NCBI RefSeq assembly: GCF_025947225.1
Contig: NZ_CP110005.1
Location: 868,001-932,000 of the forward strand
DNA: 64,000 nucleotides
DNA from: Flavobacterium sp. N2270
Lineage (GTDB): Bacteria > Bacteroidota > Bacteroidia > Flavobacteriales > Flavobacteriaceae
Direction: 5' to 3'
The notes under the pieces were generated by a model, which ran no database searches, was not told the DNA's origin, and saw nothing but the letters and a program-made list of their open reading frames with translations. This document shows, one piece after another, positions 1 through 64,000 of the stretch (positions within the stretch are counted from its first letter, which is position 1; every line of letters starts with the position of its first letter). The translations under genes and the position numbers were made by a program.

Positions 1-461
1 TTGAAAGCGGAGAATTATATGAAGCAGACACAATTAAGGTAGCCGACAGTTTAAAGTTTAAAACCAAAAAAGGAAGAATCGTTTACGGCGGAGGCGGAAT
101 ATCTCCTGATATTTTTGTGCCTTTTCAAGCTAAAAACATGGATGATGTTACTCTCATGATAATGCAATCTGGATTGTTAAGTTATTATGTTTTTGAACAA
201 ATAGACAATGATAGAAACTTTTTTAATAAATTAACAAAAGAACAATTAAGAGAAGAGTTACTGAATAATGAAAAGTATTTATCAGGTTTTAAAAAATACG
301 TTGCACAAAGTGGATTTATTTTAAACTTTTCTTCTGAAAAAGAAAAAGTAAATAATTATTTATTTGCCGAATTTGTCAAACAACTGTTTGATGAAAAGGA
401 GTATTACCAAATCATTTTAAATGAAGATGAAATGGTAAAGAAGGTGTTGGAAATTAAATAA
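1..461 (+). CDS. S41 family C-terminal processing peptidase, 3' fragment
   Basis: The gene enters from the left edge; the reading frame is open from base 3 and ends at a TAA at 459-461. The visible part is the last 152 or so residues. The stretch KTKKGRIVYGGGGISPD at its start is the conserved segment after the PDZ and protease core of S41 (CtpA/Prc-like) periplasmic peptidases, which cut the C-termini of exported proteins. The remaining tail is lysine- and glutamate-rich and probably helical, as in the long Bacteroidetes members. The catalytic Ser/Lys lie outside the window, so activity cannot be judged. Only 2 bases separate its stop from the convergent flavoprotein gene. Confidence 0.85.
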   Translation, partial: ESGELYEADTIKVADSLKFKTKKGRIVYGGGGISPDIFVPFQAKNMDDVTLMIMQSGLLSYYVFEQIDNDRNFFNKLTKEQLREELLNNEKYLSGFKKYVAQSGFILNFSSEKEKVNNYLFAEFVKQLFDEKEYYQIILNEDEMVKKVLEIK

Positions 462-463
462 CT

Positions 464-1072
464 TTATTTATTCACAGCTTCATGAACCATAGTTTGTTTT
501 CCTTCATTCCATAACGTTAATACATCTGTAGCTACACTTGCGCCACTTCCTGATGCAATAGCAAGTTGGCTTCTATGTCCGGCTAAAACACCAATTACAT
601 AAATACCTTCTTCAACAAAATGATCTTCATTTTTAAGCTGAATTCTGTTTTTTTCTAGCGGAAGTTTTTTATGAGGAATAACGTAGTTCTCTAAGCCTTC
701 AATGGTAAACGGATTACCAGCTCCAATACCTATAATAACAATTTTTGAAGTGTATTTATTTTTATTGGTTTCAACTAAAAAACCTTTAGTTTGTTTTTCA
801 ATTTTTAAAACCTTTTCATCTTCAATTTGCACAACATGAGGATACAATTCTTTTAATTGCTCAGTAGTTTCAGTAAGTAGTTCTGATCCTAATTTGCCTT
901 TTGGAATGCCATATGCGTTATTAAAAACGGCATTTTGTAAAGAAGATGCCTTTTGATGTACAATAACTCCAATTTTTTTATTTTCGGCAAAAGGTTTTTT
1001 ATGAGCCGAACCTAATACAAGTGCACATGAAACTGAAGAAACACCTCCTCCAATAATTAAAGCATCGAACAT
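464..1072 (-). CDS. single-domain thioredoxin-reductase-like FAD/NAD(P) oxidoreductase
   Basis: A 202-residue flavoprotein. The N-terminus has the dinucleotide-binding Rossmann motif (ALIIGGGVSSVSCALVLG), and near the C-terminus the segment IYVIGVLAG resembles the second FAD-binding motif of the thioredoxin reductase family. It is about 100 residues shorter than thioredoxin reductase and has no separate NADPH domain and no CxxC redox pair, so it is not a thioredoxin reductase. The substrate is unknown. It ends 3 bases from the stop of the upstream small membrane protein gene and is probably in one transcript with it and with marC. Confidence 0.75.
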   Translation of the reverse strand: MFDALIIGGGVSSVSCALVLGSAHKKPFAENKKIGVIVHQKASSLQNAVFNNAYGIPKGKLGSELLTETTEQLKELYPHVVQIEDEKVLKIEKQTKGFLVETNKNKYTSKIVIIGIGAGNPFTIEGLENYVIPHKKLPLEKNRIQLKNEDHFVEEGIYVIGVLAGHRSQLAIASGSGASVATDVLTLWNEGKQTMVHEAVNK

Positions 1073-1075
1073 AAA

Positions 1076-1276
1076 TTACAAGTTTTTTGTTTTTTCTTCA
1101 ATAGTTTTTGACATTTTTAAAATGACAATTAAAATAACTGCACATAATGTAGCAACAATTCCAATTAGGGCAACTGAAGAATTTCCTTCAAAAGGATTTT
1201 TTGGATCAATCTGAGTAATGTTTAAACCAATTAGTAATATGGCTAAGACAATAACGATGTATGTAAATATTTTCAT
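1076..1276 (-). CDS. small two-helix membrane protein, unknown function
   Basis: A 66-residue protein with two clear hydrophobic segments, about residues 4-22 and 34-53, joined by a short polar loop rich in Asn/Pro (ITQIDPKNPFEGNSS), and a lysine-rich tail. I do not recognise a family. It lies between marC (20-bp gap) and the flavoprotein gene (3-bp gap) on the same strand, which suggests co-transcription. The coding call rests on the tight spacing and the clean membrane-protein pattern. Confidence 0.65.
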   Translation of the reverse strand: MKIFTYIVIVLAILLIGLNITQIDPKNPFEGNSSVALIGIVATLCAVILIVILKMSKTIEEKTKNL

Positions 1277-1296
1277 TTTAATCTAAATTTAGTTTT

Positions 1297-1869
1297 TTAA
1301 ATAAACAAACCTTTTACGTTTGCTGCAAAAAGCTTAACTGATATAGCAAGCAATATTACGCCAAATATTTTACGTATTATGCCTAATCCGTTAACGCCCA
1401 ATATTTTTTCAATTTTACCAGACAATTTTAAAACAGCATAAACCACAATTACGTTAATTATTATGGCAATAATAATATTTATTTTGTCGTATTCTGCTCT
1501 TAAAGAAAGCAATGTAGTCATGGTTCCAGCCCCAGCAATCAAAGGAAAAGCAATGGGAACAATTGAAGCAGTTGTAGGATTGTCTTCTCGGTAAAGTCGA
1601 ATTCCTAAAATCATTTCTAGTGCTAAAAAGAATAATACAAACGAACCCGCAACGGCAAATGAATTAGCGTCAATGCCAATTAATTTTAAAATTTCTTCTC
1701 CTACAAATAAGAACGCAATCATAATTATTGCTGCAACAATTGTAGCTTTTTCAGACTGAATATGGCCAATTTTACTGCGTAAATCAACAATAATAGGAAT
1801 GCTTCCTACAATATCAATAACAGCGAATAGAATCATACTTATGGTAAAAATCTCTTTCCAGTCAAACAT
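1297..1869 (-). CDS. MarC family integral membrane protein (UPF0056)
   Basis: A 190-residue protein with six hydrophobic segments and the family pattern: an N-terminal helix with FAVIDIVGSIPI, a central helix followed by GIRLYRED, and IAFPLIAGAGTMTTLLSL. MarC proteins sit in the inner membrane; their transport substrate is not established, and the historical link to multiple antibiotic resistance was withdrawn for E. coli MarC. The length is typical. It is the first gene of a three-gene minus-strand group, and a TATATTTG promoter box lies 17 bases upstream. Confidence 0.88.
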   Translation of the reverse strand: MFDWKEIFTISMILFAVIDIVGSIPIIVDLRSKIGHIQSEKATIVAAIIMIAFLFVGEEILKLIGIDANSFAVAGSFVLFFLALEMILGIRLYREDNPTTASIVPIAFPLIAGAGTMTTLLSLRAEYDKINIIIAIIINVIVVYAVLKLSGKIEKILGVNGLGIIRKIFGVILLAISVKLFAANVKGLFI

Positions 1870-1886
1870 CTTACATTTATTTTTTG

Positions 1887-1894
1887 CAAATATA
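1887..1894 (-). promoter_or_regulatory. TAnnTTTG promoter box for marC
   Basis: On the minus strand this reads TATATTTG, an exact match to the Bacteroidetes -7 element, and would start transcription about 12 bases ahead of the marC ATG. No convincing -33 TTG was found. Confidence 0.5.
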
Positions 1895-1995
1895 AATATA
1901 AGTAATGAATGCTAAATTCATTTTAACGATACTTTATTAATTAGAAATACAATCAAAATCTTTATTCAACAATCTTCAATCAAAAATCAAATAGC

Positions 1996-2003
1996 TATCT
2001 TTG
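1996..2003 (+). promoter_or_regulatory. TAnnTTTG promoter box for the DUF3109 gene
   Basis: TATCTTTG ends 18 bases before the ATG at 2022. It fits the Bacteroidetes -7 consensus. The -33 element is not obvious. Confidence 0.5.
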
Positions 2004-2021
2004 TGAACTAATTATTTTAAG

Positions 2022-2588
2022 ATGTTTCAGTTAAATAAAACCATTATTTCCGAAGAGATTCTAGAAAAAGAATTCGTTTGTAATTTATCTGCTTGTAAAG
2101 GAGCGTGTTGTGTGGACGGAGATGCTGGTGCACCTTTAGACGAAGCAGAGACTAAAATATTAGCAGAAATTTATCCAAAAGTAAAGCCATTCCTTCGTCC
2201 TGAAGGAATTGCAGCAATCGAAGAACAAGGAACACATACTGTTTCTGATTTTGGTGAGCTTGAAACTACTTTAATTGATGGTAAAGACTGTGCGTATGTA
2301 ATTTTTGACAAAGACACTGCGCTTTGCGGAATAGAACAAGCGTATAACGAAGGTATTGTTGATTGGAAAAAACCAGTTTCTTGTCACTTATACCCTATTC
2401 GTGTAAAAGAATACTCTGATTTTTCTGCGGTTAATTATCACAAATGGCATATTTGTTCTGATGCTTGCGAATTAGGAAAAGAACTTGGTGTTCCTATCTA
2501 TAAATTTGTAAAAGAAGCACTAGTTAGAAAATTTGGAGAAGAATGGTATTCTGAATTAGAAAAAATTGCCGAAGATTTAAAAAAGTAA
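2022..2588 (+). CDS. DUF3109 family cysteine-rich protein
   Basis: A 188-residue soluble protein. Near the N-terminus it has the cysteine cluster CNLSACKGACC (C-x4-C-x3-CC) followed by DGDAGAPL; later cysteines fall in the CGI, SCHLYPIRV and ICSDAC segments. This arrangement is that of DUF3109 and resembles the YkgJ-type cysteine cluster family, for which metal or Fe-S binding is suspected. No reaction is known. The gene stands alone between the divergent marC group and nrdB. Confidence 0.85.
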   Translation: MFQLNKTIISEEILEKEFVCNLSACKGACCVDGDAGAPLDEAETKILAEIYPKVKPFLRPEGIAAIEEQGTHTVSDFGELETTLIDGKDCAYVIFDKDTALCGIEQAYNEGIVDWKKPVSCHLYPIRVKEYSDFSAVNYHKWHICSDACELGKELGVPIYKFVKEALVRKFGEEWYSELEKIAEDLKK

Positions 2589-2759
2589 CCCCTTTTGCGT
2601 ATTCTGTAAAACACTCTTTAACAGTAGGTTTAATCGCTGATAAGAGTGGTTTTCCTCTGTTTTTTATTTTATTTAAATAGTTGATAATCAATAAATTAAA
2701 TCCTTCACAAGGAGTAGGAATTTTTTTACTCGTTGTTAAAAACTTGGCTTAATTGTGAA

Positions 2760-2767
2760 TAAGTTTG
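2760..2767 (+). promoter_or_regulatory. possible nrdBA promoter box
   Basis: TAAGTTTG matches TAnnTTTG and would give a leader of about 85 bases before nrdB. It is the only exact match close to the start in the 268-bp spacer. The nearest TTG upstream is 24 bases away, slightly too far. No NrdR-box pair was recognised. Confidence 0.3.
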
Positions 2768-2856
2768 ACTTTCATTTCTCGTTTCAAATGACAAACTTTG
2801 TAAACCCCATTAGAAGTAAATATTATTCTTTTTAAAACAATAAAAATCAAGTAACT

Positions 2857-3834
2857 ATGTCAGTAGTCGAACCAATATTACAAGAAAATAAAGACCGTTT
2901 TGTTATTTTTCCAATTAAACACCATGATATATGGGAATGGTATAAGAAAATGGAAGCTAGTTTTTGGACTGCTGAAGAGATTGATTTACACCAAGACATT
3001 TCAGACTGGAATAATAAATTAAGCGATGATGAAAAATATTTCATCAAACATATTTTGGCATTTTTCGCAGCTTCTGACGGAATCGTAAATGAAAATTTAG
3101 CAGAAAATTTCGTAAACGAAGTGCAATATGCTGAAGCGAAATTCTTTTATGGATTTCAAATCATGATGGAAAACATTCACAGTGAAACCTATTCTCTTTT
3201 AATTGATACTTATGTTAAAGATGAGGTTGAAAAAGATAAATTGTTTCATGCACTTGAAGTTTTTCCTGCAATTAAGAAAAAAGCAGATTGGGCTTTAAAA
3301 TGGATTGAATCTGATTCGTTTGCAGAACGATTAATTGCTTTTGCAGCCGTAGAAGGAATTTTCTTTTCAGGAGCATTCTGTTCAATTTTCTGGTTAAAGA
3401 AACGTGGGTTAATGCCAGGATTAACTTTTTCGAACGAATTAATTTCTCGTGATGAAGGTGTGCATTGTGATTTCGCCGTGCATTTGCATAATCATCACTT
3501 GGTAAATAAAGTGCCAAAAGCAAGAATTAGAGAAATTATTATAGATGCTTTAACTATCGAAAGAGAATTCATTACAGAGTCGCTTCCAGTAAGTTTAATA
3601 GGTATGAATGCAACTTTAATGACGCAATACTTAGAATTTGTAACGGATAGATTATTGGTAGAATTAGGTTGTGAAAGAGAATATAACTCTTCAAACCCAT
3701 TCGATTTTATGGATATGATTTCATTACAAGGGAAAACTAATTTCTTTGAAAAACGTGTTGCTGAATATCAAAAAGCAGGTGTAATGAACACCGATTCAGA
3801 ATCTGGAAAAATAAGCTTTGATGCAGACTTTTAA
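2857..3834 (+). CDS. nrdB: class Ia ribonucleotide reductase, small (radical) subunit
   Basis: A 325-residue R2 subunit that generates the tyrosyl radical used by NrdA to reduce ribonucleoside diphosphates. All diiron ligands and the radical tyrosine can be placed: Asp74, Glu105, His108 and Tyr112 (in [10 protein letters not shown]), Glu166 (VEGIFFSG), Glu200 and His203 (RDEGVHCDF). The spacing of the first four equals that of E. coli R2 (D84/E115/H118/Y122) shifted by ten. The gene precedes nrdA by 57 bases, so the two are very likely one operon in the order small then large subunit. Confidence 0.97.
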
Positions 3835-3891
3835 TAAGTAAGCAATCAAAAGAATACAAAATAAATAAAACAAACTAAAAGCAAAAGTCAT

Positions 3892-6288
3892 ATGAATGTA
3901 GTAAAAAGAGATGGTAGAAGAGAACCTGTAATGTTTGATAAAATTACAGATAGAATTAGATTTTTATGCTACGAGTTAAACGAGTTAGTCGACCCGGTTA
4001 AGGTTGCTATGCGTGTAATTGAAGGTTTATATGACGGCGTAAGTACTTCAGAGTTAGATAATTTAGCTGCGGAAACGGCTGCATCTATGACTATTACGCA
4101 TCCTGATTATGCTCAGTTAGCAGCGCGTATTGCTGTTTCTAATTTACATAAAAACACTACTAAATCATTCTCTGAAACAATGACAGAGATGTATCATTAT
4201 GTGAATCCTCGTACAGGTAAAAAAGCACCTTTACTTTCAGAGGAAGTATATAATGTAATTATGGAAAATGCTGAAAAGTTAGATTCTACAATTATCTATA
4301 ATCGCGATTTTAATTACGATTATTTCGGTTTTAAAACTTTAGAGCGTTCCTATTTATTAAAAATAAACGGACAAATTGTTGAGCGTCCGCAACACATGTT
4401 AATGCGTGTTTCTATTGGTATTCATTTAAACGATATCGAATCAGCTATTGAAACGTATGAGTTAATGTCGAAGAAATTCTTCACACATGCAACGCCTACT
4501 TTATTCAACGCAGGAACACCAAAACCGCAAATGTCATCTTGTTTCTTGTTAACAATGAAAGATGATAGTATTGATGGTATTTACGATACATTAAAACAAA
4601 CTGCAAAAATTTCTCAATCTGCCGGAGGAATTGGTTTAGCAATTCATAATGTAAGAGCAACAGGTTCATACATTCGTGGAACAAACGGTACTTCAAACGG
4701 AATTGTACCTATGTTACGTGTATTTAACGATACGGCTCGTTACGTAGATCAAGGTGGTGGAAAACGTAAAGGTAGTTTTGCAATTTATATTGAGCCTTGG
4801 CATGCAGATATTTTTGATTTCTTAGATTTAAAGAAAAATCACGGAAAAGAAGAAATGCGTGCTCGTGATTTATTCTTCGCAATGTGGATGTGTGATTTAT
4901 TCATGAAGCGTGTTGAAGAAGATGCAGCTTGGACTTTAATGTGTCCAAATGAATGTCCAGGTTTAGATAATGTATATGGAGATGAATTTGAAGCATTATA
5001 CTTATCATATGAACAAGCTGGAAAAGGAAGAAAAACCATTAAGGCTCGTGAATTATGGGAAAAAATTCTTGAATCTCAAATTGAGACAGGAACTCCATAT
5101 ATGTTGTACAAAGATGCAGCAAACAGAAAATCAAATCAAAAGAACTTAGGAACTATTCGTTCTTCTAATTTATGTACTGAAATTTTAGAATATACATCGC
5201 CAGATGAGGTTGCAGTATGTAACTTGGCTTCTATTTCATTGCCAATGTTTGTAGAAGATGGTAAATTCAATCACCAATTCTTATTTGATGTTACCAAAAG
5301 AATTACGCGTAACTTAAACAGAGTAATTGATAGAAATTATTATCCAGTAATTGAAGCAGAGAATTCAAACATGCGTCACCGTCCAATTGGATTAGGAGTA
5401 CAAGGTTTAGCAGATGCTTTTATTTTACTAAGGTTGCCGTTTACAAGTGATGAAGCTAAGAAATTAAACGAAGAAATTTTCGAAACAATTTACTTTGCAG
5501 CAGTTACAGCTTCAATGGAATTAGCAAAAGAAGAAGGACCATATTCAACGTTTGAAGGTTCACCAATTTCTAAAGGAGAATTCCAATACAATCTTTGGAA
5601 CATAAAAGACGAAGATTTATCTGGAAGATGGGATTGGAAAGCATTAAGAACTGAAGTAATGGCAAACGGAGTGCGTAACTCATTATTATTAGCGCCAATG
5701 CCAACTGCTTCAACTTCTCAAATTTTAGGAAATAACGAAGCATTCGAACCGTATACTTCAAATATTTATACACGTAGAGTATTGTCTGGAGAATTCATTG
5801 TTGTTAACAAACATTTATTATACGATTTAGTAGAACTTGGTTTATGGAATGAAAATCTTAAGCAAGAAATCATGCGTAATAACGGTTCTATTCAAAATAT
5901 TGATATCATTCCTCAAGACATTAAAGAATTGTACAAAACAGTTTGGGAATTGAGTATGAAAGACATTATTGACATGTCTCGTCAAAGAGGTTATTTTATT
6001 GATCAATCGCAATCGTTAAACTTGTTTATGGAAGGCGCTACAATGGCAAAATTAACTTCTATGCATTTTTATGCTTGGAAAAGCGGCTTAAAAACAGGAA
6101 TGTACTACTTAAGAACAAAAGCTGCGGTAGATGCTATTAAGTTTACTTTAAATAACGATAAAAAAGCGGAACCAATTGCCGTTGCAGTAGAAACTGAAAA
6201 TGCAGCAATGACAGAAGATGAGTTCAAAGCAATGTTAGCTCGCGCTAAAGATGCAGGACCAGAAGACTGTGAAATGTGCGGTTCTTAA
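3892..6288 (+). CDS. nrdA: class Ia ribonucleotide reductase, large (catalytic) subunit
   Basis: A 798-residue catalytic subunit. The N-terminal 90 or so residues look like an ATP-cone allosteric domain ([16 protein letters not shown]). The catalytic loop SSNLCTEI holds the Asn-Cys-Glu triad, MSSCFLLTM holds the first redox cysteine, and the tail ends CEMCGS, the C-x2-C pair that is re-reduced by thioredoxin or glutaredoxin. Residues Tyr-Tyr in the late GMYYLRT segment fit the radical-transfer pair. Length is normal for the class. It is cotranscribed with nrdB, and a strong hairpin terminator follows 30 bases after the stop. Confidence 0.97.
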
Positions 6289-6318
6289 ACTACAAAATAA
6301 TCAACAATATATAATAAT

Positions 6319-6345
6319 AAAGGCTTCTTAATTGAAGCCTTTTAT
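6319..6345 (+). terminator. terminator after nrdBA
   Basis: Perfect 9-bp stem AAAGGCTTC / GAAGCCTTT with a 6-base loop, followed by TTATA. It lies 30 bases past the nrdA stop. Confidence 0.75.
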
Positions 6346-6395
6346 AAGAATTATAATCTCTAAAATAAATGCTGAGGGAATAAAAAAACAAATTG

Positions 6396-6620
6396 TATAA
6401 AAAAAGGGACGCTTTACAACATCCCTAACTTGGAACTTAAAATTTAAAAGCTTGCCGGCCATTTATATTTTTAAGCTATAAAGATGATGAGGTTACCTCA
6501 CCTACTTTTTTCATACTTCAAAAGTATAAAATCGATATCACACCACCAAGTTTTTTTGTTGTATAAAATGTTAAAATTGAAAGATATAGCTCCGAGACTT
6601 TATGAAGCTTGAGTTTTTTT
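6396..6620. ncRNA. candidate structured RNA in the nrdA - 6847 spacer, strand uncertain
   Basis: The spacer from 6289 to 6846 has no long ORF. Bases 6427-6433 (AACTTGG) and 6546-6552 (CCAAGTT) form a perfect 7-bp stem closing a 126-nt domain. Inside are the hairpin ATACTT-CAA-AAGTAT (6513-6527), the palindrome TGAGGTTACCTCA (6488-6500) and a GC-rich patch GCTTGCCGGCC unlike its surroundings. On the minus strand the domain is followed by a hairpin at 6406-6425 (GGGATG / CGTCCC with one G-U pair) and seven T, a good terminator. On the plus strand the closing stem itself runs into seven T at 6551-6557, and a second weak hairpin plus T7 ends at 6620. I could not assign it to tmRNA, SRP RNA or RNase P by eye. 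Confidence 0.4.
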
Positions 6621-6659
6621 AGAATATTCAATTTATTAATTTTTAAAATCCAATAAAGA

Positions 6660-6752
6660 ATGCGAAAAGGTAGATTTAAATGGTGGCAAAAGACCAAATT
6701 ACTTACTACATTGATAAAAGCAATTGTTGAAGTTGCAAAACTATTATTATAA
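6660..6752 (+). CDS. possible 30-residue cationic amphipathic peptide
   Basis: An ATG at 6660 opens a 30-codon frame ending at TAA 6750-6752. The product begins MRKGRFKWWQKTK and continues with a hydrophobic, probably helical stretch (LLTTLIKAIVEVAKLLL). It carries seven Lys/Arg and only one acidic residue. A strong terminator begins 7 bases after the stop, which supports a short transcript ending here. There is no recognisable ribosome-binding site, as is usual for this group, and no exact promoter box. It could be a membrane-active peptide, a type I toxin-like peptide or a chance frame. Confidence 0.4.
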   Translation: MRKGRFKWWQKTKLLTTLIKAIVEVAKLLL

Positions 6753-6759
6753 TTTTATT

Positions 6760-6790
6760 AAAAGTGTCAGTTTGTTTCTGACACTTTTTC
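6760..6790 (+). terminator. strong terminator ahead of the 74-residue protein gene
   Basis: Stem AAAAGTGTCAG / CTGACACTTTT with loop TTTGTTT, followed by more T. It ends whatever is transcribed from 6620-6750, since the next gene has its own promoter box downstream. Confidence 0.8.
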
Positions 6791-6818
6791 TTTTATATAA
6801 AAATTGCATTTCAATTCG

Positions 6819-6826
6819 TACATTTG
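6819..6826 (+). promoter_or_regulatory. TAnnTTTG promoter box
   Basis: TACATTTG, 20 bases before the ATG at 6847 and just after a terminator, so it probably drives the 74-residue gene and perhaps dgt. Confidence 0.5.
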
Positions 6827-6846
6827 AAAAATAAAATAAAAAAGAC

Positions 6847-7071
6847 ATGTCAAAAGAAAAAAAAGGAGTTCATACAGGAATTATTGAGAAAGATGCAGAT
6901 GGAAATTTCTTCTGTGGTCCTTATTTGTTAGATTACAAACAAGTAGTAGCTGGTTTTAAAATTGGTGATGAGGTAAACATCAAGTCAATAATTGAAAACC
7001 CAAGCGATATCAGTTACGATAAATACCCAAAAAAATCAAAAGTATTCTTTTTAGCAAACGATAAAGAGTAA
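6847..7071 (+). CDS. small protein of unknown function, 74 residues
   Basis: A soluble 74-residue protein with no signal peptide or membrane segment. It has a Gly/Asp-rich start (KKGVHTGIIEKDADGNFFCG), an acidic middle (FKIGDEVNIKSIIENPSD) and a lysine-rich segment before the end (YDKYPKKSKVFFLAND), suggestive of a small beta-barrel fold. I do not recognise a family. It lies 48 bases upstream of the dGTPase gene on the same strand, downstream of a clear terminator and promoter box, and may be its operon partner. Confidence 0.7.
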   Translation: MSKEKKGVHTGIIEKDADGNFFCGPYLLDYKQVVAGFKIGDEVNIKSIIENPSDISYDKYPKKSKVFFLANDKE

Positions 7072-7119
7072 ATTTTAATTCTGAAATTAAAAATCGTTAA
7101 TCAAAAATCTTAAATCATT

Positions 7120-8466
7120 ATGATGCAATGGGAACAACTTTTGTCTTTAAAAAGACAAGGCGACACAAGTAAACGACTACGAAAAGAACAAGACGATACA
7201 CGTTTAGGATTTGAAGTCGATTACGACCGAATTATATTTTCGGCAGCGTTTCGTAGTTTACAAGACAAAACACAAGTTATTCCATTATCAAAAACCGACT
7301 TTGTACACACAAGATTAACGCACAGTTTAGAAGTTTCGGTTGTAGGTCGTTCTTTAGGGAGATTAGTTGGGAAACAAGTTTTAGAAAAAAGGCCTTATTT
7401 GGCTGAAATTCACGGTTACCAAATGAACGATTTTGGAGCCATTGTTGCAGCAGCTTCATTAGCACACGATATTGGAAATCCGCCTTTCGGTCATTCTGGT
7501 GAAAAAGCAATTGGCGAATACTTCACAAACGGAAACGGACAACAATATAAAGACCAGCTTTCTGATAAAGAATGGCAAGATTTAATTGATTTTGAAGGAA
7601 ACGCAAATGGTTTTTCGGTGCTTACTTCTTCTCGTGAGGGGATAGAAGGGGCATTAAGAATTTCCTATGCAACGCTTGGAACTTTCACAAAATATCCAAA
7701 AGAAAGTTTGCCTAAAAAACCAACCAAAAACATTTGCGATAAAAAATACGGGTTCTTTCAACAAGACAAAGAATTCTTTGCTGAAGTCGCAAAAGAATTG
7801 GGTTTAATTCCAAATAAATCTGGGAATGATATTGGTTTTGAACGTCATCCGTTGGCTTATTTAGTAGAAGCAGCAGATGATATTTGTTATACCATTATCG
7901 ATTTTGAAGATGGAATTAACTTAGGGTTAATTCAAGAAGAATTTGCATTAGAATACTTAATCAAATTAGTCAAAAACGGAATCGATTCTAAAAAATACAA
8001 CGAACTTACCACTACAGAAGATAGAATAAGTTATTTACGTGCTTTGGCTATTGGAAGTTTAATTCAAGATGCAGTAAAGATATTTATGGCAAATGAAGAA
8101 GCAATACTTTCAGGCAACTTCCCTTTTGCGATAATGGACAAAAGTCAGTACAAAGCACAAATGGATGATATTATAAAAATTAGTGTTAAAAACGTATACC
8201 AAAGCAAAGAAGTAATTGAAAAAGAAGTAATTGGCTATAAAGTAATCAATGTCCTTTTAGATGTTTTTTGCACAGCTTATATCAATAAATCAAATGGAAA
8301 CCCTTCGAATTATGATAATTTAATCTTGAAATTGTTGCCGGAGCGTTACCAACAAGAAAAAGCATCCCTTTATGATAGATTGTTGAACATCTGTCACTTT
8401 GTTTCTATGCTTACTGATGGTAAAGCTTTACAGTTATTTAATACAATTCAATCAAACAAGAGTTAA
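7120..8466 (+). CDS. dgt: deoxyguanosinetriphosphate triphosphohydrolase (dGTPase)
   Basis: A 448-residue HD-domain phosphohydrolase that converts dGTP to deoxyguanosine and triphosphate. The metal-binding residues are in place: His68 in TRLTHSLEV and the His116-Asp117 doublet in SLAHDIGNPPFGHSGE; the later HPLAYLVEAADDICY segment carries the final aspartate. The N-terminal R-x-x-F pattern (SAAFRSLQDKTQV) is typical of dGTPases. With nrdBA 0.8 kb upstream, this stretch is devoted to dNTP supply and balance. Either of the two adjacent ATG codons at 7120 and 7123 may be the start. Confidence 0.93.
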   Translation: MMQWEQLLSLKRQGDTSKRLRKEQDDTRLGFEVDYDRIIFSAAFRSLQDKTQVIPLSKTDFVHTRLTHSLEVSVVGRSLGRLVGKQVLEKRPYLAEIHGYQMNDFGAIVAAASLAHDIGNPPFGHSGEKAIGEYFTNGNGQQYKDQLSDKEWQDLIDFEGNANGFSVLTSSREGIEGALRISYATLGTFTKYPKESLPKKPTKNICDKKYGFFQQDKEFFAEVAKELGLIPNKSGNDIGFERHPLAYLVEAADDICYTIIDFEDGINLGLIQEEFALEYLIKLVKNGIDSKKYNELTTTEDRISYLRALAIGSLIQDAVKIFMANEEAILSGNFPFAIMDKSQYKAQMDDIIKISVKNVYQSKEVIEKEVIGYKVINVLLDVFCTAYINKSNGNPSNYDNLILKLLPERYQQEKASLYDRLLNICHFVSMLTDGKALQLFNTIQSNKS

Positions 8467-8548
8467 AATTATAAGAATATCACAATTTTTATTTCTAAAA
8501 GTAAAAAAAATGTGCTTTCTTTGTTCAAATTACCCAAAAAACTATATT

Positions 8549-11500
8549 ATGAAAAAAAATGTACTCTTAATTTTAAGTTTTGTTGCATTTTTGTTTTTTA
8601 GTTGTTCAAAATCTAAAAATGATGAGCAACTATTAAATAAAACAAATGAAATCACAGTTAAAGCTGTTAAAGAAGAATCTCAAAATGTCATTACTGCTAA
8701 TACTGATGAAGTTGTAAAGGTTCTTGAAAAAGAAAAAAAAGTTTCTGTAAAAACTCAAGTTTCGTCACAAAAAGAAACAAAAGATTTATCAGAGATAGAA
8801 GTTTTAAGAAAAAAACATGAAAATTTTTTAGCAAATTCTCCTTTCAAGAATAGTATGCAATTATCAAAGTCTGAAAGAAAATCAGCTGGATTGCCTCCTA
8901 ATAAATATTATGAGCAAGAATGGGAATTAACTATAGACCCTTCAACTGGAAAACCTAATCCTATAAATGTTGCGCTTTTAAGAAAAAAACTTGCTGACGA
9001 AAGAGCTGCAGATCTTGCTGCTGGAAGAACGCCAGGAGACGCAAGTGATAATAATTGGGTGGAAAGAGGTCCTAATAATGTTGGAGGACGTGTTAGGGCA
9101 GTTCTATTCGATCCAAATGATGTAACAAATGAGACTGTTTTTGCTGGTGGAGTAAGTGGTGGTTTGTGGAAAAATACTAATATTTCTAATTCACTTTCAA
9201 CATGGTCAAGAGTAAATATTCCAGATAATTTAGCCGTTACTTCAATTGCTGTTGACCCGAATAACTCTAATGTATTTTATGTAGGTACGGGTGAGTCATA
9301 TGTTGGTGGAGATGTTAATGGAGATGGAGTTTGGAAATCTACTGATGGAGGAACAACATGGACAAATATATTTGGTGGAATTACAGGTCCTACAACATTT
9401 GAATCTGAGTCTTCAATTACAATTAATAGCCCAACTGGAATTGCCGGTAATTATGCTAGTTATCCTACAACAGCATTTGGAGATTTAAGTTCTTTGCCTT
9501 TAACACGTGATATCGTTCTTGTTCAAGATAATACAGCCCCAGCTTCTGATGGGTGTGAAACAATAACTAATGCTGCGGCATTAAATGGTAAAATTGCTCT
9601 AATCAGAAGAGGTTCGTGTTCTTTTGTTATAAAAGTAAAAGCTGCACAAGATGCTGGGGCCGTTGCTGTAATTATGATGAATAACGTTGGTGGTACCCCA
9701 ATCCCAATGGGAGGAACTGATGCTACAATTACCATTCCTTCAGTGATGATTTCTCAATCAGATGGAGATATTTTAGAAGCTGCTCTAGGAGCAGGAAGTG
9801 TTAATGGTACAATAAATCCAACCGTTACAGGAGGGTTTACAGGTAACTTGGTTCCTGGCCAGCAACATATCAATGATATAAAAGTTAGGAATAATGGGGG
9901 AACTTCTGAAATTTATGTAGCTGCTGGAGACTCTTTTTACGGTTCTGCTAATGCTGCAACATATTTAGGAGGACCTGCTTTTGGATTGTATAAGTCAGTA
10001 AATGGAGGTTCAACTTGGACAGAAGTAAGTTTACCATTAACATTTTCTGGGAATAAACATTGTCCAAATGATATTGAAATTGGGGTTGACAATAAAATAT
10101 GGCTTTCAACAACTGGGAGTGTAGTTTATGGTGATGGAGGGGGAATTATCTTTTCTTCTACTGATGGTAATACTTTTACACAAAGGTATGCTGTTGCAAA
10201 TGGAGATAGAGTTCAGATAGCTGTTTCAAAACAAGCTGCAGATAAAGTTTATGTTTTAGCAGAATTATCAACAACGGCAGCTGTAGGCTTATATAGAACT
10301 GATAATGGATTTGCGACTACTACAACATTAGCTGTGCCTATTGATGTGGAAACAAGCATGGGAACAGATTTTACAAGGGGACAAGCTTTTTATGATTTAA
10401 TGTTAGAAGTTGATCCAAATAATGACCAAATTGCTTATGCCGGTGGTATTGATTTGTTTAAATCTTCAAATTCGGGCTCTAGTTGGTCTCAAATTAGTCA
10501 TTGGTATGGTCTTGGGGGTTATAATAATGTACATTCAGATCAGCATGGTATGGCTTTTGCAAACGGGAGCTCAACTGTAATGGTTTTTGGAAATGATGGA
10601 GGTGTGTTTTACTCAAGTAATTCGGGAGCAACTATTGTTTCTAGAAATAGAGGTTTAAATATTACTCAGTTTTATAGTGTTGGAGTTGCTCCAACGGGGG
10701 CTACAGGAGGAAATTTATCAGGAGAATATTTTGCAGCAGGTGCTCAAGACAATGGAACACAGTATTTCGGCGGTGTAGGTGCGGGTATAAACGCTAGTTT
10801 CCAATCTCAAGGTGGAGATGGTGCTTATACAATGTTTGATCAAGGTGTTGATAAATATTATATTTCTAATTATGTATACAATAATAGTATTAATTATAGA
10901 ACTACTGCAGGAGCTACACGAGTAATAAATAGTGAGTCGGGAAGTAATGGTGCATTTATTGCGCCAATGACTTTAGACTCTAGTTTAGATATTTTATATG
11001 CTGATTACTCTACTTCAGCCCCTGTTTACCAAATTAGAAGGTATACTAACCTTAAGTCAGGAACAGTTGGAAAAACACTTTTAACAAATGCTTTGTTGAC
11101 TAGTTCAGCAACTGCAATGACAGTTTCTAAATATACAACTACTTCAACCACTCTTTTGATAGGTTGTAGAAATGGTAAATTGTTGAAGCTAACAAATGCA
11201 AATTCATTTGCTACATGGACTGATATAACAGGATCAGGTTTTGTAGGAAGTATTTCTGATGTGGAATACGGTCAATCGGAAAATGAGATTTTTGTTACCA
11301 TGCATAATTATAATGTAATTAGTATTTGGTACACTTCAAATGGTGGAACTACATGGCAAAATAAAGAAGGTAATTTTCCTGATATTCCTGTAAAAGCAAT
11401 TTTGCAAAACCCATTAAATCTTGAAGAAGTTATTATAGGAACTGAGCTTGGAGTTTGGTATACAAATAACTTTAGTAGTGCATCTCCAACATGGAATCAG

Positions 11501-11884
11501 TCTTATAATGGTATGAGTAATGTTAAAGTTGTAGATTTAGATTTAAGAAATGACAACACTGTTTTTGCTGCAACTTACGGAAGAGGTATTTTCTCTGGGA
11601 TGTTTACAAGTACAGTTTTATCTAATCAAGATGTTGTTGTTGATAATAGGATAAATATATATCCTAACCCTTCTAATGGTATTGTTAATATTGCAATTGC
11701 TAATTATTCAGGTTCATTAAAAGTTAGTTTAGTAGACTTAAACGGAAGAGTCGTTTATTCAAACGAAATAAATGACTTCTCATTAGAGCAATCAATTAAT
11801 GTTAAAAATTATCAATCTGGTGTTTATCTATTAAACTTAGAAGGTGAGAATATAAAACTTACAAGAAAGATTATTTTTGAGTAA
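8549..11884 (+). CDS. T9SS type A-sorted protein with PA domain and Asp-box (BNR/VPS10-like) repeats
   Basis: 1111 residues starting at MKKNVLLILSF. The same frame is open back to 8399 inside dgt, but only the 8549 ATG gives a signal sequence. That sequence ends FLFFSC, a lipobox-like site at Cys19. After a charged linker come beta-propeller segments with Asp-box motifs (KSTDGGTTW about residue 263, KSVNGGSTW about 483, KSSNSGSSW about 637, YTSNGGTTW about 927). A protease-associated (PA) domain lies at about 295-410 (SCSFVIKVKAAQDAGAVAVI). The last 75 residues are a type IX sorting domain (INIYPNPSNG ... SGVYLLNL). No peptidase or sialidase catalytic motif was found, so the role may be binding or adhesion. 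It has its own terminator. Confidence 0.88.
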   Translation: MKKNVLLILSFVAFLFFSCSKSKNDEQLLNKTNEITVKAVKEESQNVITANTDEVVKVLEKEKKVSVKTQVSSQKETKDLSEIEVLRKKHENFLANSPFKNSMQLSKSERKSAGLPPNKYYEQEWELTIDPSTGKPNPINVALLRKKLADERAADLAAGRTPGDASDNNWVERGPNNVGGRVRAVLFDPNDVTNETVFAGGVSGGLWKNTNISNSLSTWSRVNIPDNLAVTSIAVDPNNSNVFYVGTGESYVGGDVNGDGVWKSTDGGTTWTNIFGGITGPTTFESESSITINSPTGIAGNYASYPTTAFGDLSSLPLTRDIVLVQDNTAPASDGCETITNAAALNGKIALIRRGSCSFVIKVKAAQDAGAVAVIMMNNVGGTPIPMGGTDATITIPSVMISQSDGDILEAALGAGSVNGTINPTVTGGFTGNLVPGQQHINDIKVRNNGGTSEIYVAAGDSFYGSANAATYLGGPAFGLYKSVNGGSTWTEVSLPLTFSGNKHCPNDIEIGVDNKIWLSTTGSVVYGDGGGIIFSSTDGNTFTQRYAVANGDRVQIAVSKQAADKVYVLAELSTTAAVGLYRTDNGFATTTTLAVPIDVETSMGTDFTRGQAFYDLMLEVDPNNDQIAYAGGIDLFKSSNSGSSWSQISHWYGLGGYNNVHSDQHGMAFANGSSTVMVFGNDGGVFYSSNSGATIVSRNRGLNITQFYSVGVAPTGATGGNLSGEYFAAGAQDNGTQYFGGVGAGINASFQSQGGDGAYTMFDQGVDKYYISNYVYNNSINYRTTAGATRVINSESGSNGAFIAPMTLDSSLDILYADYSTSAPVYQIRRYTNLKSGTVGKTLLTNALLTSSATAMTVSKYTTTSTTLLIGCRNGKLLKLTNANSFATWTDITGSGFVGSISDVEYGQSENEIFVTMHNYNVISIWYTSNGGTTWQNKEGNFPDIPVKAILQNPLNLEEVIIGTELGVWYTNNFSSASPTWNQSYNGMSNVKVVDLDLRNDNTVFAATYGRGIFSGMFTSTVLSNQDVVVDNRINIYPNPSNGIVNIAIANYSGSLKVSLVDLNGRVVYSNEINDFSLEQSINVKNYQSGVYLLNLEGENIKLTRKIIFE

Positions 11885-11902
11885 GCTATTGATTAATTAA
11901 TT

Positions 11903-11936
11903 AAAATGCCTAATTGTATGATTAGGCATTTTTTTT
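11903..11936 (+). terminator. terminator after the PA-domain T9SS protein
   Basis: Stem AAAATGCCTAAT / ATTAGGCATTTT with a 6-base loop and a T run, 19 bases after the stop. The stretch from here to 12120 shows no gene. Confidence 0.8.
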
Positions 11937-12120
11937 ATTTTAACACTTTGTGTTAGAAGTTTTTTAACCGATTAAAGAGCCTTTGTGTCAAGGTTATTCC
12001 CTATTGGAAGATGTGTTTTAAGTAAAAATACTGTTTAAAAGCATTTGCAGAACAATGTGTTTAAATTGTTTTTAAGTAATATTAAATTTCAGTTAGAGAC
12101 TTTGAAAATAAAGAAATAAA

Positions 12121-12150
12121 AAAAACCCAATCCGTAAGAATTGGGTTTTT
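12121..12150 (-). terminator. terminator after rplU-rpmA
   Basis: Stem of 11 bp, AAAAACCCAAT / ATTGGGTTTTT, with an 8-base loop, starting 21 bases past the rpmA stop on the minus strand. Confidence 0.8.
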
Positions 12151-12170
12151 TATATTTACATAAGTCAATA

Positions 12171-12431
12171 TTACGCCTCAAATGGAGTAATAGAAACAAA
12201 AGATTTATTATCTTTCTTCTTTTGGAATTGTACAATTCCATCAACTTTTGCATGCAAAGTATGATCCTTACCCATGTAAACATTTTCACCTGGATTATGT
12301 TTAGAACCTCTTTGTCTTACAATGATATTCCCAGCAATAGCTGCTTGACCACCATAAATCTTTACGCCTAAACGTTTCGATTCTGATTCTCTACCATTCT
12401 TCGAACTACCGACACCTTTTTTGTGAGCCAT
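12171..12431 (-). CDS. rpmA: 50S ribosomal protein L27
   Basis: An 86-residue L27 with the expected start [16 protein letters not shown] and the motif [19 protein letters not shown]27 sits at the peptidyl-transferase centre of the large subunit, where its N-terminus contacts tRNA. The start is Met-Ala-His-Lys-Lys without the Firmicutes-type cleaved extension. It lies 29 bases downstream of rplU, the usual bacterial pair. Confidence 0.97.
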
Positions 12432-12460
12432 GATGTTTAAGTTTTTAAGTTAATAATTAA

Positions 12461-13108
12461 TTAAACAGCTTTACCACCGTTTAACTCGTCTTGTAATTTT
12501 TGTAATTCATCCCATTTCCCTTCAGCAGCTAAAGTTGCTTGTTGAGCCCAAGTTGTTGGATCTAAATGAGATAATTTTGAAGCTGATGCATCAAAAATTT
12601 CTTTGATTGAATCAACACTAGTTGAAGCTAATTTAGCAAAAGTATCTACTCCTGCAGCAACTAAAGCCTCAGCAGCTTTTGGTCCAATTCCTTCAATCTT
12701 TTTTAAATCATCACCTTTTTTAGATGCTTTTGCTTTTGGCGCAGCTTCTGTTTTAGGAGCAGTTTCTTTCTTAGGTGCAGCTTTTTTAGTTGCTCCTGAA
12801 GATTGAATTCCTTCAATTACAATTTGAGTTAAAGATTGTCTGTGACCATTTTTAACTTTGTAACCTTTTCTTCTTTTCTTTTTGAAAACAATTACTTTGT
12901 CTCCTTTAAGGTGTTTTAAGATTTTTGCTTCAACTGAAGCTCCATCTATAGCTGGGGCGCCTAGGGTAATAGTACCATTATCGTCTAATAACATAACTTT
13001 ATCAAAAGAAACCTTGTCTCCTTCTTGTTCTGCTAAACGGTGTACATAAACCTTTTGGTCTTTGCTTACTTTAAATTGTTGCCCTGCTATCTCTACGATT
13101 GCATACAT
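12461..13108 (-). CDS. rplU: 50S ribosomal protein L21 with C-terminal helix-hairpin-helix extension
   Basis: 215 residues from MYAIVEIAGQQ; the frame is open 16 codons further upstream but that part matches no L21. Residues 1-103 are a complete L21 (KRRKGYKVKNGHRQSLTQI). Residues 104-131 form an Ala/Pro/Lys linker. Residues 132-215 form an extra domain with a helix-hairpin-helix signature (LKKIEGIGPKAAEALVAAG) and a helical end. L21 is normally about 103 residues; extended forms of this kind are known to me from Flavobacteriia, but the role of the extension is unclear. It is first in the rplU-rpmA operon. Confidence 0.95.
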   Translation of the reverse strand: MYAIVEIAGQQFKVSKDQKVYVHRLAEQEGDKVSFDKVMLLDDNGTITLGAPAIDGASVEAKILKHLKGDKVIVFKKKRRKGYKVKNGHRQSLTQIVIEGIQSSGATKKAAPKKETAPKTEAAPKAKASKKGDDLKKIEGIGPKAAEALVAAGVDTFAKLASTSVDSIKEIFDASASKLSHLDPTTWAQQATLAAEGKWDELQKLQDELNGGKAV

Positions 13109-13142
13109 AACAAATGTGTATTTAGTTAATTTTTCAAGTTTG

Positions 13143-13169
13143 CAAATATACAACAATAATTATATCAAA
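13143..13169 (-). promoter_or_regulatory. rplU-rpmA promoter
   Basis: On the minus strand, TTTG (13166-13169) lies 15 bases before TATATTTG (13143-13150). The -7 box is exact; spacing is a little short. It gives a leader of about 30 bases to rplU. Confidence 0.55.
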
Positions 13170-13286
13170 CAATTATATCTAATTAAATATTTTTTTTAAA
13201 TTAAAAAAGACGTCATTAATATGTAACAATATCTTAAATTTACGTCTAATTGATCTATAAGAAGAATACTAAACAATAATTAATTT

Positions 13287-14612
13287 ATGAAAAAATCTTT
13301 AATGGCTTTAAGTACAGCTCTATTTATTAGCGCTTCTGCTAATGCGCAAAAAGTAGAATTTGAAGAGTTTGATTTAGACAATGGACTCCATGTTGTTTTG
13401 CATCAAGATAATTCAGCTCCAGTAGTTATTACATCAGTAATGTACCATGTAGGAGCAAAGGATGAACAGCCAAACAGAACTGGTTTTGCTCACTTTTTCG
13501 AACATTTATTATTTGAAGGAACAAAAAACATCGAACGCGGTGAGTGGTTTAAAATTGTTACGGCTAATGGTGGTCAAAACAATGCAAATACTACTGACGA
13601 CAGAACATATTATTATGAAATATTTCCTTCTAACAACTTAGAATTAGCTTTGTGGATGGAATCGGAAAGATTAATGCATCCTGTAATTAATCAAATAGGT
13701 GTTGATACTCAAAATGAAGTTGTAAAGGAAGAAAAGAGACTGCGTGTAGACAATCAACCTTACGGGAACCTTATCAAGGCTGTTAAAGAAAACATGTTTA
13801 AAAATCACCCATACAGATGGACTACTATTGGTGAAATGGAGCATTTAGATGCTGCAACTTTAGAAGAGTTTCAAGCTTTCAATAAGAAATTCTACATCCC
13901 TAATAATGCGGTTTTAGTTGTCGCAGGTCAGTTTGACAAAGCACAAGCTAAAGAATGGATTAAAAAATACTTTGCTGCTATCCCAAAAGGGACTCCAGTT
14001 ACAAGAACTAAAGCAGTAGAGGAACCTATTACTAAAGAATTTAAAGCTTCATGGGAAGATCCAAATATTCAAATTCCTATGCTTGTTGCTTCATATAGAA
14101 CTCCATCAATGAAAACAAGAGATGCTAGAGTTTTAGATATGATTTCTTCTTATTTATCTGACGGTAAAAGTTCTAAACTTTACAAAAAAATGGTAGACGA
14201 AAAGAAAATGGCTTTACAAATTGGAGCTTTTAATTACAGTCAAGAAGATTACAGTTTGTATTTCATTTATGGTTTACCAATGGGAACAAATACAACTGCT
14301 GACATGTTGAAAGAAATTGATGATGAAATTTTAAAAATGCAAACAGAATTAATTTCTGAAAAAGATTATTTAAAATTACAAAATAAGTTTGAAAGCCAAT
14401 ATGTAAACAACAACGCAAGTGTTGAAGGTATTGCTGATAATTTAGCAACTTACTACTTACTTTATGGAGATATTAATTTAATTAATACTGAAATTGATAT
14501 TTACCGTTCAATTACTAGAGAAGAAATTAAAGAAGTAGCAAACAAATATTTAAAACCAAATCAAAGATTGATTTTAGATTATGTACCAACTGCAGAAAAA
14601 GCGAAAAACTAA
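13287..14612 (+). CDS. M16 family zinc metallopeptidase (catalytic member of a pair)
   Basis: 441 residues with a signal peptide (MKKSLMALSTALFISASANA). The inverted zinc motif HxxEH is present as His69-Phe-Phe-Glu72-His73 in FAHFFEHLLFEGT, and the third zinc ligand is a glutamate in NEVVKEEKRLR, about residues 144-149. This is the half-size M16B arrangement, in which an active subunit pairs with an inactive one. Such periplasmic proteins degrade peptides in a closed chamber. The gene is followed after 10 bases by the partner gene. It is led by a 130-bp spacer without an exact promoter box. Confidence 0.93.
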   Translation: MKKSLMALSTALFISASANAQKVEFEEFDLDNGLHVVLHQDNSAPVVITSVMYHVGAKDEQPNRTGFAHFFEHLLFEGTKNIERGEWFKIVTANGGQNNANTTDDRTYYYEIFPSNNLELALWMESERLMHPVINQIGVDTQNEVVKEEKRLRVDNQPYGNLIKAVKENMFKNHPYRWTTIGEMEHLDAATLEEFQAFNKKFYIPNNAVLVVAGQFDKAQAKEWIKKYFAAIPKGTPVTRTKAVEEPITKEFKASWEDPNIQIPMLVASYRTPSMKTRDARVLDMISSYLSDGKSSKLYKKMVDEKKMALQIGAFNYSQEDYSLYFIYGLPMGTNTTADMLKEIDDEILKMQTELISEKDYLKLQNKFESQYVNNNASVEGIADNLATYYLLYGDINLINTEIDIYRSITREEIKEVANKYLKPNQRLILDYVPTAEKAKN

Positions 14613-14622
14613 GATATTTATT

Positions 14623-16674
14623 ATGAAAAAAATAGTTTATATAGCAGCCTGTTTATTTTTAACAATAACAATGCAAGCACAAGATAGAACGCAACCAAAA
14701 TCTGGACCTTCACCAACGGTTAACATTAAAAAACCTCAAAGTTTTACGTTGAAAAACGGACTTAAAGTTTTAGTTGTAGAAAATTCAAAACTTCCTAGAG
14801 TAACGTATAGTTTAACACTTGACAATCCTCCATATGCGGAAGGAAACAAAAAAGGTGTTTCTGATTTGCTAAGCTCTTTATTAGGAAGTGGAACAGAAAA
14901 AATCTCAAAGGACGACTTTAATGAAGAAGTAGACTTCCTTGGAGCGAATATTAATTATTCGGCAAACGGTGCTTATGCTTCAGGTTTATCTAGATATTCA
15001 AAAAGAATATTAGAATTAATGTCTGATGGAGTTATCAACCCTACATTTAGCCAAGAAGAATTTGATAAAGCGAAAGCTAAAATTATTGAAGGAATTAAGG
15101 CTGATGAAAAAAGCGTTACTTCAATTGCAAGAAGAGTTGAAAACATTCTAACTTATGGAAAAGAACATTATAACGGAGAATATACTTCAGAAGAAACGCT
15201 TAAAAATGTAAGTTTAGCTGATGTTAAGTTAAACTACAATACGTATTATGTTCCTGGAAATGCTTATTTAGTAATTGTTGGAGATGTAAACTTTAAAACA
15301 ATCAAAAAAGAAGTTGAAGATTTATTTGGAGATTGGAAAAAAGCAATTGCTCCTCAGTTAAGTTACTCTGATCCTTTAGATGTTCAATACAGTAGAATTA
15401 ACTTTATTGATGCTTCAAATGCAGTACAATCTGAAGTTTCATTAGTAAATCTTTCGAAATTAAAAATGACCGACAAAGATTATTTTGCTGCAATTTTAGC
15501 AAATCAAATTCTTGGTGGTGGTGGTGAAGGAAGATTGTTTTTAAACTTACGTGAAAAACACGGTTGGACTTACGGTTCATATTCTTCATTGTCTTCAGGA
15601 AAATACATTGGTAAATTTAGATCAAGCGCATCAGTGAGAAATACGGTTACAGATAGTGCTGTTGTTGAAATTTTCAATGAATTAAAAAGAATTAGAACAG
15701 AATTAGTTTCTGATGAAGATTTACAAAATGCAAAATCTAAATATATTGGAAACTTTGTAATGCAAATTGAAAAACCAGAAACGGTTGCTCGTTATGCTTT
15801 AAACAAAGAAACTCAAAACCTTCCTGCGGATTTTTATGAAAATTACATCAAAAATATCAATGCCGTTACAGCACAAGACATTCAAAACGCTGCAAAAAAA
15901 TACTTTTTAGACAGCAATACAAGAGTTGTTATTGTTGGTAAAGCTGCAGATGTTCTTCCTGGTTTAGAACGATTAAGTAAAGACAAAAAGTTGCCAATTT
16001 TCTATTTTGATAAATTTGGTAACCCAACTCAAAAACCTGAAGTTAAAAAAGAAATTCCTGCTGGCGTAACTGCTCAATCAGTAATCAAAAAACATATAGA
16101 TGCTATTGGTGGTGAAAAAGCGTTGAAAAACGTAAAAACAATTGCTATTTTTTCAAATGGAGAAATTCAAGGAACTCCTTTAGAAATGATTATCAAAACT
16201 GCACCTAATAAGTTAGCGGTTGAAATGAAAGCTATGGGAATGACAATGATGAAACAAGTAGTTAATGAAAAAGAAGCTTACATGGTTCAACAAGGTCAAA
16301 GAAAAGACTTTACAGGTGAAGATTTAAAAAACATGCAAGATGCTGCCGGAACATTTAAGGAATTAAGCTTACTTACTAATAAAGAGGTTGTTTTATCAGG
16401 AATTGAAACAATGAACGGTAAAGATGCTTATGCTATTAAAAACGGAAAAACAACATATTTCTATGATGTTGAAAGCGGATTAAAAGTTGCAGAATCTAAA
16501 GAATTAGAACAAGCAGGTCAAAAAATGACACAAGTAACTTACTACGAAGATTATAAAGATGTAAAAGGAATTAAATTCCCATACATTACTAAAATGAATG
16601 TAGGTATTGAATTAGAATTAATAACTTCGGAAGTTAAAATTAATGAAGGAGTTACAGATGCTGATTTCAAATAA
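14623..16674 (+). CDS. M16 family protein lacking the zinc motif, with C-terminal lipoprotein-sorting-like domain
   Basis: 683 residues from MKKIVYIAACLFLTITMQAQ, a signal peptide; the frame is open upstream into the previous gene but the 14623 ATG is the sensible start. The M16 fold covers about residues 30-460. At the position of HxxEH the sequence reads KGVSDLLSSLLGSG, so zinc binding is lost, while the R/Y-containing segment LREKHGWTYGSYSS of inactive partners is kept. The last 190 or so residues (from VIKKHIDAIGGEKALKNVK) resemble the outer-membrane lipoprotein-sorting/LolA-like fold often found in Bacteroidetes. It is coupled to the catalytic M16 gene. Confidence 0.9.
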   Translation: MKKIVYIAACLFLTITMQAQDRTQPKSGPSPTVNIKKPQSFTLKNGLKVLVVENSKLPRVTYSLTLDNPPYAEGNKKGVSDLLSSLLGSGTEKISKDDFNEEVDFLGANINYSANGAYASGLSRYSKRILELMSDGVINPTFSQEEFDKAKAKIIEGIKADEKSVTSIARRVENILTYGKEHYNGEYTSEETLKNVSLADVKLNYNTYYVPGNAYLVIVGDVNFKTIKKEVEDLFGDWKKAIAPQLSYSDPLDVQYSRINFIDASNAVQSEVSLVNLSKLKMTDKDYFAAILANQILGGGGEGRLFLNLREKHGWTYGSYSSLSSGKYIGKFRSSASVRNTVTDSAVVEIFNELKRIRTELVSDEDLQNAKSKYIGNFVMQIEKPETVARYALNKETQNLPADFYENYIKNINAVTAQDIQNAAKKYFLDSNTRVVIVGKAADVLPGLERLSKDKKLPIFYFDKFGNPTQKPEVKKEIPAGVTAQSVIKKHIDAIGGEKALKNVKTIAIFSNGEIQGTPLEMIIKTAPNKLAVEMKAMGMTMMKQVVNEKEAYMVQQGQRKDFTGEDLKNMQDAAGTFKELSLLTNKEVVLSGIETMNGKDAYAIKNGKTTYFYDVESGLKVAESKELEQAGQKMTQVTYYEDYKDVKGIKFPYITKMNVGIELELITSEVKINEGVTDADFK

Positions 16675-16698
16675 GAAAAGCAATAAAATATTTAAAAG

Positions 16699-16724
16699 CG
16701 CTCAAGAAATTGAGCGTTTTTTTT
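16699..16724. terminator. bidirectional terminator between the M16 pair and the DMT transporter
   Basis: Stem CGCTCAA / TTGAGCG with loop GAAA, flanked by A-rich sequence on the left and eight T on the right, so it can serve both converging genes. Confidence 0.75.
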
Positions 16725-17592
16725 ATTTTCTACTCGAAAAGTAAACACCTAATAAAACAATTAAAGCCCCAATTCCTTGAATAAAATTAAGCGTTTCGTT
16801 CATTACAAAATAGCCTAATAAAATTGCAACAACAGGTATTATATATGTAACTGACGATGCAAAAACCGGTGAAGAAATTTGAATTAATTTGAAAAATAAA
16901 ATATTTGAAAGTCCAGTTCCTATAACGCCTAAAATAGCAATGTAAATTAATGAATTTTGAACTATAGGTTGGTCTGCAATTTCAAAAAAACCAGAAAAAA
17001 TCAAAACAGTCAATGCTGGAATTGTCATGATAGTGAAATTTCCAGCACTTATGGTTAATGGTTTTAAGTCGGATAAATATTTTTTTATAAGATTTACGTT
17101 TATTCCGTAAAATAAAGATGCTAAAAGAATTAATAGCGCATAATAATAATTTTCTGTTGTATTTTCTCCTTCACCGAATAAAACCAATAAAGAACATCCA
17201 ATAAAACCAATTAAAACTCCAAATATTTGCCTTCTTTGAGTATCTACTTTAAACAACAACATTCCTATAATTAAAGTCATTAAAGGGGTTAAAGAGTTTA
17301 AAATAGAACTTACAGAACTGTCTATTTTGGATAATGCAATTGCAAACAAATAAACAGGTAAAAATGTGCCAAATAAAGAAGTTATAGCAATATACTTCCA
17401 TTTATGTAATGGAATTTTTGGTAAATGTTTAAACCCGATAATTATTAAAAAAGCAGCGGCAAATAAAATTCTCAAACTTCCCAATTGAATAGAATTTACA
17501 CCTTTTAAGCCTAACTTCATTAATAAAAAAGAACTCCCCCAAACTGCACCTAGAAAAAATAATAAATACCATTTTGTGTTTTTGCTTTCCAT
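16723..17592 (-). CDS. EamA family drug/metabolite transporter (DMT superfamily)
   Basis: 289 residues with ten hydrophobic segments in two EamA repeats. Family marks include WGSSFLLMKLGLKGV in the first helix, GVLIGFIGCSLLVLFGEG at the end of repeat 1, and VTYIIPVVAILLGYFVMNE in repeat 2. These inner-membrane exporters move amino acids, nucleosides or other small metabolites; the substrate cannot be read from sequence. It is a single-gene transcript between convergent and divergent neighbours. Confidence 0.9.
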   Translation of the reverse strand: MESKNTKWYLLFFLGAVWGSSFLLMKLGLKGVNSIQLGSLRILFAAAFLIIIGFKHLPKIPLHKWKYIAITSLFGTFLPVYLFAIALSKIDSSVSSILNSLTPLMTLIIGMLLFKVDTQRRQIFGVLIGFIGCSLLVLFGEGENTTENYYYALLILLASLFYGINVNLIKKYLSDLKPLTISAGNFTIMTIPALTVLIFSGFFEIADQPIVQNSLIYIAILGVIGTGLSNILFFKLIQISSPVFASSVTYIIPVVAILLGYFVMNETLNFIQGIGALIVLLGVYFSSRK

Positions 17593-17652
17593 TTTCGTTA
17601 TTTATGAGTTCAAAATTCAGACTTTATTTTTAAATAACCCCTCAATTTTTAG

Positions 17653-17660
17653 TAATTTTG
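17653..17660 (+). promoter_or_regulatory. TAnnTTTG promoter box for the HMA lipoprotein
   Basis: TAATTTTG, giving a leader of roughly 40 bases before the ATG at 17704. Confidence 0.45.
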
Positions 17661-17703
17661 TAATATAAATAAATAGAGTACTCAATTTAAATAAAATAAA
17701 AGA

Positions 17704-18093
17704 ATGAAAAATGTAAAAAATTTTATGCTAGTTGTTTTTACATCTGCGGCATTTTTAAGTTGCAAGAATGAAAAGACTGAAAGCAAAGAAGTTATTCCTG
17801 TTGAGACTACGACTGATACAGTTTCTAAAACAATTGCAGCTGAAAATCTTGAAACTGAGAGTTTTGCTATTGAAGGAATGACTTGTCAAATGGGTTGTGC
17901 TAATGCAATTGAAAGTAAATTGGCAGGTTTAGATGGTGTTCAAGAAGCAAAAGTAGATTTTGAAAGCAAACTAGCTACTGTGTCTTTTGACAAGACTAAG
18001 CAAAACAAAGCTTCATTAATTAAAACTATCGATGCTGTAGCCGGTGGAGAAACATATAAAGCTACTGAAGTTGAGAAAAAAGACACTATTTAG
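17704..18093 (+). CDS. heavy-metal-associated (HMA) domain lipoprotein
   Basis: 129 residues. The N-terminal signal ends FLSC, a lipobox with the acylated Cys at about residue 21, then a Thr/Lys/Glu-rich tether. Residues 55-125 are an HMA ferredoxin-like domain with the metal-binding loop GMTCQMGCANAIE; the usual CxxC is extended to C-x3-C (Cys-Gln-Met-Gly-Cys). It probably binds copper or a similar soft metal at the periplasmic face. No ATPase or efflux gene is adjacent, so the partner is unknown. Confidence 0.88.
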   Translation: MKNVKNFMLVVFTSAAFLSCKNEKTESKEVIPVETTTDTVSKTIAAENLETESFAIEGMTCQMGCANAIESKLAGLDGVQEAKVDFESKLATVSFDKTKQNKASLIKTIDAVAGGETYKATEVEKKDTI

Positions 18094-18117
18094 TTTTTAA
18101 AACTTCTAAAAATAAAA

Positions 18118-18144
18118 AAATCTTGCTTTTAGCAGGATTTTTTT
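18118..18144. terminator. terminator between the HMA gene and gldD
   Basis: Stem AAATCTTGCT / AGCAGGATTT with one G-T pair, loop TTT, flanked by A and T runs; useful to both convergent genes. Confidence 0.75.
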
Positions 18145-18706
18145 ATTTCCATTTCATTGTTTCAATTATTTTACGAACATCAGTTTTAATGTAATCTGCA
18201 GCAGGAAGTATTGAATCAAAATTTGGTTTTGCATAAAAATATAAACTTCCAGTTACAAAATTTTTAGTACTGTCTGTAACATAAAACTGAACATTTGTAG
18301 CGGCATTTCCTCCAACTTCGTAAAACATACCATAAACTTTATTATCAGCATTTATAAACGGCTGCTCTAGTATGTCATCAGCCTTAATAACGTGCTCATA
18401 GGTTAGTTTTTGAGCATCTCTTAATAACTTTTCTATATTATTATTAACAGGCTTATAAGTTAAATAAAGAGTTGCTTTCATTTTTGGATAATTTACTTCT
18501 AATGCACAATCATCTTTTACAGAAACTTTTGAAAGTGTATTTACATCAAATTCAAAATTACATTTTGAAGCTAATCTATCATAAGTAGCGTCTGGATATT
18601 CTAAACTAAGCTGACAATTTGGTTTTGGTATAGATTCATCTCCACAAGAAACTAAAAAGAACAGGAAACTAAAGAATAATAATCGATGTAAATAAGTAAA
18701 CTTCAT
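18143..18706 (-). CDS. gldD: gliding motility lipoprotein GldD
   Basis: 187 residues with a lipoprotein signal ending FLVSC (Cys21). The mature part matches GldD, which in Flavobacterium johnsoniae is required for gliding and for T9SS function; the sequence features I recognise are the start (CQLSLEYPDATYD) and the segment MFYEVGGNAATNVQFYVTDS. It is an envelope lipoprotein with no known enzymatic role. It lies 1 base after gldE, the gene order found in F. johnsoniae, and is the last gene of the mutY-ssb-gldE-gldD run. Confidence 0.93.
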   Translation of the reverse strand: MKFTYLHRLLFFSFLFFLVSCGDESIPKPNCQLSLEYPDATYDRLASKCNFEFDVNTLSKVSVKDDCALEVNYPKMKATLYLTYKPVNNNIEKLLRDAQKLTYEHVIKADDILEQPFINADNKVYGMFYEVGGNAATNVQFYVTDSTKNFVTGSLYFYAKPNFDSILPAADYIKTDVRKIIETMKWK

Positions 18707-18707
18707 T

Positions 18708-19997
18708 TTATGCTAACGTAACTTTTATTTGTTTTATTCTTTTTAAGTCTAAATTTTCAATTGTAAACGTACAATTATTAAAAATTATTTTTTGGTTTTT
18801 CTTTGGAAAGCTTCTAGAAATTTCTAAAATAAACCCTGCTAAAGTTTCTGCCTCACCTTTAGATTGCTCAAAATCTTCTTCAACAACATCTACAATTCTG
18901 TAAAAATCTTTCAAGCTTATTTTGCCTTCGAAAAGAAAGTTTTTATCGTCAATTTTAGAATAAATTATATTTTCATCGTCAAACTCGTCGCTAATATCAC
19001 CTACAATTTCTTCTAAGACATCTTCTAAAGAAACTAATCCGCAAGTTCCTCCATATTCATCAACAACAATTGCAAGATGATTTTTCATGCCTTGAAAATC
19101 TTTCAACAAATTGTCTAATTTTTTATTTTCGGGAACAAAAAAAGGAGCTCTAATTAAGCTTTGCCAATCAAAATTTGTTGAGTCAATATGCGGAATTAAG
19201 TCTTTAATAAATAAAACGCCTTCAATTTGATCAATATTGTCTTTATAAACAGGAATTCGCGAATAACCTTTTTCTACAATTTTAATCATTATATCTTCAA
19301 ATTTTTCTTCAATATCTAGCGTAAAAAGATCAATTCTAGGAGACATAATTTGTCTAACTTCGGTGTTTCCAAAGGTTACAATTCCTTCTAATATTTTTTG
19401 TTCCTCTTCTGTTGTTTCAGATTGATTTGTTAATTCTAACGCTTGTGACAACTGATTGATTGAAAAATTTGATTTAACACTAAATTTTTTCTCAATATAA
19501 ACGGTTATGTTTCGCATAGGAATTGTAACAGGCGACAATAATTTATCTAAAATAAAAATTGGAGTTGAAACCATTTTAGAAAAATGTAAATTGTTTCTAC
19601 TTGCATAAATTTTAGGTAATACCTCTCCAAACAATAATATTAAAAAAGTAACCACTACAACTTCTAAAACAAATCTAAAAATTCCTTCAGGGACAGATTT
19701 GAAAAGTTTTTCGCTTAATGAAGAGAATAAAATAACAACAGCGATATTTATAAAATTATTAGTGACTAAAATTGTAGCTAATAATTTTTTTGGCGCTTTT
19801 AATAACGCTTCAATACTTGAGCTTTTGTTGAAATCTTTCTCGGCAAGTTCGTCTAAGTCAGTTTGCGACAAAGAAAACAAAGCCACTTCAGAACCTGAAA
19901 TAAAAGCAGAGCAAATAAGTAAAAACAAAACAGCAACTATGCTGAATGTAAATTCAACATCTATGGTTGAAAGCAAACTGGAAGGATCTGTATCCAA
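18708..19997 (-). CDS. gldE: gliding motility-associated membrane protein GldE (CNNM/CorC type)
   Basis: 429 residues: an N-terminal DUF21/CNNM region with about four hydrophobic segments (FSIVAVLFLLICSAFISGSE onward), a pair of CBS domains at about 210-330 (MSPRIDLFTLD; VVDEYGGTCGLVSLEDVLEE), and a C-terminal CorC/HlyC transporter-associated domain. Homologues act in divalent cation homeostasis, but GldE supports gliding, and overexpressed GldE partly compensates gldD defects in F. johnsoniae according to the literature as I recall it. It is tightly linked to gldD. Confidence 0.93.
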   Translation of the reverse strand: MDTDPSSLLSTIDVEFTFSIVAVLFLLICSAFISGSEVALFSLSQTDLDELAEKDFNKSSSIEALLKAPKKLLATILVTNNFINIAVVILFSSLSEKLFKSVPEGIFRFVLEVVVVTFLILLFGEVLPKIYASRNNLHFSKMVSTPIFILDKLLSPVTIPMRNITVYIEKKFSVKSNFSINQLSQALELTNQSETTEEEQKILEGIVTFGNTEVRQIMSPRIDLFTLDIEEKFEDIMIKIVEKGYSRIPVYKDNIDQIEGVLFIKDLIPHIDSTNFDWQSLIRAPFFVPENKKLDNLLKDFQGMKNHLAIVVDEYGGTCGLVSLEDVLEEIVGDISDEFDDENIIYSKIDDKNFLFEGKISLKDFYRIVDVVEEDFEQSKGEAETLAGFILEISRSFPKKNQKIIFNNCTFTIENLDLKRIKQIKVTLA

Positions 19998-20019
19998 TTC
20001 AAAAGGTATTAATTAAACA

Positions 20020-20472
20020 TTAAAAAGGTAAATCATCGTTTTCACCTTTTTCTTTATTGTTGTCAAAATTAGTCATTTTTCCTGATTCGGTGTTATCCGA
20101 TTTGAAATTTTGCTTGCTTGAAGGTTCAGATTCTTTTTTTGTAGTTAAAAAAGTAAACTCTGTTACTTGTATTTCATTAGTATATTTTGTTGTTCCATCT
20201 TCAGCTTGCCATTGTCTTGATTTTATTCGACCTTCAACATAAATTTTATCTCCTTTTGAAAGATATTTTTCACAAATTTCAGCTGCTTTGTTTCTAACAA
20301 CAAGATTGTGCCATTCCGTTGAAGTAATTTTTTCACCAGTTGTTTTATTAATGTAAACTTCATTTGTAGCTAATGGAAATCTACCTATGCAATTACCTCC
20401 GTCGAAATAATGCATTTTTACTTCGTCTCCTAAATGTCCTATTAATAAAACTTTATTTAATGTTCCGTTCAT
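20020..20472 (-). CDS. ssb: single-stranded DNA-binding protein
   Basis: 150 residues. The OB fold occupies residues 1-110 (MNGTLNKVLLIGHLGDEVKM; STEWHNLVVRNKAAEICEKY; KIYVEGRIKSRQWQ). A Ser/Lys/Asn-rich disordered tail follows and ends in the acidic tip NDDLPF that recruits repair and replication partners. It lies 22 bases upstream of gldE and 45 bases downstream of mutY, a conserved order in Flavobacteria. Confidence 0.96.
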   Translation of the reverse strand: MNGTLNKVLLIGHLGDEVKMHYFDGGNCIGRFPLATNEVYINKTTGEKITSTEWHNLVVRNKAAEICEKYLSKGDKIYVEGRIKSRQWQAEDGTTKYTNEIQVTEFTFLTTKKESEPSSKQNFKSDNTESGKMTNFDNNKEKGENDDLPF

Positions 20473-20517
20473 GGCGTATATGATTTTAGTTAATCAAATA
20501 TAATATATTTGAATGTA

Positions 20518-21558
20518 TTATGAAAAGTTTGTTTCTATAAAATTATGCAATACAATGGGAAATGGATATTCTTTTATTTTTTCGATACTTTCTGCATCTT
20601 TTATTTCGCAGTCAAAACTCAATTTATAAAAACGAATATGTAAATCTTGATGTGAAAGTTTGTGTTTAATATATTCTTCGTTAATTACGCTTATCTCATT
20701 AGGTTGTTTTTTGTTAAAAGTAAATTTTTTGATTAATTTCATTGATGCATTACTGCTTTTTTCTTCAAACTCTTCAATAAGAGGAAATTGAAATAAATTT
20801 TGCCAAATCCCTTTATTTGTTCTTTTTTCAACAATAATGTTATTGTTTGTATCTTCTATAATTAAATAATTTAAGAAACGTTTTGTGACTTTTACTTTTT
20901 TAGATTTAAAAGGTAAATTTGAAACTTCCTTTTTTTGTAAAGCATAACAACTTGAGTTAAAAATGCAATCATTACAATTAGGACTTTTAGGAACGCATTG
21001 CAATGCCCCAAATTCCATTATTGCTTGATTAAAGGTTGCTGGGTTATTAATAGGAAGAAGACTTTGTGCTAATTTTTGAAATTCTGTTTTAGTTTTAGGT
21101 AAAGAAATATCTAAATCAATACCGAAATACCGAGACAAAACCCTGAAAACATTTCCATCTAACACCGCAACGGGTTCGTTATAAGAAAAAGAGGCAATTG
21201 CAGCAGCTGTATATTCGCCAACCCCTTTAAGCTTCAACAAACCACTATAATCTTTTGGAAAAACTCCATTTAATTCCTTTGAAACTTCCTTGGCAGTAAA
21301 ATGCAAATTTCTTGCTCGAGAATAATAACCTAAACCTTGCCATAATTTTAAAACCTTCTCTTCATCAGCATTTGCAAGAGTTTTCACGTTGGGAAATTCA
21401 TCTAAAAAAGCTTTGTAATAAGGCAATCCTTGGGCAACTCTTGTTTGTTGTAATATAATTTCCGATAACCAAATGTGGTAAGGATTTGTCGTTTTTCTCC
21501 ACGGAAGATTGCGTTTATTTTGTAAATACCAATCTAATAATAAGTTAGAAAAATCCAT
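20518..21558 (-). CDS. mutY: A/G-specific adenine DNA glycosylase
   Basis: 346 residues. MutY removes adenine mispaired with 8-oxoguanine. The N-terminal catalytic domain has Glu33 (WLSEIILQQTRV), the helix-hairpin-helix LKGVGEYTAAAIASF and Asp134 (VAVLDGNVFRVLSR). The 4Fe-4S cluster cysteines are present as C-x6-C-x2-C-x5-C in CVPKSPNCNDCIFNSSC. The C-terminal third is the NUDIX-like 8-oxoG recognition domain. It is first in the run mutY-ssb-gldE-gldD. Confidence 0.96.
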   Translation of the reverse strand: MDFSNLLLDWYLQNKRNLPWRKTTNPYHIWLSEIILQQTRVAQGLPYYKAFLDEFPNVKTLANADEEKVLKLWQGLGYYSRARNLHFTAKEVSKELNGVFPKDYSGLLKLKGVGEYTAAAIASFSYNEPVAVLDGNVFRVLSRYFGIDLDISLPKTKTEFQKLAQSLLPINNPATFNQAIMEFGALQCVPKSPNCNDCIFNSSCYALQKKEVSNLPFKSKKVKVTKRFLNYLIIEDTNNNIIVEKRTNKGIWQNLFQFPLIEEFEEKSSNASMKLIKKFTFNKKQPNEISVINEEYIKHKLSHQDLHIRFYKLSFDCEIKDAESIEKIKEYPFPIVLHNFIETNFS

Positions 21559-21575
21559 TGCATTTATTTAAAAAG

Positions 21576-21583
21576 CAAAATTA
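21576..21583 (-). promoter_or_regulatory. TAnnTTTG promoter box for mutY-ssb-gldE-gldD
   Basis: Minus-strand TAATTTTG, 17 bases upstream of the mutY ATG. No second clear box was seen between ssb and gldE, so the gliding genes may depend on this or an ssb promoter. Confidence 0.45.
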
Positions 21584-21616
21584 TAAATAAAGCACTGAAA
21601 TTTAATTTATTTATGG

Positions 21617-21648
21617 TTGATTTATTCTTTTTTTAATTTGTATATTTG
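21617..21648 (+). promoter_or_regulatory. HU gene promoter (TTG-N21-TATATTTG)
   Basis: TTG at 21617-21619 and TATATTTG at 21641-21648, 21 bases apart, match both elements of the Flavobacterium consensus. One of the best-formed promoters in the window; the leader is about 41 bases. Confidence 0.65.
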
Positions 21649-21694
21649 CAACCTCAAAAAAAGTACACAAATATTATATTAATACGCAAAGAAA

Positions 21695-21988
21695 ATGACG
21701 AAAGCAGACATCGTAGCAAAAATTTCTGAAAAATTAGGTCTTGAAAAGGGAGATGTTCAAGCAACAGTAGAGTCTTTTATGGAAGAAGTAAAAAACTCAT
21801 TAGAAACAGGAGACAATGTTTACTTAAGAGGGTTTGGTAGTTTTATAATTAAAACTAGAGCAGAAAAAACAGGTAGAAATATTTCAAAAAATACAACTAT
21901 TAAAATACCTGCTCACAACATTCCAGCATTTAAGCCAGCAAAAGTATTTGTTGAAAGCATAAAAACGAAAACAGAAGTAGCTGTATAA
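21695..21988 (+). CDS. HU family DNA-binding protein
   Basis: 97 residues with the full HU/IHF fold: N-terminal helices (MTKADIVAKISEKLGLEKGD), the GDNVYLRGFGSFIIKTR strand and turn, the DNA-intercalating arm containing KTTKIPA-like residues (NTTIKIPAHNIPAFKPAK) and a short C-terminal helix. HU bends DNA and compacts the nucleoid. It is followed after 30 bases by a tiny basic-protein gene. Confidence 0.95.
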   Translation: MTKADIVAKISEKLGLEKGDVQATVESFMEEVKNSLETGDNVYLRGFGSFIIKTRAEKTGRNISKNTTIKIPAHNIPAFKPAKVFVESIKTKTEVAV

Positions 21989-22018
21989 ATTATTATTAAT
22001 CTAAAAAAACTACACGTT

Positions 22019-22111
22019 ATGCCAAGTGGTAAAAAAAGAAAAAGACATAAGGTAGCGACTCACAAACGCAAGAAGAGAGCGAGAGCTAACCGTCACAAGA
22101 AGAAAAAGTAG
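22019..22111 (+). CDS. 30-residue highly basic protein, ribosomal-protein-like
   Basis: An ATG at 22019 opens a 30-codon frame ending TAG at 22109-22111. The product starts MPSGKKRKRHKVATHKRKKR and is more than half Lys, Arg or His with no acidic residue. This composition fits a minor ribosomal protein of the THX/bS22 or mS38-like kind. It is followed immediately by a hairpin terminator that includes its stop codon. It is positioned between HU and rng. The coding call is strong; the ribosomal assignment is inference. Confidence 0.75.
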   Translation: MPSGKKRKRHKVATHKRKKRARANRHKKKK

Positions 22112-22127
22112 TTTAAAACTACTTTTT
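22103..22127 (+). terminator. terminator overlapping the end of the 30-residue basic protein gene
   Basis: Stem of 11 bp, AAAAAGTAGTT / AACTACTTTTT, around a 3-base centre. The stop codon lies in the left arm. Confidence 0.7.
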
Positions 22128-22215
22128 CTGTTTTAGAAAAGTTCATTGAAATTAATCAGCAAAAACTGATTATCGGGTAAAAGCCTGTAAAAAAATGTTA
22201 ATCCATCCTTGCGAT

Positions 22216-22268
22216 TCAGTTATGAGTTATGAGTTACGGTTTCATACTGTAAACAATAAACTGTAAAC
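22216..22268 (+). repeat. short direct repeats in the rng leader
   Basis: TTATGAG occurs twice in tandem (22220-22226 and 22227-22233), and ACTGTAAAC occurs at 22246-22254 and again at 22260-22268. These low-complexity tracts lie 18-70 bases before the rng start. Confidence 0.5.
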
Positions 22269-22294
22269 TAATAGTTAGGATAAAAATGTACTGC

Positions 22295-23836
22295 ATGAAC
22301 AAAGAATTAATTATTCGATCAAGTTCTGAAGCTGTAGATTTTGCCTTATTGAAAGATGGAAAACTAATTGAATTACACAAAGAGGAAGAAAAAGGAGGCG
22401 ACTTTCAAGTAGGTGATATTTTTATTGCCAAAATAAGAAAGCCAGTTGCAGGATTAAATGCTGCATTTGTAAACGTAGGTTATGAGAAAGATGCTTTTTT
22501 GCATTATCATGATTTAGGACCTAATTTACCTTCTTTGATGAAGTTCATAAAACTTGTAAGCGCAGGTAAACTAAAAGATTATTCACTCAAAAACCACCCA
22601 TTTGAAACTGAAATTAATAAAGATGGTGTTATCACTGATGTATTAAGTGCTAACCAATCTGTATTAGTTCAAGTTGTAAAAGAACCAATATCTACAAAAG
22701 GACCCAGAATTAGTTCTGAAATTTCCTTAGCGGGTAGATATGTAGTTCTAGTTCCGTTTTCTGAAAGAGTGTCTATTTCTCAAAAAATAGAATCTAAAGA
22801 AGAAAAAGAGCGTTTAAAACGACTTGTAAAATCTATTAAACCAAAAGGGTTTGGGGTTATTGTGAGAACAGTAGCCGAAGGCAAAAAAGTAGCTGAATTA
22901 GACAAAGATTTACAAACATTAGTAGACAAATGGTCTGTAATGTGCAAAAAATTACAAACAGCTCATCATCCATCAAAAGTATTAGGAGAGGTAAATAAAG
23001 CATCTTCAATATTAAGAGATGTTTTTAATGATACCTTTACGAGTATTCAAATTGATGATGAAGATTTGTATTTGCAAACCAAGGACTATTTGCAAGAAAT
23101 AGCTCCGGATAAAGTGTCTATCGTAAAACACTACCAATCAAAAGATTTACCTCTTTTTGAAAAATACAATATTGAAAGACAAATTAAAACTTCTTTTGGT
23201 AAAACTGTTTCGATGAGTAAAGGTGCATATTTGATTATCGAACATACTGAAGCTCTACACGTTGTAGATGTTAACAGTGGTAATCGTTCAAACAAAGCAC
23301 AGTCTCAAGAAGGAACAGCACTGGAAGTTAACTTAATTGCTGCTGCAGAAATTGCGCGTCAATTGCGTCTTAGAGATATGGGCGGTATTATTGTTGTTGA
23401 TTTTATTGACATGCAAAATGCCGAAAATAGAAAAGAGTTATATGATTTCTTAAGAGAAGAAATGAGTGACGATAAGGCCAAGCATAAAATCTTGCCTCCT
23501 AGTAAATTTGGATTAATTCAAATTACTAGACAAAGAGTTAGACCTGAAGTAAATATTAAAACTAGAGAAGAAGACCCTAATGAAAATGGGGAAATTGAAG
23601 CTCCAATTTTAATTATTGACAAGATTGCGTTTGACCTAGAAAAAATTATTAAAGCCCATAAAAAAGTTGTGTTAAACACACATCCATTTGTGGCAGCTTA
23701 CCTTGAGAAAGGTTTTCCATCGATACGTTCAAAATGGTTTTTTGAACATAAAAAATGGGTGAAAATTATACCTCGTGATGCTTACACGTATCTTGAATAT
23801 CACTTTTTTAATGAAAAAGGTGAACAAATCAAGTAA
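22295..23836 (+). CDS. rng: ribonuclease E/G family protein
   Basis: 513 residues from MNKELIIRSSS; an ATG three codons upstream (22286) is possible but the MNKEL start is usual. It has the S1-like RNA-binding region at the N-terminus (GDIFIAKIRKPVAGLNAAFVN) and the catalytic DNase-I-like domain with the two magnesium aspartates in LHVVDVNSGN and IIVVDFIDM. No long C-terminal scaffold is present, so it is the RNase G size class. It acts in 5'-end rRNA processing and mRNA decay. A strong terminator follows. Confidence 0.94.
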   Translation: MNKELIIRSSSEAVDFALLKDGKLIELHKEEEKGGDFQVGDIFIAKIRKPVAGLNAAFVNVGYEKDAFLHYHDLGPNLPSLMKFIKLVSAGKLKDYSLKNHPFETEINKDGVITDVLSANQSVLVQVVKEPISTKGPRISSEISLAGRYVVLVPFSERVSISQKIESKEEKERLKRLVKSIKPKGFGVIVRTVAEGKKVAELDKDLQTLVDKWSVMCKKLQTAHHPSKVLGEVNKASSILRDVFNDTFTSIQIDDEDLYLQTKDYLQEIAPDKVSIVKHYQSKDLPLFEKYNIERQIKTSFGKTVSMSKGAYLIIEHTEALHVVDVNSGNRSNKAQSQEGTALEVNLIAAAEIARQLRLRDMGGIIVVDFIDMQNAENRKELYDFLREEMSDDKAKHKILPPSKFGLIQITRQRVRPEVNIKTREEDPNENGEIEAPILIIDKIAFDLEKIIKAHKKVVLNTHPFVAAYLEKGFPSIRSKWFFEHKKWVKIIPRDAYTYLEYHFFNEKGEQIK

Positions 23837-23842
23837 AAAAAT

Positions 23843-23877
23843 AAAACCGCTATTCTTAATTGATTAGCGGTTTTTTT
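23843..23877. terminator. terminator between rng and the SIMPL gene
   Basis: Stem AAAACCGCTA / TAGCGGTTTT with a 12-base loop, then T run. The left A run makes it usable from both sides. Confidence 0.78.
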
Positions 23878-23897
23878 ATTTCTATTTTTTTACGAAT

Positions 23898-24683
23898 TTA
23901 CTCCAATTCATATTCTAATCTTACTGTTATCCTTGCCGATTTATTTTTGCTGTAAATATCAAAGTTTCCACCATAACTGTCTTCTTCGGTTGAGCCTTGC
24001 CCAGTAATTTGAAAAACACCCATATTAGCACTTTTTAATTTACCTAAACTTCCGTTTGCCGATTTTACAATTTTTTCTGCTCGTTCTCTCGCATCTTTCG
24101 ATCCTTTTTCAATCAAACTGTGCTTTAAATCTGGTAAATCAGAATAGGTATATTGCACAGGATTTGAAGTAAGTTCAATTCCAGAGTTAATCAGCTCTGC
24201 TGTTTTACTAGATACTTGCTCTATCTTCTTCATTAACTCAGGATTTTTCTTAGCCTTAAAAGTAATTCTTTGGGTAGCTTCATAACCGTCAAAAATAGTT
24301 TCGTACTGATTTTGATAGGGATTATCTGGATTCTCTTTTCTAATCTCTCTATACTTTTTATTAAAATTTACGGCTCCAAATGCAAATTCAGTAGGTTTAA
24401 ATCCTTTACTAATGAAAAAGTCAGATACAATTTTTTGATCGGAAATAATCTTATTATATGCTTCTTTAATTTCATTACTTTTTGTTGAAAAACTTCCCGT
24501 CCATAATATTTCATCAGAAACAAAGTCTTTGGTGCCAAGTCCTACAACAGAAATGGAATCTAAGTTTTCATTTCTATTTTTAAAAGCACCTCCTAAAACA
24601 TAAGATGTAACAACAATTGCTAAACCAATGATAATAGCAGAAATTGATTTTGAATCCATTTTATCCAATAAATTTTTTAACAT
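23898..24683 (-). CDS. SIMPL domain (DUF541) envelope protein
   Basis: 261 residues with one N-terminal membrane anchor (SISAIIIGLAIVVTSYVLGG) and a periplasmic SIMPL/DUF541 domain, recognised from SISVVGLGTKDFVSDEILW near its start and the helix-rich middle (KSNEIKEAYNKIISDQ) and the C-terminal SARITVRLEYELE strand. Members such as E. coli YggE are linked to oxidative-stress tolerance, but no biochemical role is agreed. Single-gene unit. Confidence 0.88.
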   Translation of the reverse strand: MLKNLLDKMDSKSISAIIIGLAIVVTSYVLGGAFKNRNENLDSISVVGLGTKDFVSDEILWTGSFSTKSNEIKEAYNKIISDQKIVSDFFISKGFKPTEFAFGAVNFNKKYREIRKENPDNPYQNQYETIFDGYEATQRITFKAKKNPELMKKIEQVSSKTAELINSGIELTSNPVQYTYSDLPDLKHSLIEKGSKDARERAEKIVKSANGSLGKLKSANMGVFQITGQGSTEEDSYGGNFDIYSKNKSARITVRLEYELE

Positions 24684-24752
24684 AGTAAAGAAGATTAAAA
24701 ATTAGTAATTAAAATAATATACACAAAAATGAGACCAAATATTTAAGTTAAT

Positions 24753-25196
24753 TTACTTCCTTTTTGATTGAAAAAATTTACGCATTAAATCGGCACATTC
24801 ATTTTCTAAAACACTAGAAACAATTTGAGTTTTTGGATGTAATTGCGTTCCCATTTTTTGAAACCCACGATTTTCATCAGATGCTCCAAAAACAATTTTA
24901 GAAATTTGACTCCAGTATAATGCTCCTGCACACATTTGACAAGGCTCTAAGGTTACATATAAAGTACAGCCTTTTAAATATTTTCCACCTAAAAAATTTG
25001 CCGCACTTGTTATTGCTTGCATTTCCGCATGAGCCGTAACATCGTTTAATAATTCAGTTAAATTATGACTACGGGCAATTATTCTATTATCAATAACAAT
25101 AATTGCTCCAACAGGAATTTCGCCATTTTCAAAAGCAGTTTCTGCTTCCACTAAAGCCTTTTTCATGAAATATTCGTCAGTAAAAATATTCTCCAT
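24753..25196 (-). CDS. tadA: tRNA-specific adenosine deaminase
   Basis: 147 residues. TadA converts adenosine-34 to inosine in tRNA-Arg(ACG). Zinc and proton-shuttle residues are present: His56 and Glu58 in TAHAEMQAI, and Cys86 and Cys89 in TLEPCQMCAGAL. Length and N-terminal helix (DEYFMKKALVEAETAFENGE) are typical of tRNA deaminases and distinguish it from cytosine or guanine deaminases, although guanine deaminase-like activity cannot be excluded by eye. It is divergent from dxs with only 39 bases between starts. Confidence 0.93.
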   Translation of the reverse strand: MENIFTDEYFMKKALVEAETAFENGEIPVGAIIVIDNRIIARSHNLTELLNDVTAHAEMQAITSAANFLGGKYLKGCTLYVTLEPCQMCAGALYWSQISKIVFGASDENRGFQKMGTQLHPKTQIVSSVLENECADLMRKFFQSKRK

Positions 25197-25201
25197 AAGT
25201 A

Positions 25202-25209
25202 CAAAAATA
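25202..25209 (-). promoter_or_regulatory. TAnnTTTG promoter box for tadA, start-proximal
   Basis: Minus-strand TATTTTTG ends 5 bases before the tadA ATG. With the usual distance from this box to +1, transcription would begin at or next to the start codon, that is a leaderless or nearly leaderless mRNA. Confidence 0.5.
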
Positions 25210-25223
25210 CAACTTCCAATTAG

Positions 25224-25231
25224 TACTTTTG
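25224..25231 (+). promoter_or_regulatory. TAnnTTTG promoter box for dxs, start-proximal
   Basis: TACTTTTG ends 4 bases before the dxs ATG at 25236, again predicting a leaderless mRNA. The two divergent boxes are 14 bases apart. Confidence 0.5.
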
Positions 25232-25235
25232 TTAC

Positions 25236-27005
25236 ATGAAAGAAAATTTACTTTCTCAAATACAAAACCCTAGTGATTTAAAGAAACTTTCTGAAAATCA
25301 ACTGCCTCAACTTGCTCAAGAGTTAAGGGATTTTATCATTGACATTGTTTCGCAAAAAGGAGGACATTTAGGCGCTAGTTTAGGAGTTATTGAATTAACA
25401 ATTGCTTTGCATTATATATTTAATACGCCTGAAGATCAATTGATTTGGGATGTTGGTCATCAAGCTTATGGACATAAAATATTAACTGGAAGAAAATCTA
25501 TTTTTCATACGAATAGAGAATTAAATGGAATTTCTGGTTTCCCAAAACGAAGTGAAAGTATTTATGATGCTTTTGGAGTAGGGCATTCTTCAACTTCAAT
25601 TTCAGCAGCTTTAGGAATGGCAATTGCCTCTCAATTAAAAGGAGAGTCTGAAAAACAACATATTGCTGTTATTGGCGATGCATCAATAGCAAGTGGAATG
25701 GCATTTGAAGGACTAAATCATGCTGGAGTTACCGATGCTAATTTATTGGTAATATTAAATGATAATGCAATTGGAATTGACCCAAGTGTGGGTGCTTTAA
25801 AAGATTATTTAACCGCTGTTAAAGAAGGGAAGAATCCGAGACAAAATAACATCATTAAGTCCTTAAATTTTGATTATTCTGGACCAATTGACGGTCACGA
25901 TTTTAATGCTTTACTATCAGAATTAACTCGATTAAAATCAGTTAAAGGTCCAAAATTCTTACATGTTATTACAACCAAAGGTAAAGGACTTCAATTAGCT
26001 GAAGAAGATCAGGTGAAATATCATGCTCCCGGAAAATTTGAAGCAAAAACCGGAAAAATCCATCCAAAAAATGAAGAAAATTTACCTCCAAAATTTCAAG
26101 ATGTTTTTGGACTAACCTTAGTAGAATTAGCAAACGAAAACGAAAAAATTATTGGAATTACACCTGCAATGCCAACAGGAAGTTCTATGAAATATATGAT
26201 GAAATCTTTTCCGAAAAGAGCTTTTGATGTAGGAATTGCTGAGCAACATGCTGTTACATTATCAGCAGGAATGGCAACACAAGGAATGGTTGTTTTTTGT
26301 AACATTTATTCTACTTTTTTGCAAAGAGCTTATGATCAAATTATTCATGATGTTGCACTACAAAATTTGCCTGTTATTTTTTGTTTAGATAGAGCTGGTC
26401 TTGTAGGTGAAGACGGAGCGACCCATCATGGTGTTTTTGATATTTCGTATTTAAATTGTATTCCAAATATGATTATTTGTGCTCCAAAAGATGAAGTAGA
26501 GTTACGCAATATTATGTATACAGCTTCTTTAGGCTTAAACCAGCCAATTGCAATTCGCTACCCTAGAGGTCGGGGAGAAATTGTAAATTGGCAACAACGT
26601 TTTCAAAAATTAGACTTAAACGAAGTGAAATGTTTAGTTAAAGGTAAAGCTATTGCCATTTTGTCTACAGGAACAATTGCTTCAAATGTTAAAAATGCAA
26701 TTACTAAACTTGAGCCAAATCAAGTTATTTCGCATTATCATTTTCCAGTTATAAAACCAATAAATGAAATGGAATTACATGCTATTTTTAAAAAATACGA
26801 CAAAATTATTACCATTGAAGATGGAGCTTTACAAGGTGGTTTTGGAAGTATTATTAATTCATTTGTTACAAAAAAAGAATACAAGAACAAAGTTGTTAAT
26901 TTAGGAATCCCTGACAATTTTATTGAACATGGAAGCGTTCTTGAGTTACAAAATATTTGCAAATTAGACCCTAACTATATTTATAAAACTATAATTACTA
27001 TTTAA
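25236..27005 (+). CDS. dxs: 1-deoxy-D-xylulose-5-phosphate synthase
   Basis: 589 residues of a thiamine-diphosphate transketolase-like enzyme joining pyruvate and glyceraldehyde 3-phosphate to DXP. Marks include HQAYGHKILTGRK, GFPKRSESIYDAFGVGHSS, the ThDP/Mg motif IGDASIASGMAFEGLNHAG...LNDN, the mid-protein FDVGIAEQHAVTLSAGMA and DRAGLVGEDGATHHG. It is some 30 residues shorter than E. coli Dxs. Because this window also holds mevalonate-pathway genes, DXP here may mainly feed thiamine and pyridoxal phosphate synthesis. Its stop lies 4 bases before the DUF3078 gene. Confidence 0.94.
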   Translation: MKENLLSQIQNPSDLKKLSENQLPQLAQELRDFIIDIVSQKGGHLGASLGVIELTIALHYIFNTPEDQLIWDVGHQAYGHKILTGRKSIFHTNRELNGISGFPKRSESIYDAFGVGHSSTSISAALGMAIASQLKGESEKQHIAVIGDASIASGMAFEGLNHAGVTDANLLVILNDNAIGIDPSVGALKDYLTAVKEGKNPRQNNIIKSLNFDYSGPIDGHDFNALLSELTRLKSVKGPKFLHVITTKGKGLQLAEEDQVKYHAPGKFEAKTGKIHPKNEENLPPKFQDVFGLTLVELANENEKIIGITPAMPTGSSMKYMMKSFPKRAFDVGIAEQHAVTLSAGMATQGMVVFCNIYSTFLQRAYDQIIHDVALQNLPVIFCLDRAGLVGEDGATHHGVFDISYLNCIPNMIICAPKDEVELRNIMYTASLGLNQPIAIRYPRGRGEIVNWQQRFQKLDLNEVKCLVKGKAIAILSTGTIASNVKNAITKLEPNQVISHYHFPVIKPINEMELHAIFKKYDKIITIEDGALQGGFGSIINSFVTKKEYKNKVVNLGIPDNFIEHGSVLELQNICKLDPNYIYKTIITI

Positions 27006-27009
27006 AATC

Positions 27010-27951
27010 ATGAAGAAAATTGTTTTATTCGCTCTACTTTTTTGTTTAGTAGAAAATAATTATGCGCAAACTGTAAGAACTACGTTGCCAGACACAACTA
27101 GTAATTGGATAAAAAAAAATAAAGTAGGTTTAGATATTACACAAATTACATTTCTTAATTGGAATGCTGGAGGAAATACTTCTATTTCAGGATTGGCTAA
27201 AGGGAGTTTTGAAAGAAAATATTTGAAGGATAATATGATGTGGAATAATGAGTTAGTCATTCGTTATGGAATTAACAAGCAAGAAGGTCAGGATGCAAGA
27301 AAAACAGATGATCAATTTTTATTAAATTCTACTTTTGGGTATAGAACAGATACTATTTCCAATTGGTTTCATGTTGCAAAGTTTACTTTTAATACTCAAT
27401 TTGCTAATGGATATGCTTATCCCAATACAGAACTGGCAATTTCAAAGCCTTTTGCGCCAGCATATATTTTTTTAGGAATTGGAGCGAATTATACTAGAGA
27501 AGACTTAAATTTAGATGTTTACATGTCTCCATTAACTTTAAAAACCACTTTAGTTTTTGACGAGAGATTAGCTAATCAAGGAGCGTATGGAGTTACAAAA
27601 GCAGAGTATGATGATTTTGGAAATTTAATTCGAAAAGGAAAAAATATTCGAACAGAAGTGGGAGCTTTAATTTCTGGAAAATGGAAAAAAACAATCTTCG
27701 AAAATATAGAAATGGAAAACAGACTTACTTTATATTCTGACTACTTAAATAACTTCGGAAACATTGATGTTGATTGGCAATTACAGCTAGAAATGACCGT
27801 TAATAAATATGTAAAAGCAAATATAACGACTCATTTGATTTATGATGACGATATTAAAACTAAAGAAGATGTTGCGGGAGTTCAAGTTATAAAAGGTCCT
27901 AAAATTCAATTGAAACAAATTTTAGGAATCGGTCTTTCATATAGTTTTTAA
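27010..27951 (+). CDS. DUF3078 family outer-membrane-type protein
   Basis: 313 residues with a signal peptide (MKKIVLFALLFCLVENNYAQ). The mature protein is rich in alternating aromatic strands and has the DUF3078 marks FLNWNAGGNTSISGLAKG and NQAYGVT-like/ NQGAYGVTKAEYD segments, ending in IGLSYSF, a C-terminal aromatic residue typical of beta-barrels. It is probably an outer-membrane barrel of unknown function. It follows dxs after 4 bases and is probably cotranscribed. Confidence 0.88.
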   Translation: MKKIVLFALLFCLVENNYAQTVRTTLPDTTSNWIKKNKVGLDITQITFLNWNAGGNTSISGLAKGSFERKYLKDNMMWNNELVIRYGINKQEGQDARKTDDQFLLNSTFGYRTDTISNWFHVAKFTFNTQFANGYAYPNTELAISKPFAPAYIFLGIGANYTREDLNLDVYMSPLTLKTTLVFDERLANQGAYGVTKAEYDDFGNLIRKGKNIRTEVGALISGKWKKTIFENIEMENRLTLYSDYLNNFGNIDVDWQLQLEMTVNKYVKANITTHLIYDDDIKTKEDVAGVQVIKGPKIQLKQILGIGLSYSF

Positions 27952-27963
27952 TAGATAAAAAAA

Positions 27964-27992
27964 CCCTTAAGAAAAACTTAAGGGCTTTTTTA
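27964..27992. terminator. bidirectional terminator between the DUF3078 gene and the subtilase
   Basis: Stem CCCTTAAG / CTTAAGGG with loop AAAAA, A run before and T run after. Confidence 0.75.
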
Positions 27993-28008
27993 TTTACTAT
28001 ATAATTTT

Positions 28009-31000
28009 TTAGAAAATTACCTTTTTAGTAATCACTTCTCCTGTTGTGAGCGTTACCTTTATAAATAAAGCTTGATTATTTGCATTTATAGAACTGATAG
28101 ATAATTCTTTTTCTCCTACATTTTCAGCAGTAAATATATTTCTACCTAATACATCAAACACTCTTACTGTTGCAATATTTTCTTTTAATGAATTCACTTC
28201 AATTTGATTGTTTTGAGTATACACTAAAACATCATTATCGTTTGTAAAGTCATCATTTGATAAAACACCTGCTCTATATACCAATTCAAATCTATCATCA
28301 AATATTCCGTCTTGAGTTGAGAACTGATATGCTGATTGTTTGATGTTGTGAGTTATGTTTGTGTATTTATCTTTCAAGAAAACATCTTGGGTTGTAAATA
28401 ATCCGTCAATTGTTTCTAAAGAGATGTTGTATAATCCTGCAGTTATAGCATTAAGGCCTAAAGGGACAATATCTTCATCGGTAAAAGGTAAGGTCTTACC
28501 CTGAATAACGTATTTATCATCATTAATAATGCTATATATAGATGATGAACTACTTTCTAAAGATAAACCATCAAAATTATTTTCAGCACCATTAGTTGCT
28601 CCTTCAACATAACCTACTAAAATTTGATTATAAGCATTTGAATTATCGTTAAGGTTTAACCAAATTCTATGTTTCTCTGTTTCTACAGAAGTTGTTTCTG
28701 CATTTCTGTAAAATTGTGTGCTTACTGAGGCATTGACTCTTTGGGCATTATTAAATATAGCATTGGTTGTACCTGCAGTTGTTTTTCTTAAATAAAAACC
28801 TTGACCTGTTTGAATGGTTCCATTTGGAACCTTTCCACTTGCAAAAGCAGCGACACCTCCTGTACCAGAAGTATAGGCAGCAAAGTTATTTTGAGGATAA
28901 ACACCTCCACTAGCTGCAGTTGTATTGGTCCAGAAGTACAAGGTTCCAACACTTGAATTTGCCGTTAAAAATGAGTTAGCACTTATTGGCGATGCATAAG
29001 GATTACCTAACAAATTAAAACCTTGACCCATATTTTGGTTTATAATTCCATTATTTGGAACACCAGTAAACTGTCCGTTATAAGCTGAAGCAACAGTAGA
29101 CGATGCATTATCCGCTGCACGAATCATATATCCTTTACCGGCTAAGAAATTAGTTGTTGCAGTAACAGATTGATAAGCGGTTGGCGTTGTTGTACCTGTA
29201 TATAAGTATTGGTAAAAACGTGTTGATACTGTGTTTGGTGAAAATGCCTGTAATTGTTGCCCAGTAACTGGAGAAGACCAAGCGGTATAATCTAAACGAA
29301 TAGTTGGTGTAGCAGTTCTTTTTACAATAATGTTTCCAGAATTTACAGCACTATCATCAATCTGACGTAAACCAGCATTGTTTTCAATAGACAACAAACC
29401 TGTTCCATTAACAGTAACTGCTCCATTTACAATTAATGTATTTCCTGAATTAAAAGTTACATTAACTCCAGTATTAACCACTACAGAACACGCTTCAATA
29501 TCTGATGATGAACTATAATTTCCTGCAAAAGTAACTGCTGTTACTTTACTAGGTGTTCCATTTAACCATGAAGAACCATTCCAAGTAGATGAAATGTCGC
29601 CACATTCAACAATGTTAATATTTATTACTTGATTAGGAAGCCATCCATTTGTTGAGTTCTTAATGTCAACTTTAAAAGTAGTTGTGTTGGCTGCTACTTC
29701 AGTATTTATATAGTTGATTATTCCATTATTAACTTCGTCTTGAGTAAATGTACTTCCTACGTTTAATATAGTAGAATTTCTTCTAATATTTCCAATTCCA
29801 GGTACAGAAACAATAGTATAGGTTTGTTGTGCAGCTGTTTGTGCTGAAGTTGTTGCGCTTACTTCTGTATTAGTAATATTATGTGTTGAGTTATTTAAAA
29901 CAGTTATCCCATTGTTTAATAATGAAGGTAAATTCCCGATAGCGCTTAACCCACATAAATTCAAAGTCCAACTATCAATAATACCGTCATCTCCTGCATA
30001 AGGGTCATTTACATACAATAACCAATCTCCATTAGAATTTAAGTTTTGGAAATTACTTAATGGCTCAGTAGGTAGAACATTACCAATAAGTGCAGGTGGA
30101 CCAGTAACACAACTTGGAGCAACTCCTGAATCTATGAATTTTGCATTAATATTATCATTATCTCCACAAACTTCTTCAGCTAATATGATGTAATCTCCAC
30201 TTGGTGCTTCAAGATACATTGTCATATCTTGTATATAGGTATGATTAAGAAGTAAGTCCATATTAGTATCTCCAATTGTAAATGAATCAGGAACATTAAT
30301 CGTAGAAATACTCCATCCGTTACCAGCACCAATACCTGAGTTATCTGCAGCATTACTTATCGCTACGTTTGTGCCATTTGTATAACTGTAAGAGCAATTT
30401 ATTGTTCCGGTTTGGAACGATTTAATTAATGAGCTATTTCCTGTTGCACATCTGTTTGAAGGAATTACTCTCCAATAATATACAGTTTCAGCATTTAAAC
30501 CTGTAGCTGAATAAGATGTTAAAGTGGTTGTAGTATTAATTACAGTTGAAGAAAATGTTGGGCTTGTTGAAACTTGTAAATTATAGCTTTCAGCATTAAT
30601 GTTTTCTGTCCAAGTAAATGTTGGAGAAGTTGATATTGTTAAACTTCCATCAGCTGGTAAAAGTGTGGTTTGAGAATAGCTTGTGAAGTTATCGTGAAAC
30701 ACAGTTAAAGTTACTTTTCTTGTTTCAGTTTCACTTCCGTTATCTCCAATAATATCAATTTCATATGTGCCTGCACTAACAGCTGATAAATTATTAACTG
30801 TCACTGTAAATGAGCCACTTGCACTCATTGAAGTTGGAGATATTACAACGTTTGCTCCTGCAGGAACATTTTGAGCTGATAAATTTACGTTTGCACCTCC
30901 AATTTTAGTTAGTGAAAAATCGTAAACAGTGCTCCCAACGTTAGAACAGACAGTTTTAGTGTCTGCCATTGATTTAAAAGTAAAATTAGAAGTAATTCCG

Positions 31001-32667
31001 GTTACTACTAATGCGAATTTTTGAGGTCCATCAGCTAAAGTTCCTTTATGAGTAACAGTAATTGTATATACGGCTCCAGCAGTTGGTGCATCAATATTAA
31101 TTCTTTCAACATTATCAACATCGTTGTCTCCAGTTCTCGTTGCATTTGCAGTAGCGCTAGATTGCAGTTTCCATGGGTAAAACGTATTAGCTCCTTGTGT
31201 TATTCTAATGTCTAAATCGTTGGTTAAGTCTGGAGTAGATTCATTAAGAGTTCCACTATTAATTTTTGAAGCATCGGGAACATCAGTCCAAGTAATTGAA
31301 CCCAATAAAGGAGTTCCTCCACCTGTAGCGACGACTTGCATAGTGAAAGTTTGCCCTTGAGTTAGAGTTTCTTCTGAAATCCATGAAGTCAAACCATTAT
31401 TAGTAATTGTTTCAGCAGAAGTTTTAGCATCTAAATATCCCCAACCATATTGAGCATCCGGCCCAGTTCTTCCTCTATCAGTAGCGGTATGACAAGCTAA
31501 ACCTTTTAAGGTTGCGGCTTTCATGAACTTTCCATTGACGTTATTGTAATGTTGTTGTATTAAAGTTAAAGTACCGGTAACATTTGGAGCTGCCATTGAT
31601 GTTCCAGTTAATGATGCATAAGAAGTGTTACCTCCGCCAGTACCACTTCCGTTACCAGTAGAATATAGAGTGGTTCCATTTCCAGAAATGTCTGGTTTAA
31701 TTCTTCTATCATCAGAAGGACCTTGACTTGAAGAAGAGTTGATTGTTCCAAATGCTGTAATAGCTCCAGTTGTTGCATTAACTGTTGCATCTTGGGCATT
31801 GGCAACAGTTAGTATATTTTTTGCGGTTTTATTACCATTTAATTTATCGTAACCTGTGGTTGTAGGACTTGGATTGGCATTTGAGCCATCATTTCCTGCA
31901 GACATAACGGGTAAATAAAAAGGAAAATTATAAGCAATTACATCCCAGTTATATGATTCTTGAGAGTAAGCACCAATGTACCAAGGTGTGCTAGACACAG
32001 AAGAAACTGGCACTCCATAGGAATGATTTGATAAAAGCATTCCGTTCATTGCTTCTGATATTGCTTCAGATTCATCATCATTCCAATCGAAAGTTCTTGC
32101 AGTAGCTTGATAAGCCATTCCTTTTGCATTTGTAACAACTCCAGCGGCTATTACCGTTCCGGTAACATGAATTGCGTGAAAACTATTTGTATTTGTTGTA
32201 GTTTGCCCATCCCCAAATACGGTTCTTCCGTTATATTCTTGATGAGTAGCGTTAATAGGTCCTCCATCCCAAATACGCGGAACCATTCCGGTTCCCGTTA
32301 GATTCAACCCTAAACCTCCACCAGAACGTAGAAAGTTTACACGAGTTGATGTTGCAGCATTCGCATTATCAAGTGCGTAATATACTGGTTCTCCCGTAGG
32401 TAAAAGATACATTAGTTCTTCAAAAGAGCCATCTTCCTTTTCTTTGAAAATGGGTAAGTTGTTAGCTTTGGCAAATTCAATAGCCTTTAGTTTTTCTAAT
32501 TGTTCTCTTTTTTTGACTTTCTCATAAAGAAGTTCTCCTTTTTTTAAGTCATATTCCGATGTGATTTTAGCAACATCTTCTTTAGTTTGACTGTAATTTA
32601 TGCTGAAACTTAATAATAAAAATAGAGTTAAAGCAATTGTTTTAAGGTTATAGTAGGTTTTTTTCAT
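28009..32667 (-). CDS. large secreted S8 subtilisin-like peptidase with P-domain and T9SS signal
   Basis: 1552 residues. Signal peptide 1-27, then a charged helical propeptide (about 28-90). The S8 domain has Asp134 (VPRIWDGGP), His164 (SFHAIHVTGT) and Ser357 (LTGTSMAAPNVTG), so the triad is complete; Asp sits in the IWDGG variant. A fibronectin-III-like segment is at about 660-750 (TSPTFTWTENINAESYNLQV), and a proprotein-convertase P-domain at about 755-910 ends NSNGDWLLYVNDPYAGDDG. Long beta-rich and filler repeats follow, and the last 75 residues (DVLVYTQNNQIEVNSL ... EVITKKVIF) are a T9SS sorting signal closest to the type C (ChiA-like) class. Probably a surface or secreted protease. Confidence 0.92.
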   Translation of the reverse strand: MKKTYYNLKTIALTLFLLLSFSINYSQTKEDVAKITSEYDLKKGELLYEKVKKREQLEKLKAIEFAKANNLPIFKEKEDGSFEELMYLLPTGEPVYYALDNANAATSTRVNFLRSGGGLGLNLTGTGMVPRIWDGGPINATHQEYNGRTVFGDGQTTTNTNSFHAIHVTGTVIAAGVVTNAKGMAYQATARTFDWNDDESEAISEAMNGMLLSNHSYGVPVSSVSSTPWYIGAYSQESYNWDVIAYNFPFYLPVMSAGNDGSNANPSPTTTGYDKLNGNKTAKNILTVANAQDATVNATTGAITAFGTINSSSSQGPSDDRRIKPDISGNGTTLYSTGNGSGTGGGNTSYASLTGTSMAAPNVTGTLTLIQQHYNNVNGKFMKAATLKGLACHTATDRGRTGPDAQYGWGYLDAKTSAETITNNGLTSWISEETLTQGQTFTMQVVATGGGTPLLGSITWTDVPDASKINSGTLNESTPDLTNDLDIRITQGANTFYPWKLQSSATANATRTGDNDVDNVERINIDAPTAGAVYTITVTHKGTLADGPQKFALVVTGITSNFTFKSMADTKTVCSNVGSTVYDFSLTKIGGANVNLSAQNVPAGANVVISPTSMSASGSFTVTVNNLSAVSAGTYEIDIIGDNGSETETRKVTLTVFHDNFTSYSQTTLLPADGSLTISTSPTFTWTENINAESYNLQVSTSPTFSSTVINTTTTLTSYSATGLNAETVYYWRVIPSNRCATGNSSLIKSFQTGTINCSYSYTNGTNVAISNAADNSGIGAGNGWSISTINVPDSFTIGDTNMDLLLNHTYIQDMTMYLEAPSGDYIILAEEVCGDNDNINAKFIDSGVAPSCVTGPPALIGNVLPTEPLSNFQNLNSNGDWLLYVNDPYAGDDGIIDSWTLNLCGLSAIGNLPSLLNNGITVLNNSTHNITNTEVSATTSAQTAAQQTYTIVSVPGIGNIRRNSTILNVGSTFTQDEVNNGIINYINTEVAANTTTFKVDIKNSTNGWLPNQVININIVECGDISSTWNGSSWLNGTPSKVTAVTFAGNYSSSSDIEACSVVVNTGVNVTFNSGNTLIVNGAVTVNGTGLLSIENNAGLRQIDDSAVNSGNIIVKRTATPTIRLDYTAWSSPVTGQQLQAFSPNTVSTRFYQYLYTGTTTPTAYQSVTATTNFLAGKGYMIRAADNASSTVASAYNGQFTGVPNNGIINQNMGQGFNLLGNPYASPISANSFLTANSSVGTLYFWTNTTAASGGVYPQNNFAAYTSGTGGVAAFASGKVPNGTIQTGQGFYLRKTTAGTTNAIFNNAQRVNASVSTQFYRNAETTSVETEKHRIWLNLNDNSNAYNQILVGYVEGATNGAENNFDGLSLESSSSSIYSIINDDKYVIQGKTLPFTDEDIVPLGLNAITAGLYNISLETIDGLFTTQDVFLKDKYTNITHNIKQSAYQFSTQDGIFDDRFELVYRAGVLSNDDFTNDNDVLVYTQNNQIEVNSLKENIATVRVFDVLGRNIFTAENVGEKELSISSINANNQALFIKVTLTTGEVITKKVIF

Positions 32668-32747
32668 AAAAAAGGGTTAATGATTGATAAAAATATAAAT
32701 TTTATTTTTAATAATGAATAATTATTTCATAATAAAGAACATTTATA

Positions 32748-32755
32748 TATATTTG
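32748..32755 (+). promoter_or_regulatory. TAnnTTTG promoter box for tRNA-Leu
   Basis: TATATTTG, 19 bases before the tRNA 5' end; +1 would fall about 15 bases ahead of the mature tRNA. Confidence 0.55.
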
Positions 32756-32774
32756 CAATCTCAAAATCATATCA

Positions 32775-32856
32775 GCGGGTATGGTGAAATTGGTAGACAC
32801 GCCAGACTTAGGATCTGGTGCCGCAAGGTGTGAAGGTTCGAGTCCTTTTACCCGCA
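32775..32856 (+). tRNA. tRNA-Leu (anticodon UAG)
   Basis: The 82-base sequence folds as a class II tRNA: acceptor stem GCGGGTA / TACCCGC, anticodon stem CCAGA / TCTGG with loop CTTAGGA (anticodon TAG), an extended variable arm (TGCCGCAAGGTGT) and the T arm GGTTCGAGTCC. The discriminator is A. CCA is not encoded. It is followed by a very strong terminator. Confidence 0.96.
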
Positions 32857-32860
32857 CAGA

Positions 32861-32895
32861 AAAAGCCTCTAACTATTTTAGTTAGAGGCTTTTTT
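32861..32895 (+). terminator. terminator after tRNA-Leu
   Basis: Stem of 14 bp, AAAAGCCTCTAACT / AGTTAGAGGCTTTT, loop ATTTT, then T run. It can also serve the convergent lipoprotein gene. Confidence 0.85.
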
Positions 32896-32914
32896 ATTTT
32901 GTAATTCCTTTTTT

Positions 32915-33352
32915 TTATAAAGCCCTCAAAGTATTACTAAATGTTATTTTATAAGTAGCAACATCTTTTACATAGTCTTTTCTTAGATAAATGAACTTGT
33001 ATTTTGCTGCATTTTTAGGTTCAATTATGACTTCTTGTTTAGAAAAGTTATCTTTAATTATAAGTGTTTTGTTGTTGTCAAAGCTAAAATAATCAGCTAA
33101 ATGCGTTTTCAGATTGGTAATAGGATATTTAGAGTAAACTGTTTTGCCTTCTTGTGTAGCCATTATCTTTTCACCTTTGTATCCTTTCGTTAAAATCAAT
33201 ACACTTTTAGACTTTGAAGTTCCGTTTACTTCTTTCAAGAAATTTTTTGTTTCTTGTTTAGAACTGCTTCTAAAATCGTCTCTAACTTCCGTTTTAATAG
33301 GACTGCACATTATAAATAAAGTAGCTATTATTCCTAAAACTATCTTTTTCAT
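32915..33352 (-). CDS. small lipoprotein of unknown function
   Basis: 145 residues with a lipoprotein signal ending FIMC (Cys16). The mature part is lysine-rich and beta-prone (KSVLILTKGYKGEKIMATQEG; KTLIIKDNFSKQEVIIEPKN). No family was recognised. It is a lone gene between the tRNA and a divergent phosphodiesterase gene. Confidence 0.75.
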   Translation of the reverse strand: MKKIVLGIIATLFIMCSPIKTEVRDDFRSSSKQETKNFLKEVNGTSKSKSVLILTKGYKGEKIMATQEGKTVYSKYPITNLKTHLADYFSFDNNKTLIIKDNFSKQEVIIEPKNAAKYKFIYLRKDYVKDVATYKITFSNTLRAL

Positions 33353-33406
33353 CTTTCTTTTTTTAAGTGTTCTCTGTATTTAAACGGAATACAAAAGAAT
33401 CTATTA

Positions 33407-33414
33407 TATCTTTG
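33407..33414 (+). promoter_or_regulatory. TAnnTTTG promoter box for the phosphodiesterase gene
   Basis: TATCTTTG, 19 bases before the ATG at 33434. Confidence 0.5.
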
Positions 33415-33433
33415 TAAAGATAATTCAATTAAA

Positions 33434-34114
33434 ATGATTCAATCTTTTGGGCATCGCGGAGCAAAAGGCTACGTAAGCGAAAACACATTGGCATCCTTTC
33501 AAAAAGCATTAGATTTAAATGTTTATGGAATTGAACTTGATGTGCATGTTTGTGCTTCAGGTGAATTAGTGGTTTTTCATGATTTTACTTTAGATAGAAT
33601 AACCAATGGAAGTGGGGAAATTCATAACTTTTCTTTAGAAGAATTAAAAAAACTAAAGGTTGATGGTGTATTTGAAATTCCAACATTAGAGGAGGTTTTA
33701 AACTTGATAAACAGAAAATGCAAGGTTAATATCGAATTAAAAGGACATGATACGGCAAAGCCAGCACTGCAAATAATTGAAAAATATATACAAGAATACA
33801 ATTGGAAAATGGAAAATTTCATTGTTTCTAGTTTCCAAAGAGACGAACTTTATAAAGTAAGTCAGTTGAATTCAAATGTTCCATTAGCGGTTTTAACGCA
33901 AGCAAGTGTGGAACAAGCCATGGAGTGGGCTGATGAGTTTTCGGCAAAATACATTCATCCGCATTTTTCATTATTAACGGAAGACAATTGTAAAATGGCA
34001 ACCGAAAAAGGATTTAAAATCAACACTTGGACCGTTGATGATGTTGCCGATATTGAACGAATTAAGAAATATAAAATAAACGGAATTATTTCCGATTTTC
34101 CAGATAGAATATGA
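33434..34114 (+). CDS. glycerophosphodiester phosphodiesterase family protein
   Basis: 226 residues of a GDPD TIM barrel. Catalytic and metal sites are recognisable: GHRGAKGYVSENTLASF (His-Arg and Glu-Asn), GIELDVHVCASGELVVFHD (Glu, Asp and the second His) and VNIELKG. The late segment INTWTVDD is also conserved. It lacks a signal peptide, so it is cytoplasmic and probably hydrolyses glycerophosphodiesters to glycerol 3-phosphate and alcohol. Its end overlaps the next start by 4 bases (ATGA), so the two are translationally coupled. Confidence 0.93.
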   Translation: MIQSFGHRGAKGYVSENTLASFQKALDLNVYGIELDVHVCASGELVVFHDFTLDRITNGSGEIHNFSLEELKKLKVDGVFEIPTLEEVLNLINRKCKVNIELKGHDTAKPALQIIEKYIQEYNWKMENFIVSSFQRDELYKVSQLNSNVPLAVLTQASVEQAMEWADEFSAKYIHPHFSLLTEDNCKMATEKGFKINTWTVDDVADIERIKKYKINGIISDFPDRI

Positions 34115-35319
34115 ATACAGATTTTGATATAATTATTGTAGGTGGTGGTGCGGCTGGTTTTTTTACGGCTATAAATATTGCTGAAAAGAATAAACATTTA
34201 AAAGTTGCTATTTTAGAACGTGGTAAAGAAGTTTTGTCGAAAGTTCGAATTTCTGGTGGCGGAAGATGTAATGTTACGCATGCTTGTTTTGTACCAAATG
34301 ATTTAGTTAAATTTTATCCTCGTGGCGAAAAAGAACTACGCGGACCCTTTCATCAGTTTTGTTCTGGAGATACTATTGAATGGTTCGAAAATCATGGAGT
34401 TGCATTGAAAATTGAAGAAGACGGAAGGATGTTTCCTGAATCTAATTCTTCACAAACCATTATCGATTGTTTTACGGACAATGTTCATAAATTAGGCATT
34501 CAAGTTTTAACAGGTCAAAGTGTTCAGTCTTTGTTTAAAACCGAAGAATTTTGGAAAGTAGAAACCAATAAAGAAACGTTTGCTTGTAAAAAATTAATTA
34601 TTTCAGCAGGAAGTAATCCTAAAGTTTGGGAAATGCTTTCCGAACTTGGTCATACAATTATTCCGCCTGTTCCATCATTGTTTACATTTAATATCAAAGA
34701 TCCTAGAATTAAAGATTTAATGGGTTTGTCGGCTTTTGCTTCGGTAAAAGTAAAAGGCTCTAAATTAAGCGCAAGTGGACCTTTGTTAATTACACATTGG
34801 GGAATGAGCGGGCCTGGAATTTTAAGGCTTTCAGCTTGGGGAGCACGAGAATTAGCCGATAAAAATTACCAATTTGCTCTTTTGGTTAATTGGCTAAATG
34901 ATATCGGTTTAGAAGAAGCTGTTGATGTTTTGAAAAACCTGAAAGAAGAACATACAAAAAAGACAATCATTAAAAAATCGCCTTTCGAATTCCCAAATCG
35001 TTTGTGGGAAAGTTTGGTTTTGGCTTCAGGAATTTCTGAAGAAACTAAATGGGCAGATTTGTCTAAAAAACAAATTAATCAGTTAGCAGAACAATTGACA
35101 AATGGCGTTTTTCAGGTAAATGGAAAAAGTACCTTTAAGGAAGAATTTGTAACTGCAGGTGGAGTTGATTTAAAAGAAATTAACTTTAAAACAATGGAAA
35201 GTAAATTGTTGCCAAACCTGTATTTAGCTGGTGAAGTATTAAATATTGATGCCATTACCGGAGGTTTTAATTTCCAAAACGCCTGGACAGGAGGTTTTAT
35301 AATTTCAGAAGCTATTTAA
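34111..35319 (+). CDS. BaiN/HI0933-like NAD(P)/FAD-dependent oxidoreductase
   Basis: 402 residues. The N-terminus has the FAD motif IIVGGGAAGFFTAINIAE, followed by the family signatures SGGGRCNVTHA and GVALKIEEDGRMFPESNSSQ, and near the end AGGVDLKEINFKTMESKL and GFNFQNAWTGG. These match the HI0933/YhiN/BaiN flavoprotein family, whose true substrate is mostly unknown. It overlaps the phosphodiesterase gene, though no biochemical link is known. A long imperfect inverted repeat follows directly after the stop. Confidence 0.92.
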   Translation: MNTDFDIIIVGGGAAGFFTAINIAEKNKHLKVAILERGKEVLSKVRISGGGRCNVTHACFVPNDLVKFYPRGEKELRGPFHQFCSGDTIEWFENHGVALKIEEDGRMFPESNSSQTIIDCFTDNVHKLGIQVLTGQSVQSLFKTEEFWKVETNKETFACKKLIISAGSNPKVWEMLSELGHTIIPPVPSLFTFNIKDPRIKDLMGLSAFASVKVKGSKLSASGPLLITHWGMSGPGILRLSAWGARELADKNYQFALLVNWLNDIGLEEAVDVLKNLKEEHTKKTIIKKSPFEFPNRLWESLVLASGISEETKWADLSKKQINQLAEQLTNGVFQVNGKSTFKEEFVTAGGVDLKEINFKTMESKLLPNLYLAGEVLNIDAITGGFNFQNAWTGGFIISEAI

Positions 35320-35321
35320 AA

Positions 35322-35440
35322 CGTCAGTTCGAGTGTTTTTTGTGTAGTAAAACGGAACAAAAAATGTATCGAGAACCGTTTTTAATAAATTTTTTTCTTG
35401 TTCTTGATATAATTTTCTTCTAAAATCACTCGAACGGACG
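35322..35440. repeat. 119-base imperfect inverted repeat between convergent genes
   Basis: Left end CGTCAGTTCGAGTGTTTTT pairs with right end AAAATCACTCGAACGGACG (17 of 19), and inside, TATCGAGAAC pairs with GTTCTTGATA with one G-T pair. It lies between the stops of the flavoprotein and TspO genes. From memory, hairpin repeats with the CAGTTCGAGTG end are scattered in Flavobacterium spacers. It may also serve as a two-way terminator. Confidence 0.7.
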
Positions 35441-35476
35441 AAAAATCATCATTAAAAACTTAATTATAAATCAGTA

Positions 35477-35953
35477 TTACCAATTCAACACTAAAATACT
35501 AACGGTTAAAATAGTAGCAAAACTTACCCAGGCCATATACGGAACCAATAACATTGCTGCTTTTTTGTCAATTTTTTTGAAAATTAAATACGTTTCGTAA
35601 ATCACTAAAAGTAAGATTACAATTTCAATTGAAGCTAATAAAACATTGCAAAGTCCGAAAAACAAATACGACCAAAGTGCATTTAAAGCTAGTTGTACAA
35701 TAAAAAATAACAATCCTTTTTTGACCAATTCTTTTTGCTCTGTAATTTTACCCCAAATTAATCCAGCAGAAACTCCCATCATAATGAAAAGCAATGTCCA
35801 AACAGGTGCAAAAACCCAATTAGGTGGATTAAAAACAGGTTTTTCTAATGTTGGATACCAAGTGGCAATTGACGATTGAGTGACTAAACTTGATAAGTAG
35901 CCAACAGCCAAACAGATGATTACGAAATACGCTATTTTTAAATACTTGTTCAT
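35477..35953 (-). CDS. TspO/MBR family membrane protein
   Basis: 158 residues with five hydrophobic segments and the family motifs: WYPTLEKPVFNPPNWVFAPVW after the first helix, LLFIMMGVSAGLIWG, ALNALWSYLFFGL and the C-terminal YMAWVSFATILTVSI. TspO binds porphyrins and tryptophan-rich-pocket ligands; roles in tetrapyrrole handling and stress have been proposed. Single-gene unit, divergent from mvaD. Confidence 0.92.
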   Translation of the reverse strand: MNKYLKIAYFVIICLAVGYLSSLVTQSSIATWYPTLEKPVFNPPNWVFAPVWTLLFIMMGVSAGLIWGKITEQKELVKKGLLFFIVQLALNALWSYLFFGLCNVLLASIEIVILLLVIYETYLIFKKIDKKAAMLLVPYMAWVSFATILTVSILVLNW

Positions 35954-36013
35954 GAAATGCTAATTTTGATGCAAATTAACGATTATTCCAATAAACTAAT
36001 TCATCTAAATTGG

Positions 36014-36021
36014 TATTTTTG
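36014..36021 (+). promoter_or_regulatory. TAnnTTTG promoter box for the mvaD operon
   Basis: TATTTTTG, 16 bases before the mvaD ATG. Confidence 0.55.
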
Positions 36022-36037
36022 CATAAAATAAACGATT

Positions 36038-37153
36038 ATGTTAACTGAAAAGGATTTTATTGCAACCCAATTTTCTTCTGTTGAAAAAGCAAACTTTAAA
36101 TGGAGTGCGCCAAGTAATATTGCTTTGGTAAAATATTGGGGAAAGAAAGAAAATCACTCGAGCCAAAATGGCGAACAGGCGAAGCAAATTCCTGCAAATC
36201 CTTCTATCAGTTTTACGTTGAACAACTGTAAAACGATTACTTCTTTAGCAGTAACTAGGAAAACAGACAATTCTGAAATTACATTCGATTTATTTTTTGA
36301 AGGCAAACCCAAAGAAGATTTTAAACCTAAAATTTTAAAATTCTTTCAAAGAATTGAGCAATATTGTCCTTATATAAAAGAATATCATTTTGTAATTGAT
36401 ACCGAGAACACATTTCCACACAGTTCGGGAATTGCGTCTTCTGCTTCGGGAATGGCAGCAATAGCCATGAATATAATGAGTTTAGAAAAAGAACTTAATT
36501 CAACAATAACAGATGATTATTTTTATCAAAAAGCTTCTTTTTTAGCCAGATTAGGTTCGGGAAGCGCGTGTAGAAGTGTAAAAGGCGAAGTGGTAATTTG
36601 GGGAAGACATTCAGTAACTGAAAATTCATCTGATTTATTCGGAGTTCCATTTGAAAATTTACATGCCAATTTTAAAAATTACCAAGACACTATTTTATTA
36701 GTAGATAAAGGTGAAAAACAAGTTTCAAGTACAGTGGGTCACAATTTAATGAAAGGACATCCATTTGCTGAGCAAAGATTTGAACAAGCGCACACAAATT
36801 TGTCAAAAATTAAGGCAATTTTATCATCTGGAGATATTGAAGAATTTGTTAAAATTGTAGAAAGTGAAGCCTTGACTTTACATGCTATGATGATGGCTTC
36901 GATGCCTTATTTTATTTTAATGAAACCAAATACTTTAGAAATTATTAATAAAATTTGGAGTTTTAGAAATGCAACGCAAACTCCAGTTTGTTTTACATTG
37001 GATGCAGGTGCAAATGTACATGTTTTGTATCCAGAAAATGTAAAAGATAAAGTTTTGCAATTTATTAACAATGAATTAGTTGGCTATTGCCAAAACGAGC
37101 AGTACATTTGTGATCAAATTGGAAATGGAAGTCAATTGATAATGAATAATTAA
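36038..37153 (+). CDS. mvaD: diphosphomevalonate decarboxylase
   Basis: 371 residues of a GHMP-kinase-fold enzyme that converts mevalonate 5-diphosphate to isopentenyl diphosphate. Recognised from SAPSNIALVKYWGKKE, FTLNNCKTIT, the phosphate loop FPHSSGIASSASGMAAIAM and ARLGSGSACRS; the catalytic aspartate lies in CFTLDAGANVHVL. The last codons (after IGNGS) and the stop come from the left arm of the inverted repeat that bounds the next gene, so the native C-terminus may have been altered. First gene of an isoprenoid operon. Confidence 0.94.
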   Translation: MLTEKDFIATQFSSVEKANFKWSAPSNIALVKYWGKKENHSSQNGEQAKQIPANPSISFTLNNCKTITSLAVTRKTDNSEITFDLFFEGKPKEDFKPKILKFFQRIEQYCPYIKEYHFVIDTENTFPHSSGIASSASGMAAIAMNIMSLEKELNSTITDDYFYQKASFLARLGSGSACRSVKGEVVIWGRHSVTENSSDLFGVPFENLHANFKNYQDTILLVDKGEKQVSSTVGHNLMKGHPFAEQRFEQAHTNLSKIKAILSSGDIEEFVKIVESEALTLHAMMMASMPYFILMKPNTLEIINKIWSFRNATQTPVCFTLDAGANVHVLYPENVKDKVLQFINNELVGYCQNEQYICDQIGNGSQLIMNN

Positions 37154-37165
37154 CAGTTGATAATG
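37134..37165 (+). repeat. left inverted repeat of the four-helix-bundle element
   Basis: 32 bases beginning AATTGATAATGAATAAT; 26 of 32 match the reverse complement of 37512-37543. The arm contains the mvaD stop (37151-37153) and the ATG of the four-helix-bundle gene (37163-37165). Confidence 0.65.
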
Positions 37166-37513
37166 GAGAAGAAAAACGTTATTAAAGACAAAACTTTTGA
37201 GTTTGCTAAAGAAATTGTATATCTTTATAAAGATTTGGCTGATAAAAAAGAGTTTGTTTTGTCTAGACAATTGTTGCGTTCAGGTACGTCAATTGGTGCA
37301 AATGTTCGTGAAGCAGAACATGCACAGAGTAAAGCCGATTTTATTCATAAGCTATCAATTGCTCTTAAAGAAGCAAATGAAACAGAATATTGGTTAGATT
37401 TGCTGTTTGAAACAGGCTTTTTAAAAGAAGAGTGTTTTCAAAATAATAAATTAAAAATAATTGAAATATTAAAGTTACTTATCAGTATAATAAATACTTC
37501 AAAGAAACAATAA
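37163..37513 (+). CDS. four helix bundle protein (23S rRNA intervening-sequence family)
   Basis: 116 residues from MEKKNVIKDKTFEF; a TTG two codons earlier is less likely. It has the family signature LSRQLLRSGTSIGANVREA and the helix SIALKEANETEYWLDLLFETG. Relatives occur inside 23S rRNA intervening sequences of spirochaetes and as scattered small genes in Bacteroidetes; their role is unknown. Here it sits inside an isoprenoid operon, bounded by 32-bp inverted repeats that hold its start and stop codons. That suggests recent insertion. Confidence 0.9.
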   Translation: MEKKNVIKDKTFEFAKEIVYLYKDLADKKEFVLSRQLLRSGTSIGANVREAEHAQSKADFIHKLSIALKEANETEYWLDLLFETGFLKEECFQNNKLKIIEILKLLISIINTSKKQ

Positions 37514-37543
37514 TTATTAATTGTCCATTATTAATTATCAATT
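37512..37543 (-). repeat. right inverted repeat of the four-helix-bundle element
   Basis: The reverse complement begins AATTGATAATTAATAAT and mirrors 37134-37165. It covers the end of the four-helix-bundle stop codon and ends 7 bases before the mevalonate kinase ATG. Confidence 0.65.
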
Positions 37544-37550
37544 AAAAGAT

Positions 37551-38489
37551 ATGAAAGGCCCTTTATTTTATTCTAAAATATTACTTTTTGGCGAATACGG
37601 AATTATAGAAGATTCGAAAGGATTGTCTATTCCTTATAATTTTTACAAAGGAACTCTAAAGGTTTCTGAAAACCCTTCAAACGAAGCTATTAAGTCTAAC
37701 GAAAGTTTATTGCGATTTGCATCTTATTTAAGTCAAATGCAAAAAGATAAACCAGAATTGGTTTCTTTTGATTTGGCTGCTTTGAAAAACGATGTTGCTA
37801 GCGGAATGTATTTCGATTCTAGTATTCCTCAAGGATATGGAGTAGGAAGTAGTGGGGCTTTAGTTGCTGCTATATATGATAAATACGCAACAGATAAAAT
37901 CACGGTTTTAGAAAATCTAACGAGAGAAAAATTATTGAAATTAAAAACAATTTTTTCTAATATGGAATCTTTTTTCCATGGTAAAAGTTCTGGATTAGAT
38001 CCTTTAAACAGTTATTTAAGTTTACCTATTTTAATTAATTCTAAAGATAATATTGAACCAACAGGAATTCCTTCTCAAAGTGTTGATGGTAAAGGAGCTG
38101 TTTTCTTAATAGACTCAGGAATTGTTGGTGAAACTGCACCTATGGTTACTCTTTTTATGGAAAGTTTGAAAGATAATGGGTTCCGTAAAATGTTAAAATC
38201 TCAATTCATAAAATATACTGATGATTGTGTGGAAAACTTTCTACACGGAGATGTTAAATCACTTTTTGCAAATACAAAAAAACTATCTAAAGTTGTTTTA
38301 AGTCATTTTAAACCAATGATTCCAGAACAATTTCACCAAGTTTGGCAAAAAGGCATTGATACAAACGATTACTATCTTAAGCTTTGTGGTTCTGGTGGTG
38401 GAGGTTACATTTTAGGCTTCACCCAAGATATCGATAAAGCAAAAGAATCTTTAAAAGACTATAAATTAGAAGTAGTTTACCAATTTTAA
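37551..38489 (+). CDS. mevalonate kinase-like GHMP kinase
   Basis: 312 residues from MKGPLFYSKILLFGEYG. The frame is open 10 codons further but those are inverted-repeat sequence. GHMP kinase motifs: KILLFGEYGII near the start, the phosphate-binding loop PQGYGVGSSGALVAAIYD, and the third motif KLCGSGGGGYILGF near the end. With mvaD upstream and a prenyltransferase downstream, mevalonate kinase is the best call; phosphomevalonate kinase is an alternative. The stop abuts the next ATG directly. Confidence 0.88.
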   Translation: MKGPLFYSKILLFGEYGIIEDSKGLSIPYNFYKGTLKVSENPSNEAIKSNESLLRFASYLSQMQKDKPELVSFDLAALKNDVASGMYFDSSIPQGYGVGSSGALVAAIYDKYATDKITVLENLTREKLLKLKTIFSNMESFFHGKSSGLDPLNSYLSLPILINSKDNIEPTGIPSQSVDGKGAVFLIDSGIVGETAPMVTLFMESLKDNGFRKMLKSQFIKYTDDCVENFLHGDVKSLFANTKKLSKVVLSHFKPMIPEQFHQVWQKGIDTNDYYLKLCGSGGGGYILGFTQDIDKAKESLKDYKLEVVYQF

Positions 38490-39410
38490 ATGCTGTCAAG
38501 AAAAGCTAAATTATTAATAACTAAAATCTTCAGTTTATTTTCTGTTGTTAGAGGTTATAATATTTGGGTTATTGCATTAGCACAATATCTATCTGCAATA
38601 TTTATTTTAGCAACTGACAGACGGGCTCTTGATGTTTTGTTAGATGTGAAGTTGTTTTTAATAGTAATGGCATCTTCGTTAACCATTGCTTCAGGTTATA
38701 TTATTAATAATTTTTATGATAGTAAAAAAGATTTAATTAATCGCCCTAGAAAAGCAATGATAGATAGACTAGTAAGTCAAGACACTAAACTAAAAGTTTA
38801 TTTTTCTATTAATTTATTTGTTGCCTTTTTAGCCAGTTTTATATCGTGGAGAGCCATTTTGTTTTTCTCTGCTTATATTTTTATTATTTGGTATTATTCT
38901 CATAAGTTAAAGAAGTTCCCTTTTATTGGAAACCTTGTTGCTGCTCTTTTAGCCGTTTTACCTTTTTTTGGAGTATTAATGTATTTTAAGAATTTTTATA
39001 GTGTTGTATTTGCTCACGCTACATTTTTATACCTACTGATTTTGATAAGAGAATTTGTAAAAGATTTAGAAAATATCGAAGGTGATTTAGTATCAAACTA
39101 TAAAACAATTCCAGTTTTATATGGAGAAGTAAGAGCAAAATATATTATTACTATTTTAACTGCTTTAACGATTATTCCAGTTTACTTTTTAATAGATGTT
39201 TTTGATGTTGGCTATATGGATATTTATTTTTATATCAGTTATTTAGTTCTTATATTTTTCTTATTAAAACTTTGGAATTCAAAAACTAAACAAGATTTTT
39301 TAAAACTTCATTTTTTAATTAAATTAGTTATTGTAGCAGGCGTTTTTTGTATTGTTTTAATAGAACCTGAGGTTTTGTTGCACGGAAAAAAATTGATATC
39401 CACATATTAG
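38490..39410 (+). CDS. UbiA family prenyltransferase (geranylgeranylglycerol-phosphate transferase-like)
   Basis: 306 residues with eight or so membrane segments. The two Asp-rich UbiA motifs are present: INNFYDSKKDLINRPRKA and FVKDLENIEGDLVSNYKT. It resembles the Bacteroidetes proteins annotated as geranylgeranylglycerol-phosphate geranylgeranyltransferase, an enzyme of archaeal-type ether lipids, but the true acceptor in bacteria is not settled. It starts right after the mevalonate kinase stop, so precursor synthesis and prenyl transfer are coupled. Confidence 0.88.
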   Translation: MLSRKAKLLITKIFSLFSVVRGYNIWVIALAQYLSAIFILATDRRALDVLLDVKLFLIVMASSLTIASGYIINNFYDSKKDLINRPRKAMIDRLVSQDTKLKVYFSINLFVAFLASFISWRAILFFSAYIFIIWYYSHKLKKFPFIGNLVAALLAVLPFFGVLMYFKNFYSVVFAHATFLYLLILIREFVKDLENIEGDLVSNYKTIPVLYGEVRAKYIITILTALTIIPVYFLIDVFDVGYMDIYFYISYLVLIFFLLKLWNSKTKQDFLKLHFLIKLVIVAGVFCIVLIEPEVLLHGKKLISTY

Positions 39411-39421
39411 TTATATCTTTG
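39393..39421 (+). promoter_or_regulatory. promoter for the pseudouridine synthase gene (TTG-N18-TATCTTTG)
   Basis: TTG at 39393-39395 (inside the end of the UbiA gene) and TATCTTTG at 39414-39421, 18 bases apart, fit both consensus elements. The start codon at 39440 follows by 18 bases. Confidence 0.65.
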
Positions 39422-39439
39422 CAAAAAATATATTAAGAA

Positions 39440-40324
39440 ATGACTCGTCATCAAGGAGATAACAGTAAGAAAAAAGGAACCTCAGCAAGACAAGGTGGAG
39501 CTAAAAAACCAAGTACTTCTAGAGGAAATGCGCCGATAAGAAAAACGGCATCAAAATTTGCGACTAAACCAGGGGAGCAAAAAGCACCAAAAGCACCAAA
39601 AGCGCCAAAAAACCCAGATGAAATAAGATTAAATAAATACATTGCCAATTCAGGGATGTGTAGCCGTAGAGATGCGGATATTTATATTCAGAGCGGAAAT
39701 GTTAAGGTAAACGGAGTTCCAGTAACCGAAATGGGTTATAAAGTGAAATTAACCGATGTGGTTCAATTTGATGGAACAACCATTACACCTGAAAAGAAAG
39801 AATATCTTTTATTGAATAAGCCTAAGAATTTTTCAACAGTAAATGATGAGAATAGAGGTGATTCAAATGTGTTGGAATTGGTAAAAGGAGCTACTAAAGC
39901 TAACTTACAGCCTGTAGGAAGAATGGATAAAACCACAACGGGTTTGTTGTTATTTACTAATGATACTGATATTATTACCAAATTTACATCACCAAATCAA
40001 AGATCATCTAAGTTATATCAAGTAACTTTAGATAAAAATCTTAAGTATGATGATTTGGAAAAAATTTCAAATGGTTTAACAATTGACGAATTTAGAGTTT
40101 ACGTTGAAGAAGTAACTTATATAGAAGATCAGCCTAAAAGTGAAATTGGTATTAAGATGAAAACTGCCAATGTTAAGATAGTCCGTAAAATATTTGAACA
40201 TTTAAAATACAATGTAATTAAATTAGATCGTGTTACTTTTGCAGGTTTAACAAAGAAAAATTTACCAAGAGGAAATTGGAGATTTCTAACAGAACAAGAA
40301 ATTATCAATTTAAAAAATAGTTAA
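39440..40324 (+). CDS. 16S/23S rRNA pseudouridine synthase (RsuA/RluB/E/F family)
   Basis: 294 residues. Residues 1-55 are a Lys/Ala/Pro/Ser-rich basic tail (KAPKAPKAPKNPDEIRLNKY at its end), residues 56-115 an S4 RNA-binding domain (IANSGMCSRRDADIYIQSG), and the rest the pseudouridine synthase domain with the catalytic aspartate in LQPVGRMDKTTTGLLLFTND. The target rRNA position cannot be told from sequence. It has its own promoter inside the preceding gene and a strong terminator. Confidence 0.92.
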   Translation: MTRHQGDNSKKKGTSARQGGAKKPSTSRGNAPIRKTASKFATKPGEQKAPKAPKAPKNPDEIRLNKYIANSGMCSRRDADIYIQSGNVKVNGVPVTEMGYKVKLTDVVQFDGTTITPEKKEYLLLNKPKNFSTVNDENRGDSNVLELVKGATKANLQPVGRMDKTTTGLLLFTNDTDIITKFTSPNQRSSKLYQVTLDKNLKYDDLEKISNGLTIDEFRVYVEEVTYIEDQPKSEIGIKMKTANVKIVRKIFEHLKYNVIKLDRVTFAGLTKKNLPRGNWRFLTEQEIINLKNS

Positions 40325-40358
40325 AAAAAGACCGAGTTTTTACTCGGTCTTTTTTTAT
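40323..40358. terminator. bidirectional terminator
   Basis: Stem of up to 15 bp, including GACCGAGT / ACTCGGTC, loop TTTT, with A and T tails. It serves the pseudouridine synthase and the convergent T9SS type B gene. Confidence 0.85.
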
Positions 40359-43300
40359 CTTATTAAGGAGAAGTGAGCTCTAAATATTTTTTCTTGCCCT
40401 TCATATATATAATTTACATTGAACCAATAATCAGTTGAAGGAAGTTTTTTGCCATTATAAGTTCCATCCCAACCCGTTCCATTTGGCGAAATTTGTTTGA
40501 TTAATTTTCCATACCTATCAAAAATTGATATTATTGATTCAGGATGGTCAATTGCTAAGTCAAATATGTTCCATGTTTCATTTGTAGCATCACCATTTGG
40601 TGTAAAATATCTAGGATAGTTAATTACTGTAGCATTTAATATAAAATCACCACAATATCCAAAAATATCTCTTACCGTTATTATATGTTCACCTGAACTA
40701 ACATTGGTAAATTGATTACTTGTTTGAAATTCTCCGTCGTCTAATTGGTAAATATATGTACCAATTCCATTCTCAATATTTATTGTAATTACTGCAACAT
40801 TATCAAATGGTTCACTAACACTTACTGTTGCAGTTGCAGCGCTTGATTGCTCAACTAAAACAGTGGTAGGTTTGTAATTACAATCTGGAGGATTGTCGGC
40901 TAATACTTTTATAGTAACTACATCATAAGTTCCTGCTGTAGTTGCAAGATAAGTTGGGCCAGTTCCCATTAGATTTCCGTTTAAATACCATTCTACAGTA
41001 AAATCAGCAGGATTTAAACCAGAATCTAATAATAATGGCGATATGGTTACGCTTGGATCATTAGCATCAACACAAATAATACCACCAGCAATAGTTAAGT
41101 CTAATAATGGATAAACGGTGAATTGAAACGTTTCTTCATCAGAACATATAACAGTTCCATCAATAGTAGTTTCGGCATAAACCCAAACAATATGCGTTTC
41201 TGGTGATGTAGAATTATTTGTAAAAGTATAATTTGAAGGATTTATGATATTGGCTGTGTTTCCACCAGATTGACTATAATAATTTACAGTATATGTTCCG
41301 GTTGTCACAACAGGTATTACTGGTAAAGCTGGCAGTGTATATACACCACAATAATTTTGATTGTTTAATGCAGCATAGCTTGGCAATACTGGTGTTTCTA
41401 ATATAGAAACAGTAAAATACTGTTCATCTGGACAATTAATTAAAAACCCATCGTCATTAACAGCATATAAACATATTGTTTGAGGAGTTGGTGTATTTGT
41501 TGAATTAAATACATAAGTGTTTGGATCAATAATTGGTCCGGTTGGATCATTTAAATGAAATTCTATATGATATAAGGCTTGAGCTCCTTCTGGAGGAAGA
41601 TGGTTTAATAGGTTTGCATCTAACATTGCACTATCACAAGAAACGATATCGTCAATAGGAGGTAAATTAACTCCATTAAATAAAATTTGAAATCTTTTAT
41701 CAACTCTACAGCCACTTACATTATCTTCATAATAGAAATAAAAAGTTTCAGTTGTTGTGAATTCAATATTTGGGTCTACAAGCACGCCTGTTCCGTTTGG
41801 ACCATCAGGTTCTGTGTAATAAGCTCCAACTGCAGGTGTTGCTAAAAAGTAAGGATTACATTCTGGTCTACTAGAAGCATACTGATACAAGTCGGGAAAA
41901 GGAGAAATTGTAATTGTGAAAGGATCTTCATTAAAACAAGTTCTTGTTGTTCCGTCTGCATTATTGTGAATTATTTCATTGTATATATAATAAGTTCCTG
42001 GTGAAATTCCACCTGTTAAATTTATAATGCCTCCAGCGCTTAACGTACTTTGTCCAGGAACAGTTGGCCCTCCTGATAAGGTATAATAAGTTCCGTTTGT
42101 TAATGTTGGTAAAATATATTCACCACAATAGTTGCCGTCGTCTATTGTATCAACTGGAACTTGCGGGTAAATTGTAATATTATAATTTAAAAATTCAGCA
42201 CAATTTGAAGCGTCAGTAACATTAGCGTAAAAATAAACGACTTGAGAAGAAGTTATTGGGTCTGCTTGATTAATTGGGTTTCCACCACCATTTGGAGCGT
42301 CAAAATATCCGCCAAATGATAATAAAGGGAGAGTGTATGTTTCACAAGCAAAAATATTTCCAAAAATATTAGGGTCAATTATATTTACTTGAAAAGAATT
42401 TTGGTCATCACAAACTTGAGGATTTCCGTTCACATCTATGTATGGAGCGGTGTTATAAACATAAATAGTTTCTGAAGTGTTTATTACTTGACCAACAGGA
42501 TAATTTGTTCCTGTTCCTCCAGATCCAGTATAATACATGCCGTTTGTAAGTGGAGGTAATGTATATGAATTGCATCGAGTTTCATCGATTGGTGTATCTA
42601 CAAGCGGAATAGGGTGAATGTTAATATCGAAACGTTCATCTCTACATGGAGTCCCGGTAGGAACTTCTGCATAATAATAGATAGTTTCAACAATAGATGA
42701 TTGTGTATTGTTGGTAAAGGTGGTTCCAGTAGGAATTAAAGTTCCAGTTCCGCTTGGCCCACCAAGAGCAGTATAGAATGCCCCAATTCCATAAGGTGGA
42801 TTCGGAACTATAAATTCACCACAATTATCAAGTATTGGAACATACTCATCTACAAAATATAGTTCAAAATTACTTTCATTTGTACAACCGTTTGCATCTG
42901 GACCTGAAAAAATATAATAAGTACCACCTTGGTCAATTTCATCGCCTGAATTAAATTGAATTTGACCAGGAGTAGTTGGTCCACCAGAAAGTAAATAATA
43001 GGTTCCGTTTGTGATTACTGGTAAGAAATAAGAATGACATTCTTGAATATTGGTAAGTGTATCGACTAATGGTAATGGATAGACTGTAACCACCACGCTA
43101 GTTACATCAAAACAATTAGGATTGGTTACGTCTTCAATTCTAAACCAAAATGTATATGTAGTTGATCCCGATGGTATTGTGCCAATATTTCCAATAGCAC
43201 CAGTACCGGCAATTGCATTTGTTTGGTTATTATAATATGTTATGATTGTTCCAGTTTGGCCGTTTTCTACCTCGGTATTGTGAGTGCTTAAATCATAAGT

Positions 43301-44644
43301 TAATTGATTTTCACAAGTAGAACCTGGAGTAGTAGAACCTGCAATAATATTTGCAATTTCAGTTAAGTTAAATGAATAAACTGCGTCACAAAAATTACCT
43401 GTATTTATGTTTAAAATTTTAATATAAATAGTCTGTCCATCCGCACCAGAATAATTCGTTAAGTCTGAAATAGGAATGAAGTTATTTGATGTAATGTCAG
43501 CAGCTGTCTCAAAATAAAATACATCATAAATGACATCGTCAATTCCTAATGCAAATTCATTATTGATGGTAAGATCATAAATGTTTGTAGCTCCTCCAGA
43601 ATCACAAGTAGACAAATCACTCGGGTTGTTCACCATTAATGAGTTGAAAATAATTTCATCTGAAATGACACAACCTCCTTTTGTAACTTCTACATAATAC
43701 GTTCCGGGTTGAGTTACGGTATAAGTTGGGTTGGTTTCACCAGATATTGGAAAAGTATTTAAAAACCACTGATAATCATATGAACTATCTATAGTTGCGT
43801 CTAATAGAAAAGTATCTCCTGTACAAATGGTAGTGTCATTTCCAAGAGAGAAATCTCTTGTAAAATTTAAGGGACTTATAAATATTGCAGAGTCATAGTT
43901 TGTACTAATATAATCTCCAATTACTAATTTTAATCGATATGGATTAAGTGGTATTATACTGGCGCTTCCACTCATTGATATAGAATGACCTCTCATATTC
44001 AATGTTGATGCAGCAGGATTGGCTACATTGTATACGTCAAAATACGTTGGATTAGTTGAGCTACAAGAAGCATTATATATTTCGTCCTTAATAGTTGCTG
44101 TAGATATTGGGTTTGAAGTAGTAGGTACTAAAGCAATATTAGTTATAACTCCAGTATTAATGTTTGTAAGTTCAAATGCTACAATGTCTCTTGATAAACA
44201 TTGAAACTCACCATATTCATTTGAAGCAAATACAAAATCAAAATTAAATGAATTTGAATAGGTTGTAAATTCAAATTCTAAATAAGCCAAATCGACTAAT
44301 GCTCCTGTTGAACCACTATTTGTGTTGCTTAAATTTTGTAAAAAAGCATCAGTTCCACCTCCAGTTGCTGTTGTACCTAAGTTTGTTCCGGTGTAGGTTC
44401 CTTGAGTATTTGCTGCAATACCATTTCTAATTATTACACCTTCAGTTATTGGGAAAACAGATCCGTTCTGATTAAAATAAGCAACAGATTGACCAGACGA
44501 AAAAGATATGTTAGATGTTTCTACACAAGGATCGGTTACTAATACGTCAACAAGGTTATCTGCAGTTCTTGTATCATCAACAATAATTGTTTGAGAAAAT
44601 AAACTAGTAGATAATAATAGAATTAAATAATATATTTTTTTCAT
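40355..44644 (-). CDS. giant T9SS type B-sorted protein with choice-of-anchor L domain
   Basis: 1429 residues from MKKIYYLILLLSTSLFSQ (signal peptide); nine further upstream codons are open but add no sense. Residues about 20-270 match the choice-of-anchor L domain (FDFVFASNEYGEFQCLSRDI). The middle has many Ig-like repeats of about 80-100 residues with paired cysteines and recurring phrases such as LPTLTNGTYYTLSGGP. The C-terminus (YFTPNGDATNETWNIFDL ... STDYWFNVNY) is the gliding-motility-associated C-terminal, T9SS type B domain. Probably a cell-surface adhesin-like protein that leaves the cell by T9SS. Confidence 0.92.
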   Translation of the reverse strand: MKKIYYLILLLSTSLFSQTIIVDDTRTADNLVDVLVTDPCVETSNISFSSGQSVAYFNQNGSVFPITEGVIIRNGIAANTQGTYTGTNLGTTATGGGTDAFLQNLSNTNSGSTGALVDLAYLEFEFTTYSNSFNFDFVFASNEYGEFQCLSRDIVAFELTNINTGVITNIALVPTTSNPISTATIKDEIYNASCSSTNPTYFDVYNVANPAASTLNMRGHSISMSGSASIIPLNPYRLKLVIGDYISTNYDSAIFISPLNFTRDFSLGNDTTICTGDTFLLDATIDSSYDYQWFLNTFPISGETNPTYTVTQPGTYYVEVTKGGCVISDEIIFNSLMVNNPSDLSTCDSGGATNIYDLTINNEFALGIDDVIYDVFYFETAADITSNNFIPISDLTNYSGADGQTIYIKILNINTGNFCDAVYSFNLTEIANIIAGSTTPGSTCENQLTYDLSTHNTEVENGQTGTIITYYNNQTNAIAGTGAIGNIGTIPSGSTTYTFWFRIEDVTNPNCFDVTSVVVTVYPLPLVDTLTNIQECHSYFLPVITNGTYYLLSGGPTTPGQIQFNSGDEIDQGGTYYIFSGPDANGCTNESNFELYFVDEYVPILDNCGEFIVPNPPYGIGAFYTALGGPSGTGTLIPTGTTFTNNTQSSIVETIYYYAEVPTGTPCRDERFDINIHPIPLVDTPIDETRCNSYTLPPLTNGMYYTGSGGTGTNYPVGQVINTSETIYVYNTAPYIDVNGNPQVCDDQNSFQVNIIDPNIFGNIFACETYTLPLLSFGGYFDAPNGGGNPINQADPITSSQVVYFYANVTDASNCAEFLNYNITIYPQVPVDTIDDGNYCGEYILPTLTNGTYYTLSGGPTVPGQSTLSAGGIINLTGGISPGTYYIYNEIIHNNADGTTRTCFNEDPFTITISPFPDLYQYASSRPECNPYFLATPAVGAYYTEPDGPNGTGVLVDPNIEFTTTETFYFYYEDNVSGCRVDKRFQILFNGVNLPPIDDIVSCDSAMLDANLLNHLPPEGAQALYHIEFHLNDPTGPIIDPNTYVFNSTNTPTPQTICLYAVNDDGFLINCPDEQYFTVSILETPVLPSYAALNNQNYCGVYTLPALPVIPVVTTGTYTVNYYSQSGGNTANIINPSNYTFTNNSTSPETHIVWVYAETTIDGTVICSDEETFQFTVYPLLDLTIAGGIICVDANDPSVTISPLLLDSGLNPADFTVEWYLNGNLMGTGPTYLATTAGTYDVVTIKVLADNPPDCNYKPTTVLVEQSSAATATVSVSEPFDNVAVITINIENGIGTYIYQLDDGEFQTSNQFTNVSSGEHIITVRDIFGYCGDFILNATVINYPRYFTPNGDATNETWNIFDLAIDHPESIISIFDRYGKLIKQISPNGTGWDGTYNGKKLPSTDYWFNVNYIYEGQEKIFRAHFSLIR

Positions 44645-44720
44645 AGTGATTTCTTTGGGAGGAAAAATCAATTTAACTAAAATTAATAAACTTTGCTAAA
44701 TAAAGTAGAATAATAAAGCA

Positions 44721-44758
44721 AAAAAGTTTAGATATTTTGAAATATCTAAACTTTTTTA
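44721..44758 (-). terminator. terminator after lepA
   Basis: A 17-bp inverted repeat, AAAAAGTTTAGATATTT and its mirror, with a T run on the minus strand, about 25 bases past the lepA stop. Confidence 0.8.
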
Positions 44759-44781
44759 ACATTTATTACATGTAATCTAAT

Positions 44782-46578
44782 CTAATCGTTTAATTTTAAA
44801 ACAGCCATAAACGCTTCTTGTGGAATTTCAACATTTCCTACTTGACGCATTCGCTTTTTACCTTTTTTCTGTTTTTCTAAAAGTTTACGCTTACGAGAAA
44901 TATCTCCACCATAACATTTGGCAGTTACGTCTTTTCTTAATGCTTTTATCGTTTCACGAGCAATAATTTTGGCTCCAATAGCTGCTTGAATTGGAATGTC
45001 AAATTGTTGTCTTGGAATCAATTCTTTCAGTTTTTCACACATTTTCTTACCAATATAGTAAGCATTACTTTCGTGAATTAAAGCTGAAAGTGCATCAACA
45101 GATTGTGCGTTTAATAAAACATCTAGTTTTACTAATTTAGATTCGCGCATTCCAATAGGAGCATAGTCAAAAGAAGCATATCCTTTCGAAACGGTTTTTA
45201 ATCGATCATAAAAATCAAATACAATTTCTGCTAAAGGCATGTCGAAATTTAACTCAACACGTTCAGTAGTTAAATAAGTTTGATTGGTAATTACACCACG
45301 CTTTTCAATACATAAACTCATAACATTACCTACAAAATCAGCTTTGGTAATGATTGTAGCTTTAATGTATGGTTCCTCAACTCTATCTAATTTTGAAGGT
45401 TCAGGTAAATCAGAAGGATTATTAACAATTAAAACAGTATCTGGTTCTTTTTTTGTGTAAGCATGATATGAAACGTTAGGAACTGTTGTAATAACAGTCA
45501 TGTCAAATTCACGTTCTAAACGTTCTTGGATGATTTCCATGTGAAGCATTCCTAAAAATCCACAACGGAAACCAAATCCTAATGCTGCAGAACTTTCAGC
45601 AGTAAATACTAAAGAAGCATCATTCAATTGTAATTTTTCCATTGAAGCACGTAAATCTTCAAAATCTTCGGTGTCAACAGGATAAATTCCTGCAAATACC
45701 ATTGGTTTTACATCTTCAAAACCAGTAATCATATTTGTAGTTGGAGTTTTTGCATCTGTAATGGTATCACCAACTTTAACTTCTTTCGCTTCTTTAATTC
45801 CAGAAATTAAATAACCAACATCACCTGTAGAAATTTTGTCTTTAGGTACTTGGTTCAATTTTAAAGTCCCAACTTCATCAGCAAAATATTCATTGCCGGT
45901 TGCCATGAATTTAATTTTTTGCCCTTTTTTAATTTCACCATTAACAACACGAAATATTACTTCAATTCCTCTAAAAGGGTTGTAGTGCGAGTCAAAAATT
46001 AAGGCTTGTAAAGGTTCTTCTACATTTCCTTTTGGAGCAGGAACTTTTTCAATAATCGCTTCTAAAATTTTATCAACTCCAAAGCCTGTTTTACCAGAGG
46101 CATGAATAATATCTTCTAGTTTACATCCTAATAAATCAATTATATCATCACTAACTTCTTCAGGGTTTGCACTTGGTAAATCAACTTTGTTTAAAACTGG
46201 AATAATTTCCAAGTCATTTTCTAACGCTAAATATAAATTTGAAATTGTTTGTGCTTGTATACTTTGCGCTGCATCTACAATCAATAAAGCGCCTTCGCAA
46301 GCAGCAATAGAACGAGAAACTTCGTAAGAAAAATCTACGTGTCCTGGAGTGTCAATTAAATTTAAAATATAATCTTCACCATTATGTTTGTAATTCATTT
46401 GTATGGCGTGACTCTTAATGGTAATACCACGTTCACGCTCTAAATCCATATTGTCTAGCAATTGTGCTTTTTCTTCACGAGCAGTTACAGTTTGCGTTGC
46501 GCCTAATAATCTGTCAGCCAACGTACTTTTACCGTGGTCAATATGAGCTATAATACAAAAATTTCTAATGTTCTTCAT
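44782..46578 (-). CDS. lepA: elongation factor 4 (LepA GTPase)
   Basis: 598 residues. G-domain motifs [31 protein letters not shown] and LNKVDLPSA are intact; the rest gives domains II, III, V-like and the LepA-specific C-terminal domain (YADEV-like core and [18 protein letters not shown] end). EF4 binds ribosomes and can back-translocate tRNAs; it affects initiation and assembly. Length is normal. Its predicted promoter is 130 bases upstream, leaving a long leader that contains a repeat. Confidence 0.96.
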
Positions 46579-46590
46579 TCTTCATTTATT

Positions 46591-46690
46591 TGGGCGTTAC
46601 CTCCTCTTCGTTACGGTCAGGCTTTTCGCTATATCTTTTGTTTCATTTCATTACACAAAAGGATGTCGCTTCAATCCTTAACGCTTTTCA
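46591..46690. repeat. imperfect inverted repeat in the lepA leader
   Basis: GCGTTA at 46594-46599 pairs with TAACGC at 46679-46684, and CTTTTGT at 46635-46641 pairs with ACAAAAG at 46655-46661. Much more GC- and structure-rich than the spacers around it. From memory, elements of the form GGGCGTTAC...GGCTTTTCGCT...CAAAAGGAT...TAACGC recur in Flavobacteriaceae spacers. Confidence 0.6.
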
Positions 46691-46710
46691 ATATAGTAAC
46701 ATATAATCTG

Positions 46711-46718
46711 CAAATATA
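46711..46718 (-). promoter_or_regulatory. TAnnTTTG promoter box for lepA
   Basis: Minus-strand TATATTTG, upstream of the repeat, giving a leader of about 125 bases that includes the inverted repeat. Confidence 0.5.
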
Positions 46719-46816
46719 ATTCAAAGTTTTGGATTGTTATAGTAAGAAATGGGTTTCTTGAAGTTAGAATTCATAGAAATCAACATTCAAAAAAGTGACA
46801 ATCAAAAATCTTATTG

Positions 46817-46824
46817 TATTTTTG
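46817..46824 (+). promoter_or_regulatory. TAnnTTTG promoter box for dusB
   Basis: TATTTTTG, 18 bases before the ATG at 46843. Its position inside the upstream open frame argues for the later start. Confidence 0.55.
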
Positions 46825-46842
46825 CAAAAAAAAACACAATTA

Positions 46843-47841
46843 ATGCCAAAAATTGGAAACATAGAATTACCCGATTTTCCTTTACTATTAGCGCCAATGG
46901 AAGACGTGAGTGATCCGCCATTTCGTAGACTTTGTAAATTGCATGGGGCAGATTTAATGTATTCTGAATTTATTTCTTCAGAAGGGTTAATTCGCGATGC
47001 TATGAAAAGTAAAAAGAAACTGGATATTTTTGATTACGAACGACCAGTTGGAATTCAAATTTTTGGAGGAGATGAAGAAGCCATGGAAATGTCTGCTAAA
47101 ATTGTTGAAACGGTTCAGCCCGATTTAGTAGATATTAATTTTGGTTGTCCTGTAAAAAAAGTTGTTTGTAAAGGAGCAGGAGCAGGGGTTTTAAAAGATG
47201 TAGATTTAATGGTGCGTTTAACTAAAGCCGTTATTAAAGGAACAAGTCTTCCAGTTACTGTAAAAACGCGTTTAGGCTGGGATGAAAATTCTATAAATAT
47301 TGATGAGGTTGCAGAGCGTTTACAAGATATTGGAGTACAAGCATTAACTGTTCATGCAAGAACAAGAGCGCAAATGTATAAAGGGCATTCAGATTGGTCT
47401 CACATAGCTCGCGTTAAAAATAATCCAAGAATTACTATGCCTATTTTTGGTAATGGAGATATTGATTCGCCAGAAAAAGCATTAGAATATAAAAATAAGT
47501 TTGGTCTTGACGGAATGATGATTGGCCGAGCGGCAATTGGATATCCATGGATATTTAATGAAATAAAACATTATTTTAATACCGGCGAAATTTTAGCTCC
47601 ACCATCAATGGCAGATAGAATTGATGCTGCAAAAAATCATTTAATTTGGTCTGTAGAATGGAAAAATGAGCGAGTGGGAATTGTAGAAATGAGAAGACAT
47701 TATACAAACTACTTTAAAGGAATTCACAGTTTTAAAGAATATAAACAACGATTAGTAACAACTGATGATTTAGAAGGGTTGTTCAAAATCTTTGACGAAA
47801 TAGCAGATGTGTATTCAAATTATGAATTTGATGTGAAATAA
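46843..47841 (+). CDS. dusB: tRNA dihydrouridine synthase
   Basis: 332 residues from MPKIGNIELPDFPLLLAPME; sixteen further upstream codons are open but contain the promoter box. FMN-binding TIM barrel marks: LAPMEDVSDPPFRRLC, DINFGCPVKKVVCKGAGAG (with the catalytic Cys), TVKTRLGWDE, TVHARTRAQMYKGHSDW and FGNGDIDSPEKA. It reduces specific uridines in tRNA to dihydrouridine; DusB is the ancestral bacterial type, and the exact positions are inferred from family only. Confidence 0.94.
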   Translation: MPKIGNIELPDFPLLLAPMEDVSDPPFRRLCKLHGADLMYSEFISSEGLIRDAMKSKKKLDIFDYERPVGIQIFGGDEEAMEMSAKIVETVQPDLVDINFGCPVKKVVCKGAGAGVLKDVDLMVRLTKAVIKGTSLPVTVKTRLGWDENSINIDEVAERLQDIGVQALTVHARTRAQMYKGHSDWSHIARVKNNPRITMPIFGNGDIDSPEKALEYKNKFGLDGMMIGRAAIGYPWIFNEIKHYFNTGEILAPPSMADRIDAAKNHLIWSVEWKNERVGIVEMRRHYTNYFKGIHSFKEYKQRLVTTDDLEGLFKIFDEIADVYSNYEFDVK

Positions 47842-47868
47842 AAAAACCCAGCTTTTGCTGGGTTTTTT
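47841..47868. terminator. bidirectional terminator between dusB and the cold-shock gene
   Basis: Stem of 12 bp, AAAAAACCCAGC / GCTGGGTTTTTT, loop TTTT. The left arm begins at the dusB stop. Confidence 0.85.
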
Positions 47869-47887
47869 GTGGTAATCAAAATCTTTA

Positions 47888-48088
47888 TTAGTCTTCGATA
47901 ACTACTACTTGAGCAGCAACGATACCTTTTCTTCCTTCTTCTTCTTCGAACTGTACTTTATCACCTTCGTTTAAAGAATCAACTCTTAATCCTGTAGCGT
48001 GTACAAAAATATCTTTACCTGTTTCGTCATTAGTAATAAATCCGAAACCTTTTTCTTCATTGAAGAACTTAACTGTGCCTGTAGCCAT
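47888..48088 (-). CDS. cold-shock domain protein
   Basis: 66 residues from MATGTVKFFNEEKGFGF; nineteen upstream open codons belong to the leader. It has both RNA-binding motifs (KGFGFI and DIFVHA). It binds single-stranded RNA as a chaperone. The central segment NEGDKVQFEEEEGRKG is more acidic than in CspA. The promoter box lies about 30 bases upstream, so the leader is short compared with classical cold-shock genes. Confidence 0.95.
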   Translation of the reverse strand: MATGTVKFFNEEKGFGFITNDETGKDIFVHATGLRVDSLNEGDKVQFEEEEGRKGIVAAQVVVIED

Positions 48089-48117
48089 TTTGTAATATAA
48101 AATAATTAATAATGCGC

Positions 48118-48125
48118 CAAAGATA
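48118..48125 (-). promoter_or_regulatory. TAnnTTTG promoter box for the cold-shock gene
   Basis: Minus-strand TATCTTTG, about 30 bases upstream of the ATG at 48088. Confidence 0.55.
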
Positions 48126-48174
48126 TACTTATTTTCTAAAAACACATAACTGAAACGACATTTTATTTATAAAA

Positions 48175-48408
48175 TTATTGATTTTCAATGTTTTCGTCTT
48201 TTTTTTGGTAAGTTTTAAACATATAATCTTTAGCGTTTTTTGTTCTATATCTGTGGTAAATAAATACCGGCATTAAAACTAAAGCCATAATCAAAATTCC
48301 TATTCCTACCCATTTGTCACCTTCAATATTACCTTGATTTTTATGAAAATAACCATAAGAAACAAAACCAATAACAGCAAGAACAAGTAATCTGATTAAA
48401 TACTTCAT
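48175..48408 (-). CDS. small membrane protein of unknown function, 77 residues
   Basis: Two hydrophobic segments (about residues 3-20 and 33-51: LIRLLVLAVIGFVSYGYF and WVGIGILIMALVLMPVFIY), then a basic cytoplasmic-type tail (HRYRTKNAKDYMFKTYQKK). No family recognised. It starts 2 bases after the aspS stop and is probably cotranscribed with it. Confidence 0.75.
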   Translation of the reverse strand: MKYLIRLLVLAVIGFVSYGYFHKNQGNIEGDKWVGIGILIMALVLMPVFIYHRYRTKNAKDYMFKTYQKKDENIENQ

Positions 48409-48410
48409 TG

Positions 48411-50165
48411 TTAATTTTTTATATTCAATTGAATGTGTAATTCGTCCAGTTGTTTGTTGTCAATTTTAGATGGTGCGTCAATCATTACATCTCTTCCAGA
48501 ATTATTTTTTGGAAAAGCAATAAAATCACGAATGGTTTCTTGTCCGCCTAAAATTGAAACTAATCTATCTAAACCAAATGCTAAACCTCCATGTGGTGGC
48601 GCTCCATATTCGAAGGCGTTTAATAAGAATCCAAATTGTGCCAATGCTTCTTCTTTGCTAAATCCTAATAAATCAAACATTCTGGACTGTAATTCTCTAT
48701 CGTGAATACGAATAGAACCTCCGCCAATTTCATTTCCGTTTAAAACCATGTCGTAAGCATTTGCTCTTACTTTTCCTGGTTCTGTTTCAATTAATTTAAT
48801 ATCTTCTGGTTTAGGAGAAGTAAAAGGATGGTGCATTGCGTGATAACGTCCACTTTCTTCATCCCATTCTAATAAAGGAAAGTCTACAACCCATAAAGGA
48901 GCAAAATCATCAGCTTTACGTAATCCTAATCGTGTTGCTAGCTCCATACGAAGTGCAGAAAGTTGTGCACGTGTTTTATCAGCAGGTCCAGAAAGTACTA
49001 AAATTAAATCTCCAGCTTTAGCATTGGTAGCTTCAGCCCATTGCTGCAAATCTTCTTGATCATAAAATTTATCTACTGATGATTTAAAAGTTCCATCAGC
49101 TTCGCATTTCACATAAACCATTCCTAGAGCACCAACTTGAGGGCGTTTTACCCAATCAATCAAAGCGTCAATTTCTTTTCTTGAGTACGATGCGCAACCT
49201 GGTACAGCAATTCCAACCACTAATTCAGCAGCATTAAATACTGGGAATTCTTTGTGTTGAGCAACTGCATTCAACTCACCAAATTTCATGTCAAAACGAA
49301 TATCTGGTTTGTCGTTACCGTATGTTTTCATGGCATAGTCGTAAGTAATTCTAGGAAACTTATCTACTTCTACACCTTTAATTTCTTTTAATAAATGGCG
49401 TGTTAAGTTTTCGAAAATATTTAAAATATCTTCTTGCTCTACGAAAGCCATTTCACAGTCAATTTGTGTAAACTCAGGTTGTCTGTCTGCGCGTAAATCT
49501 TCATCACGGAAACATTTCACAATTTGGAAATATTTATCCATTCCGCCAACCATCAACAATTGCTTGAACGTTTGTGGCGATTGTGGAAGTGCATAAAACT
49601 GACCTTCATTCATTCTACTTGGCACTACAAAGTCACGAGCACCTTCTGGTGTAGATTTAATTAAGTAAGGTGTTTCAATCTCGCAAAAACCTTCATCAGA
49701 AAGAAATTTACGGACTTCCATGCTTACTTTATGACGGAAAATTAAATTGTTTTTTACCGGATTTCTACGAATGTCTAAATAACGATATTTCATTCGAATG
49801 TCTTCACCACCATCAGTTTCATCTTCAATTGTAAAAGGAGGAAGAAGCGCTTCGTTTAGAATAGTAAGTTCAGAAACTAAAATTTCTATTTCACCTGTCG
49901 GCATGTTAGGGTTTTTAGATTCTCTTTCGATAACAGTTCCTTTTACCTGAATTACAAATTCTCTTCCTAATGATTTTGCTTTTTCAATAACCGTTTTGTC
50001 AGTTCTTTGTTCGTCAAAAATTAATTGAGTTATTCCATAGCGATCTCTTAAATCGACCCAAATCATGAATCCTTTATCACGTGATTTTTGAACCCAACCT
50101 GCAAGGGTTACTTCTGTATTAATGTGTGAAGCGTTTAAAGCTCCGCATGAATGACTTCTGTACAT
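48411..50165 (-). CDS. aspS: aspartate-tRNA ligase
   Basis: 584 residues from [14 protein letters not shown]; the frame is open 21 codons upstream but the start fits the family. Order: anticodon-binding OB fold ([20 protein letters not shown]), class II catalytic domain with motif 2 ([18 protein letters not shown]), a GAD insertion of the bacterial type (about 290-420), and motif 3 ([13 protein letters not shown]). It charges tRNA-Asp. Whether it is discriminating cannot be read with certainty. Confidence 0.96.
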
Positions 50166-50213
50166 TGGAAAATTGTTTTTTATTTCATACTGTTCGACCA
50201 CAGGTCTCGGGTG

Positions 50214-50221
50214 CAAAAGTA
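50214..50221 (-). promoter_or_regulatory. TAnnTTTG promoter box for aspS
   Basis: Minus-strand TACTTTTG, about 48 bases upstream of the aspS ATG at 50165; it overlaps the start of the longer open frame, arguing against the upstream start. Confidence 0.5.
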
Positions 50222-50333
50222 CTAACAAAATTTAATTTTAATAGTTTAATCTAATTATTATCCTTTAAAGATTAACCTTTTTTTAATTTTATTTTCAAAT
50301 AATTAAATAACTTTACGAAAAACTTATAAAACT

Positions 50334-51335
50334 ATGAAGAAAATAATCTACTTATTATTGCTTTCGTCTTTTGTATCTTTTAGTCAAACTGAAAAGAAAA
50401 GCAAAGTAACGTTTACTGCTAAAATTGAAAATAGAAATAGCGACACTTTAAAAATCTATGGTCCAAATCGTTTTGTAGAAGTTATTCCAATAAAAAATGG
50501 TGTTTTTAAAGCTACTTTTGAAACTACAGATGGACTTCATCAATTTTCAGACGGTAAAGAATCATCGTTATTATTTTTAAAAGATGGGGACGACTTAAAA
50601 TTGACAATGAATGCAAAAGAGTTTGATGAGACTATAGTTTATAAAGGAAAAGGAGCAGAAGAGAGTAATTACCTTGCCCAAAAGGCATTAACAGATGAAA
50701 AGTTTGAAATGTCTTTAGAAGAATTAATGGCAAAAGATGAAGCTACATTTAAGGCGGCTTTAGCTGATAAAAAAGGGAAAGATTTAGCGGCTTTAGAGAG
50801 TAAAGGTTTAAATAAAAAATTAGTTGAAGCAATAAAACCTGTTATTGCACAGGAAGAAATGATGTTGACTCAGTTTTTTAATCAAAAAAAGGTTGCTGCT
50901 AAATTAGTTGGAACTCCATCACCTACATTTAATTATGAGAATCATAAAGGAGGGAAAACATCATTAGAAAGTTTAAAAGGGAAATATGTTTACATTGATG
51001 TTTGGGCAACTTGGTGCGGTCCATGTATAGCTGAAATTCCACATTTAAAGAAAGTTGAAGAAGCGTATCATGCTAATAATATTGAATTTGTAAGTATTTC
51101 TATTGACAAAGTAAAAGACCATGAGAAATGGGTAAAGTTTGTTACAAATAAAGAATTAGGTGGAATACAGTTATTCGCAGATAACGACTGGAACTCACAA
51201 TTTGTAAAGGAATATCAAATCAATGGTATTCCAAGATTTATTCTTGTTGGGCCAAATGGAGAAATTGTTAATGCTGACGCTCCAAGACCATCATCACCAT
51301 CATTAGTAGAATTGTTAGATTCTTTATTGAAATAG
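50334..51335 (+). CDS. TlpA-like thioredoxin-fold protein with N-terminal DUF4369-like domain
   Basis: 333 residues with a signal peptide (MKKIIYLLLLSSFVSFSQ). Residues about 20-115 resemble DUF4369 (KVTFTAKIENRNSDTLKIYG). A helical stretch follows, then a thioredoxin domain from about 195 with the redox site WATWCGPCIAEIP (Cys228 and Cys231) and cis-proline in NGIPRFILVGPNGE. Acts in the periplasm as a thiol-disulfide reductase, possibly in cytochrome c maturation or redox repair. Stands alone with its own terminator. Confidence 0.91.
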   Translation: MKKIIYLLLLSSFVSFSQTEKKSKVTFTAKIENRNSDTLKIYGPNRFVEVIPIKNGVFKATFETTDGLHQFSDGKESSLLFLKDGDDLKLTMNAKEFDETIVYKGKGAEESNYLAQKALTDEKFEMSLEELMAKDEATFKAALADKKGKDLAALESKGLNKKLVEAIKPVIAQEEMMLTQFFNQKKVAAKLVGTPSPTFNYENHKGGKTSLESLKGKYVYIDVWATWCGPCIAEIPHLKKVEEAYHANNIEFVSISIDKVKDHEKWVKFVTNKELGGIQLFADNDWNSQFVKEYQINGIPRFILVGPNGEIVNADAPRPSSPSLVELLDSLLK

Positions 51336-51368
51336 TTAGTTGTTCTAATTAAAATATGTATTTTTTTT

Positions 51369-51396
51369 AAGCCAACACAATGTGTTGGCTTTTTTT
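51369..51396 (+). terminator. terminator after the TlpA-like gene
   Basis: Stem AAGCCAACAC / GTGTTGGCTT with a 3-base loop and T run. Confidence 0.82.
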
Positions 51397-51465
51397 CTAA
51401 TGTTAAGTTTTTACTCAATGTTACCAAATTGTTAAGAGAAAGTTTTTTTATTGTAAATAAATTTA

Positions 51466-51473
51466 TATATTTG
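51466..51473 (+). promoter_or_regulatory. TAnnTTTG promoter box for the MORN-like gene
   Basis: TATATTTG, 33 bases before the ATG at 51507. Confidence 0.5.
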
Positions 51474-51506
51474 ATATTATATAATTAATTAAAACATAAA
51501 GAAAAT

Positions 51507-51851
51507 ATGAAAAAGATAATTTTAGTAGCGGCATTATTGGTTTCGGGAATGTTTTTTGCACAAGAAATTAAACCAAAATTTGAAGTAGTAGATAATATGG
51601 TAAAAGCAACTTACTATTTTGACAATGGTCAGGTTAGTCAAGAAGGCTTTTATTTAGATGGGAAGTTACATGGTAAGTGGATTTCATATACTGAAGCTGG
51701 AACAAAACAAACAATGGGTGAGTATGAAAGTGGTGCTAAAGTTGGGAAATGGTTTTTTTGGAATGAGAATTCATTAAGTGAAGTTGATTTTTCTAAAAGT
51801 AAAATGGAGTCGGTTAAAAAATGGTCTCAAGATGCTTTGGTAAATAACTAA
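51507..51851 (+). CDS. secreted MORN-repeat-like (YwqK-type) small protein
   Basis: 114 residues with a signal peptide (MKKIILVAALLVSGMFFAQ). The mature part has two or three MORN-variant repeats with the pattern G-x-x-x-G-K-W (FYLDGKLHGKWISYTEAG; YESGAKVGKWFFWNEN). Such repeats also occur in proteins annotated as YwqK antitoxins, but no toxin gene lies beside it, so a toxin-antitoxin role is not supported. Probably periplasmic or outer-membrane associated. Confidence 0.83.
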   Translation: MKKIILVAALLVSGMFFAQEIKPKFEVVDNMVKATYYFDNGQVSQEGFYLDGKLHGKWISYTEAGTKQTMGEYESGAKVGKWFFWNENSLSEVDFSKSKMESVKKWSQDALVNN

Positions 51852-51867
51852 AGAAAATAATAAAAGT

Positions 51868-51900
51868 AAAAAGCTCCTAATTTAATTAGGAGCTTTTTTT
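51868..51900. terminator. bidirectional terminator between the MORN-like gene and the RND operon
   Basis: Stem of 14 bp, AAAAAGCTCCTAAT / ATTAGGAGCTTTTT, loop TTA, A and T tails on both sides. Confidence 0.85.
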
Positions 51901-51917
51901 ATGATTCAATTTAATTT

Positions 51918-54900
51918 TTATTCTTCAACAGGTGTTAGTTTTTTATTCTTTAACCATATTTTAAAAATATTAACTAAGTAGAATAATACAGGTACAACTA
52001 CTAATGTTAGGAAAGTAGCAAAGATTAATCCGAAGATTACAGTCCACGCTAAAGGTCCCCAAAATATAACGTTGTCTCCACCCATATAAATATGAGGATT
52101 TCCAGTTGCAAATAAGCTAAAGAAATCAATATTAAAACCAATTGCTAATGGAATTAAACCTAATACTGTAGTGATTGCTGTAAGTAAAACTGGTCTTAAA
52201 CGAGCTTTACCTCCAATAACAATAGCATTAAAAATATCTTCTTTTTCTAATTGTGCATCACTAGGAAGATTCAATTCTTCTTTTCTTCGGGCAATTAATA
52301 AATCGGTATAATCAAGCAATACAACACCATTATTTACCACAATTCCCGCTAAGGAAATAATTCCCATCATAGTCATCATAATAACAAATGGCCAACCTGT
52401 TAACATTAGTCCTAAGAATACACCTATAAAACTTAAAAATACGGCAACCATAATAATAGCTGGTCTTGAAACCGAATTAAATTGGAAAATTAAGATTAAG
52501 AAAATTAAGAATAACCCTGTAAATAAAGCTCCCATTAAGAAGGACATTTGTTTTCCTTGTTCTTCTAATTGTCCTGTATAATCAAACTCAACTGTTTTTG
52601 GTTTATCAAAATTAGCCATTTCTGCTTGAATTTGAGCAACCGCAGCACCTGCATCTGTAAATCCAGGAGCTAAGGCAGAATATAATACAACTACTCTTTT
52701 TGTGTTTTTATGCTTAATAGCACTAAACGAAGAAGTATTTTGTTGTGAAGCTACTGTAGAAACCGGAATTTCCTTAATTTGACCAGAAGCCATATCTCTA
52801 AAAGTGATGTTTTGGTTAAAAATGGCACTTTTATTGTATCTATTTTCTTCGTTAAAACGAACATAAATATCATAATCTTCTCCGTCTTTTTTGTAAACAC
52901 CTGCTTTTTCTCCAAAGATAGAACGACGCAATTGATTACCAACTTGACCAGCTGAAACACCCATTTCTCCTGCTTTTTCTCTATCAACTACAACTTTCAT
53001 TGCTGGTTTTCCTTTGTTTACATCAATTTTTAATTCATCTACACCAGGAATGTTTTTTGTAGTTAAGAAATCTTTCATTTTTTCTGCAGTATTAATTAAC
53101 TCTGCATAATCATCTCCTTTAATTTCAATATTGATAGGATAACCTGCAGGCGGACCAACAGCGTCTTTTTCAACTGAAATAGAAACACCAGGATAAATAT
53201 CTTTTAAAGATTCTTGGACTTTTTTACGTAAATCTTCCGAATCCAGACCGTTTCTAAACTTATATTCACGCATAGAAACTGTAATTTTACCTTTATGTGG
53301 CATTTCTGCAGTTGAACCACCATCTGTTTGAGGGTTACCAGCTCCTTCACCTACTTGTGCTACTGCACTTTCTACTAAATAATTAGTGTTATTATCTAAA
53401 TTTATAAATTCTTTAGAGTTTAAAACAGCATAAACACGTTTTTCAATAGATTCAGTAATTTTATTTGTTTTTTCAATGTCTGTTCCTTGTGGATATTCCA
53501 CATAAACAATAATTTGATTTGGAGTATTGTCAGGGAAAAATTCCACTTTTGTTCTTCCACTACCTACGCTCCATCCGAAATATAAAAATAATACTATCCA
53601 AAACATTAAGATCATTCCACCAAAAACGATAATTGGTTTTTTTCCTGATAAGAAGAATTTTAAACTTTTTTCATACCAATTTTCCCATTTCGTTAAAACC
53701 TTATTTTGGAATGAAGTTGTCCATCCTTTAATAACGTATTTATAAATCCAAAACATGATTGCTGTAAAGATCATTACAGAACCTAAAGCTCTAAATGCTC
53801 CACCAAAAATTAAGATAAAAGCTCCTAATCCGCCAAGAATTATACTTAAACGAATTAATGATTTTTTAGATAAGATTTTCTCGTTAATATCCATTAATTG
53901 AGATACTAAAACGGAGTTGAAAAATATTGCTACAAATAATGAAGAACCTAATACAACAGATAAAGTAATAGGGAAATAAATCATAAATTGTCCCATTGTT
54001 CCTGGCCACATTCCTAGTGGAACGAAAGCTGCTACTGTAGTTGCTGTTGAAATAATAATAGGTAAGGCAATTTCTCCAATCCCTTTTTTGGCTGCTTCAA
54101 TTCGGCCCATTCCTTCGTCTTCCATTAAGCGGTAAACGTTTTCAACAACTACAATTCCATTATCTACAAGCATTCCAAGTCCCATAATTAACCCGAAAAG
54201 AATCATGGTGTTCATGGTGTAACCTAGTCCGTTTAATATCATAAACGACATAAACATAGACATTGGAATTGCAAAACCAACAAAAAGCGCATTTCTGAAT
54301 CCTAAGAAAAACATTAAAACGCCAACTACTAGAATAATACCAAAAATGATATTATTTACTAAATCATCAACCTGGTTTAAAGTCCTTGAAGATTGATCAT
54401 TTGCAATGGTAACTTGTAAATCTTTTGGAAAAACATTCTCTTCGGCATCTTTAATTATGGTTTTGATTTTATCTGCAGCTTCAATCATATTTTTACCAGC
54501 GCGTTTTTTTACGTCTAGCATTACCACTCTTTTACCAAACTCTCTTGCATAAGTGGTTTTATCTACATCTTTAAAAGTAACTTTTGCTATGTCTTTTAAG
54601 TAAATTGCTCCACCTTGTGTTTTAACTACAAAATTTTCAAGTTCAGAAGGATTGTCTACTTCGCCTAAAATTCTAATAGTTCTTCTTTGTCCGTTAGAAA
54701 TAAGGTTTCCTGCAGACATCGTTACGTTTCCGTTTCTTACTGCATTAATAACATCATCAAAACTTACTTTTGAAGCCATCATTTTGTAAATATCGACTGC
54801 AATTTCAACTTCTTTTTCTTGAGCTCCGCGAATGTCAACTTGTTTAATTTCGTCTAAGGCTTCAATTTTATCTTCAAGATATTCACCAAATAATTTTAAT

Positions 54901-55397
54901 TTATCAACAGGATAATCTCCTTGAATATTAATGTTTGCAATTGGCACTTCTTCTGACATATTAAGGTCAAAAACATTAGGTTCTACTTTAGCCCCATTAA
55001 ATGTTGGCCAATCTTCACCACCTGTTTTAGTATCAATTTTGTCTTTAATTTTTTGTTTTGCGGCATCAACAGTAATTTTTTCGTCAAATTCTACAGTAAT
55101 AATACCATAATCTTCTTGCGAAGTAGATAAGATTTCAACAACGTTACTTACGTTTCTAACTTCTTCTTCTAATGGATCAATTATAAGGCGCTCAATATCC
55201 TCTGCAGTATTTCCTGGATAAACGGTGCTGATGTATATTTTTGTTTCTTTAATTTCGGGAAAATCTTCTCTTGGCATATTGTAATATGCAGATAATCCTA
55301 AAAATAAGAACATAATCATCGTTACATAAATGGTCATCTTGTTTTCGATGGCCCAAGACGATAATTTAAACTCTTTTTCTGTATTGTTAGTACTCAT
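51918..55397 (-). CDS. RND efflux transporter, inner-membrane permease
   Basis: 1159 residues of the AcrB superfamily with two repeats of membrane helices and large periplasmic loops (MPREDFPEIKETKIYISTVYPG at the start). The proton-relay region of helix 4 reads GLGMLVDNGIVVVEN, with one aspartate where many HAE1 pumps have two. It is about 100 residues longer than AcrB because of extra hydrophobic sequence after helix 6 (GAFILIFGGAFRALGSVMI). Substrates are unknown; it pumps with the adaptor and TolC encoded upstream in the same operon. Confidence 0.93.
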   Translation of the reverse strand: MSTNNTEKEFKLSSWAIENKMTIYVTMIMFLFLGLSAYYNMPREDFPEIKETKIYISTVYPGNTAEDIERLIIDPLEEEVRNVSNVVEILSTSQEDYGIITVEFDEKITVDAAKQKIKDKIDTKTGGEDWPTFNGAKVEPNVFDLNMSEEVPIANINIQGDYPVDKLKLFGEYLEDKIEALDEIKQVDIRGAQEKEVEIAVDIYKMMASKVSFDDVINAVRNGNVTMSAGNLISNGQRRTIRILGEVDNPSELENFVVKTQGGAIYLKDIAKVTFKDVDKTTYAREFGKRVVMLDVKKRAGKNMIEAADKIKTIIKDAEENVFPKDLQVTIANDQSSRTLNQVDDLVNNIIFGIILVVGVLMFFLGFRNALFVGFAIPMSMFMSFMILNGLGYTMNTMILFGLIMGLGMLVDNGIVVVENVYRLMEDEGMGRIEAAKKGIGEIALPIIISTATTVAAFVPLGMWPGTMGQFMIYFPITLSVVLGSSLFVAIFFNSVLVSQLMDINEKILSKKSLIRLSIILGGLGAFILIFGGAFRALGSVMIFTAIMFWIYKYVIKGWTTSFQNKVLTKWENWYEKSLKFFLSGKKPIIVFGGMILMFWIVLFLYFGWSVGSGRTKVEFFPDNTPNQIIVYVEYPQGTDIEKTNKITESIEKRVYAVLNSKEFINLDNNTNYLVESAVAQVGEGAGNPQTDGGSTAEMPHKGKITVSMREYKFRNGLDSEDLRKKVQESLKDIYPGVSISVEKDAVGPPAGYPINIEIKGDDYAELINTAEKMKDFLTTKNIPGVDELKIDVNKGKPAMKVVVDREKAGEMGVSAGQVGNQLRRSIFGEKAGVYKKDGEDYDIYVRFNEENRYNKSAIFNQNITFRDMASGQIKEIPVSTVASQQNTSSFSAIKHKNTKRVVVLYSALAPGFTDAGAAVAQIQAEMANFDKPKTVEFDYTGQLEEQGKQMSFLMGALFTGLFLIFLILIFQFNSVSRPAIIMVAVFLSFIGVFLGLMLTGWPFVIMMTMMGIISLAGIVVNNGVVLLDYTDLLIARRKEELNLPSDAQLEKEDIFNAIVIGGKARLRPVLLTAITTVLGLIPLAIGFNIDFFSLFATGNPHIYMGGDNVIFWGPLAWTVIFGLIFATFLTLVVVPVLFYLVNIFKIWLKNKKLTPVEE

Positions 55398-55405
55398 GTT
55401 TTATA

Positions 55406-56572
55406 TTATTTAATTATCGATACTTTTTGTCCGTCCTTTACACTACGAGCACCTTCGTTAATAATTAGATCGCCATCTTTAATACCTTCTATAATTTCTA
55501 CTAAACTATTTTGAGATTGACCTGTTTTTACGATTACTTTTTTAGCAATAGCATTTCCGTTTTTATCTACATTTTCAGCAATATATAAATATTGTTCTCC
55601 TTCAGCATTTTCTGAAATAATACTAATAGGAACTGTTATAGCTTTTGGATTAGAGTAATCTTTTATTTGAATCTTTGAAGTTAAATTAGGTTTGATTTTT
55701 CCATTTTTATTTGGAACAGCAACTTGAATTGTAAATGAACGATTTTCTGGATTAATATAGTTGCTAACTTGAGTTACTTTGGTATTTAATGATTCTCCTA
55801 AAACCGGAAAATTTACTATAACATCTGATCCCTTTTTCACCGAACTAATGTTTTTTTCTGGGACTTCAGCATCTAAATACATATTGTTAAGACTTACAAT
55901 TCTCATAATTGGAGTTCCAGGACCTACTACGCTTCCTTTTTCAGTGATAACGTCATCAATAGTTCCTGTAAATGGAGCTCTAATTATTGTTTTTGCTAAT
56001 TGCGCTTTCATTTGAGCAACAGCTTTTAATTGCGCATTATATGTTGTTTTTGCTTGTAAAAATTGAATTTCAGAGCCGATTTTTTGGTTCCATAAATTTT
56101 GTTGTCTTTCATAAGTTGTTTTGGCTAAAGCAGCTTGAGTTTCCATTTGTGCTAATTGAGAACTTAATCCGCCATCATCAATTTTTCCTAAAGTTTGCCC
56201 CTTAGTTACACTTTGTCCTTCGGTTACATAAACTTGTTGAAGAATTCCGCCCATTTCTGCATTTAAAACAATATTTTCTTTGGTTTGAACATTTGCTTGC
56301 AGTTCTAAATAATGATTAAAAACAGTGTCTTTAGCGGCAATAATAGTAATTAATGCTAATTTATGATTAGCGTCTTTTTTACCAATAGCATCATCAATTA
56401 AAGCTAATTCTTTGCTTAATGCATCGGCTTGTTGTACTAATTCTGTTCTCTTAGCTCTTAACTGCTCTAATGTTCCTTTTTCAATAACTGAAGCTGTTGA
56501 GTTTTTTTGATCTCCTCCACAAGAAAGTAAAAGAATTGATGTAAAAACGATGATGTATATTTTTTTTATCAT
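55406..56572 (-). CDS. RND efflux periplasmic adaptor lipoprotein
   Basis: 388 residues. Lipoprotein signal ending LLLSC (Cys18). A coiled coil (LEQLRAKRTELVQQADALSKELALIDD) precedes a lipoyl-like hybrid domain (VYVTEGQSVTKGQTLGKIDDGG), an alpha-hairpin (QLAQMETQAALAKTTYERQ) and a beta-barrel (APFTGTIDDVITEKGSVV). It bridges the permease and TolC. Separated from the permease gene by 8 bases and from TolC by 16 bases. Confidence 0.93.
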   Translation of the reverse strand: MIKKIYIIVFTSILLLSCGGDQKNSTASVIEKGTLEQLRAKRTELVQQADALSKELALIDDAIGKKDANHKLALITIIAAKDTVFNHYLELQANVQTKENIVLNAEMGGILQQVYVTEGQSVTKGQTLGKIDDGGLSSQLAQMETQAALAKTTYERQQNLWNQKIGSEIQFLQAKTTYNAQLKAVAQMKAQLAKTIIRAPFTGTIDDVITEKGSVVGPGTPIMRIVSLNNMYLDAEVPEKNISSVKKGSDVIVNFPVLGESLNTKVTQVSNYINPENRSFTIQVAVPNKNGKIKPNLTSKIQIKDYSNPKAITVPISIISENAEGEQYLYIAENVDKNGNAIAKKVIVKTGQSQNSLVEIIEGIKDGDLIINEGARSVKDGQKVSIIK

Positions 56573-56588
56573 GATGGTTATTTTATAA

Positions 56589-57932
56589 TTATTTAATGTT
56601 TGTAATTTTATCTAATGCTGTTTTTTTGTTAATCACGTCAATCATAGATTGGAGATAGTTTTGTTGAGTTGTATAAAGCTGTCTTTGTGCTTCTGTAAAC
56701 TCAAAACTACTTGAAAGCCCTTCTTTAAATTTAATTTGTTGCTTTTTTTCGATTCTTTCAGCTAAACTTAAATTACTTTTTGAAGTGGCTAATTGTTCAA
56801 TACTATATTCATAATCGTTGAAAGCGCTTTTGTATTGAAGAATTAAATTTTGCTCTGTTTGCTTTAGTTGTGTTGTAGCTTGTTCATAAGCAATTTTTGC
56901 TTGTTCTTTTTTCGCCCCAAAGCTAAAACTGCTAAATATTGGTACGTTTAAACTAATTCCAAAATTTGAATAGTTATACCATGGTTGACTTTGTTCTAGA
57001 AAATCAAATTTATTAGCAAATGAATTTAAACCATAATTTAAATTAGCTGCAAGTGTGGGAAGTGATCTGTATTTTTCTAGCTTTAATAAAAGTCTTTTAG
57101 ATTCTTCGTTGTTTTGACTAATTTTATAATCAAGATTATTATTTACATTAAAATCTTCATTAAATAATGCTAAGTTGATACTGTTTTTTGCAATATCGTT
57201 TAAGTTTTCTGTAAGAGTAACTTCTTCTTTTATATCAATTCCTAAAGCAATTTTAAACAATTGTAAAGCAATATCACTTCGTTTAGTTGCATTAGAAAGT
57301 GTACTGTTTATTTGATTTAATGTAATTTGAAGTTGTTCAACATTTTCTTCTTCAACTAATCCGTTTTTGTAAGTTTCAGTTGTTTCAAAAAGAGTTTGTT
57401 CTAGTGATTTTTTATTTTTTTCAAGAATTAATATATTTTCTCTAGCTAATAAAACGTTCCCATAAGCATTGGTTACCATTTCTCGAACTTCTAAATCGGT
57501 TTTTTCTTTGGCATTTTTAGAAATTTGTAAATATACTTTTGCAGATTGTAAACCAACGATATAAGAACCGTCAAATATTAATTGAGATAAAGTAGCTCTT
57601 GCATCCATACTATGTTTAGTTCCAAATGTAATTGTTGATACACTTCCTGATGCTCCGCCAAAAGCACCGCCGCCAGTAATACCTTGCTCAGTGAAATCGA
57701 GATTGTTTAAATAAGATACATTTCCATTAATTTGTGGCAATCCAATTGCAGTTGTCTCCCATTTTTTTGCTTTAGCAGCGTTTATGTCTTTAGCAGCATT
57801 TATTGCATCGTAATTATTTTTTAATGCATGTTCAATTGCTTGGTTTAGAGTAAAAGAATAACTTTCATTTTTCTCTTGGGCATTTGAAAAACTGATAAAC
57901 AGTAATAAAGTAACTAGTATACTATGTTTCAT
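56589..57932 (-). CDS. TolC family outer-membrane efflux protein
   Basis: 447 residues with a signal peptide (MKHSILVTLLLFISFSNAQ). Two homologous OEP halves with long helices, for example FTLNQAIEHALKNNYDAINA at the start and EQTLFETTETYKNGLVEEEN in the first half, and FKEGLSSSFEFTEAQRQLYT in the second. It forms the outer-membrane exit duct of the pump. It lies between the regulator (3-bp gap) and the adaptor gene. Confidence 0.93.
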   Translation of the reverse strand: MKHSILVTLLLFISFSNAQEKNESYSFTLNQAIEHALKNNYDAINAAKDINAAKAKKWETTAIGLPQINGNVSYLNNLDFTEQGITGGGAFGGASGSVSTITFGTKHSMDARATLSQLIFDGSYIVGLQSAKVYLQISKNAKEKTDLEVREMVTNAYGNVLLARENILILEKNKKSLEQTLFETTETYKNGLVEEENVEQLQITLNQINSTLSNATKRSDIALQLFKIALGIDIKEEVTLTENLNDIAKNSINLALFNEDFNVNNNLDYKISQNNEESKRLLLKLEKYRSLPTLAANLNYGLNSFANKFDFLEQSQPWYNYSNFGISLNVPIFSSFSFGAKKEQAKIAYEQATTQLKQTEQNLILQYKSAFNDYEYSIEQLATSKSNLSLAERIEKKQQIKFKEGLSSSFEFTEAQRQLYTTQQNYLQSMIDVINKKTALDKITNIK

Positions 57933-57935
57933 TTT

Positions 57936-58538
57936 TTAACTATTTGTTTTTAATAATTGTTCAAGTTTGTTAATTCCTTTTGGGGTGCATATTGCTCTTA
58001 AATGGTATTCTAAATAAGTTGATTGTACTACCTTGCTTTTAAAAATTTCAGGATTAAAAATTTCAGCATCTTTAATACTTGTCATTCCGGCAAAATAAAA
58101 ACGACTAATTAGCTCTTTGTTAATTTCGTTTCTAAAAAGTCCTAGATCAATTCCTTTTTGTAAATTATCTATAACACAACATCCCATTTTTTCAAACTGT
58201 TTTAAAGTAAGGCTTTTGTGTATTTTAGGATAATATTTTTGTAATTGATAAATAGGAGATGTGTTTTCATCTTTTAAATTTTTCATTACAAATTCCTTAA
58301 TACTAAAGAGTTCTTCAATAGGATTTTTATTACTTAAAATAATTTCATCAATTCCACATGAAATGGTTTCAAATAAATTTGTTGTGGAGGCTTTAACTAG
58401 TGCGTCTTTACTAGAATAATGTTGATAAATGGTCTTTTTAGAAATTCCCATTTCAGAAGCAATATCGTCCATCGTTACACTTTTAAACCCAAGTGTAAGA
58501 AACATGTCTGTTGCTTTTTGTAGAATTTGGTCTTTCAT
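57936..58538 (-). CDS. TetR/AcrR family transcriptional regulator of the efflux operon
   Basis: 200 residues. The N-terminal helix-turn-helix is clear (FKSVTMDDIASEMGISKKTIYQHYSSK); the C-terminal part is a typical divergent ligand-binding domain (SPIYQLQKYYPKIHKSLT). It is the first gene of the tetR-tolC-adaptor-permease operon, so it probably represses its own transcription until a ligand binds. A perfect inverted repeat with a promoter box inside it lies 62 bases upstream. Confidence 0.94.
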   Translation of the reverse strand: MKDQILQKATDMFLTLGFKSVTMDDIASEMGISKKTIYQHYSSKDALVKASTTNLFETISCGIDEIILSNKNPIEELFSIKEFVMKNLKDENTSPIYQLQKYYPKIHKSLTLKQFEKMGCCVIDNLQKGIDLGLFRNEINKELISRFYFAGMTSIKDAEIFNPEIFKSKVVQSTYLEYHLRAICTPKGINKLEQLLKTNS

Positions 58539-58544
58539 ATTTTT

Positions 58545-58558
58545 CTGAATTAATTCAG
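58545..58558. promoter_or_regulatory. 14-bp palindrome just before the tetR start
   Basis: CTGAATTAATTCAG is a perfect palindrome, 6 bases from the tetR ATG. It could be a second operator or a leader hairpin. Confidence 0.3.
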
Positions 58559-58585
58559 TTTTTAATTATGGTGCAAACCTACGAC

Positions 58586-58613
58586 GGAAACTCTTAATAC
58601 AAAAATAGTTTCC
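58586..58613 (-). promoter_or_regulatory. candidate TetR operator enclosing the efflux operon promoter
   Basis: GGAAACT (58586-58592) and AGTTTCC (58607-58613) form a perfect 7-bp inverted repeat 14 bases apart. On the minus strand the -7 box TATTTTTG (58607-58600) lies between the arms and shares two bases with one of them. A repressor bound here would block the box directly. A third half-site, GTTTCCG, is at 58657-58663. Confidence 0.55.
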
Positions 58614-58715
58614 AAAGTTTTTAAGAAATTTTAACATTTCAAATATCTAATCTCATGTTTCCGTATTCCTTTTTTTTTAACGTAATTTGTATTTCATATT
58701 TAAATCTTTGTTTTT

Positions 58716-59690
58716 ATGCATTCAATTGCTCAATACCAAGACATTGTTTCTAGCTATTTTAATTCTATTTCAATACCAAAAGAGCCTAAAGGTTTATACG
58801 AACCAATAACTTATATTTTATCGTTAGGAGGAAAAAGATTGCGCCCGGTTTTAACGCTAATGACTACTGAGGTTTTTGATGTAGATTATAAAAAGGCAAT
58901 AAATGCTGCTACTGCAATTGAAGTTTTTCATAATTTTTCTTTAATTCATGATGATATAATGGATGATGCTCCGTTAAGAAGAGGAAAGGAAACAGTTCAT
59001 GAAAAATGGAATTTAAATACAGGGATTCTTTCTGGAGATGCAATGCTTATTTTGGCTTACCAATATTTTGAAGATTATGAGCCAGTAATTTTTCAGAAAC
59101 TTGCAAAGTTGTTTAGTAAAACTGCTCTTGAAGTTTGTGAGGGACAACAATATGATGTGGACTTTGAAACACGTGACGATGTTACGATTCCCGAATATTT
59201 AAAAATGATTGAATATAAAACCGCAGTTTTGGTTGGTGCAGCTATGAAAATGGGGGCAATTGTGGCAGAAACTACGGAAGAAAACGCTAATTTAATTTAT
59301 GAATTTGGAATTAACTTAGGTATTGCTTTTCAATTACAAGACGATTATTTAGATGCATTTGGTGATCCAGAAACTTTTGGTAAACAAATAGGTGGTGATA
59401 TTATTGAAAATAAAAAAACATATCTTTATTTAAAAGCAATGGAGTTTTCTTCAGCACAAAATAAAGAAATGTTGTCGCACTTATTTTCAATTCAGCCTTC
59501 AGATAATAGTGATAAAATTTTATCGGTGAAAACTATTTTTAATGAATCGGGTTCAAGTAAAGCAACACAAGATGCTATTTTAAACTATACACAAAAAGCA
59601 TTTGAAACACTATCTAAAATTGAAATTTCAGAAGATAAAAAAGCGGTTTTAAGAGCTTTTGGAGAACAACTTATGAGTAGAAATGTATAA
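58716..59690 (+). CDS. polyprenyl diphosphate synthase
   Basis: 324 residues of an all-alpha isoprenyl synthase. First Asp-rich motif in SLIHDDIMDDAPLRRGKETV, second in FQLQDDYLDAFGD; GGKRLRPVLTLM also fits. It builds a long-chain prenyl diphosphate, by family likely for menaquinone or similar lipids. The chain length cannot be fixed without modelling the residues before the first motif. It uses IPP from the mevalonate pathway partly encoded at 36-38 kb. It overlaps the next gene by 8 bases. Confidence 0.93.
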   Translation: MHSIAQYQDIVSSYFNSISIPKEPKGLYEPITYILSLGGKRLRPVLTLMTTEVFDVDYKKAINAATAIEVFHNFSLIHDDIMDDAPLRRGKETVHEKWNLNTGILSGDAMLILAYQYFEDYEPVIFQKLAKLFSKTALEVCEGQQYDVDFETRDDVTIPEYLKMIEYKTAVLVGAAMKMGAIVAETTEENANLIYEFGINLGIAFQLQDDYLDAFGDPETFGKQIGGDIIENKKTYLYLKAMEFSSAQNKEMLSHLFSIQPSDNSDKILSVKTIFNESGSSKATQDAILNYTQKAFETLSKIEISEDKKAVLRAFGEQLMSRNV

Positions 59691-60033
59691 GGCACCAGCA
59701 AATATTGATTTGTTGATTTCGCAAGCCGAAGAAGAACATTTGTACTTTAAATTAGTAGAACAAACCAACAAAGATTTTGCTCTAGCAAATGAAGCAATTG
59801 ACATTCCTTTAGATGTTTTTCCTTTACATTTTAAAGAACGTGTTCAAGAAAAAATATACAAACTCATACAAAATAAGTTTGCAGAATATTTAAACTTGCT
59901 TTATATAATTGATGTTTCAGAAGAACAAATTAAAAAACTAGACGGTTCTGATGTTGTAGAGTTATCAGAACAAGTAACTTTTTTAATCTTAAAAAGAGAG
60001 TGGCAAAAAGTGTGGTTTAGAAATAAATTCTAA
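59683..60033 (+). CDS. conserved protein of unknown function, 116 residues
   Basis: A soluble protein with Glu/Lys/Leu-rich helical character (EEEHLYFKLVEQTNKDFALA; FKERVQEKIYKLIQNKFAEY). No signal peptide and no known motif. It starts 8 bases before the end of the prenyl synthase gene, so is translationally coupled with it, and its last 17 bases overlap the end of the convergent barrel-protein gene. A functional link to the prenyl synthase is plausible but unproven. Confidence 0.8.
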   Translation: MYKAPANIDLLISQAEEEHLYFKLVEQTNKDFALANEAIDIPLDVFPLHFKERVQEKIYKLIQNKFAEYLNLLYIIDVSEEQIKKLDGSDVVELSEQVTFLILKREWQKVWFRNKF

Positions 60034-60562
60034 TAAAAGGCATTAATGCATCTACATAAACATTGTTTTTGTCTTTGTGCAAAACATTATATCGCAAACC
60101 AATTGTAACGCTTTGCGATCTATAACCAGCGCCTATGAATAATGCAGTGTTCCAAAAATCATCTTTAAAATCATTGCCTGTGGTTTCATAACTATTATTT
60201 ACTCTAAGTTGTTCTAGTTCAGCCGAAAGTTGAATCTGCTGAATTGGGTTAAATAAACCTATAATACTTCCTCCGTAAATATGAGATTTATAAAAACCTT
60301 TTTGATAAACATAACTATATTGTGTTCCTAAACCCAAAGCAGTTTTTTCGTTAAAATTATAAATTGCACTAGGTGCAATAGTAATATTTGTATAACCACT
60401 ACCAAAACCTAGTCCAAGTCCTCCTCCTAGTTGAACGTGTTCCCAAAATTCACTTTTTGTTTTAGTTTTGTTTAAATCTTGCGCATTTATGTTAATTACA
60501 TTGCATATTAAAAACATAAAACACAGTATAAATGTTAAATTTATTGAAGTATTCTTTTCCAT
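60017..60562 (-). CDS. small outer-membrane beta-barrel-type protein
   Basis: 181 residues with an N-terminal hydrophobic signal (LTFILCFMFLICNVININAQ) and short alternating strands such as GGGLGLGFGSGYTNITIAPS and FIGAGYRSQSVTIGLRYNVL, ending in the aromatic IRIYF of an outer-membrane barrel. Relatives beside sucA are sometimes called alpha-ketoglutarate decarboxylase in databases; nothing in this sequence supports that name. It converges on the 116-residue gene with a 17-base overlap. Confidence 0.8.
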   Translation of the reverse strand: MEKNTSINLTFILCFMFLICNVININAQDLNKTKTKSEFWEHVQLGGGLGLGFGSGYTNITIAPSAIYNFNEKTALGLGTQYSYVYQKGFYKSHIYGGSIIGLFNPIQQIQLSAELEQLRVNNSYETTGNDFKDDFWNTALFIGAGYRSQSVTIGLRYNVLHKDKNNVYVDALMPFIRIYF

Positions 60563-60629
60563 AAAACCTTTTCTAAAAAATATATGTTATAAAAATACAA
60601 AAATCTTTAAAAGATTATCAGAAATGTTT

Positions 60630-60637
60630 TACTTTTG
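60630..60637 (+). promoter_or_regulatory. TAnnTTTG promoter box for sucA-sucB
   Basis: TACTTTTG, with TTTA 20 bases upstream (60606-60609) as a weak -33. It is 38 bases before the ATG at 60676. Confidence 0.55.
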
Positions 60638-60675
60638 TACAATTGTTTAATCAAAACGTCTATTTAGACAAAAAT

Positions 60676-63447
60676 ATGGATAGGTTTTCCTTTTTAAATG
60701 CTGCACATACGGCTTTCTTTGCCGATTTATACGAACAATATTTACAAAACCCAGATAGCGTAGAGCCAAGTTGGAGGAGTTTTTTCCAAGGATTTGACTT
60801 TGGACAGGCTAGTTTTAACTCTGATGAAGTAGCTCAACAAATTACAGATGGTAATTTTTCATGCGATCATGTTGCCGAAAAAACGCAAAAAGAATTCAAC
60901 GTTCTTCGACTAATTGATGGTTATAGAACAAGAGGTCATTTGTTTACAAAAACAAACCCTGTTAGAGACAGAAGAACATATTCGCCAACATTAGCCTTAG
61001 AAAATTTTGATTTATCAAATGCAGATTTGAATACTGTTTTTGATGCTGCTAAAATGGTTAATATGAAACCAAGTACTTTGGCTGAGATTATTAAACATTT
61101 AGAAAGTGTTTATTGTCAATCTATGGGAATTGAGTATATGTATATTCGTGAACCAGAGGTTATCAATTGGATAAAAAACAGGTTAGATGTTAATGATAAT
61201 CAACCAAACTTTAATCAAGATCAAAAGAAAAATATACTTAGAAAATTAAATGAGGCTGTTTCTTTTGAAACATTTCTTCATGCAAAATATGTGGGTCAAA
61301 AACGTTTCTCGTTAGAAGGTTGTGAAGCTGCAATTCCTGCTTTAGATGCATTAATTGAAGCTGCTGCCGAAAAAGGTGTGGAGCAATTTGTAATGGGAAT
61401 GGCTCATCGTGGTCGTTTAAATGTTTTGGCTAATATTTTTGGTAAAAACACTCAAAATATTTTCTCAGAATTTGACGGAAAAGACTATGATGATGATATG
61501 CATTTTGATGGAGATGTGAAATATCATTTAGGTTTAACTTCAGATAGGTTAACAGATTCAGGAAAAAAAATAAATTTAAATTTAGCTCCAAATCCTTCGC
61601 ATCTTGAAACAGTTGGTGCTGTTATTGAAGGTATTGCAAGAGCAAAACAAGATAGAAATCATCCAAATGATATTTCAAAAGTTTTACCTATTGCCGTTCA
61701 TGGTGATGCTGCAATTGCAGGACAAGGTATTGTTTATGAAATTATTCAAATGGCAAAATTAGATGGTTATAAAACGGGTGGAACAATTCACTTGGTAATT
61801 AACAATCAGGTTGGTTTTACAACCAATTATTTAGATGCGCGTTCATCTACTTATTGTACGGATATTGCAAAAGTAACACTATCGCCGGTAATACACGTAA
61901 ATGCAGATGACCCAGAAGCTGTAGTTCATGCCATGTTATTTGCCTTAGATTATAGAATGGAATTTGGGGGAGATGTATTTATCGATTTATTAGGATATAG
62001 AAAATATGGTCATAACGAAGGTGACGAACCTCGTTTTACTCAACCTAAATTATATAAGTTAATTTCAAAACATAAAAATCCTCGTGATATTTATGCAGAA
62101 AAATTAAAACAAAGTGGTGTTATTGACGCTGGCTATGTAAAGGAGTTAGAGGCTAAATATAAAGCAAAACTAGATGAAAATCTTGAAGAATCTCGTAAAA
62201 AAGATTTAACGGTTATTACGCCTTTTATGCAAAATGTTTGGAAAGGTTTCGAACAAGTATCAGACGACACAATGTTGCAAAAATTCGATACTACTTTTGA
62301 TAAAAATGAATTAACAGAAATTGCAAAAACAATTTGCGAATTACCTTCCGGCAAAAAATTCATCAGTAAAATCACAAAAATTATCAAGGATAGAAATAAC
62401 ATGTATTTCGAATCTGATAATTTAGACTGGGCAATGGGTGAATTACTAGCTTATGGTACACTTCTAAAAGAAGGATACGATGTTCGTATTTCAGGACAAG
62501 ACGTAGAAAGAGGAACATTCTCTCATCGTCACGCTGTTGTTAAAGTGGAAGATTCGGAAGAAGAAGTTGTTTTGCTTAACGATATTAAAGATAAAAAAGG
62601 AAATTTTTATATCTACAATTCACACTTGTCAGAATACGGAGTTGTTGGTTTTGAATACGGTTATGCATTAGCGTCTCCAAATACATTAACAATCTGGGAA
62701 GCACAATTTGGGGATTTTTCAAATGGAGCTCAAATTATGATTGACCAATACATTTCTGCAGGAGAAGATAAGTGGAACAATCAAAACGGATTAGTTTTCT
62801 TATTACCTCATGGTTATGAAAATCAAGGAGCGGAGCATTCATCAGCACGTATGGAACGTTATTTGCAGATGTGTGCAAAACACAATATGTTCGTTGCTGA
62901 TTGTACTACACCAGCAAACTTCTTCCACTTGCTAAGAAGACAAATGAAAACAACTTTCCGTAAACCGTTAATTGTGTTTACGCCAAAGAGTTTATTGCGT
63001 CATCCACAAGCGGTTTCTAAAATTGAAGATTTAACAAATGGTCAATTCCAAGAAATACTAGACGATCCAAATGTTACAGATAAAAAAGCAATAAAATCAT
63101 TGGTTTTCTGTACAGGTAAAGTATATTATGATATTATTGCAAAAAGAGAAGAATTAGAAAGAAATGATGTTGCAGTAGTTCGTTTAGAGCAAATATTTCC
63201 ATTGGCAACAGAACAGATTAAAGAAATTATTGCAAGTTATCCAAATGTTGATGATTACGTATGGGCACAAGAAGAACCAAAAAATATGGGTGCTTATGGT
63301 TTCATGTTAATGAATTTTGATTTGGTTAAATTGCGTTTAGCATCGCCAAAAGCGTACAGTGCACCTGCAGCAGGAAGTTATGAACGTTCTAAAAAACGTC
63401 AAAAAAATGCTATTGCGATGGTTTTTGATAAAACATTATTTCAATAA
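60676..63447 (+). CDS. sucA: 2-oxoglutarate dehydrogenase E1 component
   Basis: 923 residues from MDRFSFLNAAHTAFFADLYE; eleven further upstream codons are open but the start fits the family. It has the N-terminal segment that docks E2 (SWRSFFQGFDFG), the ThDP-binding domain (GMAHRGRLNVLANIFGKN; HGDAAIAGQGIVYE; NNQVGFTTN) and the C-terminal transketolase-like half (DVERGTFSHRHAVVKVEDSE; EPKNMGAYGFM). It decarboxylates 2-oxoglutarate and passes the succinyl group to the E2 lipoyl arm in the TCA cycle. The E2 gene follows 63 bases later. Confidence 0.96.
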   Translation: MDRFSFLNAAHTAFFADLYEQYLQNPDSVEPSWRSFFQGFDFGQASFNSDEVAQQITDGNFSCDHVAEKTQKEFNVLRLIDGYRTRGHLFTKTNPVRDRRTYSPTLALENFDLSNADLNTVFDAAKMVNMKPSTLAEIIKHLESVYCQSMGIEYMYIREPEVINWIKNRLDVNDNQPNFNQDQKKNILRKLNEAVSFETFLHAKYVGQKRFSLEGCEAAIPALDALIEAAAEKGVEQFVMGMAHRGRLNVLANIFGKNTQNIFSEFDGKDYDDDMHFDGDVKYHLGLTSDRLTDSGKKINLNLAPNPSHLETVGAVIEGIARAKQDRNHPNDISKVLPIAVHGDAAIAGQGIVYEIIQMAKLDGYKTGGTIHLVINNQVGFTTNYLDARSSTYCTDIAKVTLSPVIHVNADDPEAVVHAMLFALDYRMEFGGDVFIDLLGYRKYGHNEGDEPRFTQPKLYKLISKHKNPRDIYAEKLKQSGVIDAGYVKELEAKYKAKLDENLEESRKKDLTVITPFMQNVWKGFEQVSDDTMLQKFDTTFDKNELTEIAKTICELPSGKKFISKITKIIKDRNNMYFESDNLDWAMGELLAYGTLLKEGYDVRISGQDVERGTFSHRHAVVKVEDSEEEVVLLNDIKDKKGNFYIYNSHLSEYGVVGFEYGYALASPNTLTIWEAQFGDFSNGAQIMIDQYISAGEDKWNNQNGLVFLLPHGYENQGAEHSSARMERYLQMCAKHNMFVADCTTPANFFHLLRRQMKTTFRKPLIVFTPKSLLRHPQAVSKIEDLTNGQFQEILDDPNVTDKKAIKSLVFCTGKVYYDIIAKREELERNDVAVVRLEQIFPLATEQIKEIIASYPNVDDYVWAQEEPKNMGAYGFMLMNFDLVKLRLASPKAYSAPAAGSYERSKKRQKNAIAMVFDKTLFQ

Positions 63448-63510
63448 AACAACTACTTTAAAGTAGTAACACAAATAGATAAGTCCTTAAAAGATTAAAA
63501 TTATTAAGAT

Positions 63511-64000
63511 ATGATTTTAGAAATGAAAGTCCCTTCACCGGGTGAATCAATTACAGAAGTAGAAATCGCAACTTGGTTAGTTCAAGATGGAGATTATGTA
63601 GAAAAAGATCAAGCTATTGCTGAGGTAGATTCAGACAAAGCTACATTAGAATTACCTGCGGAAGAAAGTGGAATTATTACACTTAAAGCTGAAGAAGGTG
63701 ATGCAGTAGCAGTTGGAGCAGTTGTTTGTTTAATTGATACAAGCGCAGCAAAACCAGCTGGTGATGCACCTACAAAAACGGAAGCTAAAGTTGAAGAAAA
63801 GAAAGTAGAAGCTCCTAAAGCTGCGCCAGTAGCAGAAAAAACATATGCTTCTCAAACTCCTTCTCCTGCAGCTAGAAAGATTTTAGACGAAAAAAACATT
63901 CAACCTTCTGATATTGTTGGAACAGGAAAAGATGGAAGAATCACTAAAGATGATGCAGTAAATGCTGTGCCTTCAATGGGAACTCCTACAGGTGGTTCTC
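63511..64000 (+). CDS. sucB: 2-oxoglutarate dehydrogenase E2 (dihydrolipoyl succinyltransferase), 5' part
   Basis: Starts at ATG 63511 and runs off the right edge after 163 codons. The lipoyl domain covers residues 1-80 with the lipoylated Lys43 in AEVDSDKATLELPAEE. An Ala/Pro/Lys linker follows (about 83-113), then the peripheral E1/E3-binding domain (SPAARKILDEKNIQPSDIVG). The catalytic acyltransferase domain lies outside the window. Single lipoyl domain and the position after sucA identify it as E2 of the oxoglutarate complex. Confidence 0.95.
   Translation, partial: MILEMKVPSPGESITEVEIATWLVQDGDYVEKDQAIAEVDSDKATLELPAEESGIITLKAEEGDAVAVGAVVCLIDTSAAKPAGDAPTKTEAKVEEKKVEAPKAAPVAEKTYASQTPSPAARKILDEKNIQPSDIVGTGKDGRITKDDAVNAVPSMGTPTGGS

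Follow-up and report, generated by a model that had tools for sequence, protein, structure and literature searches.

The closest described counterparts of the element analyzed here are the 23S rRNA intervening sequences (IVS) of Coxiella and Leptospira, which harbor an S23p/IVP frame. In the Coxiella IVS, as described in PMC4990558, this frame is preceded by tandem heptamers (GACAGAT) and enclosed in a terminal inverted repeat that forms a 28-bp stem, in which RNase III cuts; an idea, once proposed, that the frame serves mobility is cited in the same source. Members of the protein family concerned (PF05635) resemble, in both sequence and structure, the Avd protein of diversity-generating retroelements, which is required for retrohoming, according to the account in PMC10053308.

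Here, we analyze a stretch of 64,000 nucleotides from Flavobacterium sp. N2270 (the window), in which a gene encoding a four helix bundle protein (IVP) lies between inverted arms in the space separating an mvaD-type from an mvk-type gene (Table 1). This cassette shares with the 23S IVS, insofar as PMC4990558 describes them, its protein family, a frame closed in by terminal inverted repeats able to pair as RNA, tandem heptamers ahead of that frame (in Coxiella), and a patchy, partly horizontal distribution. Unlike the 23S IVS, it sits between the protein genes of an operon and not in an rRNA gene, and its arms, which are AT-rich arrays, double as the source of stop, start and end codons for its neighbors; because the anatomy is alike but the place is different, we do not class it as a 23S IVS. 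Terminal inverted repeats are equally a feature of DNA transposons and MITEs, and the cassette resembles MITEs and other small transposon derivatives in being short, bounded by inverted repeats and accompanied in the genome by gene-less relatives, but it carries, when complete, a small non-transposase gene, and its ends are tandem arrays of variable length. The IVP is the only gene of the unit, and profile searches matched it to no transposase family, to 0 families in PADLOC (anti-phage defence) and to 0 in PHROGs (phage proteins). No account of such IVP arms, apart from that of the Coxiella IVS, was found in the open literature, and the repeat letters gave only an unrelated match there; preprints and most subscription journals lie outside this scope, so that this is weak evidence of novelty.

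Table 1. Features of the mvaD-mvk region, in positions of the window.
Feature	Position	Strand	Basis
mvaD-type gene (diphosphomevalonate decarboxylase family)	36038..37153	+	Pfam MVD-like_N and MDD_C
Promoter-like TTG-N20-TACATTTG in the mvaD 3' end	37080..37110	+	Pattern and low synonymous divergence
Left arm, AATTRAY unit array, with mvaD stop and IVP ATG	37134..37165	+	
IVP gene (four helix bundle protein), 116 aa	37163..37513	+	PF05635, TIGR02436
Right arm, inverted AATTRAY unit array	37512..37543	-	
mvk-type gene (GHMP kinase; mevalonate kinase-like)	37551..38489	+	PF00288

The IVP belongs to its family by both available profiles (PF05635, 105.5 bits against a cut-off of 33.8; TIGR02436, 108.1 bits against a cut-off of 24), and has solved relatives in PDB entries 2rld (E 1e-38) and 2gsc (E 2e-4). 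The mvaD-type gene scores 164.3 bits with TIGR01240, just under the cut-off of 171.35, and the mvk-type gene 63.1 bits with TIGR00549, under the cut-off of 163. An earlier sequence-only reading of this DNA had reported that the left arm and the reverse complement of the right arm agree at 26 of 32 positions, including the first 10, which is correct; the mismatches fall at positions 11, 18, 19, 23, 26 and 32, and a repeat search returns the pair as 31 nt at 84%. It had also correctly placed the mvaD stop codon (TAA, 37151-37153) and the IVP start codon (37163-37165) within the left arm, and the last codons of mvaD are indeed written within the left array. On the right, the arm does overlap the IVP stop codon (TAA, 37511-37513), by two bases, but the statement that it abuts the kinase ATG was slightly loose, as this codon begins 7 bp past the arm. 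What that reading missed is the makeup of the arms: in both, a 7-bp unit, AATTRAY, is repeated in tandem, and the two arrays are inverted relative to each other. Both arms are AT-rich and of low complexity, and AT-rich sequence might have produced the inverted match by chance; however, when the two 100-bp flanks were dinucleotide-shuffled 1000 times, no inverted match over 32 positions exceeded 23, so that 26 was reached by none of the 1000, and the arms are conserved in 30/30 best relatives at the mvaD-mvk slot. Shuffle and conservation counts together refute a chance origin, the probability of which we regard as negligible.

The mvaD-mvk junction was read in 136 genomes of the genus, comprising 123 from an even draw (in which 132 genomes have an mvk match) and 13 IVP genomes added from outside the draw. 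The slot holds an IVP in 18 of the 123 even-draw genomes, with both arrays called in 17 (in the remaining genome, Ns separate the right array from mvk), a RelBE-like pair in 22, an antitoxin-like frame without partner in 12, a class that rests on weak matches, and another frame in eight (in one case a MazF-like frame flanked on the right by arrays); these RelBE-like, antitoxin-like and MazF-like calls represent our own reading plus tblastn with the frames of one locus (L040), rather than profile matches. In eight further genomes mvk does not adjoin mvaD. The slot is empty in 55 of the 123, seven of which keep a single array (≤3 mismatches in 21), and IVP-less junctions of the kind that the sequence-only reading had proposed to look for in relatives are present. 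The best 30 IVP matches of 299 genus genomes all lie at mvaD-mvk with arrays on both sides, the left array ranging from 3 to about 18 units. Across the 136 genomes, the slot (window 37154-37550) is a swap site with the conserved promoter-like site ahead of it, occupied, depending on the species, by an IVP, by RelBE-like pairs or antitoxin-like frames, by a MazF-like pair (G067) or by a small membrane-type frame (G072, G086, G098, G137). In several IVP-less relatives (L037, L062, L123, L130, L156, L165), a motif of 7-bp period, ACTGTAA/ACTGAAT, is visible by eye just before the mvk ATG.

Other Flavobacteriaceae (records titled Mariniflexile, Tamlana, Gramella, Christiangramia and Lutibacter) likewise carry the cassette flanked by mvaD and mvk, which argues that the cassette is old at this place. 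The sequence-only reading had pictured a precise mobile cassette, and had named as grounds for rejecting it either the presence of gene and arms at this locus across distant Flavobacteriaceae, or a lack of arm copies elsewhere. Gene and arms are shared by other genera at this locus, which makes up half of that case for rejection; the arms do recur in this genome and in others. The part of the picture that stands is that gene and arms act as one cassette, and the part that falls is a recent insertion, since other Flavobacteriaceae share it.

On a tree of mvaD and mvk (from a short search, with 38 open forks of 133 and nine rows having under half of the columns), cassette presence takes at least 26 changes for 31 occurrences, and close relatives differ at the slot (an IVP in G106, a RelBE-like pair in G065). 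Distances correlate at 0.58 between IVP and mvaD, 0.30 between IVP and mvk, and 0.61 between mvaD and mvk. The slot pattern fits descent with many losses plus exchange, and exchange of the cassette is plain among three species (G014, G112, G139) whose cassette windows are 87-97% identical, versus 73-88% for mvaD and 71-88% for mvk (with G014, the left arrays are too unequal in length for scoring). At 4-fold sites, G014 and G112 differ by 0.17 in the IVP, versus 0.56 in mvaD and 0.62 in mvk. Two of the 31 slot IVP frames contain a stop, so the IVP protein is dispensable. Comparison of genomes shows an old resident at mvaD-mvk, patchily distributed, often lost, and sometimes exchanged among relatives.

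Searches with window-IVP peptides yielded near kin at 80 or more loci in named genomes, and 78 of the 80 listed were usable; this set includes a 100% identical copy (L203), whose genome is probably this one or a very close relative of it. For several further loci, the genomes are probably among those that gave the best 30 slot matches in the genus, while a partial gene (L247) and a contig that is too short (L254) were left out of the arm counts, the IVP period tree and the arm-likeness pair test. Among the matches listed, AATTRAY arms stand on both sides of the gene in 44/44 kin with mvaD or mvk in their flanks; of the 34 kin located elsewhere, 31 have both arms, one the left only, and two neither. 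The same test placed 700 bp away gave, among the matches listed, 0/44 and 0/29, respectively. By our own reading of the neighbors, the cassette precedes an araA-like gene in a Bacteroides faecis record, and lies between cysD- and cysN-like genes in a Parabacteroides MAG, where the right arm codes for the start of the second gene; in Flavobacterium sp. I-STPP5a (L278), it lies between cobalamin genes. A record of Citrifermentans bremense, the only one outside the Bacteroidota on which we rely (some MAG titles, e.g. Rickettsia, Anaerolineales, Nitrospira and Sphingobacterium, may be wrong), has a GC content of 63-66% in the flanks, 45% in the gene and 32-35% in the arms. When 198 phylum genomes were searched with a profile, the ten highest-scoring loci other than that of the window all carried AATTRAY arms on both sides (10/10), and all 29 phylum loci examined divide into 14 with both arms, three with the left only, one with the right only, and 11 with neither, several of which show arrays of other units by eye. 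Placement is operon-like: 113/131 IVPs are co-directional with both neighbors, as a raw count from simple frame finding, which also gives a median distance of 60 bp from the upstream stop to the IVP (n = 118).

Of 121 genus genomes, only G079 (L310) has the gene that lies downstream of the cassette at L278, and it provides a second empty site: no IVP lies between its cobalamin genes, and its flanks are 91.7% (1322 bp) and 91.2% (2431 bp) identical to those of L278. This pair does not give a clean empty target: about 176 bp of other, hairpin-like sequence replaces about 500 bp. The replacement (about 176 bp) contains a GTCATTCCGA... motif together with its inverted partner, which by eye is a different repeat. 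Among 758 pairs of loci without outside likeness, there were no near-identical cassettes, none exceeding 77% DNA identity, so that jumps to new sites are rare or old in this sample; loss and exchange at the old site are common.

IVP genes are present in 99/101 genus-sample and 116/148 phylum-sample genomes; the genome studied here has five. We examined 60 IVP loci of other subfamilies (4 from this genome, 29 from the genus, 27 from the phylum); the best 30 genus loci and the best 27 new phylum loci are top scorers rather than a random sample, and one locus (L082) is too short for the periodicity test. An AATTRAY pair was found at 0/60 of these loci, though several of the host genomes hold such arrays. 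We had considered the arms to be a peculiarity of the mvaD-mvk slot (AATTRAY lies near 0 of 30 other IVP loci, the one hit, at L074, being 256 bp off), and dropped this reading, as arrays built of different units stand at those loci. Their flanks are periodic: of the lags from 4 to 13, the best is 7 or 8 in 50/60 upstream and 49/60 downstream flanks, versus 7, 8 and 11 of 60 in three control regions. Upstream and downstream arms of one locus match in inverted orientation at a mean of 17.1 of 21 positions, versus 14.1 between loci and 13.7 in control flanks, with 18 or more of 21 matching at 27/60 loci versus 1/60 control flanks; a locus's own downstream arm is the best or tied for 36/60 loci, and the within-locus mean was reached by 0/2000 permutations.

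Among 138 IVPs, kin among the matches listed included, both arms have the same period in 112/113 callable cases, the period being callable on neither side for 5/138 and on one side only for 20/138. The period, 7 or 8, changes four times on the IVP tree, versus 24-28 times in 30 shuffles; this tree is built on a small number of columns, leaves many forks open, and often represents a single locus by rows from several species, so that pairs without homologous neighbors (4115 of 4371) provide the stronger test. At such unrelated loci, arms match at 17 or more of 21 positions in at most 2% (left) and less than 1% (right) of pairs when IVP identity is below 0.5, in 32% and 22% when it is 0.5-0.6, in 55% and 51% when it is 0.6-0.7, and in 62% and 77% of the 13 pairs at 0.7 or above; the upstream control stays at or below 0.3%. 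Arm likeness thus tracks IVP likeness, and gene and arms go together at unrelated loci too. Correlating arm likeness with IVP identity across 72 loci proved worthless, as a control region correlated equally (0.353 and 0.338; control 0.352): many of the pairs compared one locus with its counterpart in another species. Comparison shows that the sequence and length of the array unit go with the IVP subfamily, and that gene and arms stay together at unrelated loci, mostly between co-directional genes.

Further copies of the arms, for which the sequence-only reading had proposed a search, do exist in this 2.79-Mb genome: the AATTRAY pattern, with three or fewer mismatches, gives 27 hits (overlaps counted) at 13 other places, versus 0 for the reversed control, and a separate search added one more place. 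Among the five IVP genes of this genome, only the window gene has AATTRAY arms. As far as read, no IVP lies between the arrays at 13 of the 14 array places of the first search (that of the window included), one of which consists of two inverted arrays with nothing between. The other sites are intergenic, in four identical 23S-5S spacers, and inside frames read as aroA, mnmE, GSCFA-type and prmC-type. The array between 23S and 5S rRNA is identical in four rRNA operons (L018, L021, L023, L024), and matches to the Flavo-1 sRNA (RF01705) were seen near two of these (L024, 962-1042; L023, 425-501). Arrays inside core gene frames encode peptides such as IINCQL (G000:C1:317290-317321, L025; 2379677, L032; 2786486, L027; 1273682, L030). 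At one aroA place, relatives lacking the array have equal length, as if the array had overwritten sequence, which rules out its simple insertion there; another array place adds 5-7 residues.

A candidate promoter, TTG-N17-23-TAnnTTTG, which we take to be the promoter form of this bacterial group, occurs in the mvaD 3' end in 124/127 linked slots, the three exceptions being among the eight slots with another frame. Such a site inside mvaD would start an IVP-mvk message just before the left array, which forms the predicted leader of the window IVP message. Synonymous divergence per 15 codons is 0.29 and 0.23 in the mvaD 3' end versus 0.36-0.55 elsewhere in mvaD, and 0.32 at the mvk start versus 0.39-0.53 elsewhere in mvk; these low values at the slot edges may reflect promoter and initiation constraint, or recombination. 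The arms could form an RNA duplex of -23.6 kcal/mol that closes the IVP frame in the predicted fold, and arm pairing is stronger than the mean of its own shuffles in 29/29 genomes (2 of 31 omitted for Ns). Covariation of the two arms was looked for in the slot genomes and not found, and arms from the same genome pair slightly worse (-23.1) than arms from different genomes (-24.2), so that a selected stem is not supported, and the stem may simply follow from the shared 7-bp unit.

We consider it probable that gene and arms form one cassette-like unit, a selfish element built like the 23S rRNA IVS but residing in protein-coding operons, with an IVP that recognizes its own array and is mobilized in trans. 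Comparison across loci shows the IVP gene and its two inverted 7-bp arrays to be a single unit in inheritance and exchange. The element would be transcribed from the promoter inside mvaD, and its arms would pair in the RNA, yielding a stem that encloses the IVP frame; mvaD and mvk would stay readable, since codons and start sites are contributed by the arms. The IVP, which forms a five-subunit ring in a solved relative, would recognize its own kind of array, as RNA or as DNA. We know of no catalytic domain in this protein, which may be moved or copied by a partner in trans, the catalyst being borrowed, and gene-less arrays may be products or leftovers of the same process.

Synonymous divergence that is minimal at the mvaD 3' end and the mvk start, close relatives that hold different small genes in the slot, and the fact that a recent cassette jump was not seen would all suit an immobile, vertically inherited cassette, in a slot where homologous recombination between the conserved mvaD and mvk ends creates a hotspot for the exchange of small genes, with arms that serve as a local regulatory or terminator-like structure. 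We judge this account possible but on the whole unlikely, as it leaves unexplained the recurrence of this gene with these arms at unrelated loci, the cassette on DNA of foreign composition in the Citrifermentans record, and the other IVP subfamilies with other arrays.

A further reading takes the arrays as dispersed repeats that spread and expand on their own, with IVPs sitting where they are tolerated; at mvaD-mvk, an IVP would have landed in arrays or been overgrown by them, and arms would be shared because gene and flank descend together. The majority of AATTRAY places here do lack an IVP, including the rRNA spacers and the core-gene interiors, and array length is strongly variable. Moreover, a net excess of two or more AATTRAY hits is found in 32/179 phylum genomes that lack a window-type IVP scoring at least 160 bits, which shows that such arrays can exist without one. 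The same excess is nevertheless commoner with a window-type IVP (16/19 genomes; Fisher p 9e-9, in a count raised by the arms of the IVP itself), the type of arm goes with the IVP at unrelated loci, and AATTRAY arms are absent from all 60 IVPs of other subfamilies, several of them in genomes that hold such arrays. This second alternative strikes us as improbable.

Beyond the selfish cassette that we favor, we tentatively raise a broader possibility, to which we would give well under even odds: IVP cassettes may constitute a general class of mobile elements, found in the Bacteroidota but not confined to them. A small ring protein, itself non-catalytic, would read its cognate array of 7- or 8-bp units (one kind of unit per subfamily) and direct a partner acting in trans, which could be a reverse transcriptase on the model of Avd, to copy into operons either the gene with its arrays or the arrays by themselves; the 23S rRNA IVS would be one special landing place. 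That each subfamily keeps its own kind of repeat wherever seen offers a cheap and direct test of IVP function, in which binding to its own array is compared with binding to that of another subfamily. If true, the pairing of IVP and array would explain the 7-bp repeats scattered through these genomes, some of them in core genes, and would link them to rRNA intervening sequences.
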